A stretch of 64,000 bases of DNA. Source: Actinomycetospora sp. NBRC 106375 (GTDB lineage Bacteria > Actinomycetota > Actinomycetes > Mycobacteriales > Pseudonocardiaceae). The position numbers and the translations under genes were made by a program. Every line of letters starts with the position of its first letter. Position 1 is the first letter of the stretch. Where the stretch lies: contig NZ_BSTS01000004.1 of assembly GCF_030269665.1 (NCBI RefSeq), positions 1 through 64,000 on the forward strand. The letters run 5' to 3'. Below are positions 1 through 64,000 of this stretch, piece after piece. Below the pieces are notes generated by a model that saw only the letters and a list, made by a program, of their open reading frames with translations, made no database searches and was not told where the DNA came from.

Positions 1-1434
1 TTAGAGGGGGACGCGGGGTGGTCCGCCGGGGATGGGGTGGTGGTCGGTGTCGATGTACCAGGGTGGGGTGAACCAGGGCAGGCCGTCGGTGATGGCGACG
101 GTCCAGTGGCCGTGGTGGATGAGTTGGTGGTGGTAGAGACACAGCAGCACCAGGTTGTGGATCTCGGTGGGGCCGCCGTCTTCCCAGTGATCGATGTGGT
201 GGGCGTGGCAGCGGCGGGGGCCGCGGGTGCAGTCGGGGAACGCGCAGCCGCGGTCGCGGATGTTCAGGGCCCGTCGTAGGGCGTCGGTGACGCTGCGTTG
301 GAGCCGTCCCACATCCAAGGGTTCGGAGCGGGTGCCGAGGATGGCGGGGAGGATCTCGGCGTCGCAGGCCAGGCGGCGCAGGGTGCGGATGTGGACCGGG
401 GTGTCGTCGTCGAGGGTGCCGTGCCCGATCGCGTCGCGCAGCCACTGGTGGTCGATGGTCAGGGTGAGCAGCGCCCGCGCCGCCGACACCGGCCGGCGCC
501 GCTTCGGGCCTGACGGCGACCCGGTGGACCCGGCGGTTCCGGCGGACTCGCTCGACTCGGGGCGGCGGGGTTCGGGGATCAGCGCGTCGAGATCGGACTC
601 GGCCTCGGGCTCGGCATCGTGCTCGGCGTCGGCGTCGTCGGTGTCCTCGGTGTCGGTGTCACCCGTGTCGCCGTCGCCGCTGTCCCGGGTGGGCTGGTCG
701 GGCTCGGCGAGCAGGCCGCTGGGGCTCAGGGCGTCGGCGACGAATTCTTTGAGGGCGGCGGCTTGGCGGCGTTCCAGGGGGCGGTCGTCGTGGGGGCCGG
801 CGGGGGCCGAGCCCGCGTCGAACCCGCTCTGGAGGAGGGCGGCGTCGGTGGGATCGTGGATCGCGCCGCGTAGCAGCAGGGTGCCGTCGCGGCGGTGGGT
901 GAGCCGGAGTTCGTCGCGGTGGTCCTCGAGGTCGTCGGGGGCGGTGCCGTCGGGGTCGAGGCGGGCGAGCAGTTCGGCCGCGGCGCGGTCGAGCCCGCCG
1001 GGCCCGAGCCGGGCGGCGTGGGCGGCGAGGTAGGCCTCGGCGGCGGCGATGACATCGGGGGTGAGGGTGTCGACCCGCTCCAAACGGCGCATGGTGCGCC
1101 GGATGATCCCCACCTGGGCGGGGGTGATGTCCCCGGCCGCGGCGCCGGCGGCGGTGGCGGGATAGCGCGGGGGCAGCGGCTGGCCGAGCAGCGAGGTCCG
1201 CGCGGTGAGGTCGTGGGTCTCGGCGACCAGCCGGGTCGCCTCGGCGCGGGTGACCCGCAGCAGCTCGGCGACCAGCCCGCCCAGCGACCGGTGACCGGTG
1301 GCGGCCACCACCCCGAGCCGTTCGAGCTCGGCGATCTGCTCCAGCCGCGCGAACCAGTCCCGGCGCCGCGAGCGTTCGGCGACCTGCAGGGCTGCGAGCG
1401 CGGCACGTTCCCGCTCCCCCAGGTCGTCGCTCAT
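1..1434 (-). CDS. DUF222 / HNH endonuclease domain protein
   Basis: Protein of 477 residues made of an N-terminal DUF222 (13E12-type) region, an acidic low-complexity linker rich in Asp, Glu and Ser, and a C-terminal HNH nuclease motif with CAFPDC, CHAHHIDHW, HNLVLLC and HH. The zinc and catalytic residues look intact. Such proteins occur in many copies in actinobacterial genomes; their role is unknown, and a DNA-processing or mobile-element role is usually assumed. The ATG at 1434 is preferred over a TTG 30 bases upstream because a TACACT -10-like box ends seven bases before it, as in leaderless actinobacterial genes. The stop codon is at the window edge, so the gene is complete. Confidence 0.85.
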   Translation of the reverse strand: MSDDLGERERAALAALQVAERSRRRDWFARLEQIAELERLGVVAATGHRSLGGLVAELLRVTRAEATRLVAETHDLTARTSLLGQPLPPRYPATAAGAAAGDITPAQVGIIRRTMRRLERVDTLTPDVIAAAEAYLAAHAARLGPGGLDRAAAELLARLDPDGTAPDDLEDHRDELRLTHRRDGTLLLRGAIHDPTDAALLQSGFDAGSAPAGPHDDRPLERRQAAALKEFVADALSPSGLLAEPDQPTRDSGDGDTGDTDTEDTDDADAEHDAEPEAESDLDALIPEPRRPESSESAGTAGSTGSPSGPKRRRPVSAARALLTLTIDHQWLRDAIGHGTLDDDTPVHIRTLRRLACDAEILPAILGTRSEPLDVGRLQRSVTDALRRALNIRDRGCAFPDCTRGPRRCHAHHIDHWEDGGPTEIHNLVLLCLYHHQLIHHGHWTVAITDGLPWFTPPWYIDTDHHPIPGGPPRVPL

Positions 1435-1441
1435 GTGTTCG

Positions 1442-1447
1442 AGTGTA
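1442..1447 (-). promoter_or_regulatory. -10 box for a leaderless HNH gene
   Basis: TACACT on the minus strand fits the actinobacterial TANNNT -10 pattern and ends seven bases before the ATG at 1434. The gene has no clear Shine-Dalgarno sequence, so transcription could start at the ATG itself. No convincing -35 was found. Confidence 0.35.
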
Positions 1448-1618
1448 CCCGACACCGGCGACAAGAGCGACTTCTGGCGACAATCACTTACGTGCGCGAC
1501 AGCGGCGACGGCGGCAAGCCCGAGCCTGGCGCCTCGGTGATCGTGGTGGGTTTCCTGACGTTGACCGTCAGCGTGGACGCCAAGCTGACGACCCCCGGCA
1601 CCACGCGCACCGTCCGGG

Positions 1619-2034
1619 TCAGCCGCGGGGCGTCTTCCGCGTGTTCTGGAAGGCGCTCACGCGCCAGCCGGCGCCGTCGCGGACAAGCACGTAGGACACG
1701 ACCGACGCGCGGTCGGCGGCCACCTGTGCCTCGCCGGCGGGCAGGATGCCGCCGCTCGCGTTGACGACGTGGACGACACCCGGCGCGATCTCGCGCAGGG
1801 TGATCTCCGGCTCCGGGGCGCCCGGTGGCGGCGTGAGGGTCGAGCTCCGGAGCGGACCGTCGAACAGCCACCGGTGCACGTTCTCGACGGCCTCGCGGCC
1901 GTGCAGGACGGTGCCGTCGAAGACGACGTAGGTGCAGTCGTCGGTGAGGGGGCGGCGAACGCGGCGGCGTCGCCGGCGTCCCAGGCGGCGGTGACGGCGT
2001 CCAGGACGGTCTGGATCTCGGTGGTGGTGGACAC
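1619..2034 (-). pseudogene. SnoaL-like (NTF2 fold) protein, frameshifted
   Basis: Starts at GTG 2034 with a good ribosome site (GAGGAG, seven bases upstream) and reads STTTEIQTVLDAVTAAWDAG, then leaves frame at a run of five G (plus strand 1948-1952). In the next frame it continues LTDDCTYVVFDGT and ends WRVSAFQNTRKTPRG, a typical SnoaL/DUF4440-like ending. One extra base in the run would restore a protein of about 138 residues. It is either a pseudogene or a homopolymer sequencing error. If intact it would be a small cone-shaped alpha+beta barrel protein, often of unknown substrate. Confidence 0.6.
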
Positions 2035-2173
2035 GGCGGTCTCCTCGTCGGCATGGAAGGACCCCGGGCGACGCCTAGACTCGGATGTGCAGTATCGCGC
2101 CGGGCGCCCTCGCGGGTGGTCGGGGCCGGCCCGGGTGGTGACGTGGCAGCGCCGCCGCCCGGGCCTCCTGCTG

Positions 2174-2785
2174 TCAGGTCACCGGAGGCACCCCCTCGGG
2201 CAGGACGAGCTCGCGCATGTCGGCGGGCCAGGTGAGCACGCCCGCGTCCAGATCGGCGACGAGCCCGTCGACGAAGGCGCGCTCGGCGTCGAGCCGGGCG
2301 GTCTCGAACTCGGTCTCGACGAGGAGCACGCGCGGCAGGTGGGGCACCTCGCCGGCTGCCGCGCGGTTCCCGTCGGCGCGGCGGGACAGCTCCTCCGAGC
2401 GCGCCCGCAGCGCTGCGGCGGCGTCGGCGACCGGCAGCACGCCGACGAAGGAGAGCGCGGCGGTCAGCAGCGTCGCGTCGGGATCGGGGACGGCGAGCAG
2501 GCGGCGAACGCGGTCGCGCAGCGCCTCACGCCCGGCGCCGGTGAGCGCGTAGACCGTGCGCTCCGGGCGCCCCTCCTCGCGCTCGACGCCCGCGACCTCG
2601 ATGAGCGCGGCCTTCTCGAGCTTCCCCACCGCGTGGTACATCGAGCGCGGCAGCCCGGTGACGAAGTCCTTGTGCGTCACGACCATGAGCCGCTGCATCT
2701 CGTAGGTGTGCCGCGGTCCGGTGAGCAGCAGGGCGAGCACGGTCAGCCCCGGCAGGTCCCGGTCCTCGCGGCGCAGTGAGGTCAT
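2174..2785 (-). CDS. PadR-family transcriptional regulator
   Basis: 203 residues. The N-terminal winged helix (LTVLALLLTGPRHTYEMQRL and MYHAVGKLEKAALIEV, with RPERTVYALTGAGREALR in the wing) is the PadR signature; the C-terminal helical half is of the Vir_act_alpha_C type and should dimerise. The ATG at 2785 is chosen over an upstream in-frame start because the PadR fold begins right after it. It diverges from the P-type ATPase gene, and its start codon lies inside one arm of an 8-bp inverted repeat. Autoregulation and control of the ATPase are therefore plausible, but this is inference. Confidence 0.85.
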   Translation of the reverse strand: MTSLRREDRDLPGLTVLALLLTGPRHTYEMQRLMVVTHKDFVTGLPRSMYHAVGKLEKAALIEVAGVEREEGRPERTVYALTGAGREALRDRVRRLLAVPDPDATLLTAALSFVGVLPVADAAAALRARSEELSRRADGNRAAAGEVPHLPRVLLVETEFETARLDAERAFVDGLVADLDAGVLTWPADMRELVLPEGVPPVT

Positions 2786-2818
2786 AGTGCGGCGGACATT
2801 ACTGCAACCTGCACTATG
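2783..2818. promoter_or_regulatory. 8-bp inverted repeat, possible PadR operator
   Basis: CATAGTGC at 2783-2790 and its exact complement GCACTATG at 2811-2818 are separated by 20 bases. The pair lies between the divergent PadR and P-type ATPase genes, and the left arm contains the PadR start codon. A dyad of this spacing matches binding by a dimeric regulator. Confidence 0.45.
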
Positions 2819-2898
2819 AACACCAGAGCCCTTCAGCCGGAGGCCAGGTGCGGCCGGGATCATGTCGGCGTGCGAGGGACCGGGCGGGAGGCGACGGG

Positions 2899-5407
2899 AT
2901 GACGGCCACGGTCGTCGAGGGCCTGACCGAGGCGCGGGCGCAGGAAGGGGCGCGCGCGGGCCGGGCCAACACGCCGGTCTCGGGCTCCGGCCGGACCACG
3001 GCGCGGATCCTGCGGACGACGGTCTTCTCCTTCTACAACAACACGCTGTTCGTCATCGGCATCGCGCTGCTGGTGCTCGGCCGCTACAGCGACGCCCTGG
3101 TCAGCGTCGGGCTGGGCATCGTCAACGCGGCCCTCGCGGCCGTCCAGGAGCTGCGGGCCAAGCGCCAGCTCGACCGCCTGCAGCTGCTCGCCCGCGAGCC
3201 CGTGACGGTGGTGCGCGACGGCGAGGACCGCACGGTGGCACCGGACGAGGTCGTCGTCGGCGACCTGGTCCGGGTGCGGACCGGCGACCAGATCGTCGTG
3301 GACGGACCGGTCGTGCAGGGGCGGGTCGAGGCCGACGAGTCGCTGCTGACCGGCGAGTCCGACCCGGTCGCCAAGGAGGTCGGCGACCCGCTGCTGTCGG
3401 GCTCGTCGTGCTCCGGCGGGGAGGCACTGATGCGCGCCGAGGCCGTCGGCGCCGACAGCCACGCCGGCCGGCTCACGCTCGCGGCACGCGCCGACACGAC
3501 CGCGCTAACCCCGCTGCAGTGGCGCATCGACCTGGTGGTGGCGCCTGCTGATCCTGCTGGTGCTGCTGATGAGCGGCGCGATCCTGGCGCAGGCCGCCCT
3601 CGACGGGTCCACGGTGCTGCGCTTCGTGCAGACCTCCGCGGTCCTGTCCGGCCTCGTGCCCTACGGGCTGTTCTTCCTCATCGCGGTGGCCTACCCCGTC
3701 GGCGCCGCCCGCATCGCCGGGCGCGGGGCACTGGTCCAGCAGACCAACGCCGTCGAGGCCATCAGCCGCGTCGACGTCGTGTGCACCGACAAGACCGGCA
3801 CCCTGACCACCGGCCGGCTGAGCCTCACCGAGGTCGTCGCCGAGGACGAGGCCGGTGCCCGGGCCCTGCTGGGCACCTTCGCCCGCTCGGTGAGCAGCAC
3901 CAACGCCACCACGACGGCGCTGGCCGCGGACACCTCGCTGCCCGGCGAGCGCGCCGGGACCGTCGACGAGGTCGAGTTCCGCTCCGCGCTGCGCTGGTCG
4001 GGGATCACGCTGGCCGACGGCACCTCGCTGGTCCTCGGCGCCCCGTCCACCCTGCGGGCCGCGCTCGCCGACCCGGGCGTGGTCAGCGAGGACGCCGTCC
4101 GGGCCCGCACCGACCAGGGCCTGCGCGTGCTGGTCCTGGCCCGGGCGGAGGGCCCGCTGCGGGACCACGGCGGCGACGGGGACCGGCCCCGCCTACCCCG
4201 CCCCCTGCACGCGGTGGCCCTGGTCGCGCTGGCCGACGAGCTGCGCGAGGGCGTCACCGAGGTCCTGACCGGGCTGACCGACGAGGGCGTCGCCGTGAAG
4301 ATCATCTCCGGCGACGACCCCGACACCGTCGCCGCCCTCGCCCGCCGCGCCGGGCTCGACGCCCCCGCCGTCCCGGGCCCCCGCCTCGCCGCCCTCGATG
4401 GCGCGGACCTCGACGAGGCCGTCGACACCTACGGCGTGTTCGGCCGCATCGCCCCCGAGCAGAAGGAACAGATCGTCGCCTCGCTGCGCCGCCGCGGCCG
4501 CCAGGTCGCCATGGTCGGCGACGGCGTCAACGACGCCCGCGCGCTGAAGCAGGCGCAGGTCGGGGTGGCGATGCGCTCGGGCAGCGCGGTCACCCGCGAC
4601 GTCGCCGACATCGTGCTGCTCGACGACTCCTTCACCACCCTGCCGCCGGCCCGCACCGAGGGCCGCCGCATCATCGCCGGCGTCAGCTCCTCGATGTTCC
4701 TGTTCCTGTCCCGGGTCGCGACGCAGATGCTGGTCATCCTGACCGTGACCCTGCTCGGGCTCGGCTTCCCCTACACCCCCACCCAGGTCGGGCTGACCCT
4801 CTTCACGGTCGGGCTGCCGACGTTCTTCCTGACGATGTGGGCGCGCCCGGAACCCCCGGCCGAGGACCTGCTCGTGTCGCTGGCCCGCTTCGTCATCCCG
4901 GTCGGCGTCCTCACCGCGGGCTTCGCCACCGCGATCTACGCCTTCCTGTACACGCGGATCCTCTCCGGCTTCACGGAGACCCCGGAGCCCCGCGCGATCG
5001 CCCTGTTCGAGCAGTACACCGGCCTGACGTACGGGGTCGACGCCGACTTCGCCGAGGCGTCGGCCACGCTCGGCGCCCAGTCGGCCATGTCGGTGTTCGT
5101 CTCCGTCATCGCGATGGTCCTGATCCTGCTCCTGGAGCCACCGCACCGGATCTTCACCGCGTGGCGGCCGGTCAGCAGCGACCGGCGCCCGACCTGGCTG
5201 GCCCTGGGCCTGTTCGTCGCGTTCGTGATCGTCCTCATCGTGCCGGCGACGCGGGAGTACTTCGGGCTGACGGCGCCGGACCCGCCGGTGGTGGAGTTCC
5301 CGGCGATCGGCCTGGTGGTCTGGTTCGTGACGTTGAGCCTCGTGCTGCGCCACCGCGTCCTCGAGCGGATCCTGGGTCTGCGGGATCGGCCTACCGTCGG
5401 GGCATGA
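2899..5407 (+). pseudogene. Cation-transporting P-type ATPase, frameshifted (CtpE-like)
   Basis: ATG 2899 follows GGGAGG. The first frame (2899-3540) encodes two membrane segments and the actuator domain with LLTGES near residue 150. It then leaves frame, and the coding continues in the next frame from about 3542 (RLLILLVLLMSG) to 5407. The second part carries the phosphorylation motif DKTGT near residue 297, the hinge GDGVND and a C-terminal membrane bundle. Removing one base near 3541 would give about 835 residues, the size of CtpE-like cation pumps. Both halves keep all catalytic motifs, so the break is recent or a sequencing error. Its stop overlaps the next start (ATGA). The transported ion cannot be told from sequence. 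Confidence 0.8.
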
Positions 5408-6063
5408 CGACCGCGGCCGACGTCGACGACTGGTTCTGCGAGCACCTCCACCTCGAGGACGACGCCCTGCGTGCCGCGCGCGAGCGCGCGCAGGCCGAGG
5501 GACTGCCGGACATCGCGGTGCCGCCGTCCCACGGCGCGCTGCTCGCGACGCTCGCCCGTCTGGCCGGGGCCCGGCGCGTCCTGGAGGTCGGCACGCTCGG
5601 CGGCTACTCCACGATCTGGCTCGCCCGGGCCGTCGGCCCCGAGGGCCTCGTCACGACCCTGGAGGTCGACCCGCACCACGCCGAGGTGGCGCGGACCTGC
5701 GTCGACGTGGCCGGGGTCGGCGACCGGGTCGAGATCCTCCTCGGGCCGGCGCTGGACAGCCTGCCGACGGTGAGCGGGCCGCTCGACCTGGTCTTCGTCG
5801 ACGCCGACAAGCAGAACAACGCCGCGTACGTCCGCGCCGCGCTCCCCCTCGCGCGCCCGGGCACCGTGATCGTCGTGGACAACGTCGTGCGGGACGGGCG
5901 GGTCGCCGACCCCGAGGACGACTCGGCGGTGGTGCGGGGAGTGCGCGAGGTCGTCGACCTCGTCGACGCCGACCCGCGCCTGGAGCTCGCCACGGCGCTC
6001 CAGACGGTGGGGCGGAAGGGGTGGGACGGGTTCCTCGTGGCGGTCGTGGGGACGACCGGCTGA
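5404..6063 (+). CDS. Class I SAM-dependent O-methyltransferase
   Basis: 219 residues, the usual length of the caffeoyl-CoA/catechol O-methyltransferase family. The SAM-binding loop EVGTLGGYST is at residues 61-70 and the metal-binding DADK at 133-136, followed by a conserved VVDNVV strand. It should methylate a catechol-like hydroxyl with a divalent metal; the acceptor is unknown. The start ATG overlaps the stop of the P-type ATPase, so translation is probably coupled, though no functional link to the pump is evident. Confidence 0.85.
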   Translation: MTTAADVDDWFCEHLHLEDDALRAARERAQAEGLPDIAVPPSHGALLATLARLAGARRVLEVGTLGGYSTIWLARAVGPEGLVTTLEVDPHHAEVARTCVDVAGVGDRVEILLGPALDSLPTVSGPLDLVFVDADKQNNAAYVRAALPLARPGTVIVVDNVVRDGRVADPEDDSAVVRGVREVVDLVDADPRLELATALQTVGRKGWDGFLVAVVGTTG

Positions 6064-6259
6064 CCGGGTGATCCGGCGTGCGCCGATCCGGTGCTGTTTC
6101 GGTCCAGACCGCCCACCGATGGCGATGATCTCGTGACCTGGACCACCATCGCCGGTGCCGTGTTCAGTCCGCGAGGCACGGCCGACTCTCCGTGATCGTC
6201 GGCGTGGCTTTCCTGGCCCGCGAGCACGGCCCCGGTGGTGGACGAGGAGGTCCCCGCCC

Positions 6260-6442
6260 ATGTGGCACCTGCACTGGCAGGCCGACGCCCGGCGTCGGCC
6301 ACGCACCGTCGAGCCGCCGCGTCCCCGCGTGGCCGGCGACACGAGGTCGGGGCGGGCCTCGTTCCCGCTCGTCTGGCGCGACACCCCGGCCGGCACGCTC
6401 GCCGGCGACGTCCCGGAGTCGGTCCGTGTCCGCGGGCGCTGA
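6260..6442 (+). CDS. Small basic hypothetical protein
   Basis: 60 residues beginning MWHLHWQADARRR and rich in Arg and Pro, with no recognised domain. The start is supported by a strong ribosome site (GAGGAGG, nine bases upstream). Its end overlaps the GTG start of the next small ORF by 17 bases in another frame. It may be a real small protein or a translated leader for the following ORF; no function can be given. Confidence 0.45.
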   Translation: MWHLHWQADARRRPRTVEPPRPRVAGDTRSGRASFPLVWRDTPAGTLAGDVPESVRVRGR

Positions 6443-6710
6443 GGGCACCCGGGCCGACATCTGCCGGGAGGTCTCGCACGCGCTGGCCCCGTGCTCGCGG
6501 TGCGACGGCGGCGTGACGCTCTCGGGCTCGGCGGCGGCCGCGCTCGCCGAGCTCTTCCGGTCGCTGGCCCGCGAGGGGGACGAGGTGCCCGACGCCGCCG
6601 TCCGGGCCGCCCGGCGGCTGCTCGCGGATCTCGAGCCCCCGGCCGACGCGGGCGCTCCCGAGCCCCGGGCGCCCGCCGACCGGACCGGGCCGCTGCTGGC
6701 GTCCCGCTGA
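6426..6710 (+). CDS. Small hypothetical protein
   Basis: 94 residues from GTG 6426, beginning SAGAEGTRADICREVSHAL, with a CSRC pair and an amphipathic helical middle (ALAELFRSLAREG), then a Pro/Ala-rich tail. The longer upstream reading is low-complexity Arg/Pro and overlaps the 6260 ORF, so the GTG start is preferred. The Cys pair could bind a metal, but nothing else supports this. Likely cotranslated with the upstream ORF. Confidence 0.45.
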   Translation: MSAGAEGTRADICREVSHALAPCSRCDGGVTLSGSAAAALAELFRSLAREGDEVPDAAVRAARRLLADLEPPADAGAPEPRAPADRTGPLLASR

Positions 6711-6855
6711 GCGTCACGGAGCGCGATCGACGCCTCGCGGAGAAATCGTCCGTCGAGCAGGAACATCCCCGCCTCGCCGGGTCGTCAGAGAGCCGAACGC
6801 CCACCGCACCGGGCACCGAGCCATCCCTGGCACTCACCGAGAGCGAGCACCGATC

Positions 6856-7188
6856 ATGAGCAGCACCGCCGGCGACAGCTACTCCTTCGCCAACGGCTCC
6901 GTCTACGACGCGTCCGGTCAGGTGGTCGGGACCTACCACACCGACGCCGCCGGGAACATCGACTCGGTGTCGACCGACGAGGACCACAACGGGTACGTGG
7001 ACACCGTCATCGCCGACACCGACCACAACGGCTCCTTCGAGTCCGCCGTGGTCGACACGAACGCCGACGGCTACGGCGAGACCGTGCTCGTCGACACCGA
7101 CAACGACGGTGACTTCGACACCGCGGCGGTCGACACGAACGCCGACGGCACCTACGAGACCACCTCCTACGACCCCGCCGGCTTCTGA
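6856..7188 (+). CDS. Aspartate-rich repeat protein (DxDxDG-like)
   Basis: 110 residues, strongly acidic, with no signal peptide or membrane segment. From about residue 35 it consists of repeated units of about 13 residues: a DTDxNGxFES or DTNADGxxET loop followed by a short hydrophobic strand (AVV, VLV, AAV). The Asp/Asn/Gly spacing resembles EF-hand, dockerin or thrombospondin-3 calcium loops, so calcium binding is plausible. Family members with this architecture are uncharacterised. A 19-bp perfect palindrome follows the stop. Confidence 0.7.
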   Translation: MSSTAGDSYSFANGSVYDASGQVVGTYHTDAAGNIDSVSTDEDHNGYVDTVIADTDHNGSFESAVVDTNADGYGETVLVDTDNDGDFDTAAVDTNADGTYETTSYDPAGF

Positions 7189-7191
7189 GCT

Positions 7192-7235
7192 ATGTGAGCG
7201 GAATTCCCGGCTATGACCGGGAATTCCGCTCACAT
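7192..7235. terminator. 19-bp perfect palindrome between convergent genes
   Basis: Arms at 7192-7210 and 7217-7235 are perfectly complementary (ATGTGAGCGGAATTCCCGG on the left) with a six-base loop. It lies between the acidic-repeat gene (plus) and the BVMO gene (minus), so it can terminate both. There is no T-run on either side, so it is not a classic Rho-independent terminator. Confidence 0.5.
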
Positions 7236-7241
7236 GCGCCG

Positions 7242-8891
7242 TCAGGTCGAGGAGAACGCGAAGCCCGGGTAGCCGTCGGCGGCCAGCTGGTCGCAGTGCG
7301 CCCGGTAGTTCCCGACGCCGCCGATGTAGGCCATGAACACCCGCGGCTTGCCGGGCACGTTCGCGCCCATGTACCAGGAGTCCGCGCGCGGGTAGAGGGT
7401 GTACTCGCCGACCTCGCGGACGTGGTCGGTCCAGCCCCGTTCGGCGTCCTCGGTGGACTCGACGACGGTGTCGCCCCGCGCGTGCGCGAACGCCACGGCG
7501 TCGGCGACGAAGTCCACGTGCTGCTCGATCGACACCATCATGTTCGACAGCACCGACGGGCTGCCCGGACCGGTGATCATGTAGAGGTTCGGGAACCCGG
7601 CGACCTGGAGACCGAGGTGCGACACGGGCCCGTCGGCCCACTTGTCGGCGAGCGGCCGGCCGCCGCGGCCCCGGACGTCCATCGCCAGCAGCGAGCCGGT
7701 CATGGCGTCGAAGCCGGTGGCGAACACGAGGTCGTCGACCTCGTACTCCCGCTCGCTCGTGCGCACGCCGTGCTCGGTGACCTCCGTCAGCGGCGTTTTC
7801 TTCAGATCGACGAGGTGGACGTTCGGCCGGTTGAAGGTCGCGTAGTACCCGCTGTCGAGGCAGGGGCGCTTGGTGCCGAACGGGTGGTCGCGCGGCGAGA
7901 GCGTCTCGGCGGTCTCCGGGTCGTGCACGACCTCGCGGATCTTCTCGCGGACGAACTCCGCCGCGGTCTCGTTGGCGTCGGCGTCGACGATGCTGTCGGT
8001 GTAGGAGGCCAGCAGCCCCACCAGGTTGCGGCCCCACACCGACTCGTACTTCGCGTGCCGCTCGTCCGGGTCGACCTCGAGCGCGGACTGCGTCGCCTCC
8101 GGCACGGGGACGCCGAATCCCGAGGTGCGGGCGGCCTCCCGGTGCTCGCGGTAGGTCTTCTTGCGCTCCGTCTGCGCCTCGTCGGACAGCGGCGCGTTGT
8201 TGGCCGGCATGCTGAAGTTCGCGGTGCGCTGGAACACGGTCAGGTCGCCCGCCTGCTCGGCGATGAGCGGGATGGCCTGGATGCCCGACGACCCGGTGCC
8301 GATCACGGCGACCCGTCGGCCGGTGAAGTCGACGGGGTCGTGCGGCCAGTGCGCGGTGTGGAAGGTCCGCCCGGCGAACGTCCCGACGCCGGGGATCTCG
8401 GGCAGCTTCGACGTCGACAGGCAGCCCGTGGCCATGACGAGCTGCTCGGTGTCCCAGCGCTCGCCCGCCTCCGTCGTCACCGTCCAGCGGCCGTCCTCGT
8501 CGCCGAAGTGCGCGGAGGCCACGCGGGTGCCGAGGCGGACGCCGTCGTGCAGGCCGAACCGGTCGGCGACGTGGTGGACGTAGCGCAGGATCTCCGGCTG
8601 CGTCGGGTACTTCTCGGTCCAGTCCCACTCCTGCTCGAGCTCCGGGGAGAACGAGTACGAGTACTCCATGCTCTCGACGTCGCACCGGGCGCCGGGGTAG
8701 CGGTTCCAGTACCAGGTGCCGCCGATGTCGCCGCCGGCCTCGAGCACGACGGTCGTCAGACCGAGCTCGCGGAACCGGTGGAGCATGTAGAGCCCGGACA
8801 GACCCGCGCCGACGACGAGGGCGTCGACGCGCCGGGTGTCGGACGCGCTGCCGGACGCGGTGCCGGCGGGCTGGGCGAGGGTGTCGGTCAT
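7242..8891 (-). CDS. Baeyer-Villiger monooxygenase (cyclohexanone monooxygenase type)
   Basis: 549 residues, typical of class B flavin monooxygenases. GAGLSG at 28-33 binds FAD, the BVMO fingerprint FAGRTFHTAHW is at 172-182, and the second Rossmann motif GTGSSG at 198-203 binds NADPH. It would insert oxygen next to a ketone to give an ester or lactone. The ATG at 8891 has GGAGGTGACC just upstream. The neighbouring gene is an alpha/beta hydrolase, the expected partner for opening the ester or lactone. Both are probably transcribed from the operator-bearing promoter upstream of 9840. Confidence 0.92.
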   Translation of the reverse strand: MTDTLAQPAGTASGSASDTRRVDALVVGAGLSGLYMLHRFRELGLTTVVLEAGGDIGGTWYWNRYPGARCDVESMEYSYSFSPELEQEWDWTEKYPTQPEILRYVHHVADRFGLHDGVRLGTRVASAHFGDEDGRWTVTTEAGERWDTEQLVMATGCLSTSKLPEIPGVGTFAGRTFHTAHWPHDPVDFTGRRVAVIGTGSSGIQAIPLIAEQAGDLTVFQRTANFSMPANNAPLSDEAQTERKKTYREHREAARTSGFGVPVPEATQSALEVDPDERHAKYESVWGRNLVGLLASYTDSIVDADANETAAEFVREKIREVVHDPETAETLSPRDHPFGTKRPCLDSGYYATFNRPNVHLVDLKKTPLTEVTEHGVRTSEREYEVDDLVFATGFDAMTGSLLAMDVRGRGGRPLADKWADGPVSHLGLQVAGFPNLYMITGPGSPSVLSNMMVSIEQHVDFVADAVAFAHARGDTVVESTEDAERGWTDHVREVGEYTLYPRADSWYMGANVPGKPRVFMAYIGGVGNYRAHCDQLAADGYPGFAFSST

Positions 8892-8922
8892 CGTGGTCAC
8901 CTCCGGGGTGATCTCGGGCCGG

Positions 8923-9840
8923 TCAGCGCGACGCGAGCGCCTTCGCGATCTCGTCGACGACGAAGTCCATCCCCACGGCGGCGCCGGGCAGCATGAGGAG
9001 CGTGAAGAAGCCGTGCATCTGCCCGGGCACGAGCAGCGTCGAGACGCCGGTGCCCGCCTCGGCGAGGCGGTCGGCGTAGGCCTGACCCTCGTCGCGCAGC
9101 GGGTCGTGCTCGGCGAGCAGCACCGCGGCGGGCGGCAGGCCGCCGAGGTCGTCGGCACGCAGGGGTGACGCGTCGGGCTGCCCCCGCAGCGAAGGGTCCG
9201 GGGCGTAGTGGCCCCAGAACCAGATCATGGCGGCGCGGCTGACGATCAGCTGGTTGTCCGGGTCGACGTACGACGGGCGGTCGACGTTCGCGTCGGTGAC
9301 GGGGTAGACGAGCACCTGGGCGGCCAGCGCCGGACCCCCCGCGTCCCGCGCGCGGCGGGCCACGATCGCGGCGAGGTTGCCGCCCGCCGAGTCGCCCGCG
9401 ACGACGATCGGGACGCGGGCGCCGGCGAGCGTCTCCACCTGCTCGTCCACCCAGCGCAGCGCCGTCCACGCGTCCTCGACGGCCGTCGGGTAGCGGTGCT
9501 CGGGGGCGAGCCGGTAGTCGACGAGCACCACGACGCACCCGGTGCGCACGGCGAGCGTCCGGCCGAGGTTCTCGAACTCGTCGAGCGCCCCGATCACCCA
9601 CCCGCCGCCGTGGTAGTAGACGACGACGCCGCGCGGGGTGCCCGCGGGCACGATCACCCGGACCGGCACGGGGGCGTCCGGGGGCTCCGCGACGAGCTCG
9701 ACGTCGGGGCCGGGCCCGTACATCTCGGCCAGCGCCGGGCCCAGGCCCCGCGCCTGCTCCGGGGTCATGTCGCTGATCGGCGGCAGCCCGCTCTCCCCGA
9801 GCTGGGTCAGCAGCGCCGTGCTCGCCTCGTCGAGAGCCAT
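8923..9840 (-). CDS. Alpha/beta hydrolase (hormone-sensitive lipase family)
   Basis: 305 residues. Oxyanion-hole motif HGGGW at 77-81, nucleophile elbow GDSAGG at 149-154 (Ser151), acid Asp near 246-250 (AEHDPLRD) and His276 (GQMHGF) complete the triad. No signal peptide, so cytoplasmic. It probably hydrolyses the ester or lactone formed by the adjacent BVMO, which starts 32 bases downstream. It is the first gene after the dyad at 9862-9883, which also matches sites at the other catabolic promoters nearby. Confidence 0.9.
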   Translation of the reverse strand: MALDEASTALLTQLGESGLPPISDMTPEQARGLGPALAEMYGPGPDVELVAEPPDAPVPVRVIVPAGTPRGVVVYYHGGGWVIGALDEFENLGRTLAVRTGCVVVLVDYRLAPEHRYPTAVEDAWTALRWVDEQVETLAGARVPIVVAGDSAGGNLAAIVARRARDAGGPALAAQVLVYPVTDANVDRPSYVDPDNQLIVSRAAMIWFWGHYAPDPSLRGQPDASPLRADDLGGLPPAAVLLAEHDPLRDEGQAYADRLAEAGTGVSTLLVPGQMHGFFTLLMLPGAAVGMDFVVDEIAKALASR

Positions 9841-9861
9841 GGACCCGCCTCGTCACGTCGG

Positions 9862-9883
9862 CTACCAAACGACCGGTAGTTTA
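9862..9883 (-). promoter_or_regulatory. TetR-type operator, site a
   Basis: Minus-strand right half CGTTTGGTAG, two-base spacer, left half TAAACTACCG. It lies 22 bases upstream of the hydrolase start at 9840 and separates the hydrolase/BVMO pair from the seven-gene operon ending at 9902. The right half is identical to those of sites b and d. Confidence 0.6.
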
Positions 9884-9901
9884 ACGACGACGTGGCCGTG
9901 A

Positions 9902-10753
9902 TCACAATGATCTCCACGGACCCGGCGGACCCCACTCGGCGCGGCCGGTCACGGCGTCCCGCCCGTCGGCGTGCCGGAGCGCGAAGGTGCCGTCGTCGCC
10001 GGCCGCGGGCGTGACGACGTCGCCGGCCACGACGGTGGCCCGGAACCGCGCCTCGAACGCCGTGAGCGTCGCGTCCGGGCGCCGCGCGGTGAGGAAGGTC
10101 AGCGCGTACGCGAGGTTGGCGGGCCCCTGGTTGACGCACGCGCGGCCGTACCCGACCGCGGCCGCGGCGTCGGGGTCGAGGTGGATCGGGTTCGGGTCGC
10201 GCAGCAGCAGGGCCATCAGCTTCATCTCGTCGGCGCGGACGGTGAGCGACGGGCCCCGGTGCGGAAGGTGGGGGAGGTGCTCCCGGGGCGTGCCCACGGA
10301 CGGGGCCGACGGCTCCGACGGCGCCGCGACCCCCCGCCGGGGCAGGAGGAAGCCATAGGTGGCCGTGAGCACCGGCACGCCGTCACGCTGCAGGTCGAGC
10401 ACCATCTCGACGTCGTCGAACGTCCCCAGCACGCGGCCGTGGCGACGCCGGACCGTCGTGATCCCGCCGTGCACCTCGTGCTCGGCGTCGAGCACCAGGG
10501 GACCCGCGAACCGCGCACCGAACCGCCCCAGCAGCGGCCCGGCCTCGAGCGGGCAGCCGAAGCTCGCGAACAGCTCCCCCAGCGACGGGCCCATCCCCCG
10601 CTGCGGCGCGAGGAACGCCCAGATCGGGTGCGGTGCCGGCGCGCGGGGCGAACGTACCGCGTCGTGCATCAGCAGGCTCTCGTAGCCCTCGACACGGGAC
10701 GTGCCGCCGGGCAGGCGCCGACCCGCGAGCTCGTCGGGGGCGGGCGCCGTCAC
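9902..10753 (-). CDS. MaoC-like hot-dog dehydratase
   Basis: 283 residues from GTG 10753, which overlaps the ligase stop (GTGA). The C-terminal half carries the hydratase-2 motif RDPNPIHLDPDAAAAVGYG, including the catalytic Asp and His; the N-terminal half looks like a second, degenerate hot-dog domain. Proteins of this type hydrate or dehydrate 2-enoyl-CoA thioesters, and double hot-dog forms act on bulky substrates such as steroid side-chain CoAs. It is last in the seven-gene operon, consistent with a beta-oxidation step after the acyl-CoA ligase. Confidence 0.85.
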   Translation of the reverse strand: MTAPAPDELAGRRLPGGTSRVEGYESLLMHDAVRSPRAPAPHPIWAFLAPQRGMGPSLGELFASFGCPLEAGPLLGRFGARFAGPLVLDAEHEVHGGITTVRRRHGRVLGTFDDVEMVLDLQRDGVPVLTATYGFLLPRRGVAAPSEPSAPSVGTPREHLPHLPHRGPSLTVRADEMKLMALLLRDPNPIHLDPDAAAAVGYGRACVNQGPANLAYALTFLTARRPDATLTAFEARFRATVVAGDVVTPAAGDDGTFALRHADGRDAVTGRAEWGPPGPWRSL

Positions 10754-12330
10754 GCGCCCACCCGGGGCGCCTCGGTGACGCCGGCCGCCGCGAGCTCCTC
10801 GGCGATCCGCGCCCGCAGCTCCACCTTGCGGATCTTCGTCCCGGACATGGGCCACTGCTCGACGAACCGCACGTAGCGCGGCACGCGGAAGCTCGCGATC
10901 CGCCCGACGCAGTGGGCGATCAGCTCCTCGGCGGTGACGCTCGCCCCCGGCGCGAGCTGCACGAAGGCCGCCGGCACCTCGACGTACCGGGCGTCGGGCG
11001 CGGCGACCACCGCGACCACGCCGACCGCGGGGTGCGTCAGGAGGTGGTTCTCGATCTCGGCGGCGGAGACGTTCTCCCCGCCGACCTTGAGCATGTCCTT
11101 GAGCCTCGTGCGGAACGTGACCCGCCGGTCGGCGTCGACGGTGACGACGTCGCCGGTGTGCACCCAGCCGTGCGCGTCGATGGTCGCCGCCGTGGCCTCG
11201 GGGTCGCGGAAGTAGCCGTCGAACGCCGTGGGGCCGCGGAAGAGGAGCTCGCCGGGGACGTCGGGCGGCAGGTCGGCGCCGGTCTCCGGGTCGACCACCC
11301 GCACGCTCATCCCCGGCATCGGGTGCCCGCCGGTGGTCAGCCGGGCCTCGAGCGGGTCGTCGAGACGACCGAGCGCGAGGAACGCCGACGACTCCGTCAT
11401 CGCCACGCACGAGACGTGCACGGCCTGCGGCACCCGGTCGGCCATCGCGCGCAGCCGCTCGGGGACGCCGACCGCCATGACCAGCCGGATCGCCGACCAG
11501 TCCCGGTCCGGCCGGTCGGGGCGGTCGAGCACCGGCATCCAGATCGTCTCGAACGCCGCGAGCGCCACCGTGATCCGCTCGGACTCGAGCAGCGCCGGCG
11601 TCGTCGCGGGGTCGAAGAAGCCGGGGTGGACGAACGTGGCGCGGGCGGTGAGCGCACTGAGCGCGAACGTGATGCCGCCGCCGTGGAACAGCGGGATGGC
11701 GGTCCAGATCCGGTCGACGGACGTCAGCGCCATCCGCTCCGCGATCCCGGCCGCGAGCCGGACGAGCGCCTCGTGGGAGAGCAGCGCGCCCTTCGGCGCG
11801 GCGGTGGTGCCGGACGTGTAGACGAGCACGGCGGCGTCGCGGACGCGGGTGCCGGCCTGCACATCGGCGACGGCGGCCGGGTCCCCGCCGCGCAGCTCGT
11901 CGAGCGTCACCAGCGCGCGCAGCTCCGGCGTCGGGCCGGCGTCCACGGCCTGTCGGGCCAGCTCGGCGAGGTCGGGGGCGCCCGGGGTGCTCGGCGGCGC
12001 CGTGACCACGACCGCGGCCCCGGAGTGCACGACGACGTGGCGCACCTCGTCGGGCCGGTAGCGGGCGTTGACGGGCACCGCGACCGCCCCCACCCGCGTC
12101 ACGGCGAGCAGCAGCGCGACGAGGTCGGCCGAGGCGGGCAGGAGCAGCGCGACGCGATCGCCCGGCGCGACGCCGAGCGCGAGCAGGGCGGCGGCGTGGC
12201 GGACGGAGCGGTCGACCAGCCCGCCGACCGTGAGCCGCTCGCCGTCGGCGAAGACCAGCGCCTCCGCGTCGGGGTCGGCGGAGGCGGACTCGTCGACGAG
12301 CTCGAACAGGGTGGTGACCCGGGGCCTCAC
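10750..12330 (-). CDS. AMP-dependent acyl-CoA synthetase
   Basis: 526 residues. ATP-binding P-loop VYTSGTTAAPKG, hinge region TRLKDMLKVGGENV and the C-terminal catalytic Lys in PMSGTKIRK identify an ANL-family acyl-CoA ligase. It should activate a carboxylic acid intermediate to its CoA thioester. Start GTG 12330 overlaps the P450 stop (GTGA). The C-terminal region resembles that of the ligase at 20691-22232 (shared KDMLKVGGEN and PMSGTK), so the two are probably paralogues for related acids. Confidence 0.92.
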   Translation of the reverse strand: MRPRVTTLFELVDESASADPDAEALVFADGERLTVGGLVDRSVRHAAALLALGVAPGDRVALLLPASADLVALLLAVTRVGAVAVPVNARYRPDEVRHVVVHSGAAVVVTAPPSTPGAPDLAELARQAVDAGPTPELRALVTLDELRGGDPAAVADVQAGTRVRDAAVLVYTSGTTAAPKGALLSHEALVRLAAGIAERMALTSVDRIWTAIPLFHGGGITFALSALTARATFVHPGFFDPATTPALLESERITVALAAFETIWMPVLDRPDRPDRDWSAIRLVMAVGVPERLRAMADRVPQAVHVSCVAMTESSAFLALGRLDDPLEARLTTGGHPMPGMSVRVVDPETGADLPPDVPGELLFRGPTAFDGYFRDPEATAATIDAHGWVHTGDVVTVDADRRVTFRTRLKDMLKVGGENVSAAEIENHLLTHPAVGVVAVVAAPDARYVEVPAAFVQLAPGASVTAEELIAHCVGRIASFRVPRYVRFVEQWPMSGTKIRKVELRARIAEELAAAGVTEAPRVGA

Positions 12331-13571
12331 GACCGGCTCCCCACCGCGTGCCCGTCGTGCACCACCGGCAGCGACGTCTGGGCCCGCGAGGCGATCGTCG
12401 GGAGGTACTCCGGGTCCCCCGCCACCCGCAGCCCCGGCAGCCGCCGCAGCAGCGTCCCGACGGCGATCCGGGTCTCGATCCGCGCGAGCTGCGCCCCGAT
12501 GCAGGCGTGGATCCCCCGCCCGAACGCGACGTGCGTGGCCCGTTCGCGGGCGAGGTCGACGGTGTCCGGGTGCGGGAAGCGCTCCGGGTCCCGGTTGGCG
12601 CCGGGCAGCAGCAGGTAGACGCGCTCGCCCTCGCGGATCGTGCGTCCGCGCAGCTCGTGGTCGGCGACGACCCAGCGCACCAGCACCTTGATCGGCCCCA
12701 CCAGCCGCAGGGACTCCTCCACGGCGGGGTTGACCAGCGCCGGGTCGTCGCGGAGGCGGTCGCGCAGCCCGGGGTCGGCCGTGAGCAGGCGGATCGCGTT
12801 GGCGATCGCGTTCGTCGTCGTCTCGTGCCCGGCGAACAGCAGCAGCGCGCACATGCCGACGAGCTCGTCGTCGGACAGGGCGTCTCCCTGCGAGCCCTCG
12901 GAGCCGCCGGCGATCATCGCCGAGAGCATGTCGCCCCCGGGGTCACGGCGGCGCCGGCCGACCAGCTCGCGGAAGTATGCCGCCATCTCCTCGAGCCCCC
13001 GCAGCGCCCGGGCGTGGCGGTCGGGCCGGGCGTCGCCGCCGGCGCCGAAGGCCACGAGCGCGAGCTCGTCGGACCACTCCCGGAACCGGTCGCGGTCGGC
13101 GGGCGGCGCACCGAGCATCTCGGCGATGACGATCGCGGGCAGCGGGTAGGCGACGCCGGCGACCAGGTCGGTGCCCCGCTCGGCGAGGAACGCGTCGACC
13201 AGCTCGTCGACCAGCGCCTGGATGCGCTCCTCCATCGCCGCGATCTGCTGCTGCTTGAACGCCGCCCCGGACAGGCGCCGCAGCCGGGTGTGTGCGGGCG
13301 GGTCGGTGACCACCATCCAGTCGCTGATCAGCCCGAGGATGCGCTGCGACGGGTCGTCGGACGGGCCCTTCTCCATCACCGGCCGCACCCGGTCCGACGA
13401 GAGCGCCGGGTTGCGGAACGCGGCGACCACGTCGTCGTAGCGCGTCACGAGCCAGGCGCGGTGTCGCGGGCTCCAGTGCACGGGGTCGTGGGTGCGCAGC
13501 ACCGCCGCGGCCGCGTCGGGGTCCGCGATCGCCGCGGGGGCCAGCAGGTCGTCGGGGAGCTCGTCGGTCAC
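12327..13571 (-). CDS. Cytochrome P450
   Basis: 414 residues, soluble bacterial type. I-helix AGHETT at 247-252, ESLR at 286-289 and haem loop FGRGIHACIG with Cys357 are all intact. It would hydroxylate a hydrophobic substrate using electrons from a separate ferredoxin and reductase; neither gene is adjacent. The start ATG overlaps the stop of the luciferase-like gene (ATGA), placing it inside the carboxylase/crotonase/ligase operon. Confidence 0.93.
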   Translation of the reverse strand: MTDELPDDLLAPAAIADPDAAAAVLRTHDPVHWSPRHRAWLVTRYDDVVAAFRNPALSSDRVRPVMEKGPSDDPSQRILGLISDWMVVTDPPAHTRLRRLSGAAFKQQQIAAMEERIQALVDELVDAFLAERGTDLVAGVAYPLPAIVIAEMLGAPPADRDRFREWSDELALVAFGAGGDARPDRHARALRGLEEMAAYFRELVGRRRRDPGGDMLSAMIAGGSEGSQGDALSDDELVGMCALLLFAGHETTTNAIANAIRLLTADPGLRDRLRDDPALVNPAVEESLRLVGPIKVLVRWVVADHELRGRTIREGERVYLLLPGANRDPERFPHPDTVDLARERATHVAFGRGIHACIGAQLARIETRIAVGTLLRRLPGLRVAGDPEYLPTIASRAQTSLPVVHDGHAVGSRS

Positions 13572-14548
13572 GACACACCTCGGGCGGGGACGGGCTGGGG
13601 GGTCGATCCGGCGAGGCCGGGCCGCAGGACGTCGGTGACGAGCTCGAGGTGGCGCTCGACGACGTCGTCGGGCAGCCCGCCGAGATCGGCGAAGCAGAAG
13701 ACGTCGGTGACGGGGAAGCCGCGCAGCTCGTCGAGCTGGGCCCGGACCGCGGCCACCGCGTCCTCACCGGTCTGCACCCGGAGCTTCGGGAACGTGGTGT
13801 CGCCCGGGGTCCTGGCCTGCTCGTCGTTGCCCCGGTAGGACTCCCGGTTGCGGCGGGCCGCGGTGCGCACCTCGGCCTTCGCCGCGTCCGGGTCGTCGGC
13901 GAGCAGCACGTTGACGAGCCCGCCGAGGCGACCCCGCGCGGCCGGCCACCCGCCGGCGGCGAGGCCCTCGGCGTACGGGGCGAGCAGCGCGGGGTCGAGC
14001 CAGAGCAGCCCGGCCCCGGCGCGCCCGGCGAGCCGCGCCCCGCGGGGTCCGCGGGCACCGACCCACGTCGGCAGCGGGTCCTGGACCGGCGCCGGGGTGA
14101 CGGTGCCGTCGGCCCACAGCGCGGGCAGGCGGCGCAGCTGGTGCTCCAGGATCGTGTAGCGCTCCCGGTGCTCGACGCCGGCCCGGGCGAGCTCCTCGGC
14201 CCGCCAGCCCGCGCCGACCCCGAGCTCGAGGCGCCCGCCGGAGACGAGGTCGACCACGGCGGCCTGCTCCGCGAGCGTCTCGGCGGGCAGCATCGGCCCG
14301 ATCACGACCGCCGTGCCGACCCGCAGCGTGCGGGTGCGGGCGGCGATCGCGGCGGCGGCGGTCAGCGGGGCTGGCAGGTAGCCGTCGGCGAACCCGTGGT
14401 GCTCGGTGACCCACGCGGCCTCGAGCCCGCGGTCCTCCGCCGCGGCGACGCGGTCGAGGGTGCGCGCGTAGACGTCGGCGCCGCGGGAGCCCGGCGGGAG
14501 GCGCAGGTCGAGGTAGAGGCCCACCCGCGGGTGGTGGTCGCCGCTCAT
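13568..14548 (-). CDS. LLM-class flavin-dependent oxidoreductase
   Basis: 326 residues with the luciferase-like TIM-barrel pattern: WVTEHHGFADG near residue 50, RTRTLRVGTAV, and LVSGGRLELGVGAGWR. Many actinobacterial members use F420, others FMN; the sequence alone does not decide. The start overlaps the SnoaL stop and the end overlaps the P450 start, so it is embedded in the operon and probably performs a redox or oxygenation step in the same pathway. Confidence 0.87.
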   Translation of the reverse strand: MSGDHHPRVGLYLDLRLPPGSRGADVYARTLDRVAAAEDRGLEAAWVTEHHGFADGYLPAPLTAAAAIAARTRTLRVGTAVVIGPMLPAETLAEQAAVVDLVSGGRLELGVGAGWRAEELARAGVEHRERYTILEHQLRRLPALWADGTVTPAPVQDPLPTWVGARGPRGARLAGRAGAGLLWLDPALLAPYAEGLAAGGWPAARGRLGGLVNVLLADDPDAAKAEVRTAARRNRESYRGNDEQARTPGDTTFPKLRVQTGEDAVAAVRAQLDELRGFPVTDVFCFADLGGLPDDVVERHLELVTDVLRPGLAGSTPQPVPARGVS

Positions 14549-15378
14549 GCCCGTGCCCCGGCCGACGTCAGGGCCTTCGCGAGGCCGAGGCGGTCGCGGA
14601 CGACCTGCCCGCTCACGACGCGGCCGCCGGTGACGGTGACCAGCGCGGCGGCGTGCAGCGTCGCGGGTGCGCCGACGTGGTCGTCGGTGCCGGGACCGAG
14701 CCCCCCGCGGAACCGGCCGCGCACGGTCACGTGGAGCGCGGCCCGGTCGCCGGCGGTGAACAGGTCGTCGACCACGACCTCGTCGGCGTCGACGAGGTCG
14801 CCGGGCACGCGCCCGTCGTCCATGACCACGTCGTTCACGGCCGGGGCGCCCTGGGCGGCCCAGGCGGCCGCGACCGCCTCGACCCCGCTGTCGGGCTCCC
14901 GCGCCACGGTGTCCCACGGCGCGAGCGCGGGCGGCGGCACCGCGTCGGGGACGCCGTCGGCGAGCTGGCGGCGGCGGGCGAGGTAATCCTGCTCGACGCG
15001 GTTGGCGGTCAGCCGGCTGCCGTTCCACGCGTAGAGCCCGAGGCCGCGCCAGGCGGCCAGGGCACCGTCGTGACGCACCGAGGCGCCGTGCTCGGAGAAG
15101 AGGAGGGCGAGGCGCTCGCCGTTGGTCACGACGTCGTGGACGGTGAGCCCGAGGCCCGGGAACTGGTCGAGCTGGCGGCGCGTCGCGGGCTTGTAGGCCT
15201 CGTCGCGGCCGGCGACCTCGTGCGGGCCCATGACCAGGACGTAGTCGGGTTCCATGATCTCGTCGCAGACGGCGAGGTCGTGGGAGTTCGTGTAGTCGAC
15301 GACGTAGCGGCGCATGAGCGCGACGAAGGGCTCCGGCTGTGTCGATGGTCGAGCTCCGGCAGGCTCCGTCTCCCTCAC
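14545..15378 (-). CDS. Tandem SnoaL-like (NTF2 fold) protein
   Basis: 277 residues, twice the usual SnoaL length. One domain begins MRRYVVDYTNSHDLAVCDEI and a second around VEAVAAAWAAQGAPAVND, each ending with a GGRVV- or GSRLT-type strand. Such folds host isomerases, cyclases, hydrolases and small dehydratases. Overlaps of four bases on both sides tie it to the crotonase and luciferase-like genes. It is one of several SnoaL-like proteins in the block; its reaction is unknown. Confidence 0.78.
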   Translation of the reverse strand: MRETEPAGARPSTQPEPFVALMRRYVVDYTNSHDLAVCDEIMEPDYVLVMGPHEVAGRDEAYKPATRRQLDQFPGLGLTVHDVVTNGERLALLFSEHGASVRHDGALAAWRGLGLYAWNGSRLTANRVEQDYLARRRQLADGVPDAVPPPALAPWDTVAREPDSGVEAVAAAWAAQGAPAVNDVVMDDGRVPGDLVDADEVVVDDLFTAGDRAALHVTVRGRFRGGLGPGTDDHVGAPATLHAAALVTVTGGRVVSGQVVRDRLGLAKALTSAGARA

Positions 15379-16160
15379 CGCCCCTCGAACCGCGGCGGCC
15401 GCTTCTCGGCGAACGCCGCGATCCCCTCGGCGGTGTCGGCGGTGTCCTGCAGCATCGTCACCGCCTCGAGCGAGTAGCCGGTCTCGCCGCGGTCGACGCC
15501 GCGGTTGATCATCTGCTTGCCGACGCGCACGGCCAGCGGCGCCGCGCGGGCGATGCGCTCACCCAGCGCCACGGCCTCGTCGAGCAGGGCGTCGTGCGCC
15601 ACCACCTTCTGCACGAGCCCGACGCGCTCGGCCGTCGCGGCGTCGAGGCGCTCGCCGGCGAGCACCATCCACTTCGTCCAGTGCCGGCCCATCACGGCCG
15701 GGCCGCGCAGCACCCCGAACCCGGGGACCAGGCCGATCGCGCTCTCGGGCATCGCGAACTCCGCCCGCTCCGAGGCGATCACGAGGTCGCACGCGAGCGC
15801 CAGCTCGCAGCCGCCGCCGAAGGCGTAGCCGTTGACCGCGGCGATCACCGGCAGCGGGGACTCCTCGAGCGCGGCGAACGTCCGGAGGCACTCGGCCTGG
15901 AACGCGCGCTTGGCCGCGGTGCCGTCGAGCTCGCCGAAGCCCGCGATGTCGCCGCCCGCGGAGAACGCCTTCTCCCCGGCGCCGGTCAGCACGACGGCAC
16001 GCGCCGTGCCGCAGGCCTCGAGACGGGAGAGCGCGTCGCGCATCTGCGGCCAGAAGGCCGCGGTGAGCGCGTTGAGCTTCTCCGGCCGGTCGAGGTGGAT
16101 CACGGCGACCGGGCCGTCGTCCTTGATTGTGATCTCGGTGTACTCGGTGTGCTCGGTCAT
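15375..16160 (-). CDS. Enoyl-CoA hydratase (crotonase family)
   Basis: 261 residues, standard crotonase length. Oxyanion-hole segment AFSAGGDI near 65-72 and both catalytic glutamates, Glu119 (GGGCELALACD) and Glu139 (FAMPESAIGLVPGFG), are present, so hydration of a 2-enoyl-CoA is likely rather than a degenerate function. It lies directly after the carboxyltransferase with a four-base overlap. A carboxylase followed by a hydratase recalls geranyl-CoA or methylcrotonyl-CoA degradation (inference). Confidence 0.9.
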   Translation of the reverse strand: MTEHTEYTEITIKDDGPVAVIHLDRPEKLNALTAAFWPQMRDALSRLEACGTARAVVLTGAGEKAFSAGGDIAGFGELDGTAAKRAFQAECLRTFAALEESPLPVIAAVNGYAFGGGCELALACDLVIASERAEFAMPESAIGLVPGFGVLRGPAVMGRHWTKWMVLAGERLDAATAERVGLVQKVVAHDALLDEAVALGERIARAAPLAVRVGKQMINRGVDRGETGYSLEAVTMLQDTADTAEGIAAFAEKRPPRFEGR

Positions 16161-17758
16161 CCCGGGGCCCCCGTTCGCTGCGGCCGCTCGCCCCAGGCGA
16201 TCTCGATGCTGGTGGCGATGACGTGGCGGGTCGCCGCGGGCGCGATGACGTCGTCGAGCGAGAGATGCGCCGCGGCCTCCCACGGCTCGGACTCGGCGAC
16301 CCACTCCGCGGTGAGCTCGGCGGCGCGCGCGTCGCGGGCCTCCGGACCGTCGGACTCGAGGAGGCGGTCGAGCGCGCGCCGGTGCACCGTGCGGATACCG
16401 GTCTCCGGGGCCATGAACCCCATCTCGGCGGTGGGCCAGGCGTAGAGGAAGTCGGGCCGGGTGGGGCGCCCGCCCATCGCGAAGTGCCCGCCGCCGTACG
16501 CCTTGCGCAGCACCACGCCGACCCGGGGCACCGCGGCCCGGGCGATGCGCGCGACCGTGCGCTCGTAGGCGTGCAGGATGCCGGCGCGCTCCGCCTGGCT
16601 GCCGATCATCAGGCCCGGCACGTCGTGGAGGAACACGAGCGGCAGGCCGAAGGTGTCGCAGAGGTCGACGAAGTCGTGCTCCTTGGCCAGCGACTCCGGG
16701 TCGAGCGCGCCGGCACGCACCAGGGGCTGGTTGGCGACGATCCCGACCGGCGCGCCCTCGACGCGGGCGAGCGCGCAGAGCAGGCTCGGGCCCCAGCCGT
16801 CCGCCCACGGCAGCACCGAGTCCGCGTCGGCGACGGCCGCGAGCACGTCGCGCATGTCGTAGCCCGCGCGGGCGCCGGTCGGCACCACATCGGCGAGCGC
16901 CGCGGGGTCGCGGGCGGGGCCCCGCGGCGCGGCGACCGGGGCGGGCAGCGCGGCGTTCGAGGGCAGGTAGGACAGGAACGCGCCGAGCGCGTCGAGGGCG
17001 TCGGCCTCCGTGTCGACGACGAGGTGCGCGTTGCCGGCGGCCGTCGCGGCCTCGGGACCGCCCAGCTCGTCGTCGGTGAGCCGCTCGCCGATCGCGGGCT
17101 CGACCACCGACGGCCCGGACAGCGCGACCGAGGACCCGCGCGTCATCACGACGTAGTGGGCGGTAGCGGCGTGCAGGGCGGAGTCGCCGTAGCTCGGGCC
17201 GAGCACGGCCGCCGCGCGGGGCACGGCCGGGGCGCCGTCTCCTGCGCCGAGGAAGCTCGTGAAGTCCAGCGGCAGGCCCGAGAAGCGCCAGCCCATGACG
17301 TCGGGCATCCGCCCGCCGTCGGCGTCGCAGAGCAGCACGAGCGGGAAGCCGCCGCGCTGGGCGTGCTCGATGAGCCGGCCCTGCTTGCGCATGCTGATCG
17401 GCGCGGTCGTGCCGGCCACGGCGGTCGCGTCGATGCCGATGACCCCGACGCGGCGCCCGTCGAGCGTCCCGAACCCCGTCACCACCGCGTCGCCGGGCAC
17501 CGGCTTCTCGCGCCGGATCTCGGGCTCGGCGAGCGCGCCGATCTCGAACCAGGTGCCGGGGTCGACGAGCGCCGCGACCCGCTCGCGCACCGGCATGCGT
17601 CCGGACGCGCGGTGCTTCGCGATCGCGTCGTCGCCGCCCATGGCCTCGGCGGCGGCGCGACGGCGGTCGAGCTCGGCGAGGGCCTCGTCCCTTCCCGCGC
17701 GGGGGGCGTCGTCGTCGGTCGTGGGCGGCTCGTGCCCTCCGGCGTGCTCGACCGGCAC
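16157..17758 (-). CDS. Acyl-CoA carboxylase, carboxyltransferase (beta) subunit
   Basis: 533 residues, the size of biotin-dependent acyl-CoA carboxyltransferases (AccD, PccB and MccB type). An N-terminal crotonase-like domain includes AVAGTTAPISMRKQGR; the C-terminal domain has VFLHDVPGLMIGSQAER, RKAYGGGHFAMGG and the glycine-rich oxyanion loops. It transfers CO2 from carboxybiotin to an acyl-CoA. Its partner biotin carboxylase is transcribed divergently from the same 90-bp promoter region, which contains operator site b. It is the first gene of the operon running to 9902. Confidence 0.9.
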   Translation of the reverse strand: MPVEHAGGHEPPTTDDDAPRAGRDEALAELDRRRAAAEAMGGDDAIAKHRASGRMPVRERVAALVDPGTWFEIGALAEPEIRREKPVPGDAVVTGFGTLDGRRVGVIGIDATAVAGTTAPISMRKQGRLIEHAQRGGFPLVLLCDADGGRMPDVMGWRFSGLPLDFTSFLGAGDGAPAVPRAAAVLGPSYGDSALHAATAHYVVMTRGSSVALSGPSVVEPAIGERLTDDELGGPEAATAAGNAHLVVDTEADALDALGAFLSYLPSNAALPAPVAAPRGPARDPAALADVVPTGARAGYDMRDVLAAVADADSVLPWADGWGPSLLCALARVEGAPVGIVANQPLVRAGALDPESLAKEHDFVDLCDTFGLPLVFLHDVPGLMIGSQAERAGILHAYERTVARIARAAVPRVGVVLRKAYGGGHFAMGGRPTRPDFLYAWPTAEMGFMAPETGIRTVHRRALDRLLESDGPEARDARAAELTAEWVAESEPWEAAAHLSLDDVIAPAATRHVIATSIEIAWGERPQRTGAPG

Positions 17759-17803
17759 GGTGCCTCCCGCATGACGTGACGTGGCTCTCGCGGCGACGGT
17801 AAT

Positions 17804-17825
17804 CTACCATCCGGCCGTTTGGTAG
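17804..17825 (+). promoter_or_regulatory. TetR-type operator, site b
   Basis: Left half CTACCATCCG, spacer GC, right half CGTTTGGTAG: eight of ten positions are symmetric. It lies between the divergent carboxyltransferase (17758) and biotin carboxylase (17849), so one bound dimer could repress both subunits. It overlaps a TTG codon that would otherwise be an upstream start of the biotin carboxylase, which argues for the GTG at 17849. Confidence 0.65.
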
Positions 17826-17848
17826 ATGAGCCCTCCAGGGAGGTCGCG

Positions 17849-19582
17849 GTGGACGGACCCGTGCTCGTCGCCAACCGGGGCGAGGTCGCCGTCCGCATCG
17901 TGCGGGCCTGCCGCGAGCTGGGCCTGCGCACGGTCGCGATCCACACCGACGCCGACGGCGGGTCGCTCGTGACGCGGCGCGCCGACGAGAGCGTCCGGGT
18001 CGATTCCTACCTCGACGTCGACGCGGTCGTCGGGGCGGCGACGGCGTGCGGGGCGACGGCCGTGCACCCGGGGTACGGCCTGCTCGCCGAGGACGCCGGC
18101 TTCGCGCGGGCGGTCGTCGGCGCGGGCCTCGTGTTCGTCGGTCCCCCGGCCGACGTGGTGGCCGCGATGGGCGACAAGGTGCGGGCGCGGGCGCTGGCCG
18201 TCCGGAGCGGCGTGCCGGTGCTGGACGGGACCGACGGCCCCGTGGACCTGGACGCCGCCCGTGTCGCGGCCGAGCGGATCGGGTTCCCGCTGCTGGTCAA
18301 GGCCGCGCACGGCGGGGGCGGGCGGGGCATGCGGGTCGTCGCGGGCGCCGTGGGGCTCGCCGACGCGCTGGCCGCCGCCGGGCGTGAGGCCGCCGCCGCG
18401 TTCGGCCGGGGCGAGGTGTTCCTCGAACGCCACGTCGCCCGGGCGCGCCACGTCGAGGTGCAGGTGCTGGCCGACCACCACGGCGCGGTGGCCGTGCTCG
18501 GCGACCGCGACTGCACCGTGCAGCGGCGCCACCAGAAGCTGCTCGAGGAGGCGCCGGCGCCCGACCTGCCCTCCGCCGTCCGGTCGGAGCTGCACGACGC
18601 GTCCCGGCGGCTCGCCGCGGCCGTCGGGTACCGCGGCGCCGGGACCGTCGAGTTCCTGCTCGACCGGGACACCGGCGCCGCCGCGTTCCTCGAGATGAAC
18701 ACCCGCCTGCAGGTCGAGCACGGGGTCACCGAGATGGTCACGGGCGTCGACCTGGTCGTCGCGCAGCTCCGCCTCGCGGCCGGGGAGGCGCTGTCCTCGG
18801 TCGTCGGTGCGGTCGAGGTCCGGGGCCACGCCGTCCAGGCCCGGATCGCGGCCGAGGACCCGGGGCAGGGCTTCCGGCCCGCGCCCGGGTGCGTCACGGC
18901 GCTCACGGTGCCGAGCGGCCCCTGGGTGCGCGCCGACCTCGGCGTGGAGGCCGGCGACACCGTGCCCGGCGCCTACGACTCCCTGCTCGGCAAGGTCCTC
19001 GCCTGGGGCCCCGACCGCGCGACGGCCTCGGCGCGCCTTGGCGCGGCGCTCGACGAGCTCGCCGTCGAGGGCGTGCCGACGACGGCGTCCTACCTGCGCA
19101 CGGTCCTCGACCGCCCCGCGTACCGCGCGATGACCCACGACACCGGCAGCGTCGAACGAGACTGGCCGCCGACCCCGACGGTCGCCCCCACGGCCGCACC
19201 GCCGCCGGTGACCGTGGCCGAGCGCACCGTCCGGCTCACCACCGACCGCGGCCCCATCGCGCTGCGGGTCCCGCGGCACCGGGCGGACGGCGCGCGCCGG
19301 GCCGACGCGTCCGCCGGGGGGTCCGCCGAGGGGTCCGGCGAGAGGGCGGCGACCCCCGGCTCCCCGGGCACCGGCGATCCGGTCGCCCCGATGGACGCCA
19401 CGGTGGTGGACGTCCCGGTGCACGCGGGCGAGGACGTCGCCGCCGGGGCGGTGCTCGTCGTGCTCGAGGCGATGAAGATGGAGCTCCCGGTGCGGGCGCC
19501 GCAGGCGGGACGCGTCGACGCCGTGCACGTCGGTCCGGGCGACCGCGTCACCGCCGGGAGCGCGCTGGTGGTGCTGTCGTGA
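17849..19582 (+). CDS. Acyl-CoA carboxylase, biotin carboxylase plus carrier (alpha) subunit
   Basis: 577 residues from GTG 17849, placed by AGGGAGG six bases upstream. The biotin carboxylase domain runs ANRGEVAVRI, KAAHGGGGRGM, then RLQVEHGVTE; a linker of Pro, Ala and Gly follows, then a C-terminal carrier domain with biotinylation motif EAMKME near residue 545. In most homologues the active-site segment reads RLQVEHPVTE; here Pro is replaced by Gly. The protein carboxylates biotin with ATP and bicarbonate for the beta subunit encoded divergently. Confidence 0.9.
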   Translation: MDGPVLVANRGEVAVRIVRACRELGLRTVAIHTDADGGSLVTRRADESVRVDSYLDVDAVVGAATACGATAVHPGYGLLAEDAGFARAVVGAGLVFVGPPADVVAAMGDKVRARALAVRSGVPVLDGTDGPVDLDAARVAAERIGFPLLVKAAHGGGGRGMRVVAGAVGLADALAAAGREAAAAFGRGEVFLERHVARARHVEVQVLADHHGAVAVLGDRDCTVQRRHQKLLEEAPAPDLPSAVRSELHDASRRLAAAVGYRGAGTVEFLLDRDTGAAAFLEMNTRLQVEHGVTEMVTGVDLVVAQLRLAAGEALSSVVGAVEVRGHAVQARIAAEDPGQGFRPAPGCVTALTVPSGPWVRADLGVEAGDTVPGAYDSLLGKVLAWGPDRATASARLGAALDELAVEGVPTTASYLRTVLDRPAYRAMTHDTGSVERDWPPTPTVAPTAAPPPVTVAERTVRLTTDRGPIALRVPRHRADGARRADASAGGSAEGSGERAATPGSPGTGDPVAPMDATVVDVPVHAGEDVAAGAVLVVLEAMKMELPVRAPQAGRVDAVHVGPGDRVTAGSALVVLS

Positions 19583-19688
19583 GTCTCCCCGATCGACGTC
19601 GTCGCCATCGGCACGGGCGGCTTTCGTGGAGCTGCGCGCCGGTGGATGACGCACTGGCCGCCGAGGCGGCGGGCGTAACAACGGACAC

Positions 19689-19754
19689 GGAGATCACGGG
19701 CGCCTCATCGACCTCGCGGCGGCCCCGACGGGGGACAACGCGCTCCTGATCTCC
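19689..19754. repeat. 66-bp palindromic element A1
   Basis: Begins GGAGATCACGGGCGCCTCAT and ends GCGCTCCTGATCTCC. The termini pair as a long interrupted hairpin. It is one of seven elements sharing these termini in the window. It lies after the biotin carboxylase gene in a convergent gap. Confidence 0.75.
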
Positions 19755-19783
19755 CCCCTTCGGTCGGCAATCGCCGCGGCCCT

Positions 19784-19852
19784 GGAGATCAGGAGCACCT
19801 CATCGACCCCGGTGCGACGACCGCCAGCGTGCACCACGCGCCCCTGATCACC
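19784..19852. repeat. 69-bp palindromic element A2
   Basis: Begins GGAGATCAGGAGCACCTCAT and ends GCGCCCCTGATCACC. Same family as A1, 29 bases downstream and in the same orientation, but three bases longer than the other members. Confidence 0.7.
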
Positions 19853-19931
19853 GGGCGCCCGCTCGCGCCGGGGTGATCAACGGGGACTTCGGGCGCGTAG
19901 AAGCAGCGAGATACCCGTTCGCTGCGACCTC

Positions 19932-20603
19932 TCAGGCGCCGACGGTCGCGCCCCGGGCGGCGAGGGCGTCGGCCGTCGCGACGCCGTGCACCGCCATCGC
20001 GGCGAGCTGCGCGCCGATCTCCTCGGGAGTCGAGGGGCCGTCGGCGCGGAACCAGCGGTAGACCCAGTTCGTCGAGCCGAGGATCGACAGGCCCGCGACG
20101 CGCGGGTCGACGTCGGCGCGGGTCAGCCCCGCGCGCTGGGCCTCGGCGACGAGGTCCCGGAAGACGCCCTGGTAGGCGTGGCCGGAGCCGAGAATCTCCT
20201 CGCGCCGGGCGGTGGGCAGGGACTCGAGCTCGTGGAGGAACACCGCGGTGGGCACGAGGTTGCGGCACGCGTGCTCGACGTGGGCGCGGATGGTGCGCTC
20301 GAGGCGGTCGAGCGGGTCGCCCGGCCCGCCGGCGGCGGAGGACACGACGGCGAAGCCCTCGCGGTGGACCTCGCTGATCACCTCGAAGAGCAGGTCCTCC
20401 TTGGACTGGATGTAGTAGTACAGGCTGCCCTTGAGCATGCCGAGGCGGTCGGCGATGTCCTGGAGGGAGGCGCCGTCGTAGCCCTTCTCGTAGAACATCT
20501 GGGTGGCGACCTCGAGCAGCTGCGCCCAGCGTTCCTCGCGGGGTTTGCGCTCCCCGGCGGCCCGGCGCTCGCTGCGCCCCGCAGGCCGGCGGTCCTGTGC
20601 CAT
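19932..20603 (-). CDS. TetR-family transcriptional regulator
   Basis: 223 residues. The TetR helix-turn-helix lies at about 46-68 (SLQDIADRLGMLKGSLYYYI) followed by QSKEDLLFEV; the C-terminal helical domain should bind ligand and dimerise. The ATG at 20603 is preferred over one at 20663, because GGGAG lies upstream of it and the longer start falls inside operator site e. It sits between operons that carry matching operator dyads, and its own promoter carries one. It is therefore the best candidate repressor of the whole catabolic block (inference). Ligand unknown, perhaps an acyl-CoA. Confidence 0.88.
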   Translation of the reverse strand: MAQDRRPAGRSERRAAGERKPREERWAQLLEVATQMFYEKGYDGASLQDIADRLGMLKGSLYYYIQSKEDLLFEVISEVHREGFAVVSSAAGGPGDPLDRLERTIRAHVEHACRNLVPTAVFLHELESLPTARREEILGSGHAYQGVFRDLVAEAQRAGLTRADVDPRVAGLSILGSTNWVYRWFRADGPSTPEEIGAQLAAMAVHGVATADALAARGATVGA

Positions 20604-20656
20604 GTGCTCTGCTCCCGTGGTCGAGGCGCTCGTGACGGCGCCCCGGTGCGCCCCGA

Positions 20657-20678
20657 CCACCATACGGTCGGTAGGTGT
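20657..20678 (-). promoter_or_regulatory. TetR-type operator, site e (upstream of tetR)
   Basis: Minus-strand left half ACACCTACCG, spacer AC, right half CGTATGGTGG: a variant of the dyad at sites a-d. It lies 54 bases before the TetR start at 20603, between that gene and the end of the preceding operon at 20691, consistent with autorepression. Confidence 0.55.
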
Positions 20679-20690
20679 CGTCCGCGCGGG

Positions 20691-22232
20691 TCACCCCGCC
20701 GTCAGGTGACGGCGCGACAGCCGCGGGGCCTCGGTGATCCCGCGCGCGGCGAGGTCGGCGGCGATCCGCTCGCGCAGCACCCCCTTCTGGACCTTCGTGC
20801 CGGACATCGGCCACGCGTCGACGAACTCCACCCAGCGCGGGGCCTTGAACGTCGCGAGCGCCGCCAGGCAGTGGTCGACGAGCTCGCGCCCGAGGGCCTC
20901 GCGGTCGGCGTCCCGGAAGGCCGGCGTCAGCTCCACGAACGCCGCGGCCACCTCGCCGAGCCGGGCGTCCGGCGCGGACACCACCGCCACGACGCCGACG
21001 GCGGGGTGCTCCGCCAGCCGTCCCTCGACCTCGGCGGCCGCGACGTTCTCCCCGCCGACCTTGAGCATGTCCTTGAGGCGGCTGACGAACGTGAACCGGC
21101 CCGCGCCGTCGCGGCGCACCAGGTCGCCGGTGTGGAACCAGCCCTCGGCGTCGATCCGCTCGGCCGTGGTCTCCGGGTCGCCGTGGTAGTAGGCCATGCG
21201 CGACACCCCCCGGTGCAGGAACTCCCCGACCTCGCCGGGCCCGCACTCCCGGCCGGTCGCCGGGTCGCGGACGGTCGCCTCCATGTCGCGCAGCGGCACC
21301 CCGCTCGTCCCGGCGCGGGCCTCCGGCGGGTCGTCGAGCGACCCGACGCAGCAGAAACCCGCGGACTCGGTCCCGCCCAGGCAGGAGATCTGGGTCGTCC
21401 CGGGCATCCGCGCCTGCATCGCCGCCATCCGCTCCGCCGGCCCGACGTTGATGACCGTGCGGAGGTCCGGGACGAGCGCCGGGTCGTAGGCGGGGTGGTC
21501 CAGCACCGGCAGCCAGATCGTGTCGAACGCCGGGAACGCCACGCTCGCGCGCTCCTCGACCAGCTGGCGCCACGCGACGTCGGGGGTGAACGCCCCGACG
21601 TGCACGAGCGTGCAGCCCGCGGCGAGCGAGCCCGTGAGCAGGTCGATCCCGCCGCAGTGGTGCAGGGGCAGCGGGGTCCAGAACCGGTCGTCGGGGGTGA
21701 GCCGGAGGCGCTCGACGAGGTTCTCACCCAGCGCGGCGTACGCGCCGTGGGTGTGCACGCAGCCGCGCGGGCGCGACGTCGTGCCCGAGGTGTAGAGCAG
21801 GATCATGGGGTCGTCAGGGGCGACGGCGACCTCGGGGGCATCACCCGCGTCCGAGACCACCTCGTCCGGCGTGACCGCCCCCGGCCCCGCGAGGGAGAGC
21901 AGCTCCGGGGACGCCACCACGGCCGCCGGGTCGGCGTCACCGCGCAGCCACGCGGTCTCGTCCGGGGTGCCGCGAGGGTTCAGCGGTGTCGGGATCGCAC
22001 CCAGCATCGACGCACCCACGATGCCGGCGACGGCGTCGAGCCCGCTCGGGAGGACGAGCAGGACCCGGTCGCCCGGGCCGACCCCGCGCGCGTGCAGCCC
22101 GGCCGCCCACGACCGCGCGGCGTCCCGCACCGCGGGCCACGTCGCCCGCTCGAACGGGAACGCGACCTCCCGCGCCGGCGACCGGGCCACCGCGTCGTCG
22201 AGCAGCCCGGGCAGGGTGCGGAGCACCCTCAC
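20691..22232 (-). CDS. AMP-dependent acyl-CoA synthetase
   Basis: 513 residues from GTG 22232, which follows AGGAGGT and overlaps the SnoaL stop. The P-loop reads LYTSGTTSRPRGCVHTH, with Arg where most ANL enzymes have Lys; the hinge KDMLKVGGENV and C-terminal Lys in PMSGTKVQK are intact. Likely an acyl-CoA ligase for an acidic intermediate, and a paralogue of the ligase at 10750. It is the last gene of the eight-gene operon starting with the P450 at 28354. Confidence 0.9.
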   Translation of the reverse strand: MRVLRTLPGLLDDAVARSPAREVAFPFERATWPAVRDAARSWAAGLHARGVGPGDRVLLVLPSGLDAVAGIVGASMLGAIPTPLNPRGTPDETAWLRGDADPAAVVASPELLSLAGPGAVTPDEVVSDAGDAPEVAVAPDDPMILLYTSGTTSRPRGCVHTHGAYAALGENLVERLRLTPDDRFWTPLPLHHCGGIDLLTGSLAAGCTLVHVGAFTPDVAWRQLVEERASVAFPAFDTIWLPVLDHPAYDPALVPDLRTVINVGPAERMAAMQARMPGTTQISCLGGTESAGFCCVGSLDDPPEARAGTSGVPLRDMEATVRDPATGRECGPGEVGEFLHRGVSRMAYYHGDPETTAERIDAEGWFHTGDLVRRDGAGRFTFVSRLKDMLKVGGENVAAAEVEGRLAEHPAVGVVAVVSAPDARLGEVAAAFVELTPAFRDADREALGRELVDHCLAALATFKAPRWVEFVDAWPMSGTKVQKGVLRERIAADLAARGITEAPRLSRRHLTAG

Positions 22233-22663
22233 GCCGACACCTCCTGCCCCGGCATCGTCACCGTGCCGCCGAGGGCCTCGACCAGCGTGATCGGGTCGAA
22301 GTACTCGGCGAACCACGTGATCGCGCCGCCGCGCACCTGGAACCGCGAGATGTAGGTGTTCCGGTACGGCCGGTCGGTGGCGAGGATGCGGGCGTCGCTC
22401 GCGTACTGCGCCACGATCGATCCCGGGTCGTCGGCGACGGCGTCGATCCGGTAGTCGTGGAAGCGCAGCGGGGTGATCATCTCGGGCATCGCGGCGAAGA
22501 ACCCCGTCACGCCCTCGCGGCCCTCCACCCGCCGCGGGAAGCCGGGCGGGGCGTAGGGCAGGTCCATGACGACCTCGGGAGCGAACGTGTCCGCGAGCGC
22601 GTCGAGGTCGAGGGCGCCGACGGCGTCGAGATATCGGCGGACGACGGTGTCCGGATCGCTCAT
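22229..22663 (-). CDS. SnoaL-like (NTF2 fold) protein
   Basis: 144 residues, single domain: VVRRYLDAVGALDLDALADT, an FPRRVEGREGVTGFF segment, and a terminal RGGAITWFAEYFDPITLVEAL. This is the nuclear-transport-factor-2 pattern shared with limonene-epoxide hydrolase, ketosteroid isomerase and polyketide cyclases. Four-base overlaps on both sides. It may act on a cyclic intermediate of the pathway; no catalytic residue assignment is attempted. Confidence 0.8.
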   Translation of the reverse strand: MSDPDTVVRRYLDAVGALDLDALADTFAPEVVMDLPYAPPGFPRRVEGREGVTGFFAAMPEMITPLRFHDYRIDAVADDPGSIVAQYASDARILATDRPYRNTYISRFQVRGGAITWFAEYFDPITLVEALGGTVTMPGQEVSA

Positions 22664-23085
22664 GCCTCGAACCCCTCCATCTCCGGAGCGGTCAGCGGCG
22701 AGATGACCCGGCTGGCGATCTTCCAGCCGCCCGCCGTGCGCTGGTAGGTGTCGACGTTGAGCGCGGCCGCCTTGATCGACGCGCCGGTCGTCGTCTTCCC
22801 CTCGGCCAGGACGTAGTTCGTGCCGTGCGCGTGGTCGTCGTCGTCGAACTCGACGACGTGGTTGGTCATGATGTGGAACTGCTCGGACATCGAGCCGGCG
22901 TCGCGCTCGAAGAACGCCAGGACCTGCTCGCGGCCCTCGTAGCGGTCGAGCCCGACGCCGGTCGCGTCCCAGACGGCGTCGTCGGTGTAGGCGGAGAGCG
23001 CTTCCTTCGGGTCGAAGCGGTCGAGCCCCCGGGCGTAGAGGTAGGTGGCCTGGATGATCTCGGCGCGGTCGTTCGCATCGGGCAT
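22660..23085 (-). CDS. SnoaL-like (NTF2 fold) protein
   Basis: 141 residues. It starts with IIQATYLYARGLDRFDPKEA and ends GGWKIASRVISPLTAPEMEG, the pattern of the SnoaL_4 / bile-acid dehydratase-like and scytalone dehydratase-like subgroup, which often carries a Tyr and Asp early and a His centrally (here HIMTNHVVEF). A dehydration or isomerisation role is plausible. It precedes another SnoaL gene with a four-base overlap, so the products could work as a pair. Confidence 0.8.
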   Translation of the reverse strand: MPDANDRAEIIQATYLYARGLDRFDPKEALSAYTDDAVWDATGVGLDRYEGREQVLAFFERDAGSMSEQFHIMTNHVVEFDDDDHAHGTNYVLAEGKTTTGASIKAAALNVDTYQRTAGGWKIASRVISPLTAPEMEGFEA

Positions 23086-23099
23086 GTCAGGTCCGTCCC

Positions 23100-24218
23100 T
23101 CAGTCGTAGATGATCACGCCACGCACGTTCTTGCCGTCGTGCATGTCGCGGAACGCCTGGTTGATGTCGTCGAGCGAGTACGTGCGCGTGATCAGCTCGT
23201 CGAGCTTGAGCTCGCCGCGCAGGTAGAGGTCGGCGAGCAGCGGCACGTCGGTCCGGCTCGTCGTCGTGCCGTAGAGGGAGCCCTGCAGCCGCTTGCCCGA
23301 CATCGCGAACGTGAACAGGTCGAACGGCACGTCGCGCTGCAGCACCGGGGCGGCGCCGGTGAGCACCATCGTGCCGCCGCGGCGCGTCATCTCCTGGGCC
23401 GGGTTCATGAGGTCGCCGGTCACGACGCCGACCGTGATGATCACGCGGTCGGCCCCCTGGCCGTTCGTCAGGCCCTCGACGATCTGCCCGGCCTCCTCGT
23501 AGTCCTTCGCGACGTGCGTCGCGCCGAACTCGACGGCCTTCTCGCGCTTGAACGGCGCCGGGTCGACGGCGACGACGTGGCGGGCACCCTTGTGCCGCGC
23601 GCCCTGCAGGGCGTTCATGCCGACCCCGCCGGTGCCGACCACGACGACGGTGTCGCCGAGCTCGATCTCCGCCGCGTACACCGACGAGCCCCACCCGGTC
23701 GGCACGCCGCAGCCGATGAGCGCGGCCTTGTCCAGCGGCATGTCCGCGGGGATCGGGATCACGGCGTCCAGCGGCGCGACGACGTAGGGCGCGAACGTCC
23801 CGAGGTAGGACATGCACCCGACGCCCTGGCCCTGGGCGTGCACGCGGTGCGTGCCGTCGGGGGCGACGCCGGCGAGCACGCCCGCGCCCAGGTCGCACAT
23901 GTTCGACTTCCCCTGCACGCACATCCGGCAGCGCCCGCACGACGGCAGGAACGACAGGACGACGTGGTCGCCGGGCGCCACCGCCGTGACGCCGGGGCCG
24001 ACCTCCTCGACGACGCCGGCGCCCTCGTGGCCGCCGAGCACCGGCGACCAGGGCAGCGGGATGTCGCCGGTGTCCAGGTGGTCGTCGGAGTGGCACACCC
24101 CCGAGGCGGCGAGCTTGATCAGCGCCTCGTTCGCCTTCGGCGGGTCGAGCTCGATCTCCTCGACGCTCCACCCCGATCGCGTGCCGGGCTCCCAGAGCAG
24201 GGCTCCTCGTGTCTTCAC
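23100..24218 (-). CDS. NDMA-dependent (mycofactocin-linked) zinc alcohol dehydrogenase
   Basis: 372 residues of the zinc medium-chain dehydrogenase family. Catalytic zinc ligands Cys42 (GVCHSDDH) and His64/Glu65 (GGHEGAG), structural zinc cysteines 94, 97, 100 and 108, and NAD motif GTGGVGMNALQGA are present. It closely resembles the NDMA-dependent actinobacterial group, where the NAD stays bound and mycofactocin is thought to be the electron acceptor (family knowledge). Start GTG 24218 follows GGTGGAG. It probably oxidises an alcohol made by the P450. Confidence 0.87.
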   Translation of the reverse strand: MKTRGALLWEPGTRSGWSVEEIELDPPKANEALIKLAASGVCHSDDHLDTGDIPLPWSPVLGGHEGAGVVEEVGPGVTAVAPGDHVVLSFLPSCGRCRMCVQGKSNMCDLGAGVLAGVAPDGTHRVHAQGQGVGCMSYLGTFAPYVVAPLDAVIPIPADMPLDKAALIGCGVPTGWGSSVYAAEIELGDTVVVVGTGGVGMNALQGARHKGARHVVAVDPAPFKREKAVEFGATHVAKDYEEAGQIVEGLTNGQGADRVIITVGVVTGDLMNPAQEMTRRGGTMVLTGAAPVLQRDVPFDLFTFAMSGKRLQGSLYGTTTSRTDVPLLADLYLRGELKLDELITRTYSLDDINQAFRDMHDGKNVRGVIIYD

Positions 24219-24278
24219 GTCTCCACCAATCGGTTGTCGGGTAGTGGGGCGCACCGGATGCCGTCGGGTCGGGTGGCG

Positions 24279-25112
24279 CTACTTGATCGCGGCGCCCGCA
24301 TCGACGGGCAGCGTCGCGCCGGTGATGTAGCGGGCCTCGTCGGAGAGCAGGAAGAGCACGGCGTTGGCGACGTCGACCGACTCGATCCACGGGATCGCGA
24401 GCGCGTTCAGCGACGTGAAGCCCGGGATCGCCTTCTCCTGCGTGGGCTCCGGGTCACCCGGGGCGAACATGCCCCAGGTGCCCGGGTTCTGGATCATGTG
24501 CGTGTCGACGTTCGTCGGGTGCACCGTGTTGACGCGGATGCGGTAGGGCGCCAGCTCGTTGGCGAGGTTGCGCATCAGCCCGACCACGCCGTGCTTGGCC
24601 GAGACGTAGTGGCCGACCTGCGCGATGCCCTTGAACCCGCCGATCGAGCTGGTGAACACCATCGCGCCGCCGTCGTCCATCATCCGGGGGATGGCCGCCT
24701 TCGCGGTGTGCCAGACGCCGGTGAGGTTGACGTCGAGCATGTCCTGCCAGGTGGCGTCGTCCAGCTCCCAGGCGCGCCCGTAGCTCGCGATGCCGGCGTT
24801 GGCCACGACGCCGTCCAGCCGGCCGAGCTCGGCGATCCCGTCGGCCACGGCGCCGTCGAGCGCGGCCTGGTCGCGGACGTCGGCGACGCGCGCGACCACC
24901 CGGCGGTCGAGCTTCTCCACCTCGACGACCGTCTGGTCGAGGTCCTCGCGGGTGGCGGGCGGGTACTTGCCGACGACGGTGTCGATCCCCGCGCAGAGGT
25001 CGACCGCGATGACGTCGGCCCCCTCCTGGGCGAGGCGCACCGCGTGGCTGCGGCCCTGCCCGCGCGCGGCCCCGGTGACGAGGACGACCTTGCCCTCCAT
25101 GCGTCCGGCCAT
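24279..25112 (-). CDS. SDR oxidoreductase, mycofactocin-coupled type
   Basis: 277 residues. NAD motif TGAARGQG at 13-20 and catalytic Tyr169/Lys173 (HYVSAKHG). The insertion around 41-60 (GIDTVVGKYPPATREDLDQT) after the second strand is characteristic of mycofactocin-coupled SDRs with non-exchangeable NAD. It should oxidise a secondary alcohol to a ketone. It sits between the acyl-CoA ligase (25 bases) and the zinc dehydrogenase (60 bases) in one operon. Confidence 0.9.
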   Translation of the reverse strand: MAGRMEGKVVLVTGAARGQGRSHAVRLAQEGADVIAVDLCAGIDTVVGKYPPATREDLDQTVVEVEKLDRRVVARVADVRDQAALDGAVADGIAELGRLDGVVANAGIASYGRAWELDDATWQDMLDVNLTGVWHTAKAAIPRMMDDGGAMVFTSSIGGFKGIAQVGHYVSAKHGVVGLMRNLANELAPYRIRVNTVHPTNVDTHMIQNPGTWGMFAPGDPEPTQEKAIPGFTSLNALAIPWIESVDVANAVLFLLSDEARYITGATLPVDAGAAIK

Positions 25113-25136
25113 GCGTGCTCCTCGTGGTTGGACGGG

Positions 25137-26708
25137 CTAGACCGAGCGCCCCTGCTCGCTCCAGTACGGAGCGCGCAGGTCACGCTTGAGGATCTTGCCG
25201 GTGGGCGCCTTCGGCAGGGCGTCGACGAACTCCACCGAGCGCGGCTTCTGGTACGACGCGAGGTGCGCGCGGGCCGTCTCGACGATGTCGGCCTCGGTCG
25301 CGCTCGTGTCCGGCTTGAGCACGACGAACGCCTTGACGCTCTCGCCCCACTCCTCGTCCGGCACGCCGATCACGGCGCACTCGAGCACGGCGGGGTGGTG
25401 GTTGACGGCCTCCTCGACCTGGACCGAGTAGATGTTCTCGCCGCCCGAGATGATCATGTCCTTGGCGCGGTCGACGATGAACACGTAGCGGTCGGCGTCC
25501 CAGGTCGCGAGGTCGCCGGTCCACATCCAGCCGTCGCGCAGGGTGTCGGCGGTGAGGTCGGGCCGGTTCCAGTAGCCCGCCATGTTGGCCTCGGAACGGA
25601 TGACGATCTGCCCGACCGTGCTCCCGTCGGTCGGCACCGGGTTGCCGTCGACGTCGACGATGCGCACCGACGTCACGAACCCCTCGCGCCCGCACGACTG
25701 CAGCCGCTCGGGGTGGATCCCGTTGACCGCCGCGTGGTGGTCCTCCTGGGACAGGAAGCACATCGTCGTGCCCTCGGTCTGCCCGTAGCCCTGGATGAGC
25801 GTGCACGGGAAGGCCTGCAGCGCGTTCTTGACCACCGCCGAGGGCATCGGCCCGCCGCCGTACTGGATGTTGCGCAGGCTGGCGATGTCGTACGAGCCGA
25901 AGCCCGGGACCGCCATCATCCAGTTGAGCATCGTGGTGATCCCGAGGAACGCCGAGACGCGCTCCGCCTCGATGATCTCCAGCGACCGCTTCGCCTCGAA
26001 GTTCATCAGCACCAGCGGGCAGCCGTGGCGCATGTAGTTCATCGAGAGCACCACCGGGATGTGGTACATCTGCCCGGTCAGCATGTAGACGTCGGTCGGC
26101 ACGATGCGCTCGGCGACGGTCTGGTTGAGCATCCCGAACGACGCGCTGCGGTGGGTGTGCAGCGCGCCCTTCGACGCCCCGGTCGTGCCGCCCGTGTAGA
26201 GGATGAAGAACGGGTCGTCGTCGCCGACGCTCGCGCTGTCGGCGGGCTCGGCGTCCGACGCGGCGGCCAGGAGGTCCTCGTAGCTGCCGTCGCCGCCCTC
26301 GCCGTACGCGAGCCAGTGCTCGACGTCGACCTGGCCGGCCAGCTCGCGCCCGAGCTCGGCCCACTCCCCCGCGACGACGATCGCGCGCGGCGCGCCGTCG
26401 GCGACGATGCGCGCCAGCTCGCCGACCCCGAGCCGCCAGTTCAGCGGCTGCACGACGAGCCCCGCCCGCCCGGCGGCGTAGTAGATCTCCTGGAACTCGG
26501 TGGAGTTCTTGGCCAGCACGGCGACGCGGTCGCCGCGCTGCAGCGCGAGCCCGTCCGGGCGCGGGCCGCGCAGCCCGTTGGCGAGCCGGCGCACGCGCTC
26601 GTCGAGCTCGGCCCAGCTGGTGCGCCGCTCGGTGGTGGTGTCGACGACGGCGTCCCCGCGCGGGGTCAGGGCCGCCCACTTCTCGGGGATGCGACCGATG
26701 TTGACCAT
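25137..26708 (-). CDS. AMP-dependent acyl-CoA synthetase
   Basis: 523 residues. P-loop LYTGGTTGASKGALHTH, QGYGQTEGT, hinge VDRAKDMIISGGENIYS and C-terminal PTGKILKRDLR are all canonical for medium/long-chain or alicyclic acyl-CoA ligases. It differs from the two other ligases in this block, which share PMSGTK rather than PTGK at the catalytic Lys, so it probably activates a different acid. It starts three bases after the upstream SnoaL-like gene ends. Confidence 0.92.
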   Translation of the reverse strand: MVNIGRIPEKWAALTPRGDAVVDTTTERRTSWAELDERVRRLANGLRGPRPDGLALQRGDRVAVLAKNSTEFQEIYYAAGRAGLVVQPLNWRLGVGELARIVADGAPRAIVVAGEWAELGRELAGQVDVEHWLAYGEGGDGSYEDLLAAASDAEPADSASVGDDDPFFILYTGGTTGASKGALHTHRSASFGMLNQTVAERIVPTDVYMLTGQMYHIPVVLSMNYMRHGCPLVLMNFEAKRSLEIIEAERVSAFLGITTMLNWMMAVPGFGSYDIASLRNIQYGGGPMPSAVVKNALQAFPCTLIQGYGQTEGTTMCFLSQEDHHAAVNGIHPERLQSCGREGFVTSVRIVDVDGNPVPTDGSTVGQIVIRSEANMAGYWNRPDLTADTLRDGWMWTGDLATWDADRYVFIVDRAKDMIISGGENIYSVQVEEAVNHHPAVLECAVIGVPDEEWGESVKAFVVLKPDTSATEADIVETARAHLASYQKPRSVEFVDALPKAPTGKILKRDLRAPYWSEQGRSV

Positions 26709-26710
26709 GG

Positions 26711-27121
26711 TCAGTACGGGAGGTCGAGGTAGACGTAGCGGTCGGCGATGAGCCAGGTGCCGTTCTGCTGCACCAGCTGGTCGCGGTACCAGCCGCTGGA
26801 GAGCACCCGCACCGCGCCGTCCTCGATCGAGAGCAGCGTCAGGTTCGTGACGGCGACGGCCTCGTCGTCGCTCTCCTTCTCGAACCAGAGGTTGGAGAGG
26901 TTGTGCCGCCGCTGGTCGGTCTGGGCGGCCATGGAGTCGGCGTGCAGCTTGCGGATGGCGTCGCGCCCCTCGAACGGCCCGATCAGCTGACCGTCGCGGC
27001 CGATCCGCAGGCTCATCTGGGCGTCCTCGGTGAAGCAGGACGCGATGAGGTCGGGATCGGCCTCGTCGTAGCCCCAGGAGGCCTTGCCGAGGAGGTTCTC
27101 GATGTGGGGGCGGACGGGCAC
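26711..27121 (-). CDS. SnoaL-like (NTF2 fold) protein
   Basis: 136 residues: HIENLLGKASWGYDEADPDL, IGPFEGRDAIRKLHADSM, and a terminal NGTWLIADRYVYLDLPY. This is the SnoaL_4 or ring-hydroxylating dioxygenase beta-like pattern. It is the second gene of the P450-led operon, nine bases after the P450 and two before the ligase. Function unknown; possibly a dehydratase or isomerase on the P450 product. Confidence 0.78.
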   Translation of the reverse strand: MPVRPHIENLLGKASWGYDEADPDLIASCFTEDAQMSLRIGRDGQLIGPFEGRDAIRKLHADSMAAQTDQRRHNLSNLWFEKESDDEAVAVTNLTLLSIEDGAVRVLSSGWYRDQLVQQNGTWLIADRYVYLDLPY

Positions 27122-27130
27122 GGGGTCCTC

Positions 27131-28354
27131 CTAGCTGGGAGTGAACTCGAGGAGCAGCTGACCGGGGGCCCGGGTGAACACCCCGGTCTCGGGCGGCGCC
27201 TCGCCGCCCGCGAAGCGGATGTCGGCCATCGCGTCGAGGAGGTCGTTCATCCCGACCTCGATCTCGAACAGCGAGAGCAGTGCGCCGACGCAGAAGTGCC
27301 GGCCGAGGCAGAAGGCGAGGTGGTCGGCGGCGGCGGAGAAGGCGCGCGAGTGGTCGAGGTCGGCGCGCAGGACGTCGAACGTGTCGGGCCGGTCGAACCG
27401 CCGCTCGTCGCGGTTGGCGGCGCCGATGAGGCAGGTGACCGTGCGCCCGGCCTCGACGACCCCGCCGGAGAGCTCCACGTCCTCGGACGGCTGTCGCATG
27501 ATCATGTGGACGGGCGGGGACCAGCGCAGCGTCTCGGCGAACGCGGCGGGGATGAGCGCGCGGTCCTGTCGGACCGCCGCGAGCTGCTCCGGGTGCGCGA
27601 CGAGGTCGGCCATCAGGCTCGTGATCGCCTTGTCCGTGGTCTCGCCGCCCGCGGTCAGCAGCAGGCTGCAGAACGCCTTGATCTCCTCGTCGGTCATCGA
27701 CTCGCCGTCGATCTCGGCGGCGCAGAGCGTCGAGAGGAGGTCGTCACCCGGGTTCTCGCGGCGCTCCCGGATGCGCGGGATCATGTAGGCCTCGAACTCG
27801 GCCTTCGTGCGCAGGCCCTCGGCCATCACGGCCTCGTCGCCCGCGAGGTTCCCGAGGAACCCCATGATCGACGTGTACCAGCCGTGGAAGAGGTCGTGGT
27901 CGGTGCGCGGCAGCCCGAGCATGTCGACGATGACGTTGATCGGGAACCGCGTCGCGTAGGCGTCGACCAGGTCCACCCGGCCGTCGGCCCGGAACGCGTC
28001 GATCAGCTCGCGGGAGTTGCGCCGGATCGTCGGCCCGAAGTGCTCCTGCAGCGCCTTGCCGCGGAACGCCGGCGCCACCAGCGCGCGGTGGGTGGAGTGC
28101 TCGCGGCCCTCCATCTGCAGGATCGTGCGTCCGTGCACCGGCTCGAGCTGCCAGGCGTAGTTCTCGCTCGTGAACACCGGGTCCTTGAACGCCCGCTGCA
28201 CGTCGTCGTAGCGACTGATCACGTACGTCTGCATGGCCTCGTGCCACACCAGCGGGAACTCGTCGCGCAGCAGCCGGTAGGCGCTGTACGGGTCGCGGGC
28301 GAACTCCGGCGACAGGATGTCCGGCGGCTCGAGCCGTTGAATCGGAGCCGTCAT
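27131..28354 (-). CDS. Cytochrome P450
   Basis: 407 residues. I-helix AGGETT at 235-240 (the usual His of AGxHT is Glu/Gly shifted here), ETLR at 274-277, and haem loop FCLGRHFCVG with Cys355. It heads the eight-gene operon ending at 20691 and lies 34 bases downstream of operator site c. It likely makes the first hydroxylation whose product the two mycofactocin-type dehydrogenases oxidise (inference). Confidence 0.93.
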   Translation of the reverse strand: MTAPIQRLEPPDILSPEFARDPYSAYRLLRDEFPLVWHEAMQTYVISRYDDVQRAFKDPVFTSENYAWQLEPVHGRTILQMEGREHSTHRALVAPAFRGKALQEHFGPTIRRNSRELIDAFRADGRVDLVDAYATRFPINVIVDMLGLPRTDHDLFHGWYTSIMGFLGNLAGDEAVMAEGLRTKAEFEAYMIPRIRERRENPGDDLLSTLCAAEIDGESMTDEEIKAFCSLLLTAGGETTDKAITSLMADLVAHPEQLAAVRQDRALIPAAFAETLRWSPPVHMIMRQPSEDVELSGGVVEAGRTVTCLIGAANRDERRFDRPDTFDVLRADLDHSRAFSAAADHLAFCLGRHFCVGALLSLFEIEVGMNDLLDAMADIRFAGGEAPPETGVFTRAPGQLLLEFTPS

Positions 28355-28388
28355 GGGTCCCCCGACCTGGGCAGACGTCGATGTCGGC

Positions 28389-28410
28389 GTACCTACCGAT
28401 CGTTTGGTAC
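28389..28410 (-). promoter_or_regulatory. TetR-type operator, site c
   Basis: Plus-strand left half GTACCTACCG, spacer AT, right half CGTTTGGTAC; outer GTACC/GGTAC pairs perfectly and eight of ten positions are symmetric. It lies 34 bases upstream of the P450 start that opens the eight-gene operon. Confidence 0.65.
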
Positions 28411-28741
28411 GCGGGGCGAGACTAGCATCACACCGGGGCCGGTCAAGGCCTCCGCGTCGCCTCCGGGGCGCGTGGAGAGCGGCGGGCGGGTGCAGGGATC
28501 GCGGGCGGGCCGAGCAGAGATCACGGGCACCTCGCCCTCACTCGCCGCTCGGGCAGTAAGGGTCGCCGGCGGGGCAGAGATCACGAGCACTTCATGCACG
28601 TGCCTCGGCCGTCGGACGTGGACAGCGCACTCCTGATCTCCGGCGCGTGGTGGAGCGTTCACGACTCCTCCCCGACCTCTGGAGATCAAGAGCACCTCAT
28701 CCACGTGCGTCGGCCGTCGGACGTGGACAGCGCACTCCTGA
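28411..28741. other. Intergenic region with repeat elements, no gene
   Basis: After operator c the stretch has no credible ORF. A lone left arm AGAGATCACGGGCACCTC at about 28516 is followed by complete elements B1 and B2. B2 runs into the stop codon of the nuclease-like gene. Confidence 0.6.
28576..28641. repeat. 66-bp palindromic element B1
   Basis: Begins AGAGATCACGAGCACTTCAT and ends GCGCACTCCTGATCTCC. Same family as A1. Its right 34 bases are nearly identical to those of B2, which indicates a recent local duplication. Confidence 0.75.
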
Positions 28742-28746
28742 TCACC
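28681..28746. repeat. 66-bp palindromic element B2
   Basis: Begins GGAGATCAAGAGCACCTCAT and ends GCGCACTCCTGATCACC. It follows B1 after 39 bases. The stop codon of the nuclease-like gene (28742-28744) lies inside its right terminus, so element and gene are physically fused. Confidence 0.75.
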
Positions 28747-29623
28747 GGGACCGTCCGGCCATCTCGCGCCGCCGGGCGTCGACCGCGGCCCGCATGCGCC
28801 GGACGAACTCGGCCGGCCGCCGGAACACGTCGTCCGAGGTGATCGGGATGATCGACCAGCCGCACGACGTGAAGTCGGCAGTGCGGGCGGCGTCGCGGAG
28901 CCACTGCTCGCGGTCGGCGCGGTGCTGATCACCCTGGTACTCGGCCCCGAGCCGGCAGTCCTCCCACGCGAAGTCGAGGCGGCCGACGAACACGCCCCAG
29001 ATGTCCCGGACCTCGAGCTGCGGTGTCGGCGTCAGCCCGGCCCGGCGCATGGTCAGGCGGGCGAGGGTCTCCGGCCGCGACTCGGCCCGGGTGTCGGCGT
29101 CGGCGACCACGGCGGCGAGCCGGCGTCCGCCACGCGGGTTGTCCCGTGCGGCCGGGTAGCTCAGCAGCGACTCCGGGGCGATCCGGAACCGGCGACCGAG
29201 TCCGTCGACGACGGCGACCGCCTCGTCGTGGTCCACCGTGCACGCCAGGTCGAACATCGTGCGCCGCGGCGAGGTCACCGTGACGCCGTCGAACGGCATC
29301 GTCTCGCCCTCGGCGAGGACGTCCTGTCGGAGTCGCACGCCCTCGCGGGCACGCAGGCGGCGCCGTCCCACGACGAGCTCGACGGTCGCGTCCCGCGGCG
29401 CGCAGTCGGCACCGAGGATGTCGGCGGCCGCGTAGCCGCCGACGACGGCGCCGGGAACGGCGAGCGCCGCCGCCGTCGCGCGGCCCCGCAGATCGAGCAC
29501 GGTGCCGGCGGCGACGTAGGTGTCGTAGCCCAGGCGATCGAAGGCGGGGCCGTCGAGCCGGCGCCACGTGGTGGCCCCGGCGCGGACGGCGACGCTGCCA
29601 CGGAAGGGTTGCGAGAGGTCCAT
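28742..29623 (-). CDS. DUF559-type (Vsr-like) endonuclease domain protein
   Basis: 293 residues. The middle (TSPRRTMFDLAC near 120) resembles the AbiEi-like region of actinobacterial DUF559 proteins. The C-terminal part has GRLDFAWEDCRLGAEYQGDQ, WLRDAARTADFTSCGW and an Ile-rich strand, the Vsr/restriction-like fold with the Asp-(x)n-Glu core. The N-terminus lacks an obvious winged helix. Such proteins are annotated as type IV antitoxin-like or very-short-patch-repair-like, without known function. Pairs of 66-bp palindromes flank it on both sides, the left pair touching its stop codon. No cognate toxin is seen. Confidence 0.75.
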   Translation of the reverse strand: MDLSQPFRGSVAVRAGATTWRRLDGPAFDRLGYDTYVAAGTVLDLRGRATAAALAVPGAVVGGYAAADILGADCAPRDATVELVVGRRRLRAREGVRLRQDVLAEGETMPFDGVTVTSPRRTMFDLACTVDHDEAVAVVDGLGRRFRIAPESLLSYPAARDNPRGGRRLAAVVADADTRAESRPETLARLTMRRAGLTPTPQLEVRDIWGVFVGRLDFAWEDCRLGAEYQGDQHRADREQWLRDAARTADFTSCGWSIIPITSDDVFRRPAEFVRRMRAAVDARRREMAGRSR

Positions 29624-29684
29624 ACCGGGTTGGAGGGCCGCGGCGGCCGCACGGTTCCCTCCCCCTGCACGGCCCTCGCCTGCC

Positions 29685-29750
29685 GGTGATCAGGAGAGCG
29701 TCATCGACCTCGACCACCTGTCGGAGGTGGATGGCGCGCTCGTGATCTCC
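29685..29750. repeat. 66-bp palindromic element C1
   Basis: Begins GGTGATCAGGAGAGCGTCAT and ends GCGCTCGTGATCTCC. Inner parts TCATCGACCTCGACC and GGAGGTGGATGG also pair, giving a hairpin that spans most of the element. Confidence 0.75.
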
Positions 29751-29778
29751 GGACCGCGCGACCCGCCGCGGGGCACTC

Positions 29779-29844
29779 GGAGATCAGGAGCGCGCCATCC
29801 ACCCGGCGGGCCCCGCCGAGGTGGACCAGGTGCTCCTGATCTCT
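29779..29844. repeat. 66-bp palindromic element C2
   Basis: Begins GGAGATCAGGAGCGCGCCAT and ends GGTGCTCCTGATCTCT. It follows C1 after 28 bases, so both flanks of the nuclease-like gene carry a tandem pair. Confidence 0.75.
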
Positions 29845-29933
29845 CGACGCCACCCGCGCGCCCGAGCCCGCCGGCGCGGGCCCCGCGAGGCCCAGCGAGG
29901 CAGGCCCGTTCCACGGGGCGGACAGCGCCCGGG

Positions 29934-30812
29934 TCAGGCCCGCAACGGCGCGATGACCTGCTCCGCGAAGCGCAGCACCGGTTCCGTCGACGACGGGTTG
30001 CCGAAGTCCACGACGAAGTGGTCGACGCCGAGCTCGACCTTCGCCGCGAGCTCGTCGACGAGCCGCGAGGAGTCCTCGTCGTTCTCCGGCAGCGCGCGCT
30101 CGAGGGTCGTCGAGACCTCGATCGCGTCCGGGTCGCGACCGGCGTCCTCGGCGGACCGCCGCACGATGTCGTAGCGCCGCGTGAACTCCGACGGCTCGCC
30201 GCGGGACGGGCCGTTCCACATGTCGGCGAGCCGCCCGACGAGCGGCAGCCCGATCTGCTCGCCGGCGGCGCCGATGCACACGCGCGGCGGCGGGTCGGTC
30301 AGCGGCGGGGCCGCGGCGCCGTCGATGCGCCAGTACCGGCCCTCGAACGACGGCTCGGCCTGGGTCCACATCAGCCGGCAGATCGTGATCGCTTCCTCGA
30401 GCTGGGCGAAGCGCACCGCGGGGCGGGGGAAGTCGTAGCCGTAGGCCTCGTACTCGTGGTCGCGCCAGCCGGCGCCGATCCCGAGCACGAAGCGGCCGCC
30501 GGACAGGTACTGCAGCGTCGCGGCCATCTTCGCCAGCAGCGGGGGGTGGCGGTAGCCGACGCCCAGGACGTGGTGGCACAGCTCGACGTCCGGGTGGCGC
30601 GCGGCGAGCCACGTCAGCGTCGTCCAGGCCTCGAGGAACGGGTCGGTCTTCTGGTCGAAGCCGTAGAAGTGGTCGGCGATCCAGAGCGAGTCGAAGTGCG
30701 GCAGGGCCGTCGGGAGGATCGCGGTGTCCTGGTCGGCGGCGATGGGGCGGTGATCGCTCCATCGGTTCCCGATCACGGGGGAGAGCCAGCCGAACTTGGG
30801 GGTGGTCGCCAC
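29934..30812 (-). CDS. LLM-class oxidoreductase, probably F420-dependent
   Basis: 292 residues: LWIADHFYGFD near residue 43, ARHPDVELCHHVLGVGYRHP, and LSGGRFVLGIGAGWRDHEYEAYGY match F420-type luciferase-like oxidoreductases. It transcribes away from the 30896 operon and shares its upstream region with operator site d, so it may belong to the same regulon. Substrate unknown. Confidence 0.87.
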   Translation of the reverse strand: MATTPKFGWLSPVIGNRWSDHRPIAADQDTAILPTALPHFDSLWIADHFYGFDQKTDPFLEAWTTLTWLAARHPDVELCHHVLGVGYRHPPLLAKMAATLQYLSGGRFVLGIGAGWRDHEYEAYGYDFPRPAVRFAQLEEAITICRLMWTQAEPSFEGRYWRIDGAAAPPLTDPPPRVCIGAAGEQIGLPLVGRLADMWNGPSRGEPSEFTRRYDIVRRSAEDAGRDPDAIEVSTTLERALPENDEDSSRLVDELAAKVELGVDHFVVDFGNPSSTEPVLRFAEQVIAPLRA

Positions 30813-30860
30813 CCGGGCATCATGCCAAGCGGCTTGACCCCGGCGGGCACCCTTGCCACT

Positions 30861-30882
30861 CTGTCGAACGGTCGTTTGGTAG
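30861..30882 (+). promoter_or_regulatory. TetR-type operator, site d
   Basis: Left half CTGTCGAACG, spacer GT, right half CGTTTGGTAG; seven of ten positions are symmetric. It ends three bases before the ribosome site (GGGAGG) of the FAD oxidoreductase at 30896 and lies between that operon and the divergent luciferase-like gene. Confidence 0.6.
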
Positions 30883-30895
30883 ACGGGAGGCCCGG

Positions 30896-32287
30896 GTGGC
30901 GAAGTACGACGTCGTGGTCATCGGAGCCGGCGCGGCGGGGCTGACGGCGGCGTCGCTGCTCGCCGTCGAGGGCAAGCGCGTCTGCCTGCTCGAGCGCTCG
31001 CCCTACCTCGGCGGGCGGGGCATGGCGGTGCCCGACGAGGGGTTCACGGTCAACGTCGGCGGCCACCTCATCGAGGACCCGGGGTCCGGGCTGACCAAGG
31101 TCTTCGAGCACGTCGGCAAGACGCTGCAGCACGGCGAGGTCTCCGCGGAGATGCCCGTCTGGGACCACGAGAACGACCGCTGGGGCTCGATCCGCGACCG
31201 CTACGCGGGCAGCAAGGGCGAGCTGAAGAAGGTCATCAAGGCGCTGCTGGACACCGAGTGGGACGAGCTCGACAACTGGGACGACCGCCCGCTGCGCCAG
31301 TGGCTCCACCAGCACACCGACGACCAGGGCGTGATCGACCTCTTCGAGTTCATCACCGTCCTCGAGTGCATGACCGACAACTGGTGGGACCACTCCGCCA
31401 GCGACAACCTCTTCCCCCGCAAGATGCACTTCAGCGAGCGGAACACCGCCGCCTACTCGTGCTGGCCCGGGCAGGGCTGGGACGGCATGTGGGCCGACCT
31501 CGCCGACGCGTTCACGACGGCCGGGGGCGACCTGCGCCTGTCCACCCCCGTCGAACGCGTCGTCATCGAGGACGACGTCACGAAGGGCGTCGCCATCGCC
31601 CGGCAGCCCCGCGTGCTGCCCAACGAGTTCTTCGAGGAGGAGATCCTCGAGGCCGACCACGTCATCTGCACCCTGCCGGTCTGGCACGTGCTGAACGTCG
31701 TCGACGAGAGCGACCTACCGGACTGGTACGCCGAGCAGATCAAGTTCCTCGCCCAGGATAAGTTCCGCATCGCCTGGCTCGGGCTCTACCTCGCGACCGA
31801 GGAGCCCGTGCACCAGTACGACCCGCGCGAGCTCTCGACCTGGCTGAAGACGCCGAACACCGAGCTCGGCGGCTTCATGTTCAACCAGACCGCAATGGAC
31901 CCGACGTGCTCGCCCGAGGGCACCCAGCTGCACGTCATGGGCGGGGTGTTCCCCGGCGAGAAGGGCCGCGACCGCGCCTGGCTGCGCCGCGAGATGGAGC
32001 GCTTCGAGGCCGACGTCGTGACGATGTGGCCCGGGTTCGCCAAGACGGTGTGGCGCCGCCGCCACCTCGTCTTTGAGCCCAGCTTCGGTGTCATCCAGAA
32101 GCCCGGGCTGGTCGGGCGATACCGGCCGCACTGGCGCCCGCCGCGCCCCGAGGGGCTGTGGTTCGCCGGCGAGACGTTCCGCAGCCGCGGGGTCGGCACC
32201 GACCGGGCCGCGCGCGCCGCGCTCACCGTCGTCGAGGAGTACCTGGGCCGGCGCCTCGCGACGTTCGGGGACGGGTGGCGCTACTGA
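30896..32287 (+). CDS. FAD-dependent oxidoreductase, phytoene desaturase-like
   Basis: 463 residues from GTG 30896. The N-terminal VVIGAGAAGLTAASLLAVEG dinucleotide motif, ERSPYLGGRG and a C-terminal GLWFAGETF plus GVGTDRAARAALT fit the amine oxidase / carotenoid desaturase / ketosteroid dehydrogenase fold. It would dehydrogenate or isomerise a hydrophobic substrate with FAD. It leads a five-gene operon whose members overlap by one to four bases. The start is fixed by GGGAGG five bases upstream, just after operator d. Confidence 0.87.
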   Translation: MAKYDVVVIGAGAAGLTAASLLAVEGKRVCLLERSPYLGGRGMAVPDEGFTVNVGGHLIEDPGSGLTKVFEHVGKTLQHGEVSAEMPVWDHENDRWGSIRDRYAGSKGELKKVIKALLDTEWDELDNWDDRPLRQWLHQHTDDQGVIDLFEFITVLECMTDNWWDHSASDNLFPRKMHFSERNTAAYSCWPGQGWDGMWADLADAFTTAGGDLRLSTPVERVVIEDDVTKGVAIARQPRVLPNEFFEEEILEADHVICTLPVWHVLNVVDESDLPDWYAEQIKFLAQDKFRIAWLGLYLATEEPVHQYDPRELSTWLKTPNTELGGFMFNQTAMDPTCSPEGTQLHVMGGVFPGEKGRDRAWLRREMERFEADVVTMWPGFAKTVWRRRHLVFEPSFGVIQKPGLVGRYRPHWRPPRPEGLWFAGETFRSRGVGTDRAARAALTVVEEYLGRRLATFGDGWRY

Positions 32288-33396
32288 TGCCGATCGAACT
32301 GGGCGTGCCCGGCCAGATCATGCCGCCGGCCGCGGCGGCGGTGAAGTTCGCCAAGCGCAGCGAGGACGAGGGTTTCGACGCCGTGTGGTGGCCCGACCAC
32401 CTCATGGGCTGGCACCCCGACACCATGTGGACGCCGGACCTCACCCCGCTCGCGGAGCACCAGGCCAACCCGCACGTCTACTTCGACCCCGCCGTGATGA
32501 TGGGCGTCGTCGGCGCGGCCACCGAGCGGATCAAGGTCGGCGTCTGCGTCACCGACCTCATCCGCCGCCACCCCGCGATGGCCGCCCAGACTGCGCTCAC
32601 GCTCGACCACGTGACGCAGGGCCGCGCGATCATCGGGCTCGGCAGCGGCGAGCAGCTCAACGCGACCCCCTACGGAATGCCGTTCGACAAGCCGGTCGCG
32701 CGGCTCGAGGAGGGCATCGACGTGATGCGCCTGCTCATGACCGCCGACGGCCCCGTCGACCACGAGGGCCGCTTCCACCGCCTCGACAGGGCCGTCCTCG
32801 GCCTGCGGCCCTACGGGGAGCGGCCGCCCGAGATCTGGACCGCCGCCCACGGCCCGCGGATGCTGCGCCTGACCGGGCGCAAGGCCGACGGCTGGCTGCC
32901 GACCAAGCTCGGCCCGGCGGAGTACGGCGACGCGCTGCAGACGATCCGCACGGCCGCCGAGCAGGAGGATCGGGACCCCGACGCCATCACCCCCGGCATG
33001 CTCGGCTACGTCCTCATGGGTCCCGACGCCGAGACCGTGCAGCGGCTCACCGAGGCCCCGCTCGTGCGCGCGCTCTGCGTGCTTCTGCCGGCGCAGGTGT
33101 TCCGCGACCTCGGGGTGGACGGCCCCTACCCGGACGGCTCCGGCTTCCACGACTTCATCCCCACGGCCATCGACCGCGCCGAGTCGCTGCGCATCATCGA
33201 CGCGATCCCGCCCGCCGTGGTGCGCCACTACGCCTTCTGCGGCACGCCCGACGAGGTCGCCGAGCAGGTCGAGGAGTACGGGGCACAGGGCCTGCGCCAC
33301 CTCGTCATGTGGAACATCACGGCGTTCGGCGACCCGAGCCTCGCCCGCTGGTCGTTCGGCGCGATGTCCGAGCTGCGCAAGCGGCTGAGCGCATGA
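32287..33396 (+). CDS. LLM-class oxidoreductase, probably F420-dependent
   Basis: 369 residues. FDAVWWPDHLMGWHPDT near residue 30, AATERIKVGVCVTDLIRRHP and GRAIIGLGSGEQLNATPYG match the F420-dependent glucose-6-phosphate dehydrogenase / methylene-H4MPT reductase-like branch of the luciferase family. The start ATG shares one base with the stop of the preceding gene (TGATG), so translation is probably coupled. Confidence 0.88.
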   Translation: MPIELGVPGQIMPPAAAAVKFAKRSEDEGFDAVWWPDHLMGWHPDTMWTPDLTPLAEHQANPHVYFDPAVMMGVVGAATERIKVGVCVTDLIRRHPAMAAQTALTLDHVTQGRAIIGLGSGEQLNATPYGMPFDKPVARLEEGIDVMRLLMTADGPVDHEGRFHRLDRAVLGLRPYGERPPEIWTAAHGPRMLRLTGRKADGWLPTKLGPAEYGDALQTIRTAAEQEDRDPDAITPGMLGYVLMGPDAETVQRLTEAPLVRALCVLLPAQVFRDLGVDGPYPDGSGFHDFIPTAIDRAESLRIIDAIPPAVVRHYAFCGTPDEVAEQVEEYGAQGLRHLVMWNITAFGDPSLARWSFGAMSELRKRLSA

Positions 33397-33773
33397 GCGC
33401 TCCGCCGGCGGTCGCGCGCTACTTCGCCGCGGTCAACGCCGAGGACTGGGCGACGATCACCGACGTGTTCGCGCCCGACGCCGCGCTGGTCAGCGTCGGC
33501 GCTCCGACGAGGAACGGACGCGACGAGATCGCCGCCCACTTCCCGAAGGTGCTCGCCGCCCTGCCCGTCCACCACGACGAGCCCACCCGCGTCGTCGTCG
33601 CCGGGACGACGGTCCTGGTCGAGATCGCGTTCGCCGGACGGACCACCGACGACCGGCCGGTGGCGTTCGACGCCGTCGACGTCTTCGACCTCACCGAGGA
33701 CGGGACGACGATCACCAGGCTCTCCACCTGGTACGACACGGCCGCGGTGGCGAAGCAGATCCGCGCCGCATGA
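33393..33773 (+). CDS. SnoaL-like (NTF2 fold) protein
   Basis: 126 residues: VARYFAAVNAEDWATITDVF, RNGRDEIAAHFPKVL and VDVFDLTEDGTTITRLSTWYD are typical of ketosteroid-isomerase-like and limonene-epoxide-hydrolase-like proteins. Flanked by luciferase-like genes with ATGA overlaps on both sides. It may isomerise or hydrate the product of the adjacent redox enzymes; the exact reaction is not deducible. Confidence 0.8.
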   Translation: MSAPPAVARYFAAVNAEDWATITDVFAPDAALVSVGAPTRNGRDEIAAHFPKVLAALPVHHDEPTRVVVAGTTVLVEIAFAGRTTDDRPVAFDAVDVFDLTEDGTTITRLSTWYDTAAVAKQIRAA

Positions 33774-34777
33774 CCGTCCTCACCGGTCTCGGCGTCACCC
33801 TCCCCGTCGACGAGGGCCTGTCGGCCGGGCAGTACCTCGACCTCGCGCGCCTCGCGGAGGACGCCGGGTGCACCGACGTGCTCGTCGGCGAGGTCGCCGG
33901 TCCCGAGGTCTTCGCGATGCTCGGCATGATCGCCGCCTCGACCAGCCGCATCCGCCTCGGCAGCGGGATCGTCGGCGTCTACCCGCGCACCGCGGTGCTC
34001 ACCGCGATGGGCTTCACGACGCTCGCGTCGCTCGCCCCGGGACGGGTGCTCGCCGGCCTCGGCGCCTCGAGCCCGATCATCGTCGAGCAGTGGCACGGGC
34101 TGGGGTTCGACGCCCCGCGCGCGCGCATCGAGGAGTACGTCGCGGCCCTGCGCAGCGTCTTCCGCGGGGAGCGCACCGACCTCGACGGCGCCCACGTGCG
34201 CTCGCACGGCTTCCGCGCGGCGATGGCGCCCGTCGACGTCCCGATCCTCGTCGCGGCGATGAACCCGCGGATGCTGCGTGTGGCCGGGGCGGTCGCCGAC
34301 GTCGCGTTCCTGACCTGGACCCCGCCCGAGGAGTACGGACCCAAGATCGCGCTGGTGCGCGAGGGCGCGGCGGCCGCGGGCCGGGACCCGGACGAGGTCG
34401 GCATCGCGGCGTCGTTCTGGGCCTACGCCGGCGACCGTGTCGAGGAGGCCCGCGAGCGCCTGCGCCGCTTCGTGCTCCAGTACGCGATGGTGCCGACGCA
34501 CCGGCCCTCGTTCCGCGCGAGCTTCGCCGGCCTCGACGCGGCCGCCGAGGCCTGGGCCGCGGGCGACCGCAAGGCCGCGCTGGGCCTCGTCGACGACGAC
34601 GCCGTCGACGCCATGTGCGCCCTCGGCTCCGGCGAGGACGTCGCCCACCGTGTCGACGCGTTGAGAGCCGCGGGCGTCGACCTGCCGATCGCCCTGACGC
34701 CGGGCGCCGTGCCCGGCGACCCCGAGGGCCCGGCGCAGACGATCACCCGCATGGCCACGACAGGAGTGCCGCGATGA
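33770..34777 (+). CDS. LLM-class flavin-dependent oxidoreductase
   Basis: 335 residues: TDVLVGEVAGPEVFAMLGMI, TSRIRLGSGIVGVYPRT, LAPGRVLAGLGASSP and a C-terminal GSGEDVAHRVDALRAAGVD are the usual luciferase-like landmarks; the last segment is typical of F420-dependent members. Fourth gene of the operon, overlapped by four bases on both sides. The third luciferase-like enzyme near operator d. Confidence 0.87.
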   Translation: MTVLTGLGVTLPVDEGLSAGQYLDLARLAEDAGCTDVLVGEVAGPEVFAMLGMIAASTSRIRLGSGIVGVYPRTAVLTAMGFTTLASLAPGRVLAGLGASSPIIVEQWHGLGFDAPRARIEEYVAALRSVFRGERTDLDGAHVRSHGFRAAMAPVDVPILVAAMNPRMLRVAGAVADVAFLTWTPPEEYGPKIALVREGAAAAGRDPDEVGIAASFWAYAGDRVEEARERLRRFVLQYAMVPTHRPSFRASFAGLDAAAEAWAAGDRKAALGLVDDDAVDAMCALGSGEDVAHRVDALRAAGVDLPIALTPGAVPGDPEGPAQTITRMATTGVPR

Positions 34778-35328
34778 GCGAGCTGCCGCAGGTCGACACG
34801 ACGGTGGCGGAGCTCCCCCCGGACGCGGGCGTGCTGCGGATGGACCACGTCGCCGTGGCCGTCCGCGACCCGCGCGAGGGGGTGGCGCTGTTCGCGACCG
34901 CGCTCGGCGGGCGGTTCCTCTACGGCGGCGACGACGACCGCCAGGGGATCCGCGTCGTGCAGTTCGCCCTGCCCGGCGGCATGAAGATCGAGCTGATCTC
35001 CCCGCTGCGCGACGACGCCGCCGTCGCCCGGTTCCTGGAGCGCCGCGGCCCCGGCGTCCACCACCTCACGCTGCTGGTGGCGGACGTCGAGGTGGCCGTG
35101 GCGCGCCTGACCGGCCTCGGCTACGAGGTCGTCGATGTCGACCTCGCGAGCCCGTACTGGCGCGAGGCCTTCGTCCGGCCGCGCTCGGGCTGCGGCACGC
35201 TGCTCCAGCTCGCCGACACCACCATCCGCTGGGACACCCCGGCGGGGTCGGGCATCACGCTCGAGGACGTGCTGGCCGGGCGGGTCGTGTTCACCGACGA
35301 GGAGCGCGCGGTGCTCCGGGAGGGCTGA
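34774..35328 (+). CDS. VOC-superfamily (glyoxalase-like) protein
   Basis: 184 residues with two beta-alpha-beta-beta-beta modules. Possible metal ligands are the His of LRMDHVAVAV, the Glu of MKIELISP, the His of VHHLTLLV and the Gln of TLLQLAD. This order resembles methylmalonyl-CoA epimerase, but epimerases usually end with Glu. It is the last gene of the operon from 30896 and ends three bases from the convergent Lsr2-like gene. The substrate may be a CoA thioester or an aldehyde adduct. Confidence 0.8.
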   Translation: MSELPQVDTTVAELPPDAGVLRMDHVAVAVRDPREGVALFATALGGRFLYGGDDDRQGIRVVQFALPGGMKIELISPLRDDAAVARFLERRGPGVHHLTLLVADVEVAVARLTGLGYEVVDVDLASPYWREAFVRPRSGCGTLLQLADTTIRWDTPAGSGITLEDVLAGRVVFTDEERAVLREG

Positions 35329-35331
35329 GGG

Positions 35332-35529
35332 CTACTCCCAGGTCTGGCGCCGCTTGTACTGGGCGATGATCTCGGGTGGGAGCGGGCCGTTGGTCGGCAC
35401 GGGCAGGCCCTGCTGGCGCGCCCACATGCGTGCGGACTCGAGGAGACCGTGGACCTGGCCGTTGCGCGCCGGCTCGTCGGCGTCGTGCCGCTCCCGGGGA
35501 GCGGTCGGCTCGTTCGTCGCGTCGGACAT
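35332..35529 (-). CDS. Short Lsr2-like protein (DNA-binding domain only)
   Basis: 65 residues with a strong GGAGGTGTCTCG leader. The C-terminal half, ESARMWARQQGLPVPTNGPLPPEIIAQYKRR, follows the Lsr2 DNA-binding pattern (RxWAR, then a three-residue loop, then PxxxxxxY). The loop that is RGR in Lsr2 and enters the AT-rich minor groove is NGP here, and the N-terminal dimerisation domain is absent. It may be a competitor or specialised form of Lsr2 rather than a true nucleoid bridger. Confidence 0.65.
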   Translation of the reverse strand: MSDATNEPTAPRERHDADEPARNGQVHGLLESARMWARQQGLPVPTNGPLPPEIIAQYKRRQTWE

Positions 35530-35635
35530 CGAGACACCTCCGATGGCGTCGCCGTGGGTGGCGACGACCTCCCGACGTTACCCCCGTCACACTGCCCGCG
35601 TACCGCCCAACGGACCAGTGCCCGGATCTCGAACG

Positions 35636-35680
35636 GGACCACGAACCGGACCACAGACCGGACCACAGACCGGACCGGAC
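35636..35680. repeat. Short tandem repeat, unit about 12 bp
   Basis: Three near-perfect units of GACCGGACCACA followed by GACCGGACCGGACC lie between the Lsr2-like gene and the FAD oxidoreductase. No credible gene covers them. They may be slippage products or a binding array upstream of 35737. Confidence 0.5.
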
Positions 35681-35713
35681 CCTGGCCCACCGGGGCCGCC
35701 AGGGCGCACGATG

Positions 35714-35727
35714 CCTTCTCGAGAAGG
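35714..35727. promoter_or_regulatory. 14-bp perfect palindrome overlapping a ribosome site
   Basis: CCTTCTCGAGAAGG is perfectly self-complementary and includes most of the ribosome-binding sequence (GAGAAGGGGG) of the gene at 35737. It could be an operator or could mask the ribosome site. Confidence 0.35.
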
Positions 35728-35736
35728 GGGTGGCCC

Positions 35737-37152
35737 GTGGACGTGGTCGTCATCGGTGGCAGCGCGGGCGGGCTGGCCACGGCACTGGTGCTCGCCCGGG
35801 CCGGGCACCGGGTGACCGTGCTCGAGCGCGAGGACCTCACCCCCGCCGCGGCCCTCGAGACGGCGGCCGCGGAGGCCCTGCGCCCCACCGCGCCCCAGAT
35901 CGTGCAGCCCCACGTCCTGCTCCCGGGTACGCGGGTGCTGCTGGCGCGGCTGCTGCCCGACGTGCTCGAGGAGCTGCGCGCGGCCGGCGCCCGCGACGCG
36001 CCCCTCGAGTCCCAGATGGCCGCCACCCTCACCGACCGCGATCCCGTCCCCGGTGACGACGAGCTGCGCCCGATCATGAGCAGGCGCGCCACGGTGGACT
36101 GGGTCCTGGGGCGCGCCGCCGCGGTCGAGCCCGGCGTGACGATCCGCCACGGCGTCACGGTGACCGGGCTGCTCGCCGACCCCGGCGACCCGCCGCACGT
36201 CCACGGGGTGCGCACCGACGCCGGCGACGTGACCGCCGACGTCGTCGTCGACGCCGCGGGCCGCCGCACGGCGATCGACCGGTGGCTCGACGACATCGGC
36301 GCCCACCGCAGCGTCGTCGAGACCGCCCCGTGCGGGCTGGCCTACTACGGCCGGCAGTACCGGATGCCCGACGGCGTGCCGCTGCCCGGCCCGGACACCG
36401 CCCGCGTCGTCATGGGCCTCGACGAGTTCACCGTCGGGTTCTGGGCCGGCGACAACCGCACCGCGCAGATCGCACTCGCCCCGATGGCCGCCGACAAGCG
36501 CTTCCGGACCGCCCGCGACCCCGCCGTCTTCGACGCGACCGTGCGCACGGTGCCGTACTACGCCGCCTGGCTCGACGTCCTGGAGCCGATCTCCGACGTG
36601 TTCGTCATGGGCGGGCTGCACAACACCTTCCGCCGCCTCGTCGCCGACGGGCACCCGGTCGCGACGGGGCTGCTCGCCGTCGGCGACGCGGTGTGCACCA
36701 CCAACCCGACGTTCGGCCGCGGGATCGGCGTGGCCCTGCGGACGATCGCCGACCTCGCCGACGTCCTCGCGACCCACCCCGAGGATCCCGACGCCGCGAG
36801 CCTGGCCATGGACCGCGCGATCCTGGAGCACGTCCGCCCCTGGTACGCCGACCAGGCCGCCACCGACGCCGGCCGGCTCGCCGCGCTGCGGCACACGGTC
36901 CTCGGCGAACCCGCCCCGCCGGCGCCGCCCCTCGCCGACGACCGCGTGACGTTCGCCCAGCTCCGACGGGCCTCGCTCACCGACCCGCTCGCGTTCCGGG
37001 CCGTCGCGCGGATCATGGGCATGGTCGGCGACGCGGAGAAGCTCTACGCCGACCCGGACGTGGTCGCCGCGACCCGCGCCGCCCTCGGGCGTGACGGCGT
37101 CGCGCTGCCGCAGCCCACCCGTGCCGAGCTCGAGGCGGCGCTGACCGGCTGA
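35737..37152 (+). CDS. FAD-dependent monooxygenase-like protein
   Basis: 471 residues from GTG 35737. It has N-terminal VVVIGGSAGGLATALVLARAG, a central VVVDAAGRRTAIDRWL, and GLLAVGDAVCTTNPTFGRGIG for the FAD ribityl end. This is the group A flavoprotein fold, in the branch often annotated as tryptophan halogenase-like or FAD-dependent oxidoreductase; the halogenase WxWxIP motif is not seen. Substrate unknown. It stands alone between the Lsr2-like gene and the DinB-like gene. Confidence 0.8.
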   Translation: MDVVVIGGSAGGLATALVLARAGHRVTVLEREDLTPAAALETAAAEALRPTAPQIVQPHVLLPGTRVLLARLLPDVLEELRAAGARDAPLESQMAATLTDRDPVPGDDELRPIMSRRATVDWVLGRAAAVEPGVTIRHGVTVTGLLADPGDPPHVHGVRTDAGDVTADVVVDAAGRRTAIDRWLDDIGAHRSVVETAPCGLAYYGRQYRMPDGVPLPGPDTARVVMGLDEFTVGFWAGDNRTAQIALAPMAADKRFRTARDPAVFDATVRTVPYYAAWLDVLEPISDVFVMGGLHNTFRRLVADGHPVATGLLAVGDAVCTTNPTFGRGIGVALRTIADLADVLATHPEDPDAASLAMDRAILEHVRPWYADQAATDAGRLAALRHTVLGEPAPPAPPLADDRVTFAQLRRASLTDPLAFRAVARIMGMVGDAEKLYADPDVVAATRAALGRDGVALPQPTRAELEAALTG

Positions 37153-37212
37153 GCGCCGATGACTTCCCCGCCCGCGGTCCGTCACACCGGGAGACGGACC
37201 GGAGGAGGAGAC

Positions 37213-37728
37213 GTGATCGACCTGACCCCCGCCTGCCGCGAGCTCGCGACGCTCGTCGCCGGCATCGACGACGCCCGCCGGCCCGACCCCACGCCGTGCC
37301 CGGACATGACCGTCGGCGACGTGCTCGACCACCTCGAGGACGTCGCCGCGGGCTTCACCGCGATCGCCACCGGCCGCGAGCAGCCCCGCCGCCCCGACCT
37401 GCCGGCCGCCCTCGACGCCCTGGCCGCCGCGTGGGCGGACCCGGCGGCGTGGGAGGGCGAGACGGCCGGGCCCGGCGTCGCCCTGCCCGCCGCGACGTGG
37501 GGGCGCATCGCGCTCACCGAGGTCGTCGTGCACGGCTGGGACCTGGCCCGCGCCACCGGCCGGCCGTTCGCCCCGCCGGACGCGACGCTGGAGGCGTGCC
37601 TCGCGCATGTGCGGGACTTCGTCCCGCGCGCGCCGCTGCCGGAGCTGTGGGGCACGCCGGTGGCGCTGCCCGACGACGCCCCGCTGCTCGACCGCGTCGT
37701 GGCCGGCACCGGACGGCGGCCCGGCTAG
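37213..37728 (+). CDS. TIGR03086-type DinB / maleylpyruvate isomerase-like protein
   Basis: 171 residues from GTG 37213 after GGAGGAGGAG. CPDMTVGDVLDHLEDVAAGF carries the first metal His and ALTEVVVHGWDLARATGRPF the second HGWD motif, as in mycothiol-dependent maleylpyruvate isomerase and related DinB-like thiol transferases. Mycothiol use is inferred from the family. It could supply the isomerase missing from the gentisate cluster 3.5 kb away, but nothing ties it to that operon. Its end overlaps the convergent SDR gene by four bases. Confidence 0.8.
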   Translation: MIDLTPACRELATLVAGIDDARRPDPTPCPDMTVGDVLDHLEDVAAGFTAIATGREQPRRPDLPAALDALAAAWADPAAWEGETAGPGVALPAATWGRIALTEVVVHGWDLARATGRPFAPPDATLEACLAHVRDFVPRAPLPELWGTPVALPDDAPLLDRVVAGTGRRPG

Positions 37729-38423
37729 ATCTCCAGGCCCTTCGGCGGGCCCGCCAGCGCCTCCTTGATCGCGCGGCTGGGGGCGTCGGCGAGGACCTCC
37801 TCCTCGCCGGCGGCGACCGCGTCGAGGATGCGCTCGGCCACGGTGGCCGCGTCGATCTTCGGCACGTCGAGGTGGGCGACCATCTCGGTGTCCATGAAGC
37901 CGAGGTGCACCCCGACCACCTGGGTGCCCTGGTCGCGCAGCTCGGCACGGGCGGTGTTGGTGAACGACCAGGCGGCGGCCTTCGTCGCCGAGTACGCGCC
38001 CGCCCCCGGCATCGCCGCCCAGGACAGCGCCGAGAGCACGGTGACGGCCGCGCCGCCGCCGTTGCGGGCGAGCACCGGGGCGAACGCCCGCAGCATCGCG
38101 ACCGGGCCCCAGAGGTTCGTCTCCATCTCGGCGCGGGCGCGCTCGGGGTCGGCCGTGAGCAGCGAGCCCGCGCCGCTCACACCGGCGTTGTTGATCAGGA
38201 GGTCGACGTCGCCTGCCCGTTCGGCGACCTCGTGGACCTGGCGCAGGTCGGTGACGTCCAGTCGCAGCGGGACGACCCGGGGGTCCTTGTGCGTCGCGGT
38301 GCGCGGGTCGCGCGCCGCGGCGTAGACGGTGCCCGCGCCGTGGGCCAGCAGGCCCTCGACGAGCGCGGCGCCGAGACCGCGGCTCGCGCCGGTGACGAGC
38401 GCGTTCGCACCCGAGATGATCAT
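37725..38423 (-). CDS. SDR-family oxidoreductase
   Basis: 232 residues: ALVTGASRGLGAALVEG near residue 8, NNAGVSGAG, then AYSATKAAAW with the catalytic Tyr and Lys. A simple classical SDR of the C-factor-like group. ATG 38423 follows GAGAGGA. Two tandem GGACCGAYTGGTCC palindromes lie 55-83 bases upstream, so it is probably controlled by a dedicated repressor that is not encoded next to it. Confidence 0.87.
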   Translation of the reverse strand: MIISGANALVTGASRGLGAALVEGLLAHGAGTVYAAARDPRTATHKDPRVVPLRLDVTDLRQVHEVAERAGDVDLLINNAGVSGAGSLLTADPERARAEMETNLWGPVAMLRAFAPVLARNGGGAAVTVLSALSWAAMPGAGAYSATKAAAWSFTNTARAELRDQGTQVVGVHLGFMDTEMVAHLDVPKIDAATVAERILDAVAAGEEEVLADAPSRAIKEALAGPPKGLEI

Positions 38424-38477
38424 CGGACGGTCCTCTCCACGATGGTGGCGGCGGCCCCACACATCCCCTGCGATGAG

Positions 38478-38506
38478 GGACCGATTGGTCCGGGACCGAC
38501 TGGTCC
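38478..38506. promoter_or_regulatory. Two tandem 14-bp operator palindromes
   Basis: GGACCGATTGGTCC (38478-38491) and GGACCGACTGGTCC (38493-38506) are separated by one base. They lie between the divergent SDR (start 38423) and GNAT (start 38593) genes. The outer GGACC/GGTCC pairs perfectly. The pattern is typical of TetR- or MarR-type double operators. Confidence 0.6.
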
Positions 38507-38592
38507 GAATACTGCGCCGCGCCCTCCCGACCGTCAACGCCGGGTGCCGCAGGTCACCGGCGCCCGGTGGACCGGCGGAGCAGGATGGGGTC

Positions 38593-38955
38593 ATGGCAGA
38601 CGAGAGCGCCGAGGTCCGCGTCGACCTCGCCGCGGACACGGCCGTCCTGCACGTGGACGGCGTCGAGGCGGGCCACGCCGACCTGCACCACCGCCACGGC
38701 GGCCACGATGCGCCGGCGGCGATCGTCCTGGTGCACACCGAGGTCGACGACGCGTACGCCGGGCGGGGCCTCGGCGGACGCCTGGTGCGCGCGGTGTTCG
38801 ACGCGGCGCGCGCCGACGGCCTGCCCGTCGTCCCGCGCTGCCCCTACGCGCAGCGCTGGCTGCGCTCCCACCCCGAGTACCTGGCCGACGTGGCGCCACG
38901 CGACCGCGAGGAGCTCGGGCTGGACACTCTCGACACCACCGAGGAGGCGTCATGA
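38593..38955 (+). CDS. GNAT N-acetyltransferase (YidJ-like)
   Basis: 120 residues. AAIVLVHTEVDDAYAGRGLGGRLVRAVFDAARADGLPVVPRC is the acetyl-CoA-binding core with a RGLGG loop; the length and CPYAQRWLRSHPEY ending match the short GNAT group of unknown targets. It precedes the zinc-finger gene with an ATGA overlap, so the two may be functionally linked. Confidence 0.88.
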   Translation: MADESAEVRVDLAADTAVLHVDGVEAGHADLHHRHGGHDAPAAIVLVHTEVDDAYAGRGLGGRLVRAVFDAARADGLPVVPRCPYAQRWLRSHPEYLADVAPRDREELGLDTLDTTEEAS

Positions 38956-39296
38956 GCGACACCGAGATCGACCCGCAGGCCGCGCCGTCGGGCACCGGGT
39001 GCCTGGAGTGCGACGCGAGCGGCGGATGGTGGTTCCACCTGCGTCGCTGCGCCGCGTGCGGCCACATCGGGTGCTGCGACTCGTCACCGAGCCAGCACGC
39101 GACGAAGCACGCCCGCGAGCAGGGGCACCCGATCCTCACGAGCTTCGAGCCCGGCGAGGACTGGTTCTTCGACGACCGCGACGGCAGCGTCGGCCGGGGC
39201 CCGGTGCTCGCCGGTCCGCAGAACCACCCCGAGGACCAGACCGTCCCCGGCCCGGCGGATCGCGTGCCGTCCGACTGGATGCAGCACATCCACTAG
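38952..39296 (+). CDS. UBP-type zinc-finger protein
   Basis: 114 residues. CLECDASGGWWFHLRRCAAC, GHIGCCDSS and HATKHAREQGHP provide the Cys and His ligands of a UBP-type zinc finger, a fold that binds ubiquitin C-termini in eukaryotes but is of unknown role in bacteria. A C-terminal tail with EDWFFDDRDG follows. Good ribosome site GAGGAGG. Coupled to the GNAT gene by a four-base overlap. Confidence 0.87.
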   Translation: MSDTEIDPQAAPSGTGCLECDASGGWWFHLRRCAACGHIGCCDSSPSQHATKHAREQGHPILTSFEPGEDWFFDDRDGSVGRGPVLAGPQNHPEDQTVPGPADRVPSDWMQHIH

Positions 39297-39305
39297 GGCC
39301 GGCCG

Positions 39306-40061
39306 CTAGCCGGTGGGGCCGAAGCGCTCCACGCGAATCGTGCCGGCGGGCTGGCCGGCGTCGACGAGCAGCGTCTCCATCGCGCCGGTGAAGCGCGCGG
39401 AGCCGCAGAGGTAGACGGTCACCTCCGGGTCGACGAGCCCGGCGATCACCGAGGCGTCGAGCCGCCCGCCCCCGGGCTCCCGCGTCAGCGCGATGTGCGC
39501 CCCGGCGGCCTCGAGCTCGCCGGCGTAGGGCAGCAGCTCGCGGGTCCGGGCGGTGACCGCGAGGCGCAGCAGCTCGGGCTCCCCGAGGTCGGTCGCGTGG
39601 CGCAGCATGCCGACCAGCGGGGCGACGCCGCTGCCGCCGCCGATCGCGACCGCCGGGCTGCCCCCGCTCCACACGAACCAGCGCCCGATCGGGCCGCGCA
39701 CCTCGAGGTCGTCGCCCGGCTCGACGACGTCGGCGAGGAACCCCGAGACCTCGCCGTCGGGGATCCGCTCCACGAACAGCTCGACCAGGTCGTCGCCGGG
39801 GGCCGAGGCCACCGAGTACGACCGCTGGGCGGTGTAGCCGTCGGGGGCGCGCAGGCGCACCACGTAGTGCTGGCCCGGGTGGTGCTGCACGCGCTCGGGC
39901 ACGGCCAGGCGCAGCATGACGGCGTCGACCGACGGGTGCGCGACCTCGACGACCCGCGCGTCGCGCCACTTGGCCGCGGCCCGCCGGTCGTTCGGCCCCC
40001 CGGCCCGGTCGTCGGGAACGACGTACCCGGTGTCCTCAGTCCCCGTCGAAGCGCTGCTCAC
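39306..40061 (-). CDS. Ferredoxin reductase-like FAD/NAD(P)H oxidoreductase
   Basis: 251 residues. FAD-binding RSYSVASAPG near residue 80 and NAD-binding GGGSGVAPLVGMLRH, with CGSARFTGAME near the end, fit the ferredoxin-NADP reductase family without an iron-sulphur domain. Start GTG 40061 overlaps the end of the molybdopterin oxidase gene by 26 bases in another frame. The pair probably forms a reductase/oxidase system, passing NAD(P)H electrons to or from the molybdenum protein. Confidence 0.85.
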   Translation of the reverse strand: MSSASTGTEDTGYVVPDDRAGGPNDRRAAAKWRDARVVEVAHPSVDAVMLRLAVPERVQHHPGQHYVVRLRAPDGYTAQRSYSVASAPGDDLVELFVERIPDGEVSGFLADVVEPGDDLEVRGPIGRWFVWSGGSPAVAIGGGSGVAPLVGMLRHATDLGEPELLRLAVTARTRELLPYAGELEAAGAHIALTREPGGGRLDASVIAGLVDPEVTVYLCGSARFTGAMETLLVDAGQPAGTIRVERFGPTG

Positions 40062-40644
40062 GCCAGGGGTCGCCTCGCTCGTGATAGCCGTTCACCTCCC
40101 AGAAGCCGGGCTCGTCGTGGTCGAGCAGGGTGATCCGCTCGATCCACTTCGCGGACTTCCAGAAGTACAGGTGGGGCACGATCATGCGCACCGGCCCGCC
40201 GTGCTCGCGGCTCAGCGGCGAGCCCTCGTGCTCCCAGACGATCCACGCCTTGCCGCCGCGCACGTCCTCCAGCGGCAGGTTGGTGGTGTAGCCGGTGGTC
40301 GAGCGCTCGACGACGAAGCTCGCCTCCGGCTGCACGCCGACCGCGTCGAGCAGCGTGTCCAGCGAGATGCCGGTGAAGTTGGTGTCGAGCTTCGACCAGG
40401 TCGTCACGCAGTGGATGTCGCCCGCGTACACCGACGGCGGCAGCGCCCGCAGCTCGCGCAGCGTCCACGTCGTCGGCGTGTCGACCAGCCCGTCGACCGT
40501 GATGCTCCAGCGGTCCGCGTCCACGCGCGGCGTGGCCTCCGCGGTGAGCACCGGCCACCCCGCCCCGACGTCGTACTGCCCCGGAGGCAGGCGCGGATCG
40601 CGCTCCCCCCGCCGCCGCCCCAGGAACCCGCGCGTGGTCGCCAC
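40036..40644 (-). CDS. Sulfite oxidase-like molybdopterin oxidoreductase
   Basis: 202 residues of the oxidoreductase molybdopterin-binding fold (MsrP/YedY-like). IHCVTTWSK near residue 78 carries the molybdenum-ligand Cys and GGPVRMIVPHLYFWKSAKW is the conserved cofactor loop. There is no twin-arginine signal (the N-terminus is MATTRGFLGRRRGERD, without a hydrophobic stretch), so it is probably cytoplasmic. Paired with a flavin reductase downstream. Substrate unknown; methionine sulfoxide or sulfite are possible by family. Confidence 0.87.
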   Translation of the reverse strand: MATTRGFLGRRRGERDPRLPPGQYDVGAGWPVLTAEATPRVDADRWSITVDGLVDTPTTWTLRELRALPPSVYAGDIHCVTTWSKLDTNFTGISLDTLLDAVGVQPEASFVVERSTTGYTTNLPLEDVRGGKAWIVWEHEGSPLSREHGGPVRMIVPHLYFWKSAKWIERITLLDHDEPGFWEVNGYHERGDPWREQRFDGD

Positions 40645-40755
40645 GATCGATCACTCCGTCCTCACGTCACTGCGCGTCGACAGTACGGGGCGCCGCTCCC
40701 GATGACGCCCCTCGAACAGAGCAGTTCTGTGTGACCTCTGCGCGACGACCGACGT

Positions 40756-41673
40756 TCAGCGGCCCACGGGCACGGACGGCTCCGGCGTCGGCGGCGGGAC
40801 GGGTCCGCGCCCCGCGCCGCTGGTCGGGCAGGCCACGGCGTGGTCGGCGGCCACGGCCACCTGCAGGTCCGGCAGCCCCGACAGCGACAGCGTCACCTGC
40901 TGGCCGGCGATGATCTCGCCGACACCGGCCGGGGTGCCGGTGGACAGGACGTCGCCGGGGCGCAGCGGATAGCACGACGACGCGTAGGCGACGAGGGCCG
41001 CCACGCTCCAGATGAGGTCGCGGGTGCTCGCGCGCTGGCGCACGTGCCCGTCGACGGCGCAGACGAGGTCGACGTCGGTGGGGTCGACCTCGTCGGCGGT
41101 GACGAGCCACGGCCCGAGCGGAGTGAAGGTCGCGAACGACTTGCGCAGGGACCGGTCCTCGCCGCCGCGCATGGTGATGTCGAAGCATCCGGTGTAGCCG
41201 AGGACGTGGTCGAGCGCGTCGGCCTCCGTCACGTGCCGGGCCTCCCGCCCGATCACCACCGCGAGCTCGCCCTCCTGGTCGAAGCGCCGGTCGGTGTAGG
41301 GCAGCTGGACCGTGCCGCCGTGCGCGAGCACCGACGCGGGCGCCTTGAGGAACACCCCCAGCGCGCCGACGTGGCTCGTCTGGCTCATCTCGACCATGTG
41401 GTCGTGGTAGTTGACGGGCGCGGCGAGCACCGTGCCCGGGTCCGGCACGACGGGCGCGAGCGCGAGGTCCCGCAGGGCGAGCCGCGGGCCGGCGTCGGGG
41501 GTCAGCGCGCCGCGCAGGGCGTCCCAGGCCCCCGCGAGGGCGCGGATCGGGGACAGGCCGGCCGCGTCGGTGCGCGCCCGGACCAGGTCGGTGAGGTCGG
41601 TGACGGACGCACCGTCGGGGTCGACGAGCCCGACCCGGTCGGCGCCGCCGGCGGTGAACGAGACGAGACGCAT
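40756..41673 (-). CDS. Fumarylacetoacetate hydrolase-family protein (probable fumarylpyruvate hydrolase)
   Basis: 305 residues. The FAH core includes NYHDHMVEM, the metal ligands in DQEGELAVVIG and FDITMRGGEDRS, and PGDVLSTGTPAGVG. ATG 41673 has GAGGAGG nine bases upstream. It follows the gentisate dioxygenase-like gene, so hydrolysis of maleylpyruvate or fumarylpyruvate to pyruvate and a C4 acid is the expected role (context inference). It has a Pro-rich C-terminal tail not seen in most family members. Confidence 0.87.
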   Translation of the reverse strand: MRLVSFTAGGADRVGLVDPDGASVTDLTDLVRARTDAAGLSPIRALAGAWDALRGALTPDAGPRLALRDLALAPVVPDPGTVLAAPVNYHDHMVEMSQTSHVGALGVFLKAPASVLAHGGTVQLPYTDRRFDQEGELAVVIGREARHVTEADALDHVLGYTGCFDITMRGGEDRSLRKSFATFTPLGPWLVTADEVDPTDVDLVCAVDGHVRQRASTRDLIWSVAALVAYASSCYPLRPGDVLSTGTPAGVGEIIAGQQVTLSLSGLPDLQVAVAADHAVACPTSGAGRGPVPPPTPEPSVPVGR

Positions 41674-41684
41674 CGCGGGCCTCC

Positions 41685-42743
41685 TCAGGCCTGTGGGTCG
41701 ACGACGACGTGGCGGTCGAGCCGCAGCGCCTCGAGCACCGGGGCGTCGGACAGCACGAAGACGTCGGCGGGCCCCGCGTCGTCGGCGCGGTGGTCCACGG
41801 CCGCCCACGAGGGGACGGTGATCATGTCGCCCGGGCCCCAGGCGAACCTCACGCCGTCGACCGTGGTCGTGCCGTGCCCGGAGAACGCGACGCGCACCGA
41901 GGAGCCGGCCGTGCGCGTGGTCGCGGTCCGCGCTCCCGGCCGCAGGCGCTCCATGCGGCAGCGCAGGGTCGGCAGCACGTCCCGCCCGGTGGCCGGGTCG
42001 GTGAACGTCACCCCGACGCTCGGCTCGGCGGCCCGCAGCGCGAGGAGGTCGGTCAGCGCCGCGTCGGTGTGGGCGCGGCGGTAGACCGACAGCGGCGAGT
42101 GCCCCGCCGGGGCCGGCACGCCGTCGGGCCGCAGGCCGGGGTGCCCGTGCAGCGCCTCGCCCGGTGAGCGGTCGGGCGCGGCGGTGTTCGGGGCCTCGTC
42201 CTCGCGGGTCTCGAAGAACACGGCGTCGAGGGCGGCCACCATCGGCAGGTCCAGCCCGTCGAACCAGATCATGGTGTCGTCGCCGGGGTTGTGGTGCTCG
42301 TGCCACGTGCCGCCCGGAGTGAGCACGAGGTCGCCGGGGCTCATCGGGCACGGGTCGCCGTCGACCGCGGTCCACACCCCCTCGCCCTGCAGCACGAACC
42401 GCACCGCGCCCGGGGAGTGCCGGTGGGCCGGCGCGGTCTCGTGCGGGCCGAGGAACTGCACCGCGGCCCAGAGCGTGGACGTCGCGAACGGCAGCCCGCC
42501 CAGGCCCGGGTTGGCCAGCGCGAGCACCCGCCGCTCGCCCCCGCGCTCGATCGGGATGAGATCGCCCGAGCGGTGCGCGAGTGCGGACAGGGTGTGCCAC
42601 GGCCACCGGTGCCCGCGGGTGCCGCCGCGCGGCGTGGGCGTCATGAGGTCGCGGGTCTGGGTCCACAGCGGCTGCAGCCCGGCCGCGGCGACGTCGCCGT
42701 AGAACCGCTCGAGGGCGGCGGTCTCGGACTCGAGGGTGGTCAT
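41685..42743 (-). CDS. Gentisate 1,2-dioxygenase-like bicupin
   Basis: 352 residues. The first cupin has HRHSPGAVRFVLQGEGVWT with the metal His pair and a later HEHHNPGDD; the second, C-terminal cupin is FSGHGTTTVDGVRFAWGPGDM. TRGHRWPWHTL and the overall length match gentisate and 1-hydroxy-2-naphthoate dioxygenases, which cleave the ring between the carboxyl and hydroxyl carbons with Fe(II). It is followed by the FAH gene and preceded by a flavin hydroxylase. Confidence 0.87.
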   Translation of the reverse strand: MTTLESETAALERFYGDVAAAGLQPLWTQTRDLMTPTPRGGTRGHRWPWHTLSALAHRSGDLIPIERGGERRVLALANPGLGGLPFATSTLWAAVQFLGPHETAPAHRHSPGAVRFVLQGEGVWTAVDGDPCPMSPGDLVLTPGGTWHEHHNPGDDTMIWFDGLDLPMVAALDAVFFETREDEAPNTAAPDRSPGEALHGHPGLRPDGVPAPAGHSPLSVYRRAHTDAALTDLLALRAAEPSVGVTFTDPATGRDVLPTLRCRMERLRPGARTATTRTAGSSVRVAFSGHGTTTVDGVRFAWGPGDMITVPSWAAVDHRADDAGPADVFVLSDAPVLEALRLDRHVVVDPQA

Positions 42744-42767
42744 CGATGTCTCCCCTGGGTGGACGTG

Positions 42768-44021
42768 TCACGAGGCCGCGGCGTCGAGCGGGCGCCCGAT
42801 GCCCTGTTCGGCGACGGCGGTGAGCAGCGACGCCCGGCGCAGCCAGACGCGGGCGGCGGCGGGGTCGGCGGCGGTGGCGCGCAGCGCGGCCTGGTTCTCG
42901 GCGCGCACCGCCGGGTCGCGCTCGGCCATCATCTGGGTGTTGCGGTGGGTGTCGGCGCGGACGTAGTCCAGGGCGACCCCCCGCCGCACCGTGTCGTAGG
43001 CGGCGAGCTCGCCGCGCAGGTCTCCGGCCCCTCCGCCCGCACCGGCCGCGCGGACCAGCCGGCGGCCGAGGTCGACGGCGTCGTGGATGCCGGCGTTGAG
43101 GCCCATCCCGCCCATCGGGGAGTTGATGTGCGCGGCGTCCCCGGCGAGGACGACCCGGCCGTCGTGGAAGCGGTCGGCCACGCGCTGGTGCACGGCGTAG
43201 ATCTGCCGGTCGAGGATGCCGTAGTCGCGGCCGATGTCGGCGAAGCCGCGCAACCGGCGCTGCAGGGCCGTCGGGTCGAGCGCCTCGGCCGGGTCCTCCT
43301 CGGGCGGGATCGGGAACAGCACCCGCCACGACTCGGGGGTGCGGAGCACGAAGACGAACTCGTCGGGGTCGGCGATGTAGCTGACCTCGGCGAGGTCGGC
43401 GTGCACGTCGGGCACCTCGGCCCGCAGGTCCTCGGCCACCGAGATGATGAGGAACCGCTGCGGGTAGGTGACCCCCTCGAAGCTCGCCCCGAGCAGCTTG
43501 CGCACCGCGGAGGCCGCGCCGTCGGCGCCCACGACGAGCGACGAGGGGTACGAGGCGCCGTCGTCGGTCGTCACGGTGGCGCCCTGCGCGTCCTGGTCGA
43601 GCCCGGCGGCCCGGGCCGAGAAGTGCTGCGCCACGCCGAGCTCCTGCAGGCGCCGCAGGAGGATCTCCACGAGGCGCTGCTGGTTGAGCTGCAGGCGGAA
43701 GGGGAAGCGCGTCTCGTCCGCCAGCAGGCCGAGATCGAACTCCGCGACGAGCCCGCGCCGGCGGTCCCGGTAGTGGTAGCGCGGCACCCGCAGGCCGCGC
43801 GCGAGCATCTCGTCCGCGACGACGCCGCCGTCGATGCCGGCGAGCAGCTCCATCGTCGCGGCGTGGAAGGTCGAGGCCCGCCAGTCGGTCCGGTTGACCG
43901 TGTCGGCCTCGAGGACGCGCACGGGCAGGCCGGCGTCGGCCAGCGACCAGGCGGTGACGAGCCCGACCGGGCCCGCCCCCACGACGGTGACCGGACGGTC
44001 GGCGGACGCGGCGAGCGACAT
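42768..44021 (-). CDS. FAD-dependent aromatic hydroxylase
   Basis: 417 residues. GxGxxG motif at 15-20 (GAGPVG), a DG motif (VVGADGAASAVRKLL), and GDAAHINSPMGGMGLNAGIHDA at the ribityl site define a class A flavin monooxygenase. From its position before the gentisate dioxygenase and FAH genes it may convert 3-hydroxybenzoate or salicylate to gentisate (inference). It is the first gene of the operon and diverges from the IclR gene. Confidence 0.88.
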   Translation of the reverse strand: MSLAASADRPVTVVGAGPVGLVTAWSLADAGLPVRVLEADTVNRTDWRASTFHAATMELLAGIDGGVVADEMLARGLRVPRYHYRDRRRGLVAEFDLGLLADETRFPFRLQLNQQRLVEILLRRLQELGVAQHFSARAAGLDQDAQGATVTTDDGASYPSSLVVGADGAASAVRKLLGASFEGVTYPQRFLIISVAEDLRAEVPDVHADLAEVSYIADPDEFVFVLRTPESWRVLFPIPPEEDPAEALDPTALQRRLRGFADIGRDYGILDRQIYAVHQRVADRFHDGRVVLAGDAAHINSPMGGMGLNAGIHDAVDLGRRLVRAAGAGGGAGDLRGELAAYDTVRRGVALDYVRADTHRNTQMMAERDPAVRAENQAALRATAADPAAARVWLRRASLLTAVAEQGIGRPLDAAAS

Positions 44022-44096
44022 CGGGTGGTGGTCCTCTCTCTCGGTCCCGGTCCGGGACGCTAAGCGCGCTGTCCGCCCTACGGGACGAATGGTGGG

Positions 44097-44885
44097 ATGT
44101 GTTCTGTGGAGCGGAACCCGGACACGACGGCGGAGGACCAGGCGCTGCCGACGTACGCCATCGAGTCGGTCGACAAGGCCCTGCAGATCCTCGTGATGCT
44201 CCGCGAGCGGCGGCGGGTACGGGTGGTCGACGTCGGCGAGGAGCTCGGCGTCGCCCGGTCCACCGCCCACCGCCTGCTCGCGACGCTCGCCCACCGCGGG
44301 TTCGTGGTGCGCGACCCCCGCGACCGCAGCTACCGCGGCGGGCCCGAGCTGCTCGGCCTCGGGGCGGTCGGCGAGGTCGATCTCCGCGCCGCCGCGGGCG
44401 AGCACGTCCGCGCGCTGTCGGCCCGGCTGCGCGAGACCGTCAACGTCATGGTGCTCGAGGGCGCGTCGTGCCGGTTCCTCGACGGGGTCGCCGGCGAGCG
44501 CCCGCTCGGCACCCGCGTGCGCACCGGCGCGGTGCTGCCCGCCCACATCGTCTCCGGCGGGAAGGCCCTGCTCGCCGAGCTCCCGCCGCGCGAGGTGGAC
44601 GCGCTGTTCGGCTCGTCCCTGCGCCGGATCACGCCGGCGACGATCGTCGACGTCGACGCGCTGCACGCCGAGCTCCGGCGGATCCGCGAGCAGGGGTACG
44701 CCGTGAACCGCGAGGAGAGCGAGCCGGGGCTCTCGGCCGTCGCCGTCGTGGTCCGGGCCGGCACCCGGGCCGTGGGTGCGGTCGCGGTCTCCGCCCCGAC
44801 CCAACGGCTCGACGACGACGGTCTCGCGACCGCGCTCGAGGAGCTGCACAGAACCACCGCGGCCATCGGCGCCGAGCTCGGCTGA
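44097..44885 (+). CDS. IclR-family transcriptional regulator
   Basis: 262 residues. N-terminal winged helix with VVDVGEELGVARSTAHRLLATLAHRGFV near 45-70 and a C-terminal GAF-like effector domain (GTRVRTGAVLPAHIVSGGKALLAELP). It diverges from the aromatic hydroxylase gene with 75 bases between the starts, the usual arrangement for an IclR activator of an aromatic pathway such as gentisate or 3-hydroxybenzoate. Confidence 0.9.
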   Translation: MCSVERNPDTTAEDQALPTYAIESVDKALQILVMLRERRRVRVVDVGEELGVARSTAHRLLATLAHRGFVVRDPRDRSYRGGPELLGLGAVGEVDLRAAAGEHVRALSARLRETVNVMVLEGASCRFLDGVAGERPLGTRVRTGAVLPAHIVSGGKALLAELPPREVDALFGSSLRRITPATIVDVDALHAELRRIREQGYAVNREESEPGLSAVAVVVRAGTRAVGAVAVSAPTQRLDDDGLATALEELHRTTAAIGAELG

Positions 44886-44892
44886 CCCGACC

Positions 44893-46230
44893 TCACGCGG
44901 TCGCCGACACCGGCGCCGCGGCCGCCTCGTCCGCCGCGGGCGAGCGCGCCGCGAGGCGCCACACCGCCAGCCCGGAGATCAGCGACAGCAGGCCGATGTA
45001 GGCGGCGATCGCCTGCGAGGTGCCGGTGGCGGCGAGGATCGTGGCCGCGAGCAGCGGGGTCACGCCGCCGCCGAGCACCGCCCCGAACTGGTAGGACAGC
45101 GAGGCCCCGGAGTAGCGCACCGCCGTCGGGAAGGCACCCGACACGATGATCGCCTGCACCGCGGCGAGCATCCCCAGCACCAGGCCCATGAGCAGCATGG
45201 CCACGGCCACCGCGGGCGTGGCGCCCGTGTCCATCAGCCCGAACACCGCGAAGGGCACGACCACGCCGAGACCCGAGGCGAGCAGGAAGATCCGCACCGG
45301 GCCGACCCGGTCGCACAGGGCGCCCGCGGTGATCGTGACGGCGAGGTAGAGCACGGAGCCGCCGATGATCGTCAGCAGCATCGTCTGCTGGGGCAGCTTG
45401 ACGGTGCCCGTGCCGTACGAGAGCAGGTACACCGAGAGCAGGTAGCCGAACGACGACGGCGCGAGGGTGATGCCCATGCCCAGGACCACGTTCCGCGGGC
45501 TGGTGCGCAGGACCTCGAGCACGGGCAGGCGCCGCACGCCCTCGGTGCGCTGGGTGGCGCGGAACTCGGGGCTCTCGGTGAGGCGCAGGCGGATCACGAG
45601 GGCCACGACGACGAGCAGGGCGCTGAGCACGAACGGGATGCGCCACCCCCAGGCCGCGAAGCCCTCGCGGCCGAAGGCGAGCGACGACACGAGGAAGACC
45701 ACCAGCGCGGAGAGCGATCCGGCGGGCAGCCCCATCTGCGGGAACGACGAGAACCAGCCGCGACGGCCCGGCGGGGCGTGCTCCATCGCCATGAGCACCG
45801 CGCCGCCCCACTCGCCGCCGACCCCGAGCCCCTGCACGAAGCGCAGCGCGACGAGCAGGATCGGGGCGGCGATGCCGATCGCGGAGTACGTGGGCAGCAC
45901 GGCGATGAGGAACGTGCCGATGCCCATGAGCAGCAACGAGGCGACCAGCGTCTGCTTGCGGCCGAGCCGGTCGCCGAAGTGACCGAAGACGATCCCGCCG
46001 ACCGGGCGCGCGATGAAACCGACCGCGAAGGTGCCGAAGGCGGCGAGCGTCGCCGCGGCCGGCGAGAAGTTCGGGAAGAACTGCGGCGCGAAGATCAGGG
46101 CGGCGGCCGCGCCGTAGATGTTGAAGTCGTACCACTCGATCGCGGTCCCGATGAACGTCGCGCGGGCGACGCGCCGGGCGTGCGCCGGCGTGGGGTCGCC
46201 CGCGTCGGTGCGGGGCGGGGCTGTCGACAC
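44893..46230 (-). CDS. MFS transporter, metabolite:H+ symporter type
   Basis: 445 residues, twelve predicted hydrophobic segments. GTAIEWYDFNIYGAAAAL, FGHFGDRLGRKQTL and GLGVGGEWGGAVL are signatures of the MHS group that takes up aromatic and organic acids by proton symport. It ends seven bases from the convergent IclR gene. Position next to the gentisate cluster suggests uptake of its aromatic acid. Start GTG 46230 follows AGGGAG. Six 10-bp tandem repeats lie just upstream. Confidence 0.9.
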   Translation of the reverse strand: MSTAPPRTDAGDPTPAHARRVARATFIGTAIEWYDFNIYGAAAALIFAPQFFPNFSPAAATLAAFGTFAVGFIARPVGGIVFGHFGDRLGRKQTLVASLLLMGIGTFLIAVLPTYSAIGIAAPILLVALRFVQGLGVGGEWGGAVLMAMEHAPPGRRGWFSSFPQMGLPAGSLSALVVFLVSSLAFGREGFAAWGWRIPFVLSALLVVVALVIRLRLTESPEFRATQRTEGVRRLPVLEVLRTSPRNVVLGMGITLAPSSFGYLLSVYLLSYGTGTVKLPQQTMLLTIIGGSVLYLAVTITAGALCDRVGPVRIFLLASGLGVVVPFAVFGLMDTGATPAVAVAMLLMGLVLGMLAAVQAIIVSGAFPTAVRYSGASLSYQFGAVLGGGVTPLLAATILAATGTSQAIAAYIGLLSLISGLAVWRLAARSPAADEAAAAPVSATA

Positions 46231-46240
46231 GGGGACTCCC

Positions 46241-46300
46241 TGGTCGGTGGTGGTCGGTGGTGGTCGGTGCTGGCCGGTGCTGGTCGGTGCTGGCCGGGCG
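46241..46300. repeat. Six 10-bp tandem repeats
   Basis: Units TGGTCGGTGG (twice), TGGTCGGTGC, TGGCCGGTGC, TGGTCGGTGC and TGGCCGGGCG occupy 60 bases without gaps, directly before the MFS start. One unit is close to one helical turn, so a repeated protein site on one DNA face is possible; slippage is the simpler explanation. Confidence 0.7.
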
Positions 46301-46350
46301 GGCAGGAGGTGGTCCGGGACGCTAGGAGCGGGCGCGCAGGGTGCGACGCG

Positions 46351-48342
46351 TCACGCCGAGGTGTTCTGCTGGCCAGAACGGCGAGGGTGGAACGCGTACT
46401 CGGCGAGGTCCGGCTCGCGGACCATCCGCCAGTAGTCGATGAGCGGGAACGGCCAGACCTGGGACACCCGCCCGGTCGCGTTGCGGTACCAGCTGTTCAC
46501 GGTCGCGGCGCCCCAGGCCATGCGCGCGCTGCCGGCGTCGACGCGGGTGTTGTAGGCGTCGTGGGCCTCGGGCCGAACCTCGACGGCGGCCGCGTCACGA
46601 TCGAGGAGCTCGCGCAGGAGACCGAGGACGTGGTGCACCGCGATCTCGGAGAACAGCAGGATGCTCCCGTTGATCACCAGGCCGGTGTTGGGCCCGAAGA
46701 CGCAGAACAGGTTGGGGAAGCCGGGCACGTGCACGCCGAGGTGGGCGCGGGCGTCACCGGCCCACTGGGCGTGCAGGTCGCGACCGTCGCGCCCGCGGAC
46801 GGCGATCGGCGCGAGGAAGTCCTCGGCGTGGAAGCCGGTCGCGTAGACGACGACGTCGACCTCGTGCTCGGTGCCGTCGGCCGTGCGGAGGCCGGACGGG
46901 GTGATCTCGGTGATGCCCTCGGTCACCAGCGCGACGTGCTCGCGGTGCAGGGCCGCGGCCCAGACCCCGTTGTCGCGCATCATCCGCTTGGCCCCGGGCG
47001 GGTAGTCGGGCACGACCTTGGCGAGCAGGTCGGGCCGGTCGCCGAAGCGTGCCTCGAGGTTGGCCACCAGCGCCTGCCGCAGCGCCTCGTTGCGCGCCGA
47101 CACCGACACCGGGTGCTCCCACTCCGGGTCCACCTCCATGAACGGACGGCGCCCGTCCACGGAGGTCCAGAACTGGAGGAACCGCAACCAGCGGGGATAG
47201 TGCGGCAGCGCGCGGGCCAGCGCGCGGGCGGGCTCCGCGATCGGCTCGTGGTAGGTCGGGGTCGGGGCCATCCACGGGGGCGTGCGCTGGAAGACCGTCA
47301 GCGACGCGACGCGGTCGACGATCGAGGGCACCACCTGGTAGGCGCTGGCGCCGGTGCCCACCACCGCGACCCGGCGGCCGGCGAGGTCGACGTCGTGACG
47401 CCAGCGCGCGGTGTGGAACGCCGGCCCGGCGAAGGTGTCGCGGCCCGGAACGTCCGGGAGCTTGGGCCGGTTGAGCTGCCCGGTCGCGCTGATCACCGCG
47501 TCGGCGACGAGGGTGAGCTCTCCCCCGTCGCGGTCGCGGGCCGTCACCGTCCACCGCGCGGTGTCCCCGTCGTACACGGCGGCGGTGACCTCGTGGCCGA
47601 AGCGCACGAGCCGGCGCAGGTCGAGGTCCTCGGCGACGGAGCGGAAGTAGGCGTGGACGTCGTCGCGCGCCGAGAACTGGTGGGGCCAGTCGGGGCGCTG
47701 GGCGAAGGAGTAGCTGTAGGCGAAGTTGGCCGTGTCCAGGCGGGCGCCGGGGTAGCCGTTCTCGAGCCACACGCCGCCGACGTCGTCGTTGCGCTCGAGC
47801 ACCGTGACGCCCACGCCGGCCTGCGTGAGCCGGTGCGCGGTGACGAGGCCGGACATGCCCGCGCCGATGACGACGACGTCGAGGGTGCGCCCGGGGGCGA
47901 CCTCGTCCACGGTCCACGTCGGCGCGCCGACGTCGTCGGGCAGGCCGAGCTCGTGCGCCATGAGCGGCAGGTACTCGTCGCCGACGTCGCCCGCGACGAA
48001 CCGCATGAGCCGCCGCAGGGTCGCGGTGTCCGGCTCGGGGGCCACCGGCATCCCGGCGTCGCGGAACGCGCGCAACGCCGCCACCGCCCGCGCCCGGGCC
48101 TGCTCGACGACCTCGGCGGACATACCGCCCTGGGGCTCGACGCGGTCGGGCAGCAGGCGCAGCGGGGGCCGCAGCGCGTCGTCGACGAGGTCGAGGTCCC
48201 CGGTGAGGTGGGCGAGCGCGGGCAGCAGAGCGGGCATCTCGGCCGCGTGCACGGCCGCGACGAGCGCCGCGTCGTCGGCGAGCAGGCGCGCCGGCTCGTC
48301 GGTGACGGCGGTCGGTGCGGGGGTGACCGTCGGGGTCGCCAT
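46351..48342 (-). CDS. Baeyer-Villiger monooxygenase (4-hydroxyacetophenone type)
   Basis: 663 residues. An N-terminal extension of about 150 residues precedes GAGMSG at 160-165; FAGPAFHTARW is the BVMO fingerprint and GTGASAYQ the NADPH motif. Length and extension match 4-hydroxyacetophenone monooxygenases, which turn aryl ketones into aryl esters. No hydrolase is adjacent. ATG 48342 is preferred over a start 36 bases upstream because GAGAGG precedes it. The LysR gene diverges from it. Confidence 0.9.
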   Translation of the reverse strand: MATPTVTPAPTAVTDEPARLLADDAALVAAVHAAEMPALLPALAHLTGDLDLVDDALRPPLRLLPDRVEPQGGMSAEVVEQARARAVAALRAFRDAGMPVAPEPDTATLRRLMRFVAGDVGDEYLPLMAHELGLPDDVGAPTWTVDEVAPGRTLDVVVIGAGMSGLVTAHRLTQAGVGVTVLERNDDVGGVWLENGYPGARLDTANFAYSYSFAQRPDWPHQFSARDDVHAYFRSVAEDLDLRRLVRFGHEVTAAVYDGDTARWTVTARDRDGGELTLVADAVISATGQLNRPKLPDVPGRDTFAGPAFHTARWRHDVDLAGRRVAVVGTGASAYQVVPSIVDRVASLTVFQRTPPWMAPTPTYHEPIAEPARALARALPHYPRWLRFLQFWTSVDGRRPFMEVDPEWEHPVSVSARNEALRQALVANLEARFGDRPDLLAKVVPDYPPGAKRMMRDNGVWAAALHREHVALVTEGITEITPSGLRTADGTEHEVDVVVYATGFHAEDFLAPIAVRGRDGRDLHAQWAGDARAHLGVHVPGFPNLFCVFGPNTGLVINGSILLFSEIAVHHVLGLLRELLDRDAAAVEVRPEAHDAYNTRVDAGSARMAWGAATVNSWYRNATGRVSQVWPFPLIDYWRMVREPDLAEYAFHPRRSGQQNTSA

Positions 48343-48471
48343 GGACTGCCTCTCGTTCGCCGGTGCTGGCCGGTCCACGATGCGGTCGGGCCGCCGACGT
48401 GGGGAAATGGCGAACCGGACGGCGGTGATTCCGCGCGGGAATGACCGGGGTCACAGGAGACGGAGGTGCCC

Positions 48472-49362
48472 GTGGAGCTGCGTCACCTGCGCTCGTTCGT
48501 GGTGGTCGCCGAGGAGCTCCACTTCGGCCGCGCCGCCGCGCGCCTGTACGTCGTCCAGCCGGCCCTGAGCAAGCAGATCGCCGCGCTCGAGCGCGAGCTC
48601 GACGTCGTGCTCCTCGAGCGCGACCGCCACGGCGTCGCCCTGACGACGGCCGGGCGGGCCCTCCTGGAGGACGCGCGGCGCGTGCTCGCCCAGGCCGACG
48701 CCGCGGTCGGGCGGGCGCAGGCGGTGGGCCGGGGCTCGACGGGGACCCTGCGCCTCGGCTTCATCGCCCCCGTCCTCTACGACCTGCTCCCCGGCCTGCT
48801 GCGTCCCTTCCGCGCGCGCTACCCGGACGTGCGCCTGGTGCTCGAGGAGATGCACAACCGCGAGGCCGTGCAGGGCGTGCTGGGCGGCCGGGTGCAGGTG
48901 GCGTTCGTGCGCCTGCCCGTGTCGCCGGAGCCGGACCTGCGGGTGCGCCCGGTGCGCAGCGAGGGGCTCGCGGTGGCGGTGCCCGCCGGGAACGCGCTCG
49001 CCGGCGACGACGGGCCGCTGTCCGTCGAGGACCTCGCCGACCAGGACCTCGTCCTCATCGGGCGCGCGCAGGAGCCCGAGCTCCACGACTCCTACCTCGC
49101 CCTGTGTGCCGCGCACGGCTTCAGCCCGCGCGTCGCCCACGAGGTCGACCGCACGCACGTCGCCGTCGGCCTCGTCGCCTGCGGGCTCGGGGTGGCGCTG
49201 GTGCCGCGGTCCGCACTGCGGGTCGCCCACCCCGACGTCGTGTACCGCCCGCTCGAGGAGCCGACCGCGCGACTGACCGTCGGCGTCGCCTGGCGCGGCC
49301 CCGACGAGGATCCCGTCGTGGCCAACTTCCTCGCGCTCTGCCCGGCGCCGGAGGGTTCCTGA
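48472..49362 (+). CDS. LysR-family transcriptional regulator
   Basis: 296 residues from GTG 48472 (GTG 48466 is an alternative). N-terminal winged helix MELRHLRSFVVVAEELHFGRAAARLYVVQPALSKQIAALE and C-terminal periplasmic-binding-like effector domain (GTLRLGFIAPVLYDLLPGLL). It faces away from the BVMO gene with 129 bases between the starts, so it is the likely activator of the BVMO in response to its substrate or product. Confidence 0.9.
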   Translation: MELRHLRSFVVVAEELHFGRAAARLYVVQPALSKQIAALERELDVVLLERDRHGVALTTAGRALLEDARRVLAQADAAVGRAQAVGRGSTGTLRLGFIAPVLYDLLPGLLRPFRARYPDVRLVLEEMHNREAVQGVLGGRVQVAFVRLPVSPEPDLRVRPVRSEGLAVAVPAGNALAGDDGPLSVEDLADQDLVLIGRAQEPELHDSYLALCAAHGFSPRVAHEVDRTHVAVGLVACGLGVALVPRSALRVAHPDVVYRPLEEPTARLTVGVAWRGPDEDPVVANFLALCPAPEGS

Positions 49363-49375
49363 CGCCGGTCGGTCC

Positions 49376-50221
49376 TTAGCGGTCGGGGACGTGGCGGCGC
49401 TGCGGTGGGTCGGCGCCCTCGGCGACGGCGACCCGGGTGCGCGCCGCGTGGGCGATCCACGCCGGGTCGCTCGACGCGACGAACCGCCCCTCCTCGACGG
49501 CCACGAGGGCGGCGTCCGCGGCGACGGACGGGTCGACCCCCTCGGTGATCCCGCGGGCGAGCATGTCCACCGTGGCCGCGGCGACGGCGTCGTCGCGCCG
49601 CGGTGGAGGCGGCCCGAGGCGGTCGGGCCAGTGGTGGCGCTCGTTGAAGGTGGTCGCGACGGCGCCGGGGCACAGCACCGTCACCCCGACCGCGCTCCCC
49701 GTGCCGGCGAGGTCGCGGTGCAGCGACTCCGCCAGGGCGAGCAGCGCGTGCTTCGTCGCCGCGTACGGCGCCATCGCCGCCCCCGCCGACCACGACGCGA
49801 TCGACCCCGTCACGAGCACGTGCCCGCGATCCCGGGCGACCAGGCCGGGCACCGCCGCGTGCAGCAGGTGCACCACGCCCCAGAGGTTGACGTCGACCAC
49901 CCAGCGCCAGTCCGCGAGCGGGGTCTCCCACAGCCGCGCCGGGTGGCCGGGGACGCCGGCGTTGGCGGCCACGAGGTCCACCCGCCCGTGGCGCTCCTCG
50001 GTGTCGGCGACGACCTGCGCGACGGCGTCGGCGTCGGTGACGTCGAGCGGCACGGCGGTCGCGGCCCCTCCCAGCGCGTCGCGCGCGCCGCGCAGGGCGG
50101 CGGCGTCCCGGTCGGTGAGCACGACGTGCAGGCCGCGCCGTCCGAGGCCCGCGGCGAGCGCGCGCCCGATCCCGCTCGCCGCACCCGTCACGATCGCGAC
50201 GTCACCCGCCCGCAGCTCCAT
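49376..50221 (-). CDS. SDR-family oxidoreductase
   Basis: 281 residues: VAIVTGAASGIGRALAAGL near residue 10, AANAGVPGHPARL, and PYAATKHALLAL with the Tyr and Lys pair. A classical SDR. It converges with the LysR gene (13 bases apart) and diverges from the luciferase-like gene at 50299. Substrate unknown. Confidence 0.88.
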   Translation of the reverse strand: MELRAGDVAIVTGAASGIGRALAAGLGRRGLHVVLTDRDAAALRGARDALGGAATAVPLDVTDADAVAQVVADTEERHGRVDLVAANAGVPGHPARLWETPLADWRWVVDVNLWGVVHLLHAAVPGLVARDRGHVLVTGSIASWSAGAAMAPYAATKHALLALAESLHRDLAGTGSAVGVTVLCPGAVATTFNERHHWPDRLGPPPPRRDDAVAAATVDMLARGITEGVDPSVAADAALVAVEEGRFVASSDPAWIAHAARTRVAVAEGADPPQRRHVPDR

Positions 50222-50298
50222 GCGGCGATGCTCCCCCGGGGAACACCGCCGCGCCGGGTGTCGTTGCCTCCACGAGACCGCCTCCCGGAGGAGCTGCC

Positions 50299-51345
50299 GT
50301 GCCCACGCCTGACGTCCCGCTCGAGAAGCTGGGGTTCCTCACCCTCGGAACCTTCGACGGCGACGACCCCGGCCCCGGGATGGAGTCGACGCTGCAGGTC
50401 GCGGAGCTGGGCGAGGAGCTCGGGTTCGACAGCGTCTACCTGCGCCACCGGCACTTCCAGACCGGCATCTCCTCTCCCATCGCGATCATGGCGGCGCTCT
50501 CCCAGCGCACCTCCCGGATCGCCATGGGCACGGCGGTCACGCCGCTGGGCTGGGAGAACCCCCTGCGCATGGCCGAGGACCTGGCGACGGTCGACATCCT
50601 GTCCGGCGGACGGCTCGAGCCCGGCTTCAGCGTGGGCCCGCCGATCCACTGGGACGACGTCAAGGCCGCGCTCTACCCCGACACCGCCGACGCCGAGGAC
50701 CTCACCTACGAGCGCGTGGCCCGGCTCCTGCGCATGATCCGCGGCGAGGCCGTCAGCACGTTCTCCGGCACCGCCGGGTTCGAGGAGTTCTCGGCGCGGG
50801 TCGAGCCGCACTCCCCCGGTCTCGGCGACCGCATCTGGTACGGCGCGGGCAGCAAGCGGTCGACGCAGTGGGCCGCCGAGCAGGGCCTCAACCTGCTCAC
50901 CAGCAACATCATCAAGCCCGAGGACAGCGACCTCGAGACCGACGGGAAGTGGGACTTCGCCGCCATCCAGCAGCGCCAGATCGCGCTGTTCAAGGCCCAC
51001 CACCCCGACGGCGACGCCGCCCGCGTCTCGCAGGGGCTGGTCGTGATCCCGACCGACTCGGCCACGCCCGAGCAGCGCGCCAAGTACGAGGCCTACGTCG
51101 AGAAGCGCACGCCCCGGACGTCCGCCCCGATGGGTCCGCCCGGGCCGGGCCTGCTCGCCGCGCCCGACGTGCTGGGGACGTCGGACGAGGTCGCCGAGAA
51201 GCTCTACGCCGACGCCGCCTTCCGCGAGGTCCGCGAGGTCGTGTTCGCGCTGCCGTTCACCTTCGAGCACGAGGACTACGTGCAGATCCTCACCGACATG
51301 GCGACGAAGCTCGGCCCGGCGCTGGGCTGGAAGGCCGCCGCGTAG
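50299..51345 (+). CDS. LLM-class flavin-dependent oxidoreductase
   Basis: 348 residues from GTG 50299 after GGAGGAG. FDSVYLRHRHFQTGISSP, TSRIAMGTAVTPLGWENPLRMAEDLATVDILSGGRLEPG and the C-terminal LGTSDEVAEKLYADAAFREV follow the luciferase-like layout, in a branch that often stands next to acyl-CoA ligases. The next ligase gene starts at the base after its stop, so the two are one transcriptional unit. Confidence 0.87.
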   Translation: MPTPDVPLEKLGFLTLGTFDGDDPGPGMESTLQVAELGEELGFDSVYLRHRHFQTGISSPIAIMAALSQRTSRIAMGTAVTPLGWENPLRMAEDLATVDILSGGRLEPGFSVGPPIHWDDVKAALYPDTADAEDLTYERVARLLRMIRGEAVSTFSGTAGFEEFSARVEPHSPGLGDRIWYGAGSKRSTQWAAEQGLNLLTSNIIKPEDSDLETDGKWDFAAIQQRQIALFKAHHPDGDAARVSQGLVVIPTDSATPEQRAKYEAYVEKRTPRTSAPMGPPGPGLLAAPDVLGTSDEVAEKLYADAAFREVREVVFALPFTFEHEDYVQILTDMATKLGPALGWKAAA

Positions 51346-53046
51346 ATGGGCGAGCACGCCGACCGGACCGGTCTGGGCCCGCTGCTCGCGGAGCTGACGG
51401 CGCCGGGCGGGGAGTTCGCGATGCTCCCCACCGTCGTCGACGGCGTCCCGATGCGCGTGCACGAGCGCGGACCGCACACCCTGCGCGAGCTCTACCTCGC
51501 GACGCCCGCGCCCGACGACCGCGTGGCCACCGTCTACGGCTCCGAGCACGTCACCTACGACGAGCACCGGCGGCGGGTCGCCGCCCTCGCCCGGTGGCTG
51601 ACCCGCGAGCAAGGGCTCGCGCCGGGCGACCGGGTGGCCGTCGCGATGCGCAACGTCCCCGAGTGGACCGTGGCGTTCTGGGCGGCGATCGTCTCGGGCC
51701 TCGTGGTCGTGCCGCTCAACGCCTGGTGGACAGGCGAGCAGCTGGCCGGCGCGGTCGGGCACGCGGACGCCCGGGTGATCGTCGCCGATCCCGAGCGGGT
51801 CGCGGCGCTCGCGGGCCGGGCGGACCTGCCGCCGATCGTGCGGGTCCGCGGCGAGGGCCGGGCGCCGGACGGGGTGCTGGCGTGGGAGGACGTCGTCCGC
51901 GCCGCCGACGAGCTCCCGCTGCCCGCCGTGGAGCCGGCCCCCGACGACATCGCGACGCTGATCTACACCTCGGGCACCACCGGGGCGCCCAAGGGCGTCG
52001 TGAGCACCCACCGCAACCACGTGGCGAACGCCCTCAACGTCGCCTGCCTGGGCCGGGCGGTCGCGCTGGCCGCGGCGCGGCGCGGCGACCCGGTGGCCGC
52101 CCCGGCCCGCCCCGGGACGCTGCTGGCGTACCCGATGTTCCACATCGCCGGGCTCAACGGCCTGTACGGCGCCGTGCTCTCCGGCGCGACGCTCGCGCTG
52201 ATGCACCACTGGGACCCCGACGAGGCGCTGCGCCTCATCGCGACCGAGCGGCTGACGAACGCCTCGGGCGTGCCGGCGGTGCTGCGCGACGTCGTCGAGC
52301 TGGCCGTCGAGCACCCCGCCGAGACCGCCTCGCTGACCCGCGTCGCGATGGGCGGCGCACCGATCCCGCCGTCGCTGGTCCAGCGGGTCGCCACCGAGCT
52401 CGCGGGGCGCGCGTCGGCCGCCAACGGGTACGGCGCCACCGAGACGACGTCCGCGGTCTGCGCCAACACCGGGGCCGACTACGCCGCCCACCCGGACAGC
52501 GTCGGGCGGCCCGTCCCCGGCACGGAGCTGCGGATCGTCGACCCGGCGACCGGCTCCGTCGACGCCGAGGTGGGAGACGGCGAGGTCGGCGAGCTGTGCT
52601 TCCGCGGCCCGCAGATCATGCGTGGCTACTGGCGCGACCCCGAGGCCACCGCCGCCGTCCTGCACGACGGCTGGCTGCGCAGCGGCGACCTCGGCCTGCG
52701 CCGCGACGGCTGGGTGCACGTGGTCGACCGCGCGAAGGACGTCGTGGTCCGCGGCGGGGAGAACGTCTACTGCGGGGAGGTCGAGGCCGCCCTGCTCGCA
52801 CAGCCGGGCGTCCACGAGGCGGCCGTCGTCGGCGTCCCCCACCCGCGGCTCGGCGAGGACGTGGCGGCCGTGGTCGTCGCCACCCCGGGCGTCACGGGGG
52901 ACTCAGACGCCCTGCGGGCCGCCCTGGGGGCGACACTGCCCCCGTTCGCGGTGCCGGCCACGGTGCTCTGGCGCGACGAGCCGCTGCCGCGCACGGCGAC
53001 CGGGAAGATCCTCAAGGACACGCTGCGGCGGGACCTGGCCGGCTGA
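51346..53046 (+). CDS. AMP-dependent acyl-CoA synthetase
   Basis: 566 residues. P-loop IYTSGTTGAPKGVVSTH, NGYGATETT, hinge VDRAKDVVVRGGENVYCGEV and terminal TATGKILKDTLRRDL are all present. About 40 residues longer at the N-terminus than the other ligases in the window. The ATG directly follows the TAG of the luciferase-like gene. It converges with the MpaB-like gene with no gap. Confidence 0.92.
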   Translation: MGEHADRTGLGPLLAELTAPGGEFAMLPTVVDGVPMRVHERGPHTLRELYLATPAPDDRVATVYGSEHVTYDEHRRRVAALARWLTREQGLAPGDRVAVAMRNVPEWTVAFWAAIVSGLVVVPLNAWWTGEQLAGAVGHADARVIVADPERVAALAGRADLPPIVRVRGEGRAPDGVLAWEDVVRAADELPLPAVEPAPDDIATLIYTSGTTGAPKGVVSTHRNHVANALNVACLGRAVALAAARRGDPVAAPARPGTLLAYPMFHIAGLNGLYGAVLSGATLALMHHWDPDEALRLIATERLTNASGVPAVLRDVVELAVEHPAETASLTRVAMGGAPIPPSLVQRVATELAGRASAANGYGATETTSAVCANTGADYAAHPDSVGRPVPGTELRIVDPATGSVDAEVGDGEVGELCFRGPQIMRGYWRDPEATAAVLHDGWLRSGDLGLRRDGWVHVVDRAKDVVVRGGENVYCGEVEAALLAQPGVHEAAVVGVPHPRLGEDVAAVVVATPGVTGDSDALRAALGATLPPFAVPATVLWRDEPLPRTATGKILKDTLRRDLAG

Positions 53047-53862
53047 TCAGACCAGGGGCCGCCCGAGCGCGCGACGCACGCGCAGGTCGGTGAGCGTCGT
53101 CGAGTACGGCGCCTGCCGCACGGGGGCCGGCAGTGGGTGCAGCACGGTCCCCAGCCGCCGCAGGTGCGTCTCGAACCGCCGCTGGTCGTCGCGCGACCAC
53201 TCCAGGCCGAGCAGCGACCGGAACGGCTCGTGCAGGAACCCGGTCGTGACGAACGACCGCGTCGACGCCGTGGCCCGGCGCACGGGCTCCGGGAGGAAGT
53301 CGCCGCGGAGCAGGCACCCGAAGTACGCCCGCACCGCGTCGTCGATCCGGACGTGGGCGAGCCCGTCGTCCCACGCGTCGTCGAACGCGGCCCGGTCGGC
53401 GGGCCATTGCTCGGAGCGCATCTGCAGCGTCGTCCCGAGCACCGCGCACTCCCGGTAGACGTCGTCCGGCAGCCGCATCCCGGGCTCGCCGGCGAGCAGG
53501 CCCCAGGTGTCCTCGAAGGCCCGGTACAGGCACAGGGCCACCCACCGCTGCAGCTCCGGGTCGAACGCGTCGTAGTCCACCGGGCTGCCCGCCGTCGCGT
53601 GGACGTGGGCGTGCGAGCGGCCCACCGCCCGCCGGTAGTCGCGGCGCTCGTCGACCGTGCCCAGCAGCGCGACGGCGAGGTAGGCGTTGGTCGTCCGGAA
53701 GCGGTGCAGCGGGTGGAGCATGACGTTGCCGGAGTCGACCCGGCTCTCGGCGACCCCGTGGCCCACGCCCGGCCACGACAGCTCCATGATCACGTTGGCG
53801 GTCGCCGAGAGCACCACGGGCCCGAGGACGAGGTCCCGGGCCGTGTCCGGCAGGCGCGTCAC
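53047..53862 (-). CDS. MpaB-family (DUF2236) oxygenase-like protein
   Basis: 271 residues from GTG 53862, which overlaps the stop of the acyl-CoA dehydrogenase gene (GTGA). HRFRTTNAYLAVALLGT and GRSHAHVHATAG, with WVALCLYRAFED, are typical of the DUF2236 fold of latex-clearing protein (Lcp) and MpaB, haem or iron oxygenases that cleave isoprenoid double bonds. The histidines needed for haem are present in HAHVH. It may act on the same isoprenoid-like substrate as its dehydrogenase neighbour. Confidence 0.75.
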   Translation of the reverse strand: MTRLPDTARDLVLGPVVLSATANVIMELSWPGVGHGVAESRVDSGNVMLHPLHRFRTTNAYLAVALLGTVDERRDYRRAVGRSHAHVHATAGSPVDYDAFDPELQRWVALCLYRAFEDTWGLLAGEPGMRLPDDVYRECAVLGTTLQMRSEQWPADRAAFDDAWDDGLAHVRIDDAVRAYFGCLLRGDFLPEPVRRATASTRSFVTTGFLHEPFRSLLGLEWSRDDQRRFETHLRRLGTVLHPLPAPVRQAPYSTTLTDLRVRRALGRPLV

Positions 53863-54995
53863 AGGCCGTAGGACTTGCCGATGATGTCGCGCTGGATCTC
53901 GCTGGTGCCGCCGTAGACGGTTGACACCACGCTCTGGCGCAGCAGGCGCTCCATGCCGTACTCGGTGGCGTAGCCGTAGCCGCCGAGCATCTGCATGCCC
54001 TCGAGCGAGAGGTGCTTGGCCAGCTCGGTGGCCTTGAGCTTGGCCATCGACGCCTCGCGGGGGAACAGCGCGCCGGGGTTCGCGTCGATGGTGCGGGCGG
54101 TGTCGTGCACGAGCAGCTTCGTGGCCGCGAGCTCGGTGGCGTTGTCGGCGATGCGGTGGCGCAGCGCCTGGAAGCTGCCGACGGGCCGGCCGAACTGGTG
54201 GCGCTCCTTGACGTAGGCGACGGTGTCGTCGAACGCCCGCCGCGCCAGGCCGAGCATGAGCCCGGCGAGGATCATGCGCTCGAGGTTCAGCCCGGCCATG
54301 AGCTGGCGCCAGCCCTGCCCCTCGGTGCCGACGACGGCGTCGGCCGGCAGGTGGCAGTCGGTGAAGTAGAGATCGTTGACCTCCTTGCCGCCCATCGTCT
54401 CGATGCCGTGCATCTCGAGGCCGTCGGCGTCGGTGGGCACCATGAACATCGTCAGCCCGTCGTGCTTGCCGCCCTCGGTGGACGTGCGCGCCACCAGCAG
54501 GATGTGCTGCGAGATGTGGGCGTTGGAGCACCACGTCTTCTGGCCGTTGACCACCCAGCCGTTCTCGGTCTTCTCGGCCTTGCACGTCAGGCCGCCGACG
54601 TCGGACCCGGCACCGGGCTCGGACATCGAGATGGCCAGCAGCTCACCGTTGACGACGTCGCCCAGCAGCTGCTGCTTCTGCTCCTCGGAGCCGCTGCGCT
54701 CCAGGGCCGCCGCGGTGATGATCGTGGTGCCGAAGCCGCCGATGGGGATCTGGTGGTACGAGGTCTCCTCGAGGAAGACCAGCAGGTCGGTCATCGACCC
54801 GCCGGAGCCGCCGTAGGCCTCGGGCAGCGCGATGCCCAGCCAGCCCTGGTCGGCCATCTTGCGGTAGATCTCCATCGAGTGCGGGCCCTCGGCGGTGAGC
54901 TCGTCGCGGCGCGCCTTGTCGGGCACCTCGCGGCGGGCGAACTCGCCGATCGCGCTCGCGAGCGCCTGCTGCTCCTCGGTCAGGGTGACGGGCAT
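53859..54995 (-). CDS. Acyl-CoA dehydrogenase
   Basis: 378 residues. AISMSEPGAGSDVGGLTCKA for FAD and substrate binding, KTWCSNAHISQHILLVA, and QMLGGYGYATEYGMERLLRQ near the C-terminus match the family. It would introduce the alpha,beta double bond in a CoA thioester. ATG 54995 is about 20 bases after the end of the GntR gene on the same strand. Confidence 0.93.
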   Translation of the reverse strand: MPVTLTEEQQALASAIGEFARREVPDKARRDELTAEGPHSMEIYRKMADQGWLGIALPEAYGGSGGSMTDLLVFLEETSYHQIPIGGFGTTIITAAALERSGSEEQKQQLLGDVVNGELLAISMSEPGAGSDVGGLTCKAEKTENGWVVNGQKTWCSNAHISQHILLVARTSTEGGKHDGLTMFMVPTDADGLEMHGIETMGGKEVNDLYFTDCHLPADAVVGTEGQGWRQLMAGLNLERMILAGLMLGLARRAFDDTVAYVKERHQFGRPVGSFQALRHRIADNATELAATKLLVHDTARTIDANPGALFPREASMAKLKATELAKHLSLEGMQMLGGYGYATEYGMERLLRQSVVSTVYGGTSEIQRDIIGKSYGL

Positions 54996-55012
54996 CCTCG
55001 GCCTCCTCCTGC

Positions 55013-55702
55013 TCAGCGTGTCTCGTCCCAGAAGCCGACCGCCTCGAGGTGGGCGACGAGCAGGTCGCGTCCGTCGAGGACGTGCCCCTCCATCGCCGCC
55101 CGGGCGGTGTCGGCGTCGCCCGACGCGAGCGCGTCGAGCAGGTCGCGGTGCGCCGCGACGGTCGCGGTGCGCCAGGCCTGCCGGTCGGTGTAGAAGCGCG
55201 GCGGCAGGTAGTGCGCGGCCCGGCCGACGAGCCAGGCGAGCTTGCGGGCGCCGGCCGCGCGGTTGAGCGCGGCGTGGAAGCGGTGCTCGGCCTCGGCCAG
55301 CGCGAGGTCGCCGGGCTCGCCGCCCTCGATGATCGCGTCGACCTCGTCGGCCAGCGCGCGCAGCCCGGCCACGCCGTCGGCGTCCAGGACGGACGCCGCC
55401 CGGGCCGCGAGCTCGCCGGTGAGCTGCGCCTGGACCGCGAACAGGTCGACGACGTCGTCGCGGTCCAGCGGCGCCACCACGAACCCGCGCCGCGGCAGCG
55501 CCCGCACCATGTCGTCCGCGCGCAGCGCCTGCAGCGCCTCCCGGACCGGCGTGGGGCTGACGCCGAGCTCGACGGCGAGGCGATCCGGGCGCAGGAACGT
55601 CCCCGGGCGCAGGACGCCGGAGAGAATCCGCTCCCGCAGCTGGAGGGCCACCTGCTCGGGCAGCGCAGGCGCGTCCCCGAGCACAGCCTCCGCACCGGTC
55701 AC
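55013..55702 (-). CDS. GntR-family regulator, FCD (FadR) type
   Basis: 229 residues. Winged helix FLRPDRLAVELGVSPTPVREALQALRADDMV at about 40-70, then an FCD helical domain with the metal-binding pattern AEAEHRFHAAL and AAHRDLLDAL plus a final H (MEGHVLDGRD). Such regulators respond to small carboxylic acids. It is first in line with the acyl-CoA dehydrogenase and MpaB-like genes and probably represses that unit. Confidence 0.9.
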   Translation of the reverse strand: MTGAEAVLGDAPALPEQVALQLRERILSGVLRPGTFLRPDRLAVELGVSPTPVREALQALRADDMVRALPRRGFVVAPLDRDDVVDLFAVQAQLTGELAARAASVLDADGVAGLRALADEVDAIIEGGEPGDLALAEAEHRFHAALNRAAGARKLAWLVGRAAHYLPPRFYTDRQAWRTATVAAHRDLLDALASGDADTARAAMEGHVLDGRDLLVAHLEAVGFWDETR

Positions 55703-55908
55703 GGGCGCGACGATATCCTATGGGATTTGTCGCGGCCAGCGGCAGCCCGACGCAATGGCGGGTGGCGGGTTCACGGGAGCTATCCAGGATGATCTCCCGA
55801 GAACGTCGTCGACGTGGCCACGCTGCTGACACCGCCGGGCGATCGTTCCGGAGAGCACCCCCGGCCTCCGCACGGCCGCGGGGAGCGAGCGGCGGACGGG
55901 CAGAGTTG

Positions 55909-55974
55909 CGAGATCAGGAGCGCGGGACACACCCGGCACGGCCGCGCGCGGTGCGTGGCGCGCTCCTGATCTCC
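55909..55974. repeat. 66-bp palindromic element D1
   Basis: Begins CGAGATCAGGAGCGC and ends GCGCGCTCCTGATCTCC; the arms GAGATCAGGAGCGC and GCGCTCCTGATCTC are perfectly complementary. A single element, 26 bases past the stop of the MFS gene, far from the nuclease-like gene: a dispersed copy. Confidence 0.75.
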
Positions 55975-56000
55975 CTACGTTTCCGGCGCCGGTTCGCGGG

Positions 56001-57317
56001 TCAGGCGGGCGCAGGCGCCGGGTCCCGCGACCCGGCACGGCGCACCAGCCGGTCCGCGGCCAGCGCGCCGATCCCGGAGAGCACCGTGATCACGACCAGG
56101 TACGCCGCCGCGCCGGGCATCCCGAGCGGGGAGGCGAGCAGCAGCGTCGTGAAGATCGGGGCCAGGGCGCCGCCGACGATGGAGCCGAGCTGGTAGCCCA
56201 CCGAGGCCCCGCTGTAGCGGATCCCGGTCGGGTAGCACTCCGCGGCCAGGGCGGCGGACGGTCCCCACATCGGCGCGGACGCCCAGCGCGCCCCGGCCAC
56301 GGCGAGCGCGATGAGCAGCAGCGAGCCCGACGCCAGCAGCGGCAGGAACGCGGCGGCGACGACGGCCGTCGCGACGCTGCCGACGACGATCGTGCGGGAC
56401 AGGCCCCAGCGGTCCGCGCCCGCCGAGACCCACAGGATCAGCGGCACCTCGAGCACGGCGACGACGAGCACGATCGCGATCAGCGGCGCCCGGGGCAGCC
56501 CGAGGGCGCTCGTGCCGTACTGGATGACGTAGGTCGCGGCCATGTACCCGATGCCGGTGATGCCCGTGAACATCGCGATCCCGCAGAGCACCTGCGGGAA
56601 GTGGTGGCGCAGCACCGAGGCGAGCGGCAGCGCCATCGACGACCCGGTGCGCCGGGCGGCCACGAACTCCGAGCTCTCCTCGATCCGCAGCCGGACCCAG
56701 AGGCCGACGAGGACGAGCAGCGCGCTGAGCAGGAAGGGGATCCGCCAGCCCCAGGAACCGAACGCGTCCCGGGGCAGTGCCGCCGCGAGCACGAGGAAGA
56801 TCGCGTTCGACGCGATGAGCCCGATCGGGACGCCGAGCTGCGGGAAGCTGCCGTAGAAGCCCCGCTTCGACTCCGGGGCGTGCTCCACCGAGATCAGCAC
56901 CGCGCCGCCCCACTCGCCGCCGACCGCGAAGCCCTGCACGAGACGCAGCACGACGAGCAGGACCGGCGCGAGCGCACCGACGGCGGCGTAGGTCGGCAGC
57001 ACGCCGATGAGCGTGGTGGCGGCACCCATGGTGACCAGGGTCGTGACGAGGGTGGCCTTGCGGCCGATCCGGTCGCCGAGGTGTCCGAACACCACGCCGC
57101 CGATGGGGCGCGCGACGAAGCCGACCGCGAACGTCGCGAACGCGGCGAGCGTGCCCGTCAACGAGGAGACCTGCGGGAAGAACTGCGGCGCGAACACCGT
57201 CACGGCCGCCAGGCCGTAGATGTAGAAGTCGTACCACTCGATCGACGTGCCGACGAGGCTCGCCAGCGCGACCTTGCGGACCTCGCGGACCTCGCGGCCC
57301 GACCGCGTGCCGGTCAT
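56001..57317 (-). CDS. MFS transporter, metabolite:H+ symporter type
   Basis: 438 residues, twelve hydrophobic segments. GTSIEWYDFYIYGLAAVTV, FGHLGDRIGRKATL and GFAVGGEWGGAVLI match the MHS group. The ATG overlaps the stop of the IclR gene (ATGA), so regulator and transporter are cotranslated. Substrate is probably an organic or aromatic acid; no enzyme cluster is directly attached. Confidence 0.9.
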   Translation of the reverse strand: MTGTRSGREVREVRKVALASLVGTSIEWYDFYIYGLAAVTVFAPQFFPQVSSLTGTLAAFATFAVGFVARPIGGVVFGHLGDRIGRKATLVTTLVTMGAATTLIGVLPTYAAVGALAPVLLVVLRLVQGFAVGGEWGGAVLISVEHAPESKRGFYGSFPQLGVPIGLIASNAIFLVLAAALPRDAFGSWGWRIPFLLSALLVLVGLWVRLRIEESSEFVAARRTGSSMALPLASVLRHHFPQVLCGIAMFTGITGIGYMAATYVIQYGTSALGLPRAPLIAIVLVVAVLEVPLILWVSAGADRWGLSRTIVVGSVATAVVAAAFLPLLASGSLLLIALAVAGARWASAPMWGPSAALAAECYPTGIRYSGASVGYQLGSIVGGALAPIFTTLLLASPLGMPGAAAYLVVITVLSGIGALAADRLVRRAGSRDPAPAPA

Positions 57318-58132
57318 GACCGACCTCCCTGCGGGTTCGTGTGGCGGCGCCGGGGGCGGCCCGCGGCGAGGGCGTGCGAGACGCCGGCGGCGCTGGTCCG
57401 CACGAGCGGGGCGAGCACGGACACCGGCGGACGGCCGTGGTGGGCCACCACCGAGAGCGCGGCCACGACCTCGCCGGTGGCGTCGTGGACGGGCGCGGCG
57501 ACCGAGGTCGCGTCGTCGGTGATCTGGCGCTCGCTGACCGCGTAGCCGCGCACCCGGGTCGCGGCGAGCGCCTGGCGGACCCGCGTGGGATCGGTGAGCG
57601 TCCACGGCGTGTGGCGGGTGAACGGCCCGTCGAGGACGCGCTCGACGACGTCGGTCGGGGCGTGCGCGAGGAGCACGAGCCCGACGCCGGTGGCGGTCAT
57701 GGCCCAGCGCCCGCCGACCCGGGTGAGCACCCCGACCGCCCGGGAACCGGCCAGGCGCTCGACGTAGACGATCTCGTCGTCCTCGCGCACCGCGAGCTGG
57801 ACGTTCTCCCGGGTCACGGCGCAGAGGTCCTCGAGGTAGGGCAGCGCCCGCTCCCGCAGGCCCGGGCCGCGCGGGGCGAGCGCGCCGACCTCCCAGAGCC
57901 GCAGCCCGACCTGGTAGCGGCCGCGCGCGTCGCGCTCGAGCGCACCCCAGGCCTCGAGCTCGGCGACCAGCCGGTGCGCCGTGGACAGGGGCACCCCCGA
58001 GCGCCGGGAGATGTCGCTGAGGCTCAGCGTCGGGTGCGCGTCGGAGAACGCCTCGAGCAGGCGCAGCGCCCGGGCCACGACCGGTCCCGTGGACGCCCGC
58101 TCGACCCCGTCGACGGGCTGCGTGGCCGTCAT
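57314..58132 (-). CDS. IclR-family transcriptional regulator
   Basis: 272 residues. Winged helix TLSLSDISRRSGVPLSTAHRLVAELEAWGAL at about 35-66 and a C-terminal effector domain (AVGVLTRVGGRWAMTATGVGLVLLA). It lies upstream of and overlaps the MFS gene, so it likely regulates the transporter and itself. Confidence 0.9.
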   Translation of the reverse strand: MTATQPVDGVERASTGPVVARALRLLEAFSDAHPTLSLSDISRRSGVPLSTAHRLVAELEAWGALERDARGRYQVGLRLWEVGALAPRGPGLRERALPYLEDLCAVTRENVQLAVREDDEIVYVERLAGSRAVGVLTRVGGRWAMTATGVGLVLLAHAPTDVVERVLDGPFTRHTPWTLTDPTRVRQALAATRVRGYAVSERQITDDATSVAAPVHDATGEVVAALSVVAHHGRPPVSVLAPLVRTSAAGVSHALAAGRPRRRHTNPQGGRS

Positions 58133-58245
58133 GACCCCTCCGGTGGCGTCGGCGGCACGGATCCGCGGAGTGTGCGGTCTGTCACGGGCTGTACCCAACA
58201 GTGGTTTCCGGATGCCGGAAGCCGCGTTGGCCCGCGCGAGCCTCC

Positions 58246-59421
58246 TCAGGCCGCCGTGAGCCGCACGGGCACGCTCGCGAACCCCCGCAGCCAGTTCGAG
58301 AGCCGGGGCCGCGACGGGCCCGCGGGCTCGATCCGCGCGACCCGCCGGGCGAGGGCGCCGAGGAGCGCCTCGGCCTCCATCCGCGCGATCACCTGCCCGA
58401 CGCAGTTGTGCACGCCGGCACCGAAGGCGGTGTGGCCCGCCGCCTTGCGGTGCAGGTCGTAGGAGTCGGGCGCGTCCCACCGGCGCGGGTCGCGGTTCGC
58501 GGCGCCGAGCATCATCAGCAGCTTCTCGTCGGCCCGGACGACGGTGTCGCCGATCGCGACCTCGCGGGTCGCCGTCCGCCCGATCACCGGGCTCGGCGTG
58601 TGGAGGCGCAGCGCCTCCTCGAACGCCGCCCGCGCGAGGTCGGGGTCGTCGCGCAGCACCGCCCACTGGCCCGGCCGGCGGGCCAGCTCGTGCACCGCCG
58701 AGCCGAGCGCGAGGATCGTCGTGTCGATCCCGGCCGAGAGGAACGAGCGCACGAGCAGCGCCGCGTCGTCGGCCCCGATGTCCCCGGCCGCGGCGTGGGC
58801 GTAGATGGCCGCGCCGATCCCGTCGTCGGACAGCGCGTCGCGCCGCATCTGCCAGGTCACGTACTCCCGGGCCCCGCCCGCGCGGCGCTCGGCGTCGGCA
58901 CGCAGCTCGTTGTGGGGGCCCATCGACTCGAAGTTCAGTGCCGCGTAGGGCAGGAGGTGCTCGCGTCCCTCCGGGGCCATGCCGACGGCGTCGGGCAGGA
59001 CGGTCATCGGGAAGCGCTCGGCGAGGGCGACCGCCGCGTCGACCTCGCCCACCGCCACCGCGTCGTCGACGACCCGCGCGGCGACCTCCGCGAACCGCGC
59101 CGCGAGCTCGGCGAGCGCGCGCGGCGCCAGCACGCGGTTCATCACGCGGCGCGCGGCGGTGTGCGCGGGCGGGTCCGCATCGAGGAGCACGCTCGGCGGC
59201 CGCCAGCCCTCACCGCGGCGGATGTCGGCGAGCCCCGTGCCGGCCGCCGACGACCACGTCGACCAGTCCCGGAAGACCGCCGCGACGTCGGCGTGCCGTC
59301 CGGCGGCCCACACGCCGTGCGCGGGGAGCCACACGACGCGCGCGGCCTCGCGGATCGCCGTGTCGGTCGGCACCGGGTCGGCGAGGACGTCGGGGGCGAA
59401 CGGGTCCACGTCGAGCTCCAC
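58246..59421 (-). CDS. Cytochrome P450
   Basis: 391 residues from GTG 59421. I-helix SAGIDTT at 229-235, EALR at 269-272 and haem loop FGAGVHNCVG with Cys340. It resembles the CYP199/aromatic O-demethylase-like branch by the conserved DADPPAHTAARRV at 81-93, but this is only an impression. The start shares one base with the stop of the PucR-like gene (TAGTG). No ferredoxin gene is adjacent. Confidence 0.92.
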   Translation of the reverse strand: MELDVDPFAPDVLADPVPTDTAIREAARVVWLPAHGVWAAGRHADVAAVFRDWSTWSSAAGTGLADIRRGEGWRPPSVLLDADPPAHTAARRVMNRVLAPRALAELAARFAEVAARVVDDAVAVGEVDAAVALAERFPMTVLPDAVGMAPEGREHLLPYAALNFESMGPHNELRADAERRAGGAREYVTWQMRRDALSDDGIGAAIYAHAAAGDIGADDAALLVRSFLSAGIDTTILALGSAVHELARRPGQWAVLRDDPDLARAAFEEALRLHTPSPVIGRTATREVAIGDTVVRADEKLLMMLGAANRDPRRWDAPDSYDLHRKAAGHTAFGAGVHNCVGQVIARMEAEALLGALARRVARIEPAGPSRPRLSNWLRGFASVPVRLTAA

Positions 59422-60638
59422 TACCCCTCCTCGTCCTCCGGGGCCACGAGGGCGAGGGCCAGGAGCAGGCGGTCGCGGGCGTCGGCCAGGCAGCGGCCGG
59501 TGAGCGACTCGAGACGGGCGAGGCGGTACATGACGGTGTTGCGGTGGCAGTAGAGGACGCCCGCCGCGCGGGAGGGTGAGCCGTCGGCGTCGAGGACCGC
59601 GCGCAGGGTGCCGAGCAGGGTGTGGCGCTCCCGGGGCGGCAGGTCGAGCAGGCCGCCGAGCGCGGCGCGGCGCAGCCGGGGCACGAGGTCCGCCGACTCG
59701 GCGAGCAGGGCCTCGGGCAGGCGGTCGTCGAGGCTCGCCGCGGCGCCCGTCCCCGCGGGCAGCGTGCGGGCCGCGAGCCGCGCCCAGCGGTGGGCGAGGT
59801 CGAGCCGCCCGAGGCCGCGCACCGGGGGTGAGACGCCGACCGGCCCCGCCGCGCGCCGGGCCAGCGCGTCGACCACCGCGGGCAGCGCGACGACCGCGTC
59901 CTCGGTGGGCAGGACGATGCCGACGACCTCCGCCGAGCGCGCGTGCCAGATCGACGTCGCGACGCCGGCGAGGGCCTCGGCGGGTGCCGGCAGCGGGTCG
60001 TCGTCCCCGTCCCCGCCGTCGGGGGTCGGGGCGACCACGCACAGCACCTCGGCGTCCTCGGGCACGTCGAGCAGGCGGGCGGCGTCCCGGGCCATCGCGG
60101 GCTCGCGGCCCCGTCCGCCGAGCAGCCCTTCGAGGACCGCCCAGCGCCGTCCGAGCTCGAGCCCGCGCAGGCGGGACTCCTCGCGGCGGTAGGCGTCGAC
60201 GAGCCGGTCGGAGCTCGCGTCGAGGATCCGCCACACGTCGTCGGCGACCACCAGCAGCTCGGCGTCGTGGGCCCCGGCGAACCGGGTGCGCGAGACCGCG
60301 CGCATCCGTTCCCACACCAGCCGCCCGCACTGCCGGTAGGCGCGCAGCACCACCTCGAGCGGCACGCCCTGGCGGGCACGGCGCCGCCCGGTGTCGACGG
60401 TCAGCGCGCCGGCGTCGACGTCGGGCGGCAGGTCACCGGCGAGCTGGGTGAGCAGCCGCTCGAGGCTGGCCCGGCACGTCGCGCGCAGATCGTCGCGGAC
60501 CGGCACGCCGAGGGCGCCGTAGACGTCCTCCCGCTCGAGGATCCGGGCCGTCAGGCGGTCGGCGAGGTCGTCGACCTCCTCCAGCAGCGCCCGGCAGAGC
60601 ACCGTGAGGGTGCTGCCGGTGGTGAGCGGGACGGCCAC
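59421..60638 (-). CDS. PucR/CdaR-type helix-turn-helix regulator
   Basis: 405 residues from GTG 60638 (GTG 60680 is an alternative). The C-terminal LYCHRNTVMYRLARLESLTGR is the PucR-type helix-turn-helix and the N-terminal region is a helical sensor-like domain with RQGVPLEVVLRAYRQCGRLVW. Such regulators often activate a neighbouring catabolic gene. It is upstream of and coupled to the P450, and divergent from the MFS gene at 60738, so it could control both. Confidence 0.85.
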   Translation of the reverse strand: MAVPLTTGSTLTVLCRALLEEVDDLADRLTARILEREDVYGALGVPVRDDLRATCRASLERLLTQLAGDLPPDVDAGALTVDTGRRRARQGVPLEVVLRAYRQCGRLVWERMRAVSRTRFAGAHDAELLVVADDVWRILDASSDRLVDAYRREESRLRGLELGRRWAVLEGLLGGRGREPAMARDAARLLDVPEDAEVLCVVAPTPDGGDGDDDPLPAPAEALAGVATSIWHARSAEVVGIVLPTEDAVVALPAVVDALARRAAGPVGVSPPVRGLGRLDLAHRWARLAARTLPAGTGAAASLDDRLPEALLAESADLVPRLRRAALGGLLDLPPRERHTLLGTLRAVLDADGSPSRAAGVLYCHRNTVMYRLARLESLTGRCLADARDRLLLALALVAPEDEEG

Positions 60639-60737
60639 CCCAGCAGCATGCCGTGCCACGCGCTGTGCGGTCCATGTCACATCTTGTGCTCGGCGCCCAT
60701 AGGAGATCGGGGGACCGCACGACGAAGCTTCCGGGTC

Positions 60738-62075
60738 ATGACGGCCACGGGAGCAGGCGCGCCGGTCGACAGGAGCGCCGTGCGCAGGACCTCGCTGGTG
60801 AGCCTGCTCGGCTCGACCATCGAGTGGTACGACTTCTTCATCTACGGGACCGCCGCGGCGCTGGTCCTCAACACCGCCTTCTTCCCGAGCGTCGACCCGT
60901 TCATCGGCACGCTCGCGGCGTTCAGCTCGTTCGCCGTCGGGTTCATCGCCCGCCCGGTGGGCGGCATCATCTGGGGCCACTTCGGCGACCGGATCGGGCG
61001 CAAGAAGGCGCTGGTGTCGGCGCTGTTCCTCATGGGTGCGTCGACGACGCTCGTGGGCCTGCTGCCGAGCTACGCGACGATCGGCGTCGCGGCGCCGATC
61101 CTGCTGTTCGTGCTGCGCATCCTGCAGGGCCTCGCCGTCGGCGGGCAGTGGGGCGGCGCGGTGCTCATCGCCACCGAGTACGCCCCGCCGGACCGGCGCG
61201 GGTACTACGGCAGCTTCCCGCAGCTCGGCGTGCCCATCGCGGTGATCGTCTCCAACGGTCTGTTCCTCGCCCTCGAGGCGGGCCTGGGCGAGGAGGCCTT
61301 CGAGTCCTGGGGCTGGCGGGTGCCGTTCCTGCTGTCCGTGCTGCTCATCGGCGTCGCCCTCTACGCGCAGCTGCGCCTGGAGGACACGCCCGCCTTCAAG
61401 GAGATCCAGGCGCAGGACGCCGGGAAGAAGCGCTCGCCGATCATCGAGGTGCTGCGCTCGCACCCGAAGCAGGTGCTCCTCGCCGCGGGCTCGTTCATCG
61501 CGGTCAACGGCGGCTTCTACGTCTTCATCGTCTACGCGCTCTCGTACGGCACGAAGGTGCTCAAGCTGCCCGAGACGACGATGCTCGTCGGCATCCTCGG
61601 TTCGAGCGCGGTGAACCTCGCGCTCATCCCGCTGTTCGCACTGCTCTCCGACCGCATCGGCCGGCGCCCGGTCTACCTCGCCGGCGCGATCGGCACGGTG
61701 CTCGCCGCGTTCCCGGTGTTCTGGCTGATCGACACGCGCTCGACGTTCCTGATCTTCCTCGGACTGCTCATCGGCGGGATCGCGAACTCGGCGATGTACG
61801 GGCCGCAGGCGGCACTGTTCGCGGAGCTGTTCAGCGCCGAGGTGCGCTACTCGGGCGCGTCGCTGGGCTACCAGATCGGCGCGGTCCTCGGCGGCGGGCT
61901 CGCCCCGCTCATCGCCGCCTCCCTGTACGAGGCGACGGGCACCTCGGCGTCGGTCTCGGCGTACCTGCTGGTCATGGGCGTGATCACGGCCGTCTGCGCG
62001 TACCTGCTGCACGAGACGCACAAGCCCCGCGACCGGGCCACCGTCCACGAGCGTTCGGCGACCGCCGGCGACTAG
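60738..62075 (+). CDS. MFS transporter, metabolite:H+ symporter type
   Basis: 445 residues. GSTIEWYDFFIYGTAAALV, WGHFGDRIGRKKAL and GLAVGGQWGGAVLI match the MHS group; GEWGG is replaced by GQWGG. About 70% of its landmark motifs are shared with the two other transporters in the window, so they are paralogues. It diverges from the PucR-like gene by 99 bases and is a candidate importer of the P450 substrate. Confidence 0.9.
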   Translation: MTATGAGAPVDRSAVRRTSLVSLLGSTIEWYDFFIYGTAAALVLNTAFFPSVDPFIGTLAAFSSFAVGFIARPVGGIIWGHFGDRIGRKKALVSALFLMGASTTLVGLLPSYATIGVAAPILLFVLRILQGLAVGGQWGGAVLIATEYAPPDRRGYYGSFPQLGVPIAVIVSNGLFLALEAGLGEEAFESWGWRVPFLLSVLLIGVALYAQLRLEDTPAFKEIQAQDAGKKRSPIIEVLRSHPKQVLLAAGSFIAVNGGFYVFIVYALSYGTKVLKLPETTMLVGILGSSAVNLALIPLFALLSDRIGRRPVYLAGAIGTVLAAFPVFWLIDTRSTFLIFLGLLIGGIANSAMYGPQAALFAELFSAEVRYSGASLGYQIGAVLGGGLAPLIAASLYEATGTSASVSAYLLVMGVITAVCAYLLHETHKPRDRATVHERSATAGD

Positions 62076-62177
62076 CGCTTCGGCGGCTCGCCGCGCCACG
62101 TGAGCGACCGCGCGTCGAGCTCGCGCGGCAGCGGGTCGCCCTCGGCCAGGAGCCGGGCTACCGCGGCGTGGACCGGA
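62072..62177 (-). pseudogene. C-terminal gene remnant cut at a palindrome
   Basis: Reading the minus strand to a TAG at 62072-62074 gives NPVHAAVARLLAEGDPLP, then RELDARSLTWRGEPPKR. Nearly all third positions are G or C and the composition is natural for a protein C-terminus. Its stop overlaps the stop of the MFS gene, as in real convergent pairs. Upstream it runs directly into palindrome E1, beyond which no matching reading continues. It looks like the tail of a gene whose body was lost at the element. Family not recognised. Confidence 0.4.
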
Positions 62178-62178
62178 T

Positions 62179-62221
62179 TACTGGCTGGTGTCCCTCGCCA
62201 GGTGAGGGATACCAGCCAGTA
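62179..62221. repeat. Palindrome E1, TACTGGCTGG family
   Basis: Arms 62179-62196 and 62204-62221 (18 bp each, one mismatch) around a 7-nt loop GCCAGGT. Left arm TACTGGCTGGTGTCCCTC. First of three copies, located at the broken end of a gene remnant and before the small membrane protein gene. Confidence 0.8.
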
Positions 62222-62293
62222 GCACTTCTACACGAACCCCGGGCGGGGGCACGGTGCACGGGTCGAGCGACGTCGGAACGGGCACGCTCGGAG

Positions 62294-62581
62294 ATGACCG
62301 CGACGACGACGGTGCCCGCCCTCCCGCCCACCGAGCCATCGCCGGACCCGGAGCGTGTGCGGCAGAGCGGGCCGGACGGCGTCACGCTGCCGATCCCGTG
62401 GCTCGGCACCATCGAGATCTCGAAGCCCGAGCTGGCCTACGTCGGCGGCATCGCCGGCCTCGCCGCGCTCGGCGTCCTCGAGTGGCCCATCGCGCTCGTC
62501 ATCGCGGGCGGGCACGTCCTCGCCGCCGACCGCTCCAGCAGGACCGTGCGGGACCTCGGCGACGCGATGACGGCGGCGTGA
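62294..62581 (+). CDS. Small membrane protein, hypothetical
   Basis: 95 residues. A polar Pro-rich N-terminus is followed by LPIPWLGTIEISKPELA and one or two short hydrophobic segments (YVGGIAGLAALGVLEWPIAL, VIAGGHVLAA), then a basic tail. No recognised domain. ATG 62294 has a weak purine-rich GCTCGGAG leader. It is bracketed by palindromes E1 and E2; E2 begins five bases after its stop. Its partner or role is unknown. Confidence 0.65.
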   Translation: MTATTTVPALPPTEPSPDPERVRQSGPDGVTLPIPWLGTIEISKPELAYVGGIAGLAALGVLEWPIALVIAGGHVLAADRSSRTVRDLGDAMTAA

Positions 62582-62586
62582 CGGGT

Positions 62587-62631
62587 CTACTGGCTGGTAT
62601 CCCTCGCCTGGTGAGGGATACCAGCCAGTAG
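62587..62631. repeat. Palindrome E2, TACTGGCTGG family
   Basis: Perfect 19-bp arms (62587-62605, 62613-62631) around the 7-nt loop GCCTGGT. Left arm CTACTGGCTGGTATCCCTC. It lies between the convergent small membrane protein and nuclease-like genes, so it may also end both transcripts; no T-run follows. Confidence 0.85.
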
Positions 62632-62656
62632 GCCGGGATCGTCGCCGGTCGCGGGC

Positions 62657-63559
62657 TCACGCGGCGGTGACGGCGTCGGCGGCGAGCATGCGGCGCACCA
62701 CGTCGACCAGGTAGCCGGGCGTCTCCTGGAGGTCGTACCAGGACACGCGGATCACCCGCCAACCCCCGATGACGACCTCGTTCTGGCGCAGCCCGTCGCG
62801 CCGGAAGCGGTCGACGTCGCGGTGGAAGGCCCAGCCGTCGATCTCGATCGCGACGCGGTGCTGCGGGAACGCGATGTCGAGGACGACGCGACCGAAGCCC
62901 GGGAGGACCACCGGGAGGTTCGCCGTCCACCCGGTGACGCGAGCCCGCGTGAGGCGGCGGGCGGCATCGCGCTCCGCCTCCGACCGTGCCTCACCCTCGG
63001 CGAGCGCGACCAGCCGGCGCGCGAGCACGACGCCGTGTCGCTGCCCCATCTCCTCGAGCGCCTGGCGCAGCGACTCCACCGCCACGCGGTCCTGCTGGAG
63101 GGCCCGGTCGAGCAGACGGGCGCCTTCGACCAGCCCGAGCGACGTCGCCGCCTCGAGCGCGGCGGCGGCGCGGTGCGCGACCCACACGCCGTCGACCCTG
63201 ACCCGGCCGGAGAGACCGATCGCCCGGCGCACCGTGCGGACCCCGGGAGGCGGGCAGTGCCCTCCGGCCGGTCCCACCGCGATCGCGATCGTCTCCACGG
63301 GGCGGTCGGTGAGGTTCCACCAGACGGCTGCTGCGTGGCCGATGAGGGTGGCCGCGTCGCCCGCCCAGAGCGCGGCGGCACGCAGGGTGGCGCGAGGGGT
63401 CAGGACGTGCGTGGCGGCGAGGTAGACGCGGGGACGGACGGCGAGCCACTCCCCGGACGCGACCCGCCGGTCGATGGCGGCGGGTGACATGCCGAGGTCG
63501 CGGGCCTGGTCGTGGCGGATCAAGCCGTCCTGCGTGCGGACGAGATCGAGGAGCTCCAT
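62657..63559 (-). CDS. DUF559-type (Vsr-like) nuclease with AbiEi-like N-terminus
   Basis: 300 residues. An N-terminal winged helix (LVRTQDGLIRHDQARDLGMS, then AAIDRRVASGEWLAVRPRVY) of the AbiEi antitoxin type is joined to a C-terminal Vsr/DUF559 fold: LDIAFPQHRVAIEIDGWAFH, FRRDGLRQNEVVIGGWRVIRV and a final W. The Asp/Glu pair in DIAF...EIDG fits the restriction-like active site. No AbiEii-type toxin gene is next to it. E2 and E3 palindromes flank it closely on both sides, as the 66-bp elements flank the related gene at 28742. Confidence 0.78.
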   Translation of the reverse strand: MELLDLVRTQDGLIRHDQARDLGMSPAAIDRRVASGEWLAVRPRVYLAATHVLTPRATLRAAALWAGDAATLIGHAAAVWWNLTDRPVETIAIAVGPAGGHCPPPGVRTVRRAIGLSGRVRVDGVWVAHRAAAALEAATSLGLVEGARLLDRALQQDRVAVESLRQALEEMGQRHGVVLARRLVALAEGEARSEAERDAARRLTRARVTGWTANLPVVLPGFGRVVLDIAFPQHRVAIEIDGWAFHRDVDRFRRDGLRQNEVVIGGWRVIRVSWYDLQETPGYLVDVVRRMLAADAVTAA

Positions 63560-63622
63560 ACCGGGTTCGACGCAGCGACCCGGCCGCAGGCTCCATCGGC
63601 AGGGCGGGCCGGGAAACGGTCG

Positions 63623-63675
63623 GCGGTTACTGGCTGGTATCCCTCACTGAGCGAGGGATACCAGCCAGTAACCGC
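63623..63675. repeat. Palindrome E3, TACTGGCTGG family
   Basis: Perfect 23-bp arms (63623-63645, 63653-63675) around the 7-nt loop ACTGAGC. Left arm contains TTACTGGCTGGTATCCCTC. It lies between the start of the nuclease-like gene and the stop of the methionine-synthase-like gene, both on the minus strand. Confidence 0.85.
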
Positions 63676-63703
63676 TCAACGCCAGCCGACGCCTCGCAAG
63701 CCC

Positions 63704-64000
63704 TCACGCCGGCGTCGGGACGCCCTCGCCACCCGAGCGGATCTCGGCCCGCAGGCGCTTCGCCGCGTCCGCGAGGGACCGCATCTTCCCGTACGCCGAC
63801 TCCCGCGGCAGGTACTTCAGGCCGCAGTCGGGCGCGAGGACGAGCTTCTCGGGCGGGATGACGTCGAAGGCCCGCCGCGCCCGGGACGCGACGACGCCCG
63901 GGCTCTCGACGGCCGGATCCGAGAGGTCGAGCACGCCCAGGATGATCGTCTTGTCGGTGAGGTCGCTCAGCACGCCGAGGTCGAGGCCGGACTGCGCGGT
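63704..64000 (-). CDS. Cobalamin-independent methionine synthase-like protein, partial
   Basis: The last 99 codons only; the gene continues past the right edge. TIILGVLDLSDPAVESPGVV and LAPDCGLKYLPRE, with the zinc-ligand Cys of PDCGLK, are the C-terminal signature of the MetE / methionine synthase II fold (also shared with epoxyalkane:CoM transferase). A methyl or alkyl transferase to a thiol is expected. In the MetE-II branch the acceptor is not always homocysteine, so the exact role is open. Confidence 0.85.
   Translation of the reverse strand, partial: TAQSGLDLGVLSDLTDKTIILGVLDLSDPAVESPGVVASRARRAFDVIPPEKLVLAPDCGLKYLPRESAYGKMRSLADAAKRLRAEIRSGGEGVPTPA

Follow-up and report, generated by a model that had tools for sequence, protein, structure and literature searches.

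A predicted nuclease gene of the soil bacterium Actinomycetospora sp. NBRC 106375 is bracketed by palindromic elements of a dispersed repeat family, termed R1 here, and its relatives are bracketed by palindromes of their own. The gene lies in a stretch of 64,000 nucleotides, referred to as the window. There is good support for a pairing between nuclease and palindrome; bracket, pairing with an own palindrome, dispersal, joint variation and cassette replacement at one locus, and the modelled fold were each established computationally. That the enzyme is bracketed by a dispersed palindrome, that its relatives carry their own palindromes, and that both change together points to a nuclease-and-repeat system. 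The palindromes are probably the dyad target sites of their own homing-type nuclease, which would be replaced together with them as a cassette while the sites multiply genome-wide.

The R1-bracketed gene encodes 293 amino acids on the reverse strand at 28742–29623. Elements B1 (28577–28640) and B2 (28682–28745) lie at its downstream end, and C1 (29686–29749) and C2 (29780–29843) at its upstream end; B1, C1 and C2 were located with a profile and a covariance model, and B2 from the sequence and the profile. All four elements that an earlier note on this DNA had placed around the gene were recovered in position, each measuring 64 bp, the length of 66 bp given there including flanking bases. The TGA stop codon (28742–28744) falls within B2, as the same note had observed. 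Each element matched on both strands at E about 1e-14 to 1e-15 to a profile seeded with these four, and C2, itself among the sequences of the model, was the top-scoring R1 copy genome-wide (76.2 bits). A possible R1 half copy is present beside B1 at 28517–28546 (E 1–2 only; 83% match to the start of B1 over 29 bp). A promoter-like motif, GGAACC-N18-TCCAA, is located within the bracket on the reverse strand (29630–29658). In a motif scan of genus loci against other loci of the same genome, 15 of 18 genus loci had it 34–50 bp upstream of the start, compared with a single occurrence in 164,781 bp of the other loci (both strands). We take it to resemble an ECF-sigma promoter. Outside the genus, GGAAC was not enriched upstream of the nucleases (2 of 65 loci; 0–8 of 62–65 in shifted windows). 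The flanking ORFs presumably encode a P450 and an LLM-type oxidoreductase. An Rfam scan of the window yielded nothing at gathering score, and an NCBIfam search gave no match.

The label "DUF559-type", which the earlier note had given to the gene product, was not upheld by sequence scores but was supported by the structure model. The product scored below the cut-off for both MTES_1575 (32.6 bits vs 38.2) and DUF559 (18.6 vs 20.6) in Pfam, and homologues elsewhere exceed the Pfam cut-off. The structure model (pLDDT 91, pTM 0.87) matched the catalytic domain of I-Bth0305I (3r3p; probability 1.00, TM 0.77 on the target, E 0.034) and, across the greater part of its length, Rv2827c (probability 0.98, TM 0.34, E 0.0099), in a PDB fold search where no match had E < 0.001 and two unrelated mitoribosome chains topped the ranking. 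A profile search of PDB sequences gave none at E 1. On the model, the fold is that of an Rv2827c/AbiEi-like part joined to an I-Bth0305I-like catalytic domain of the EDxHD/Vsr fold. Residues E185, D217, E228, Q230, D232, H234 and D244 are invariant in 12 homologues, which suggests that they form the active site. I-Bth0305I is a homing endonuclease that dimerises on a target of nearly 60 bp, according to a review (PMC3943268). A dimer of an I-Bth0305I-like enzyme would probably need a site of the kind seen here, 64 bp long with conserved arms on either side of an unconstrained centre.

R1 consists of two arms of ~23 bp, GAGATCA(G/C)GAGC...CAC, around a variable centre of ~18 bp. The covariance model placed R1 at 81 or more distinct places in the genome, a copy number far beyond chance. 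The copies A1 (19690–19753), its twin A2 (19785–19851) and D1 (55910–55973), which had been listed before as dispersed copies in the window, were recovered with both profile and covariance model. Another copy was present within 350 bp for 28 of the at least 81 places, and seven pairs were twins spaced 94–105 bp apart. When 43 copies were placed against crude gene calls, 21 were at convergent junctions, 14 at tandem junctions, none at divergent junctions and 8 inside called genes, where in some cases the overlap concerns the gene end only or the gene may be miscalled; the lack of divergent junctions among the 35 intergenic copies had p 0.0035 by base share. The family is nearly confined to Actinomycetospora, with matches in 15 of 18 genomes of the genus and in 3 of 43 others, the latter showing one or two weak matches each.

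The arms of R1 pair in 77.6% of cells; column shuffles gave 79.5%, and 499 of 500 of them equalled or exceeded the observed value. The arms are of two distinguishable kinds, carrying TCAT in one and YTGT or TGGT at the equal place in the other. The orientation likelihood was 2051 against 2020 ± 7 (maximum 2034) for 15 sets with arms re-dealt. This corrects the term "palindrome" in the earlier note, as the R1 arms look like half-sites and not like a maintained stem, and a simple hairpin reading of R1 was rejected because arm pairing is lower than in shuffles. Arms not kept complementary are expected of half-sites in duplex DNA, and judged from its sequence R1 fits a dyad of such half-sites better than a stem under selection.

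Two genome searches revealed six stand-alone genes with the nuclease domain in the same genome, in addition to a nuclease domain in a long fused frame on contig C5. A relative on C1 (245 kb), which matched residues 1–234 only and was missed by the domain search, had no bracket, and a weak 70-residue match on C11 (232 kb) was set aside. Brackets were present at every one of the six stand-alone nucleases, and no two of them share a palindrome: R1, p12, p13 (on C9), p14 (on C11), one on C17, and p11 (on C12). The C12 bracket failed the narrower test (9.8) and passed the wider one (19.7 vs a shuffle maximum of 13.1); the genome search also found p11 on both sides of this gene. The genome-wide palindrome search covered the four families p11, p12, p13 and p14 and detected places beyond the flanking copies for p14 (six), p13 (three) and p11 (one), and 21 places outside the window for p12. 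That the R1 bracket was a chance neighbourhood, as only one paralogue had R1 nearby, proved wrong: the paralogues are bracketed by other palindromes.

The second of these genes in the window, identified by the genome searches and the bracket test, encodes 300 amino acids on the reverse strand at 62657–63559. The 43-bp palindrome p12, located by palindrome search, is found downstream (62588–62630) and upstream (63628–63670) of it, and a third copy lies at 62179–62221. The p12 family is more uniform than R1 and closer to a perfect palindrome: 18-bp arms are fully complementary in 12 of 23 copies, 96.5% of cells pair, and four cells carry changes in both arms, compared with 1.7 in shuffles (21 of 500 shuffles reached this value). 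It is younger-looking than R1. R1 and p12 palindromes adjoin at C4:90122/90269, C3:265224/265371 and C3:329610/329439 in this genome (G000), as if different families used shared landing places.

The near-perfect palindromes of p12, with some double changes, keep a hairpin substrate in play. In that case the nuclease would act on palindrome hairpins or cruciforms and copy them to new sites in the manner of RAYTs with REPs, the biology being the same as in the reading with dyad targets and the substrate different. The dispersed intergenic palindromes, the twins and the gene between copies would all be accommodated, as would the pairing and double changes of p12. We consider this unlikely, as the two kinds of R1 arm show less pairing than shuffles do, and the catalytic fold belongs to enzymes cleaving duplex DNA.

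To assess how general the bracket is, the upstream and downstream flanks of each gene were compared in direct or inverted orientation, with windows shifted along the same loci as controls. Among the loci of the genus and of the genome itself, 22 of 26 were above the 95th and 20 of 26 above the 99th percentile of 302 controls. Among named loci outside the genus, mostly from Geodermatophilaceae and Micromonosporaceae, 43 of 65 exceeded the 95th and 23 of 65 the 99th percentile of 1496 controls, and 21 of these 43 have a downstream match overlapping the stop codon. A draw across the phylum, in which 149 genomes were searched, 46 had the family, and 59 of the 60 stand-alone loci picked were testable, gave 34 of 59 above the 95th percentile of 966 controls. 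With neighbour genes as controls, 34 of 53 nucleases lay beyond the 95th percentile set by 274 genes (p 1.8e-12); within its own locus the nuclease ranked first in 32 of 48 cases vs 9.4 expected. Bracketing palindromes differ in dispersal: of five in G043, from another family of the order, one had nine extra places, two had one and two had none. Outside the genus, palindrome similarity tracked protein identity no better than control DNA did (r 0.45 vs 0.48). Homologues without flanking repeats, which the earlier note had named as evidence against its idea, exist: the bracket was undetected in 4 of 26, 25 of 59 and 22 of 65 loci in the three sets, one of the four in the genus set passing the wider test.

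The locus of the R1-type nuclease has the same neighbours in eight genomes, where the neighbour proteins are 91–98% identical and the nucleases 54–90%. Palindrome arms and nuclease identity varied jointly among these eight genomes at this one locus (Mantel r 0.83, exact p 0.0013), and the correlation persisted given the neighbours (r 0.81, p 0.0015), the neighbours themselves giving r -0.34 against the palindromes; one Mantel row is a frameshifted A. lutea gene whose pieces were joined at the protein level. Between A. chibensis and A. callitridis, identity is 97.8% for the neighbours and 57.6% for the nucleases, and the palindromes differ. A. chibensis and the MAG G004 have nucleases 90% identical and a common palindrome type, and the neighbours of G004 are closest to those of the MAG G008 (96.5%), which has the other type. 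In these two species pairs, 50-column windows outside the unit showed mostly 0.90–1.00 identity (lowest 0.74, beside the unit), compared with 0.32–0.80 inside, and the borders fell a few tens of bases outside each palindrome. The stretch from palindrome to palindrome is replaced as a whole unit in these pairs. Seven of the eight syntenic genomes have a downstream palindrome that begins with the TGA stop codon of the nuclease, the eighth being frameshifted. In A. lutea (L079 / L187), the syntenic nuclease is frameshifted and palindromes persist on both sides.

Copy number largely follows cassette type for two further palindrome types, R2 and R3, counts being matches over both strands and high counts lower bounds. 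R2 is the type at the syntenic locus in G005, G008, G012 and G017, which have 64, 18, 20 and 12 matches, respectively; the next highest were G002 (12, with a much weaker best E) and G000 (11). R3 has at least 128 matches in each of G001, G003, G007, G010, G013, G014, G015 and G016 and 3–19 in the other ten genomes. R3 was built from six genomes, including the low-count G006 (17) and excluding the high-count G014, G015 and G016; its association on the six source genomes is weak (Fisher p 0.043) and partly circular, and R3 copy number is confounded with descent. Repeats also exist where the matching cassette is lacking: G011 has at least 86 R1 matches and another palindrome at its cassette. G009 has 30 R1 matches and only a 36%-identical, unbracketed relative, and G007, G010, G013 and G015 have 16–21 R1 matches each and cassettes of other types. 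Unbracketed homologues and repeats without a matching cassette may be relics of cassette turnover.

On the reading we favour, the gene would encode a homing-type (EDxHD/Vsr-fold) endonuclease, and the palindromes would be its own recognition sites, each a dyad of two ~23-bp half-sites around a variable ~18-bp centre suited to a dimer. The nuclease would bind the palindromes and cut at or near them. Palindrome, nuclease and palindrome would together form a cassette at a fixed locus, swapped as a unit between species, and the target sites would increase in number across the genome, in many cases as twins and much like REP elements with their RAYTs, spreading via break repair or transposition-like copying. 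It is about an even chance that, across the phylum, homing-type nucleases spread or maintain families of long dyad palindromes, each palindrome family having one nuclease, and that their cassettes acquire new specificities and take each other's place at fixed loci.

The palindromes could instead be operators bound by the AbiEi-like part, the nuclease domain being incidental and the dispersed copies regulatory. AbiEi proteins are DNA-binding autoregulators, most of the chain resembles Rv2827c in fold, and the promoter-like motif is within the bracket. This is improbable given copies at both gene ends, often at the stop codon, the conserved nuclease residues, and 35 intergenic R1 copies with 21 between convergent genes and none between divergent ones. 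Least probable of all, the repeats were spread by something else and collect around these genes as passengers, which would suit different families in common intergenic regions (e.g. C4:90122 with 90269) and repeats in genomes without the matching cassette, but is at odds with the gene-matched controls, the separate palindromes of paralogues, the joint variation against the neighbour signal, and the lack of a detected Y1 transposase in the genome.

The interpretation in the earlier note is supported in part: the proposal that the nuclease and its palindromes form a pair analogous to RAYT and REP gained support from the recurrent bracket, the paralogues with their own palindromes and the joint variation at one locus, and movement or maintenance of the repeats by the nuclease is a hypothesis. 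REP/RAYT systems, in the available texts of PMC3733652 and PMC8266576, have dispersed intergenic palindromes, twins, a flanked gene and system-specific repeats where several systems coexist. The R1 system shares the dispersed intergenic palindromes, the twins and the gene flanked by palindromes, and coexisting nucleases likewise have system-specific repeats. It differs in that the nuclease fold is unrelated to Y1/HUH, the elements of 43–66 bp have no conserved GTAG or CGTC tag, and the R1 arms look like half-sites, not a kept stem. GTAG is absent from the R1 consensus on inspection, and the right foot of p12 is GTAG in 10 of 23 copies, hence not conserved. A RAYT in the genome was rejected, as Y1_Tnp (PF01797) gave 0 matches at E 0.001 there, while the same search gave matches in 5 of 14 genomes. 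By analogy, the system is best read as working like a REPtron without a Y1 transposase; as the defining enzyme and tag are absent, it is not classed as a REPtron.

The likeness to the EDxHD homing endonuclease I-Bth0305I lies in the catalytic fold, the target near 60 bp for a dimer (available text of PMC3943268) and gene replacement with sharp borders. The R1 nuclease differs in that no intron or intein was seen around its gene, target-like dyads are on both gene sides and dispersed, and the N-terminal part resembles Rv2827c. MTES_1575 / DUF559 is a Vsr-family domain fused to other domains, and the available text of PMC3710099 that describes it has no occurrence of "palindrom" and gives no repeat association for it. 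The R1 nuclease, with its sub-threshold Pfam matches, resembles these proteins but is stand-alone and bracketed. A gene between repeated ends with small dispersed copies also recalls MITEs and composite transposons; here, however, the ends are complete palindromes that are found on their own as well. Inspection by eye of the sequences beside 43 R1 and 23 p12 copies showed no evident target-site duplication.

Many REP-like repeats have no known enzyme: the available text of PMC3733652 describes CGTC repeats as apparently lacking a dedicated transposase and leaves untagged families open. Here, bracket, copy number and joint variation link an unrelated enzyme class to dispersed palindromes of its own. 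If the phylum-wide reading is true, it would be an independent, non-Y1 origin of REP-like repeats and could explain untagged palindromic repeats of Actinomycetota. As the predicted substrate lies beside each nuclease, specificity could be readable from sequence, and A. chibensis and A. callitridis would be a natural specificity swap. No literature linking these nucleases to dispersed palindromes was found in open-licence papers, the scope of the search.

Two further features of the nuclease loci were observed. The DnaA-box-like sequence TTNTCCACA is present mostly 60–110 bp before the conserved nuclease start in the named loci (L188–L252), in 16 of 65 exactly vs 0 of 760 shifted windows, and in 42 of 65 vs 18 of 760 with one mismatch. 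It may perhaps reflect replication-coupled expression; in the phylum sample its enrichment is slight at most (1 of 59 vs 2 of 978 windows for exact matches, and 8 of 59 vs 51 of 978 when one mismatch is allowed), and so it was left out of the core model. At a second syntenic nuclease locus in the genus, the gene orientation relative to the neighbours in L073–L078 is opposite to that in L071, L072, L082 and L083, which would fit an inversion of the bracketed unit.
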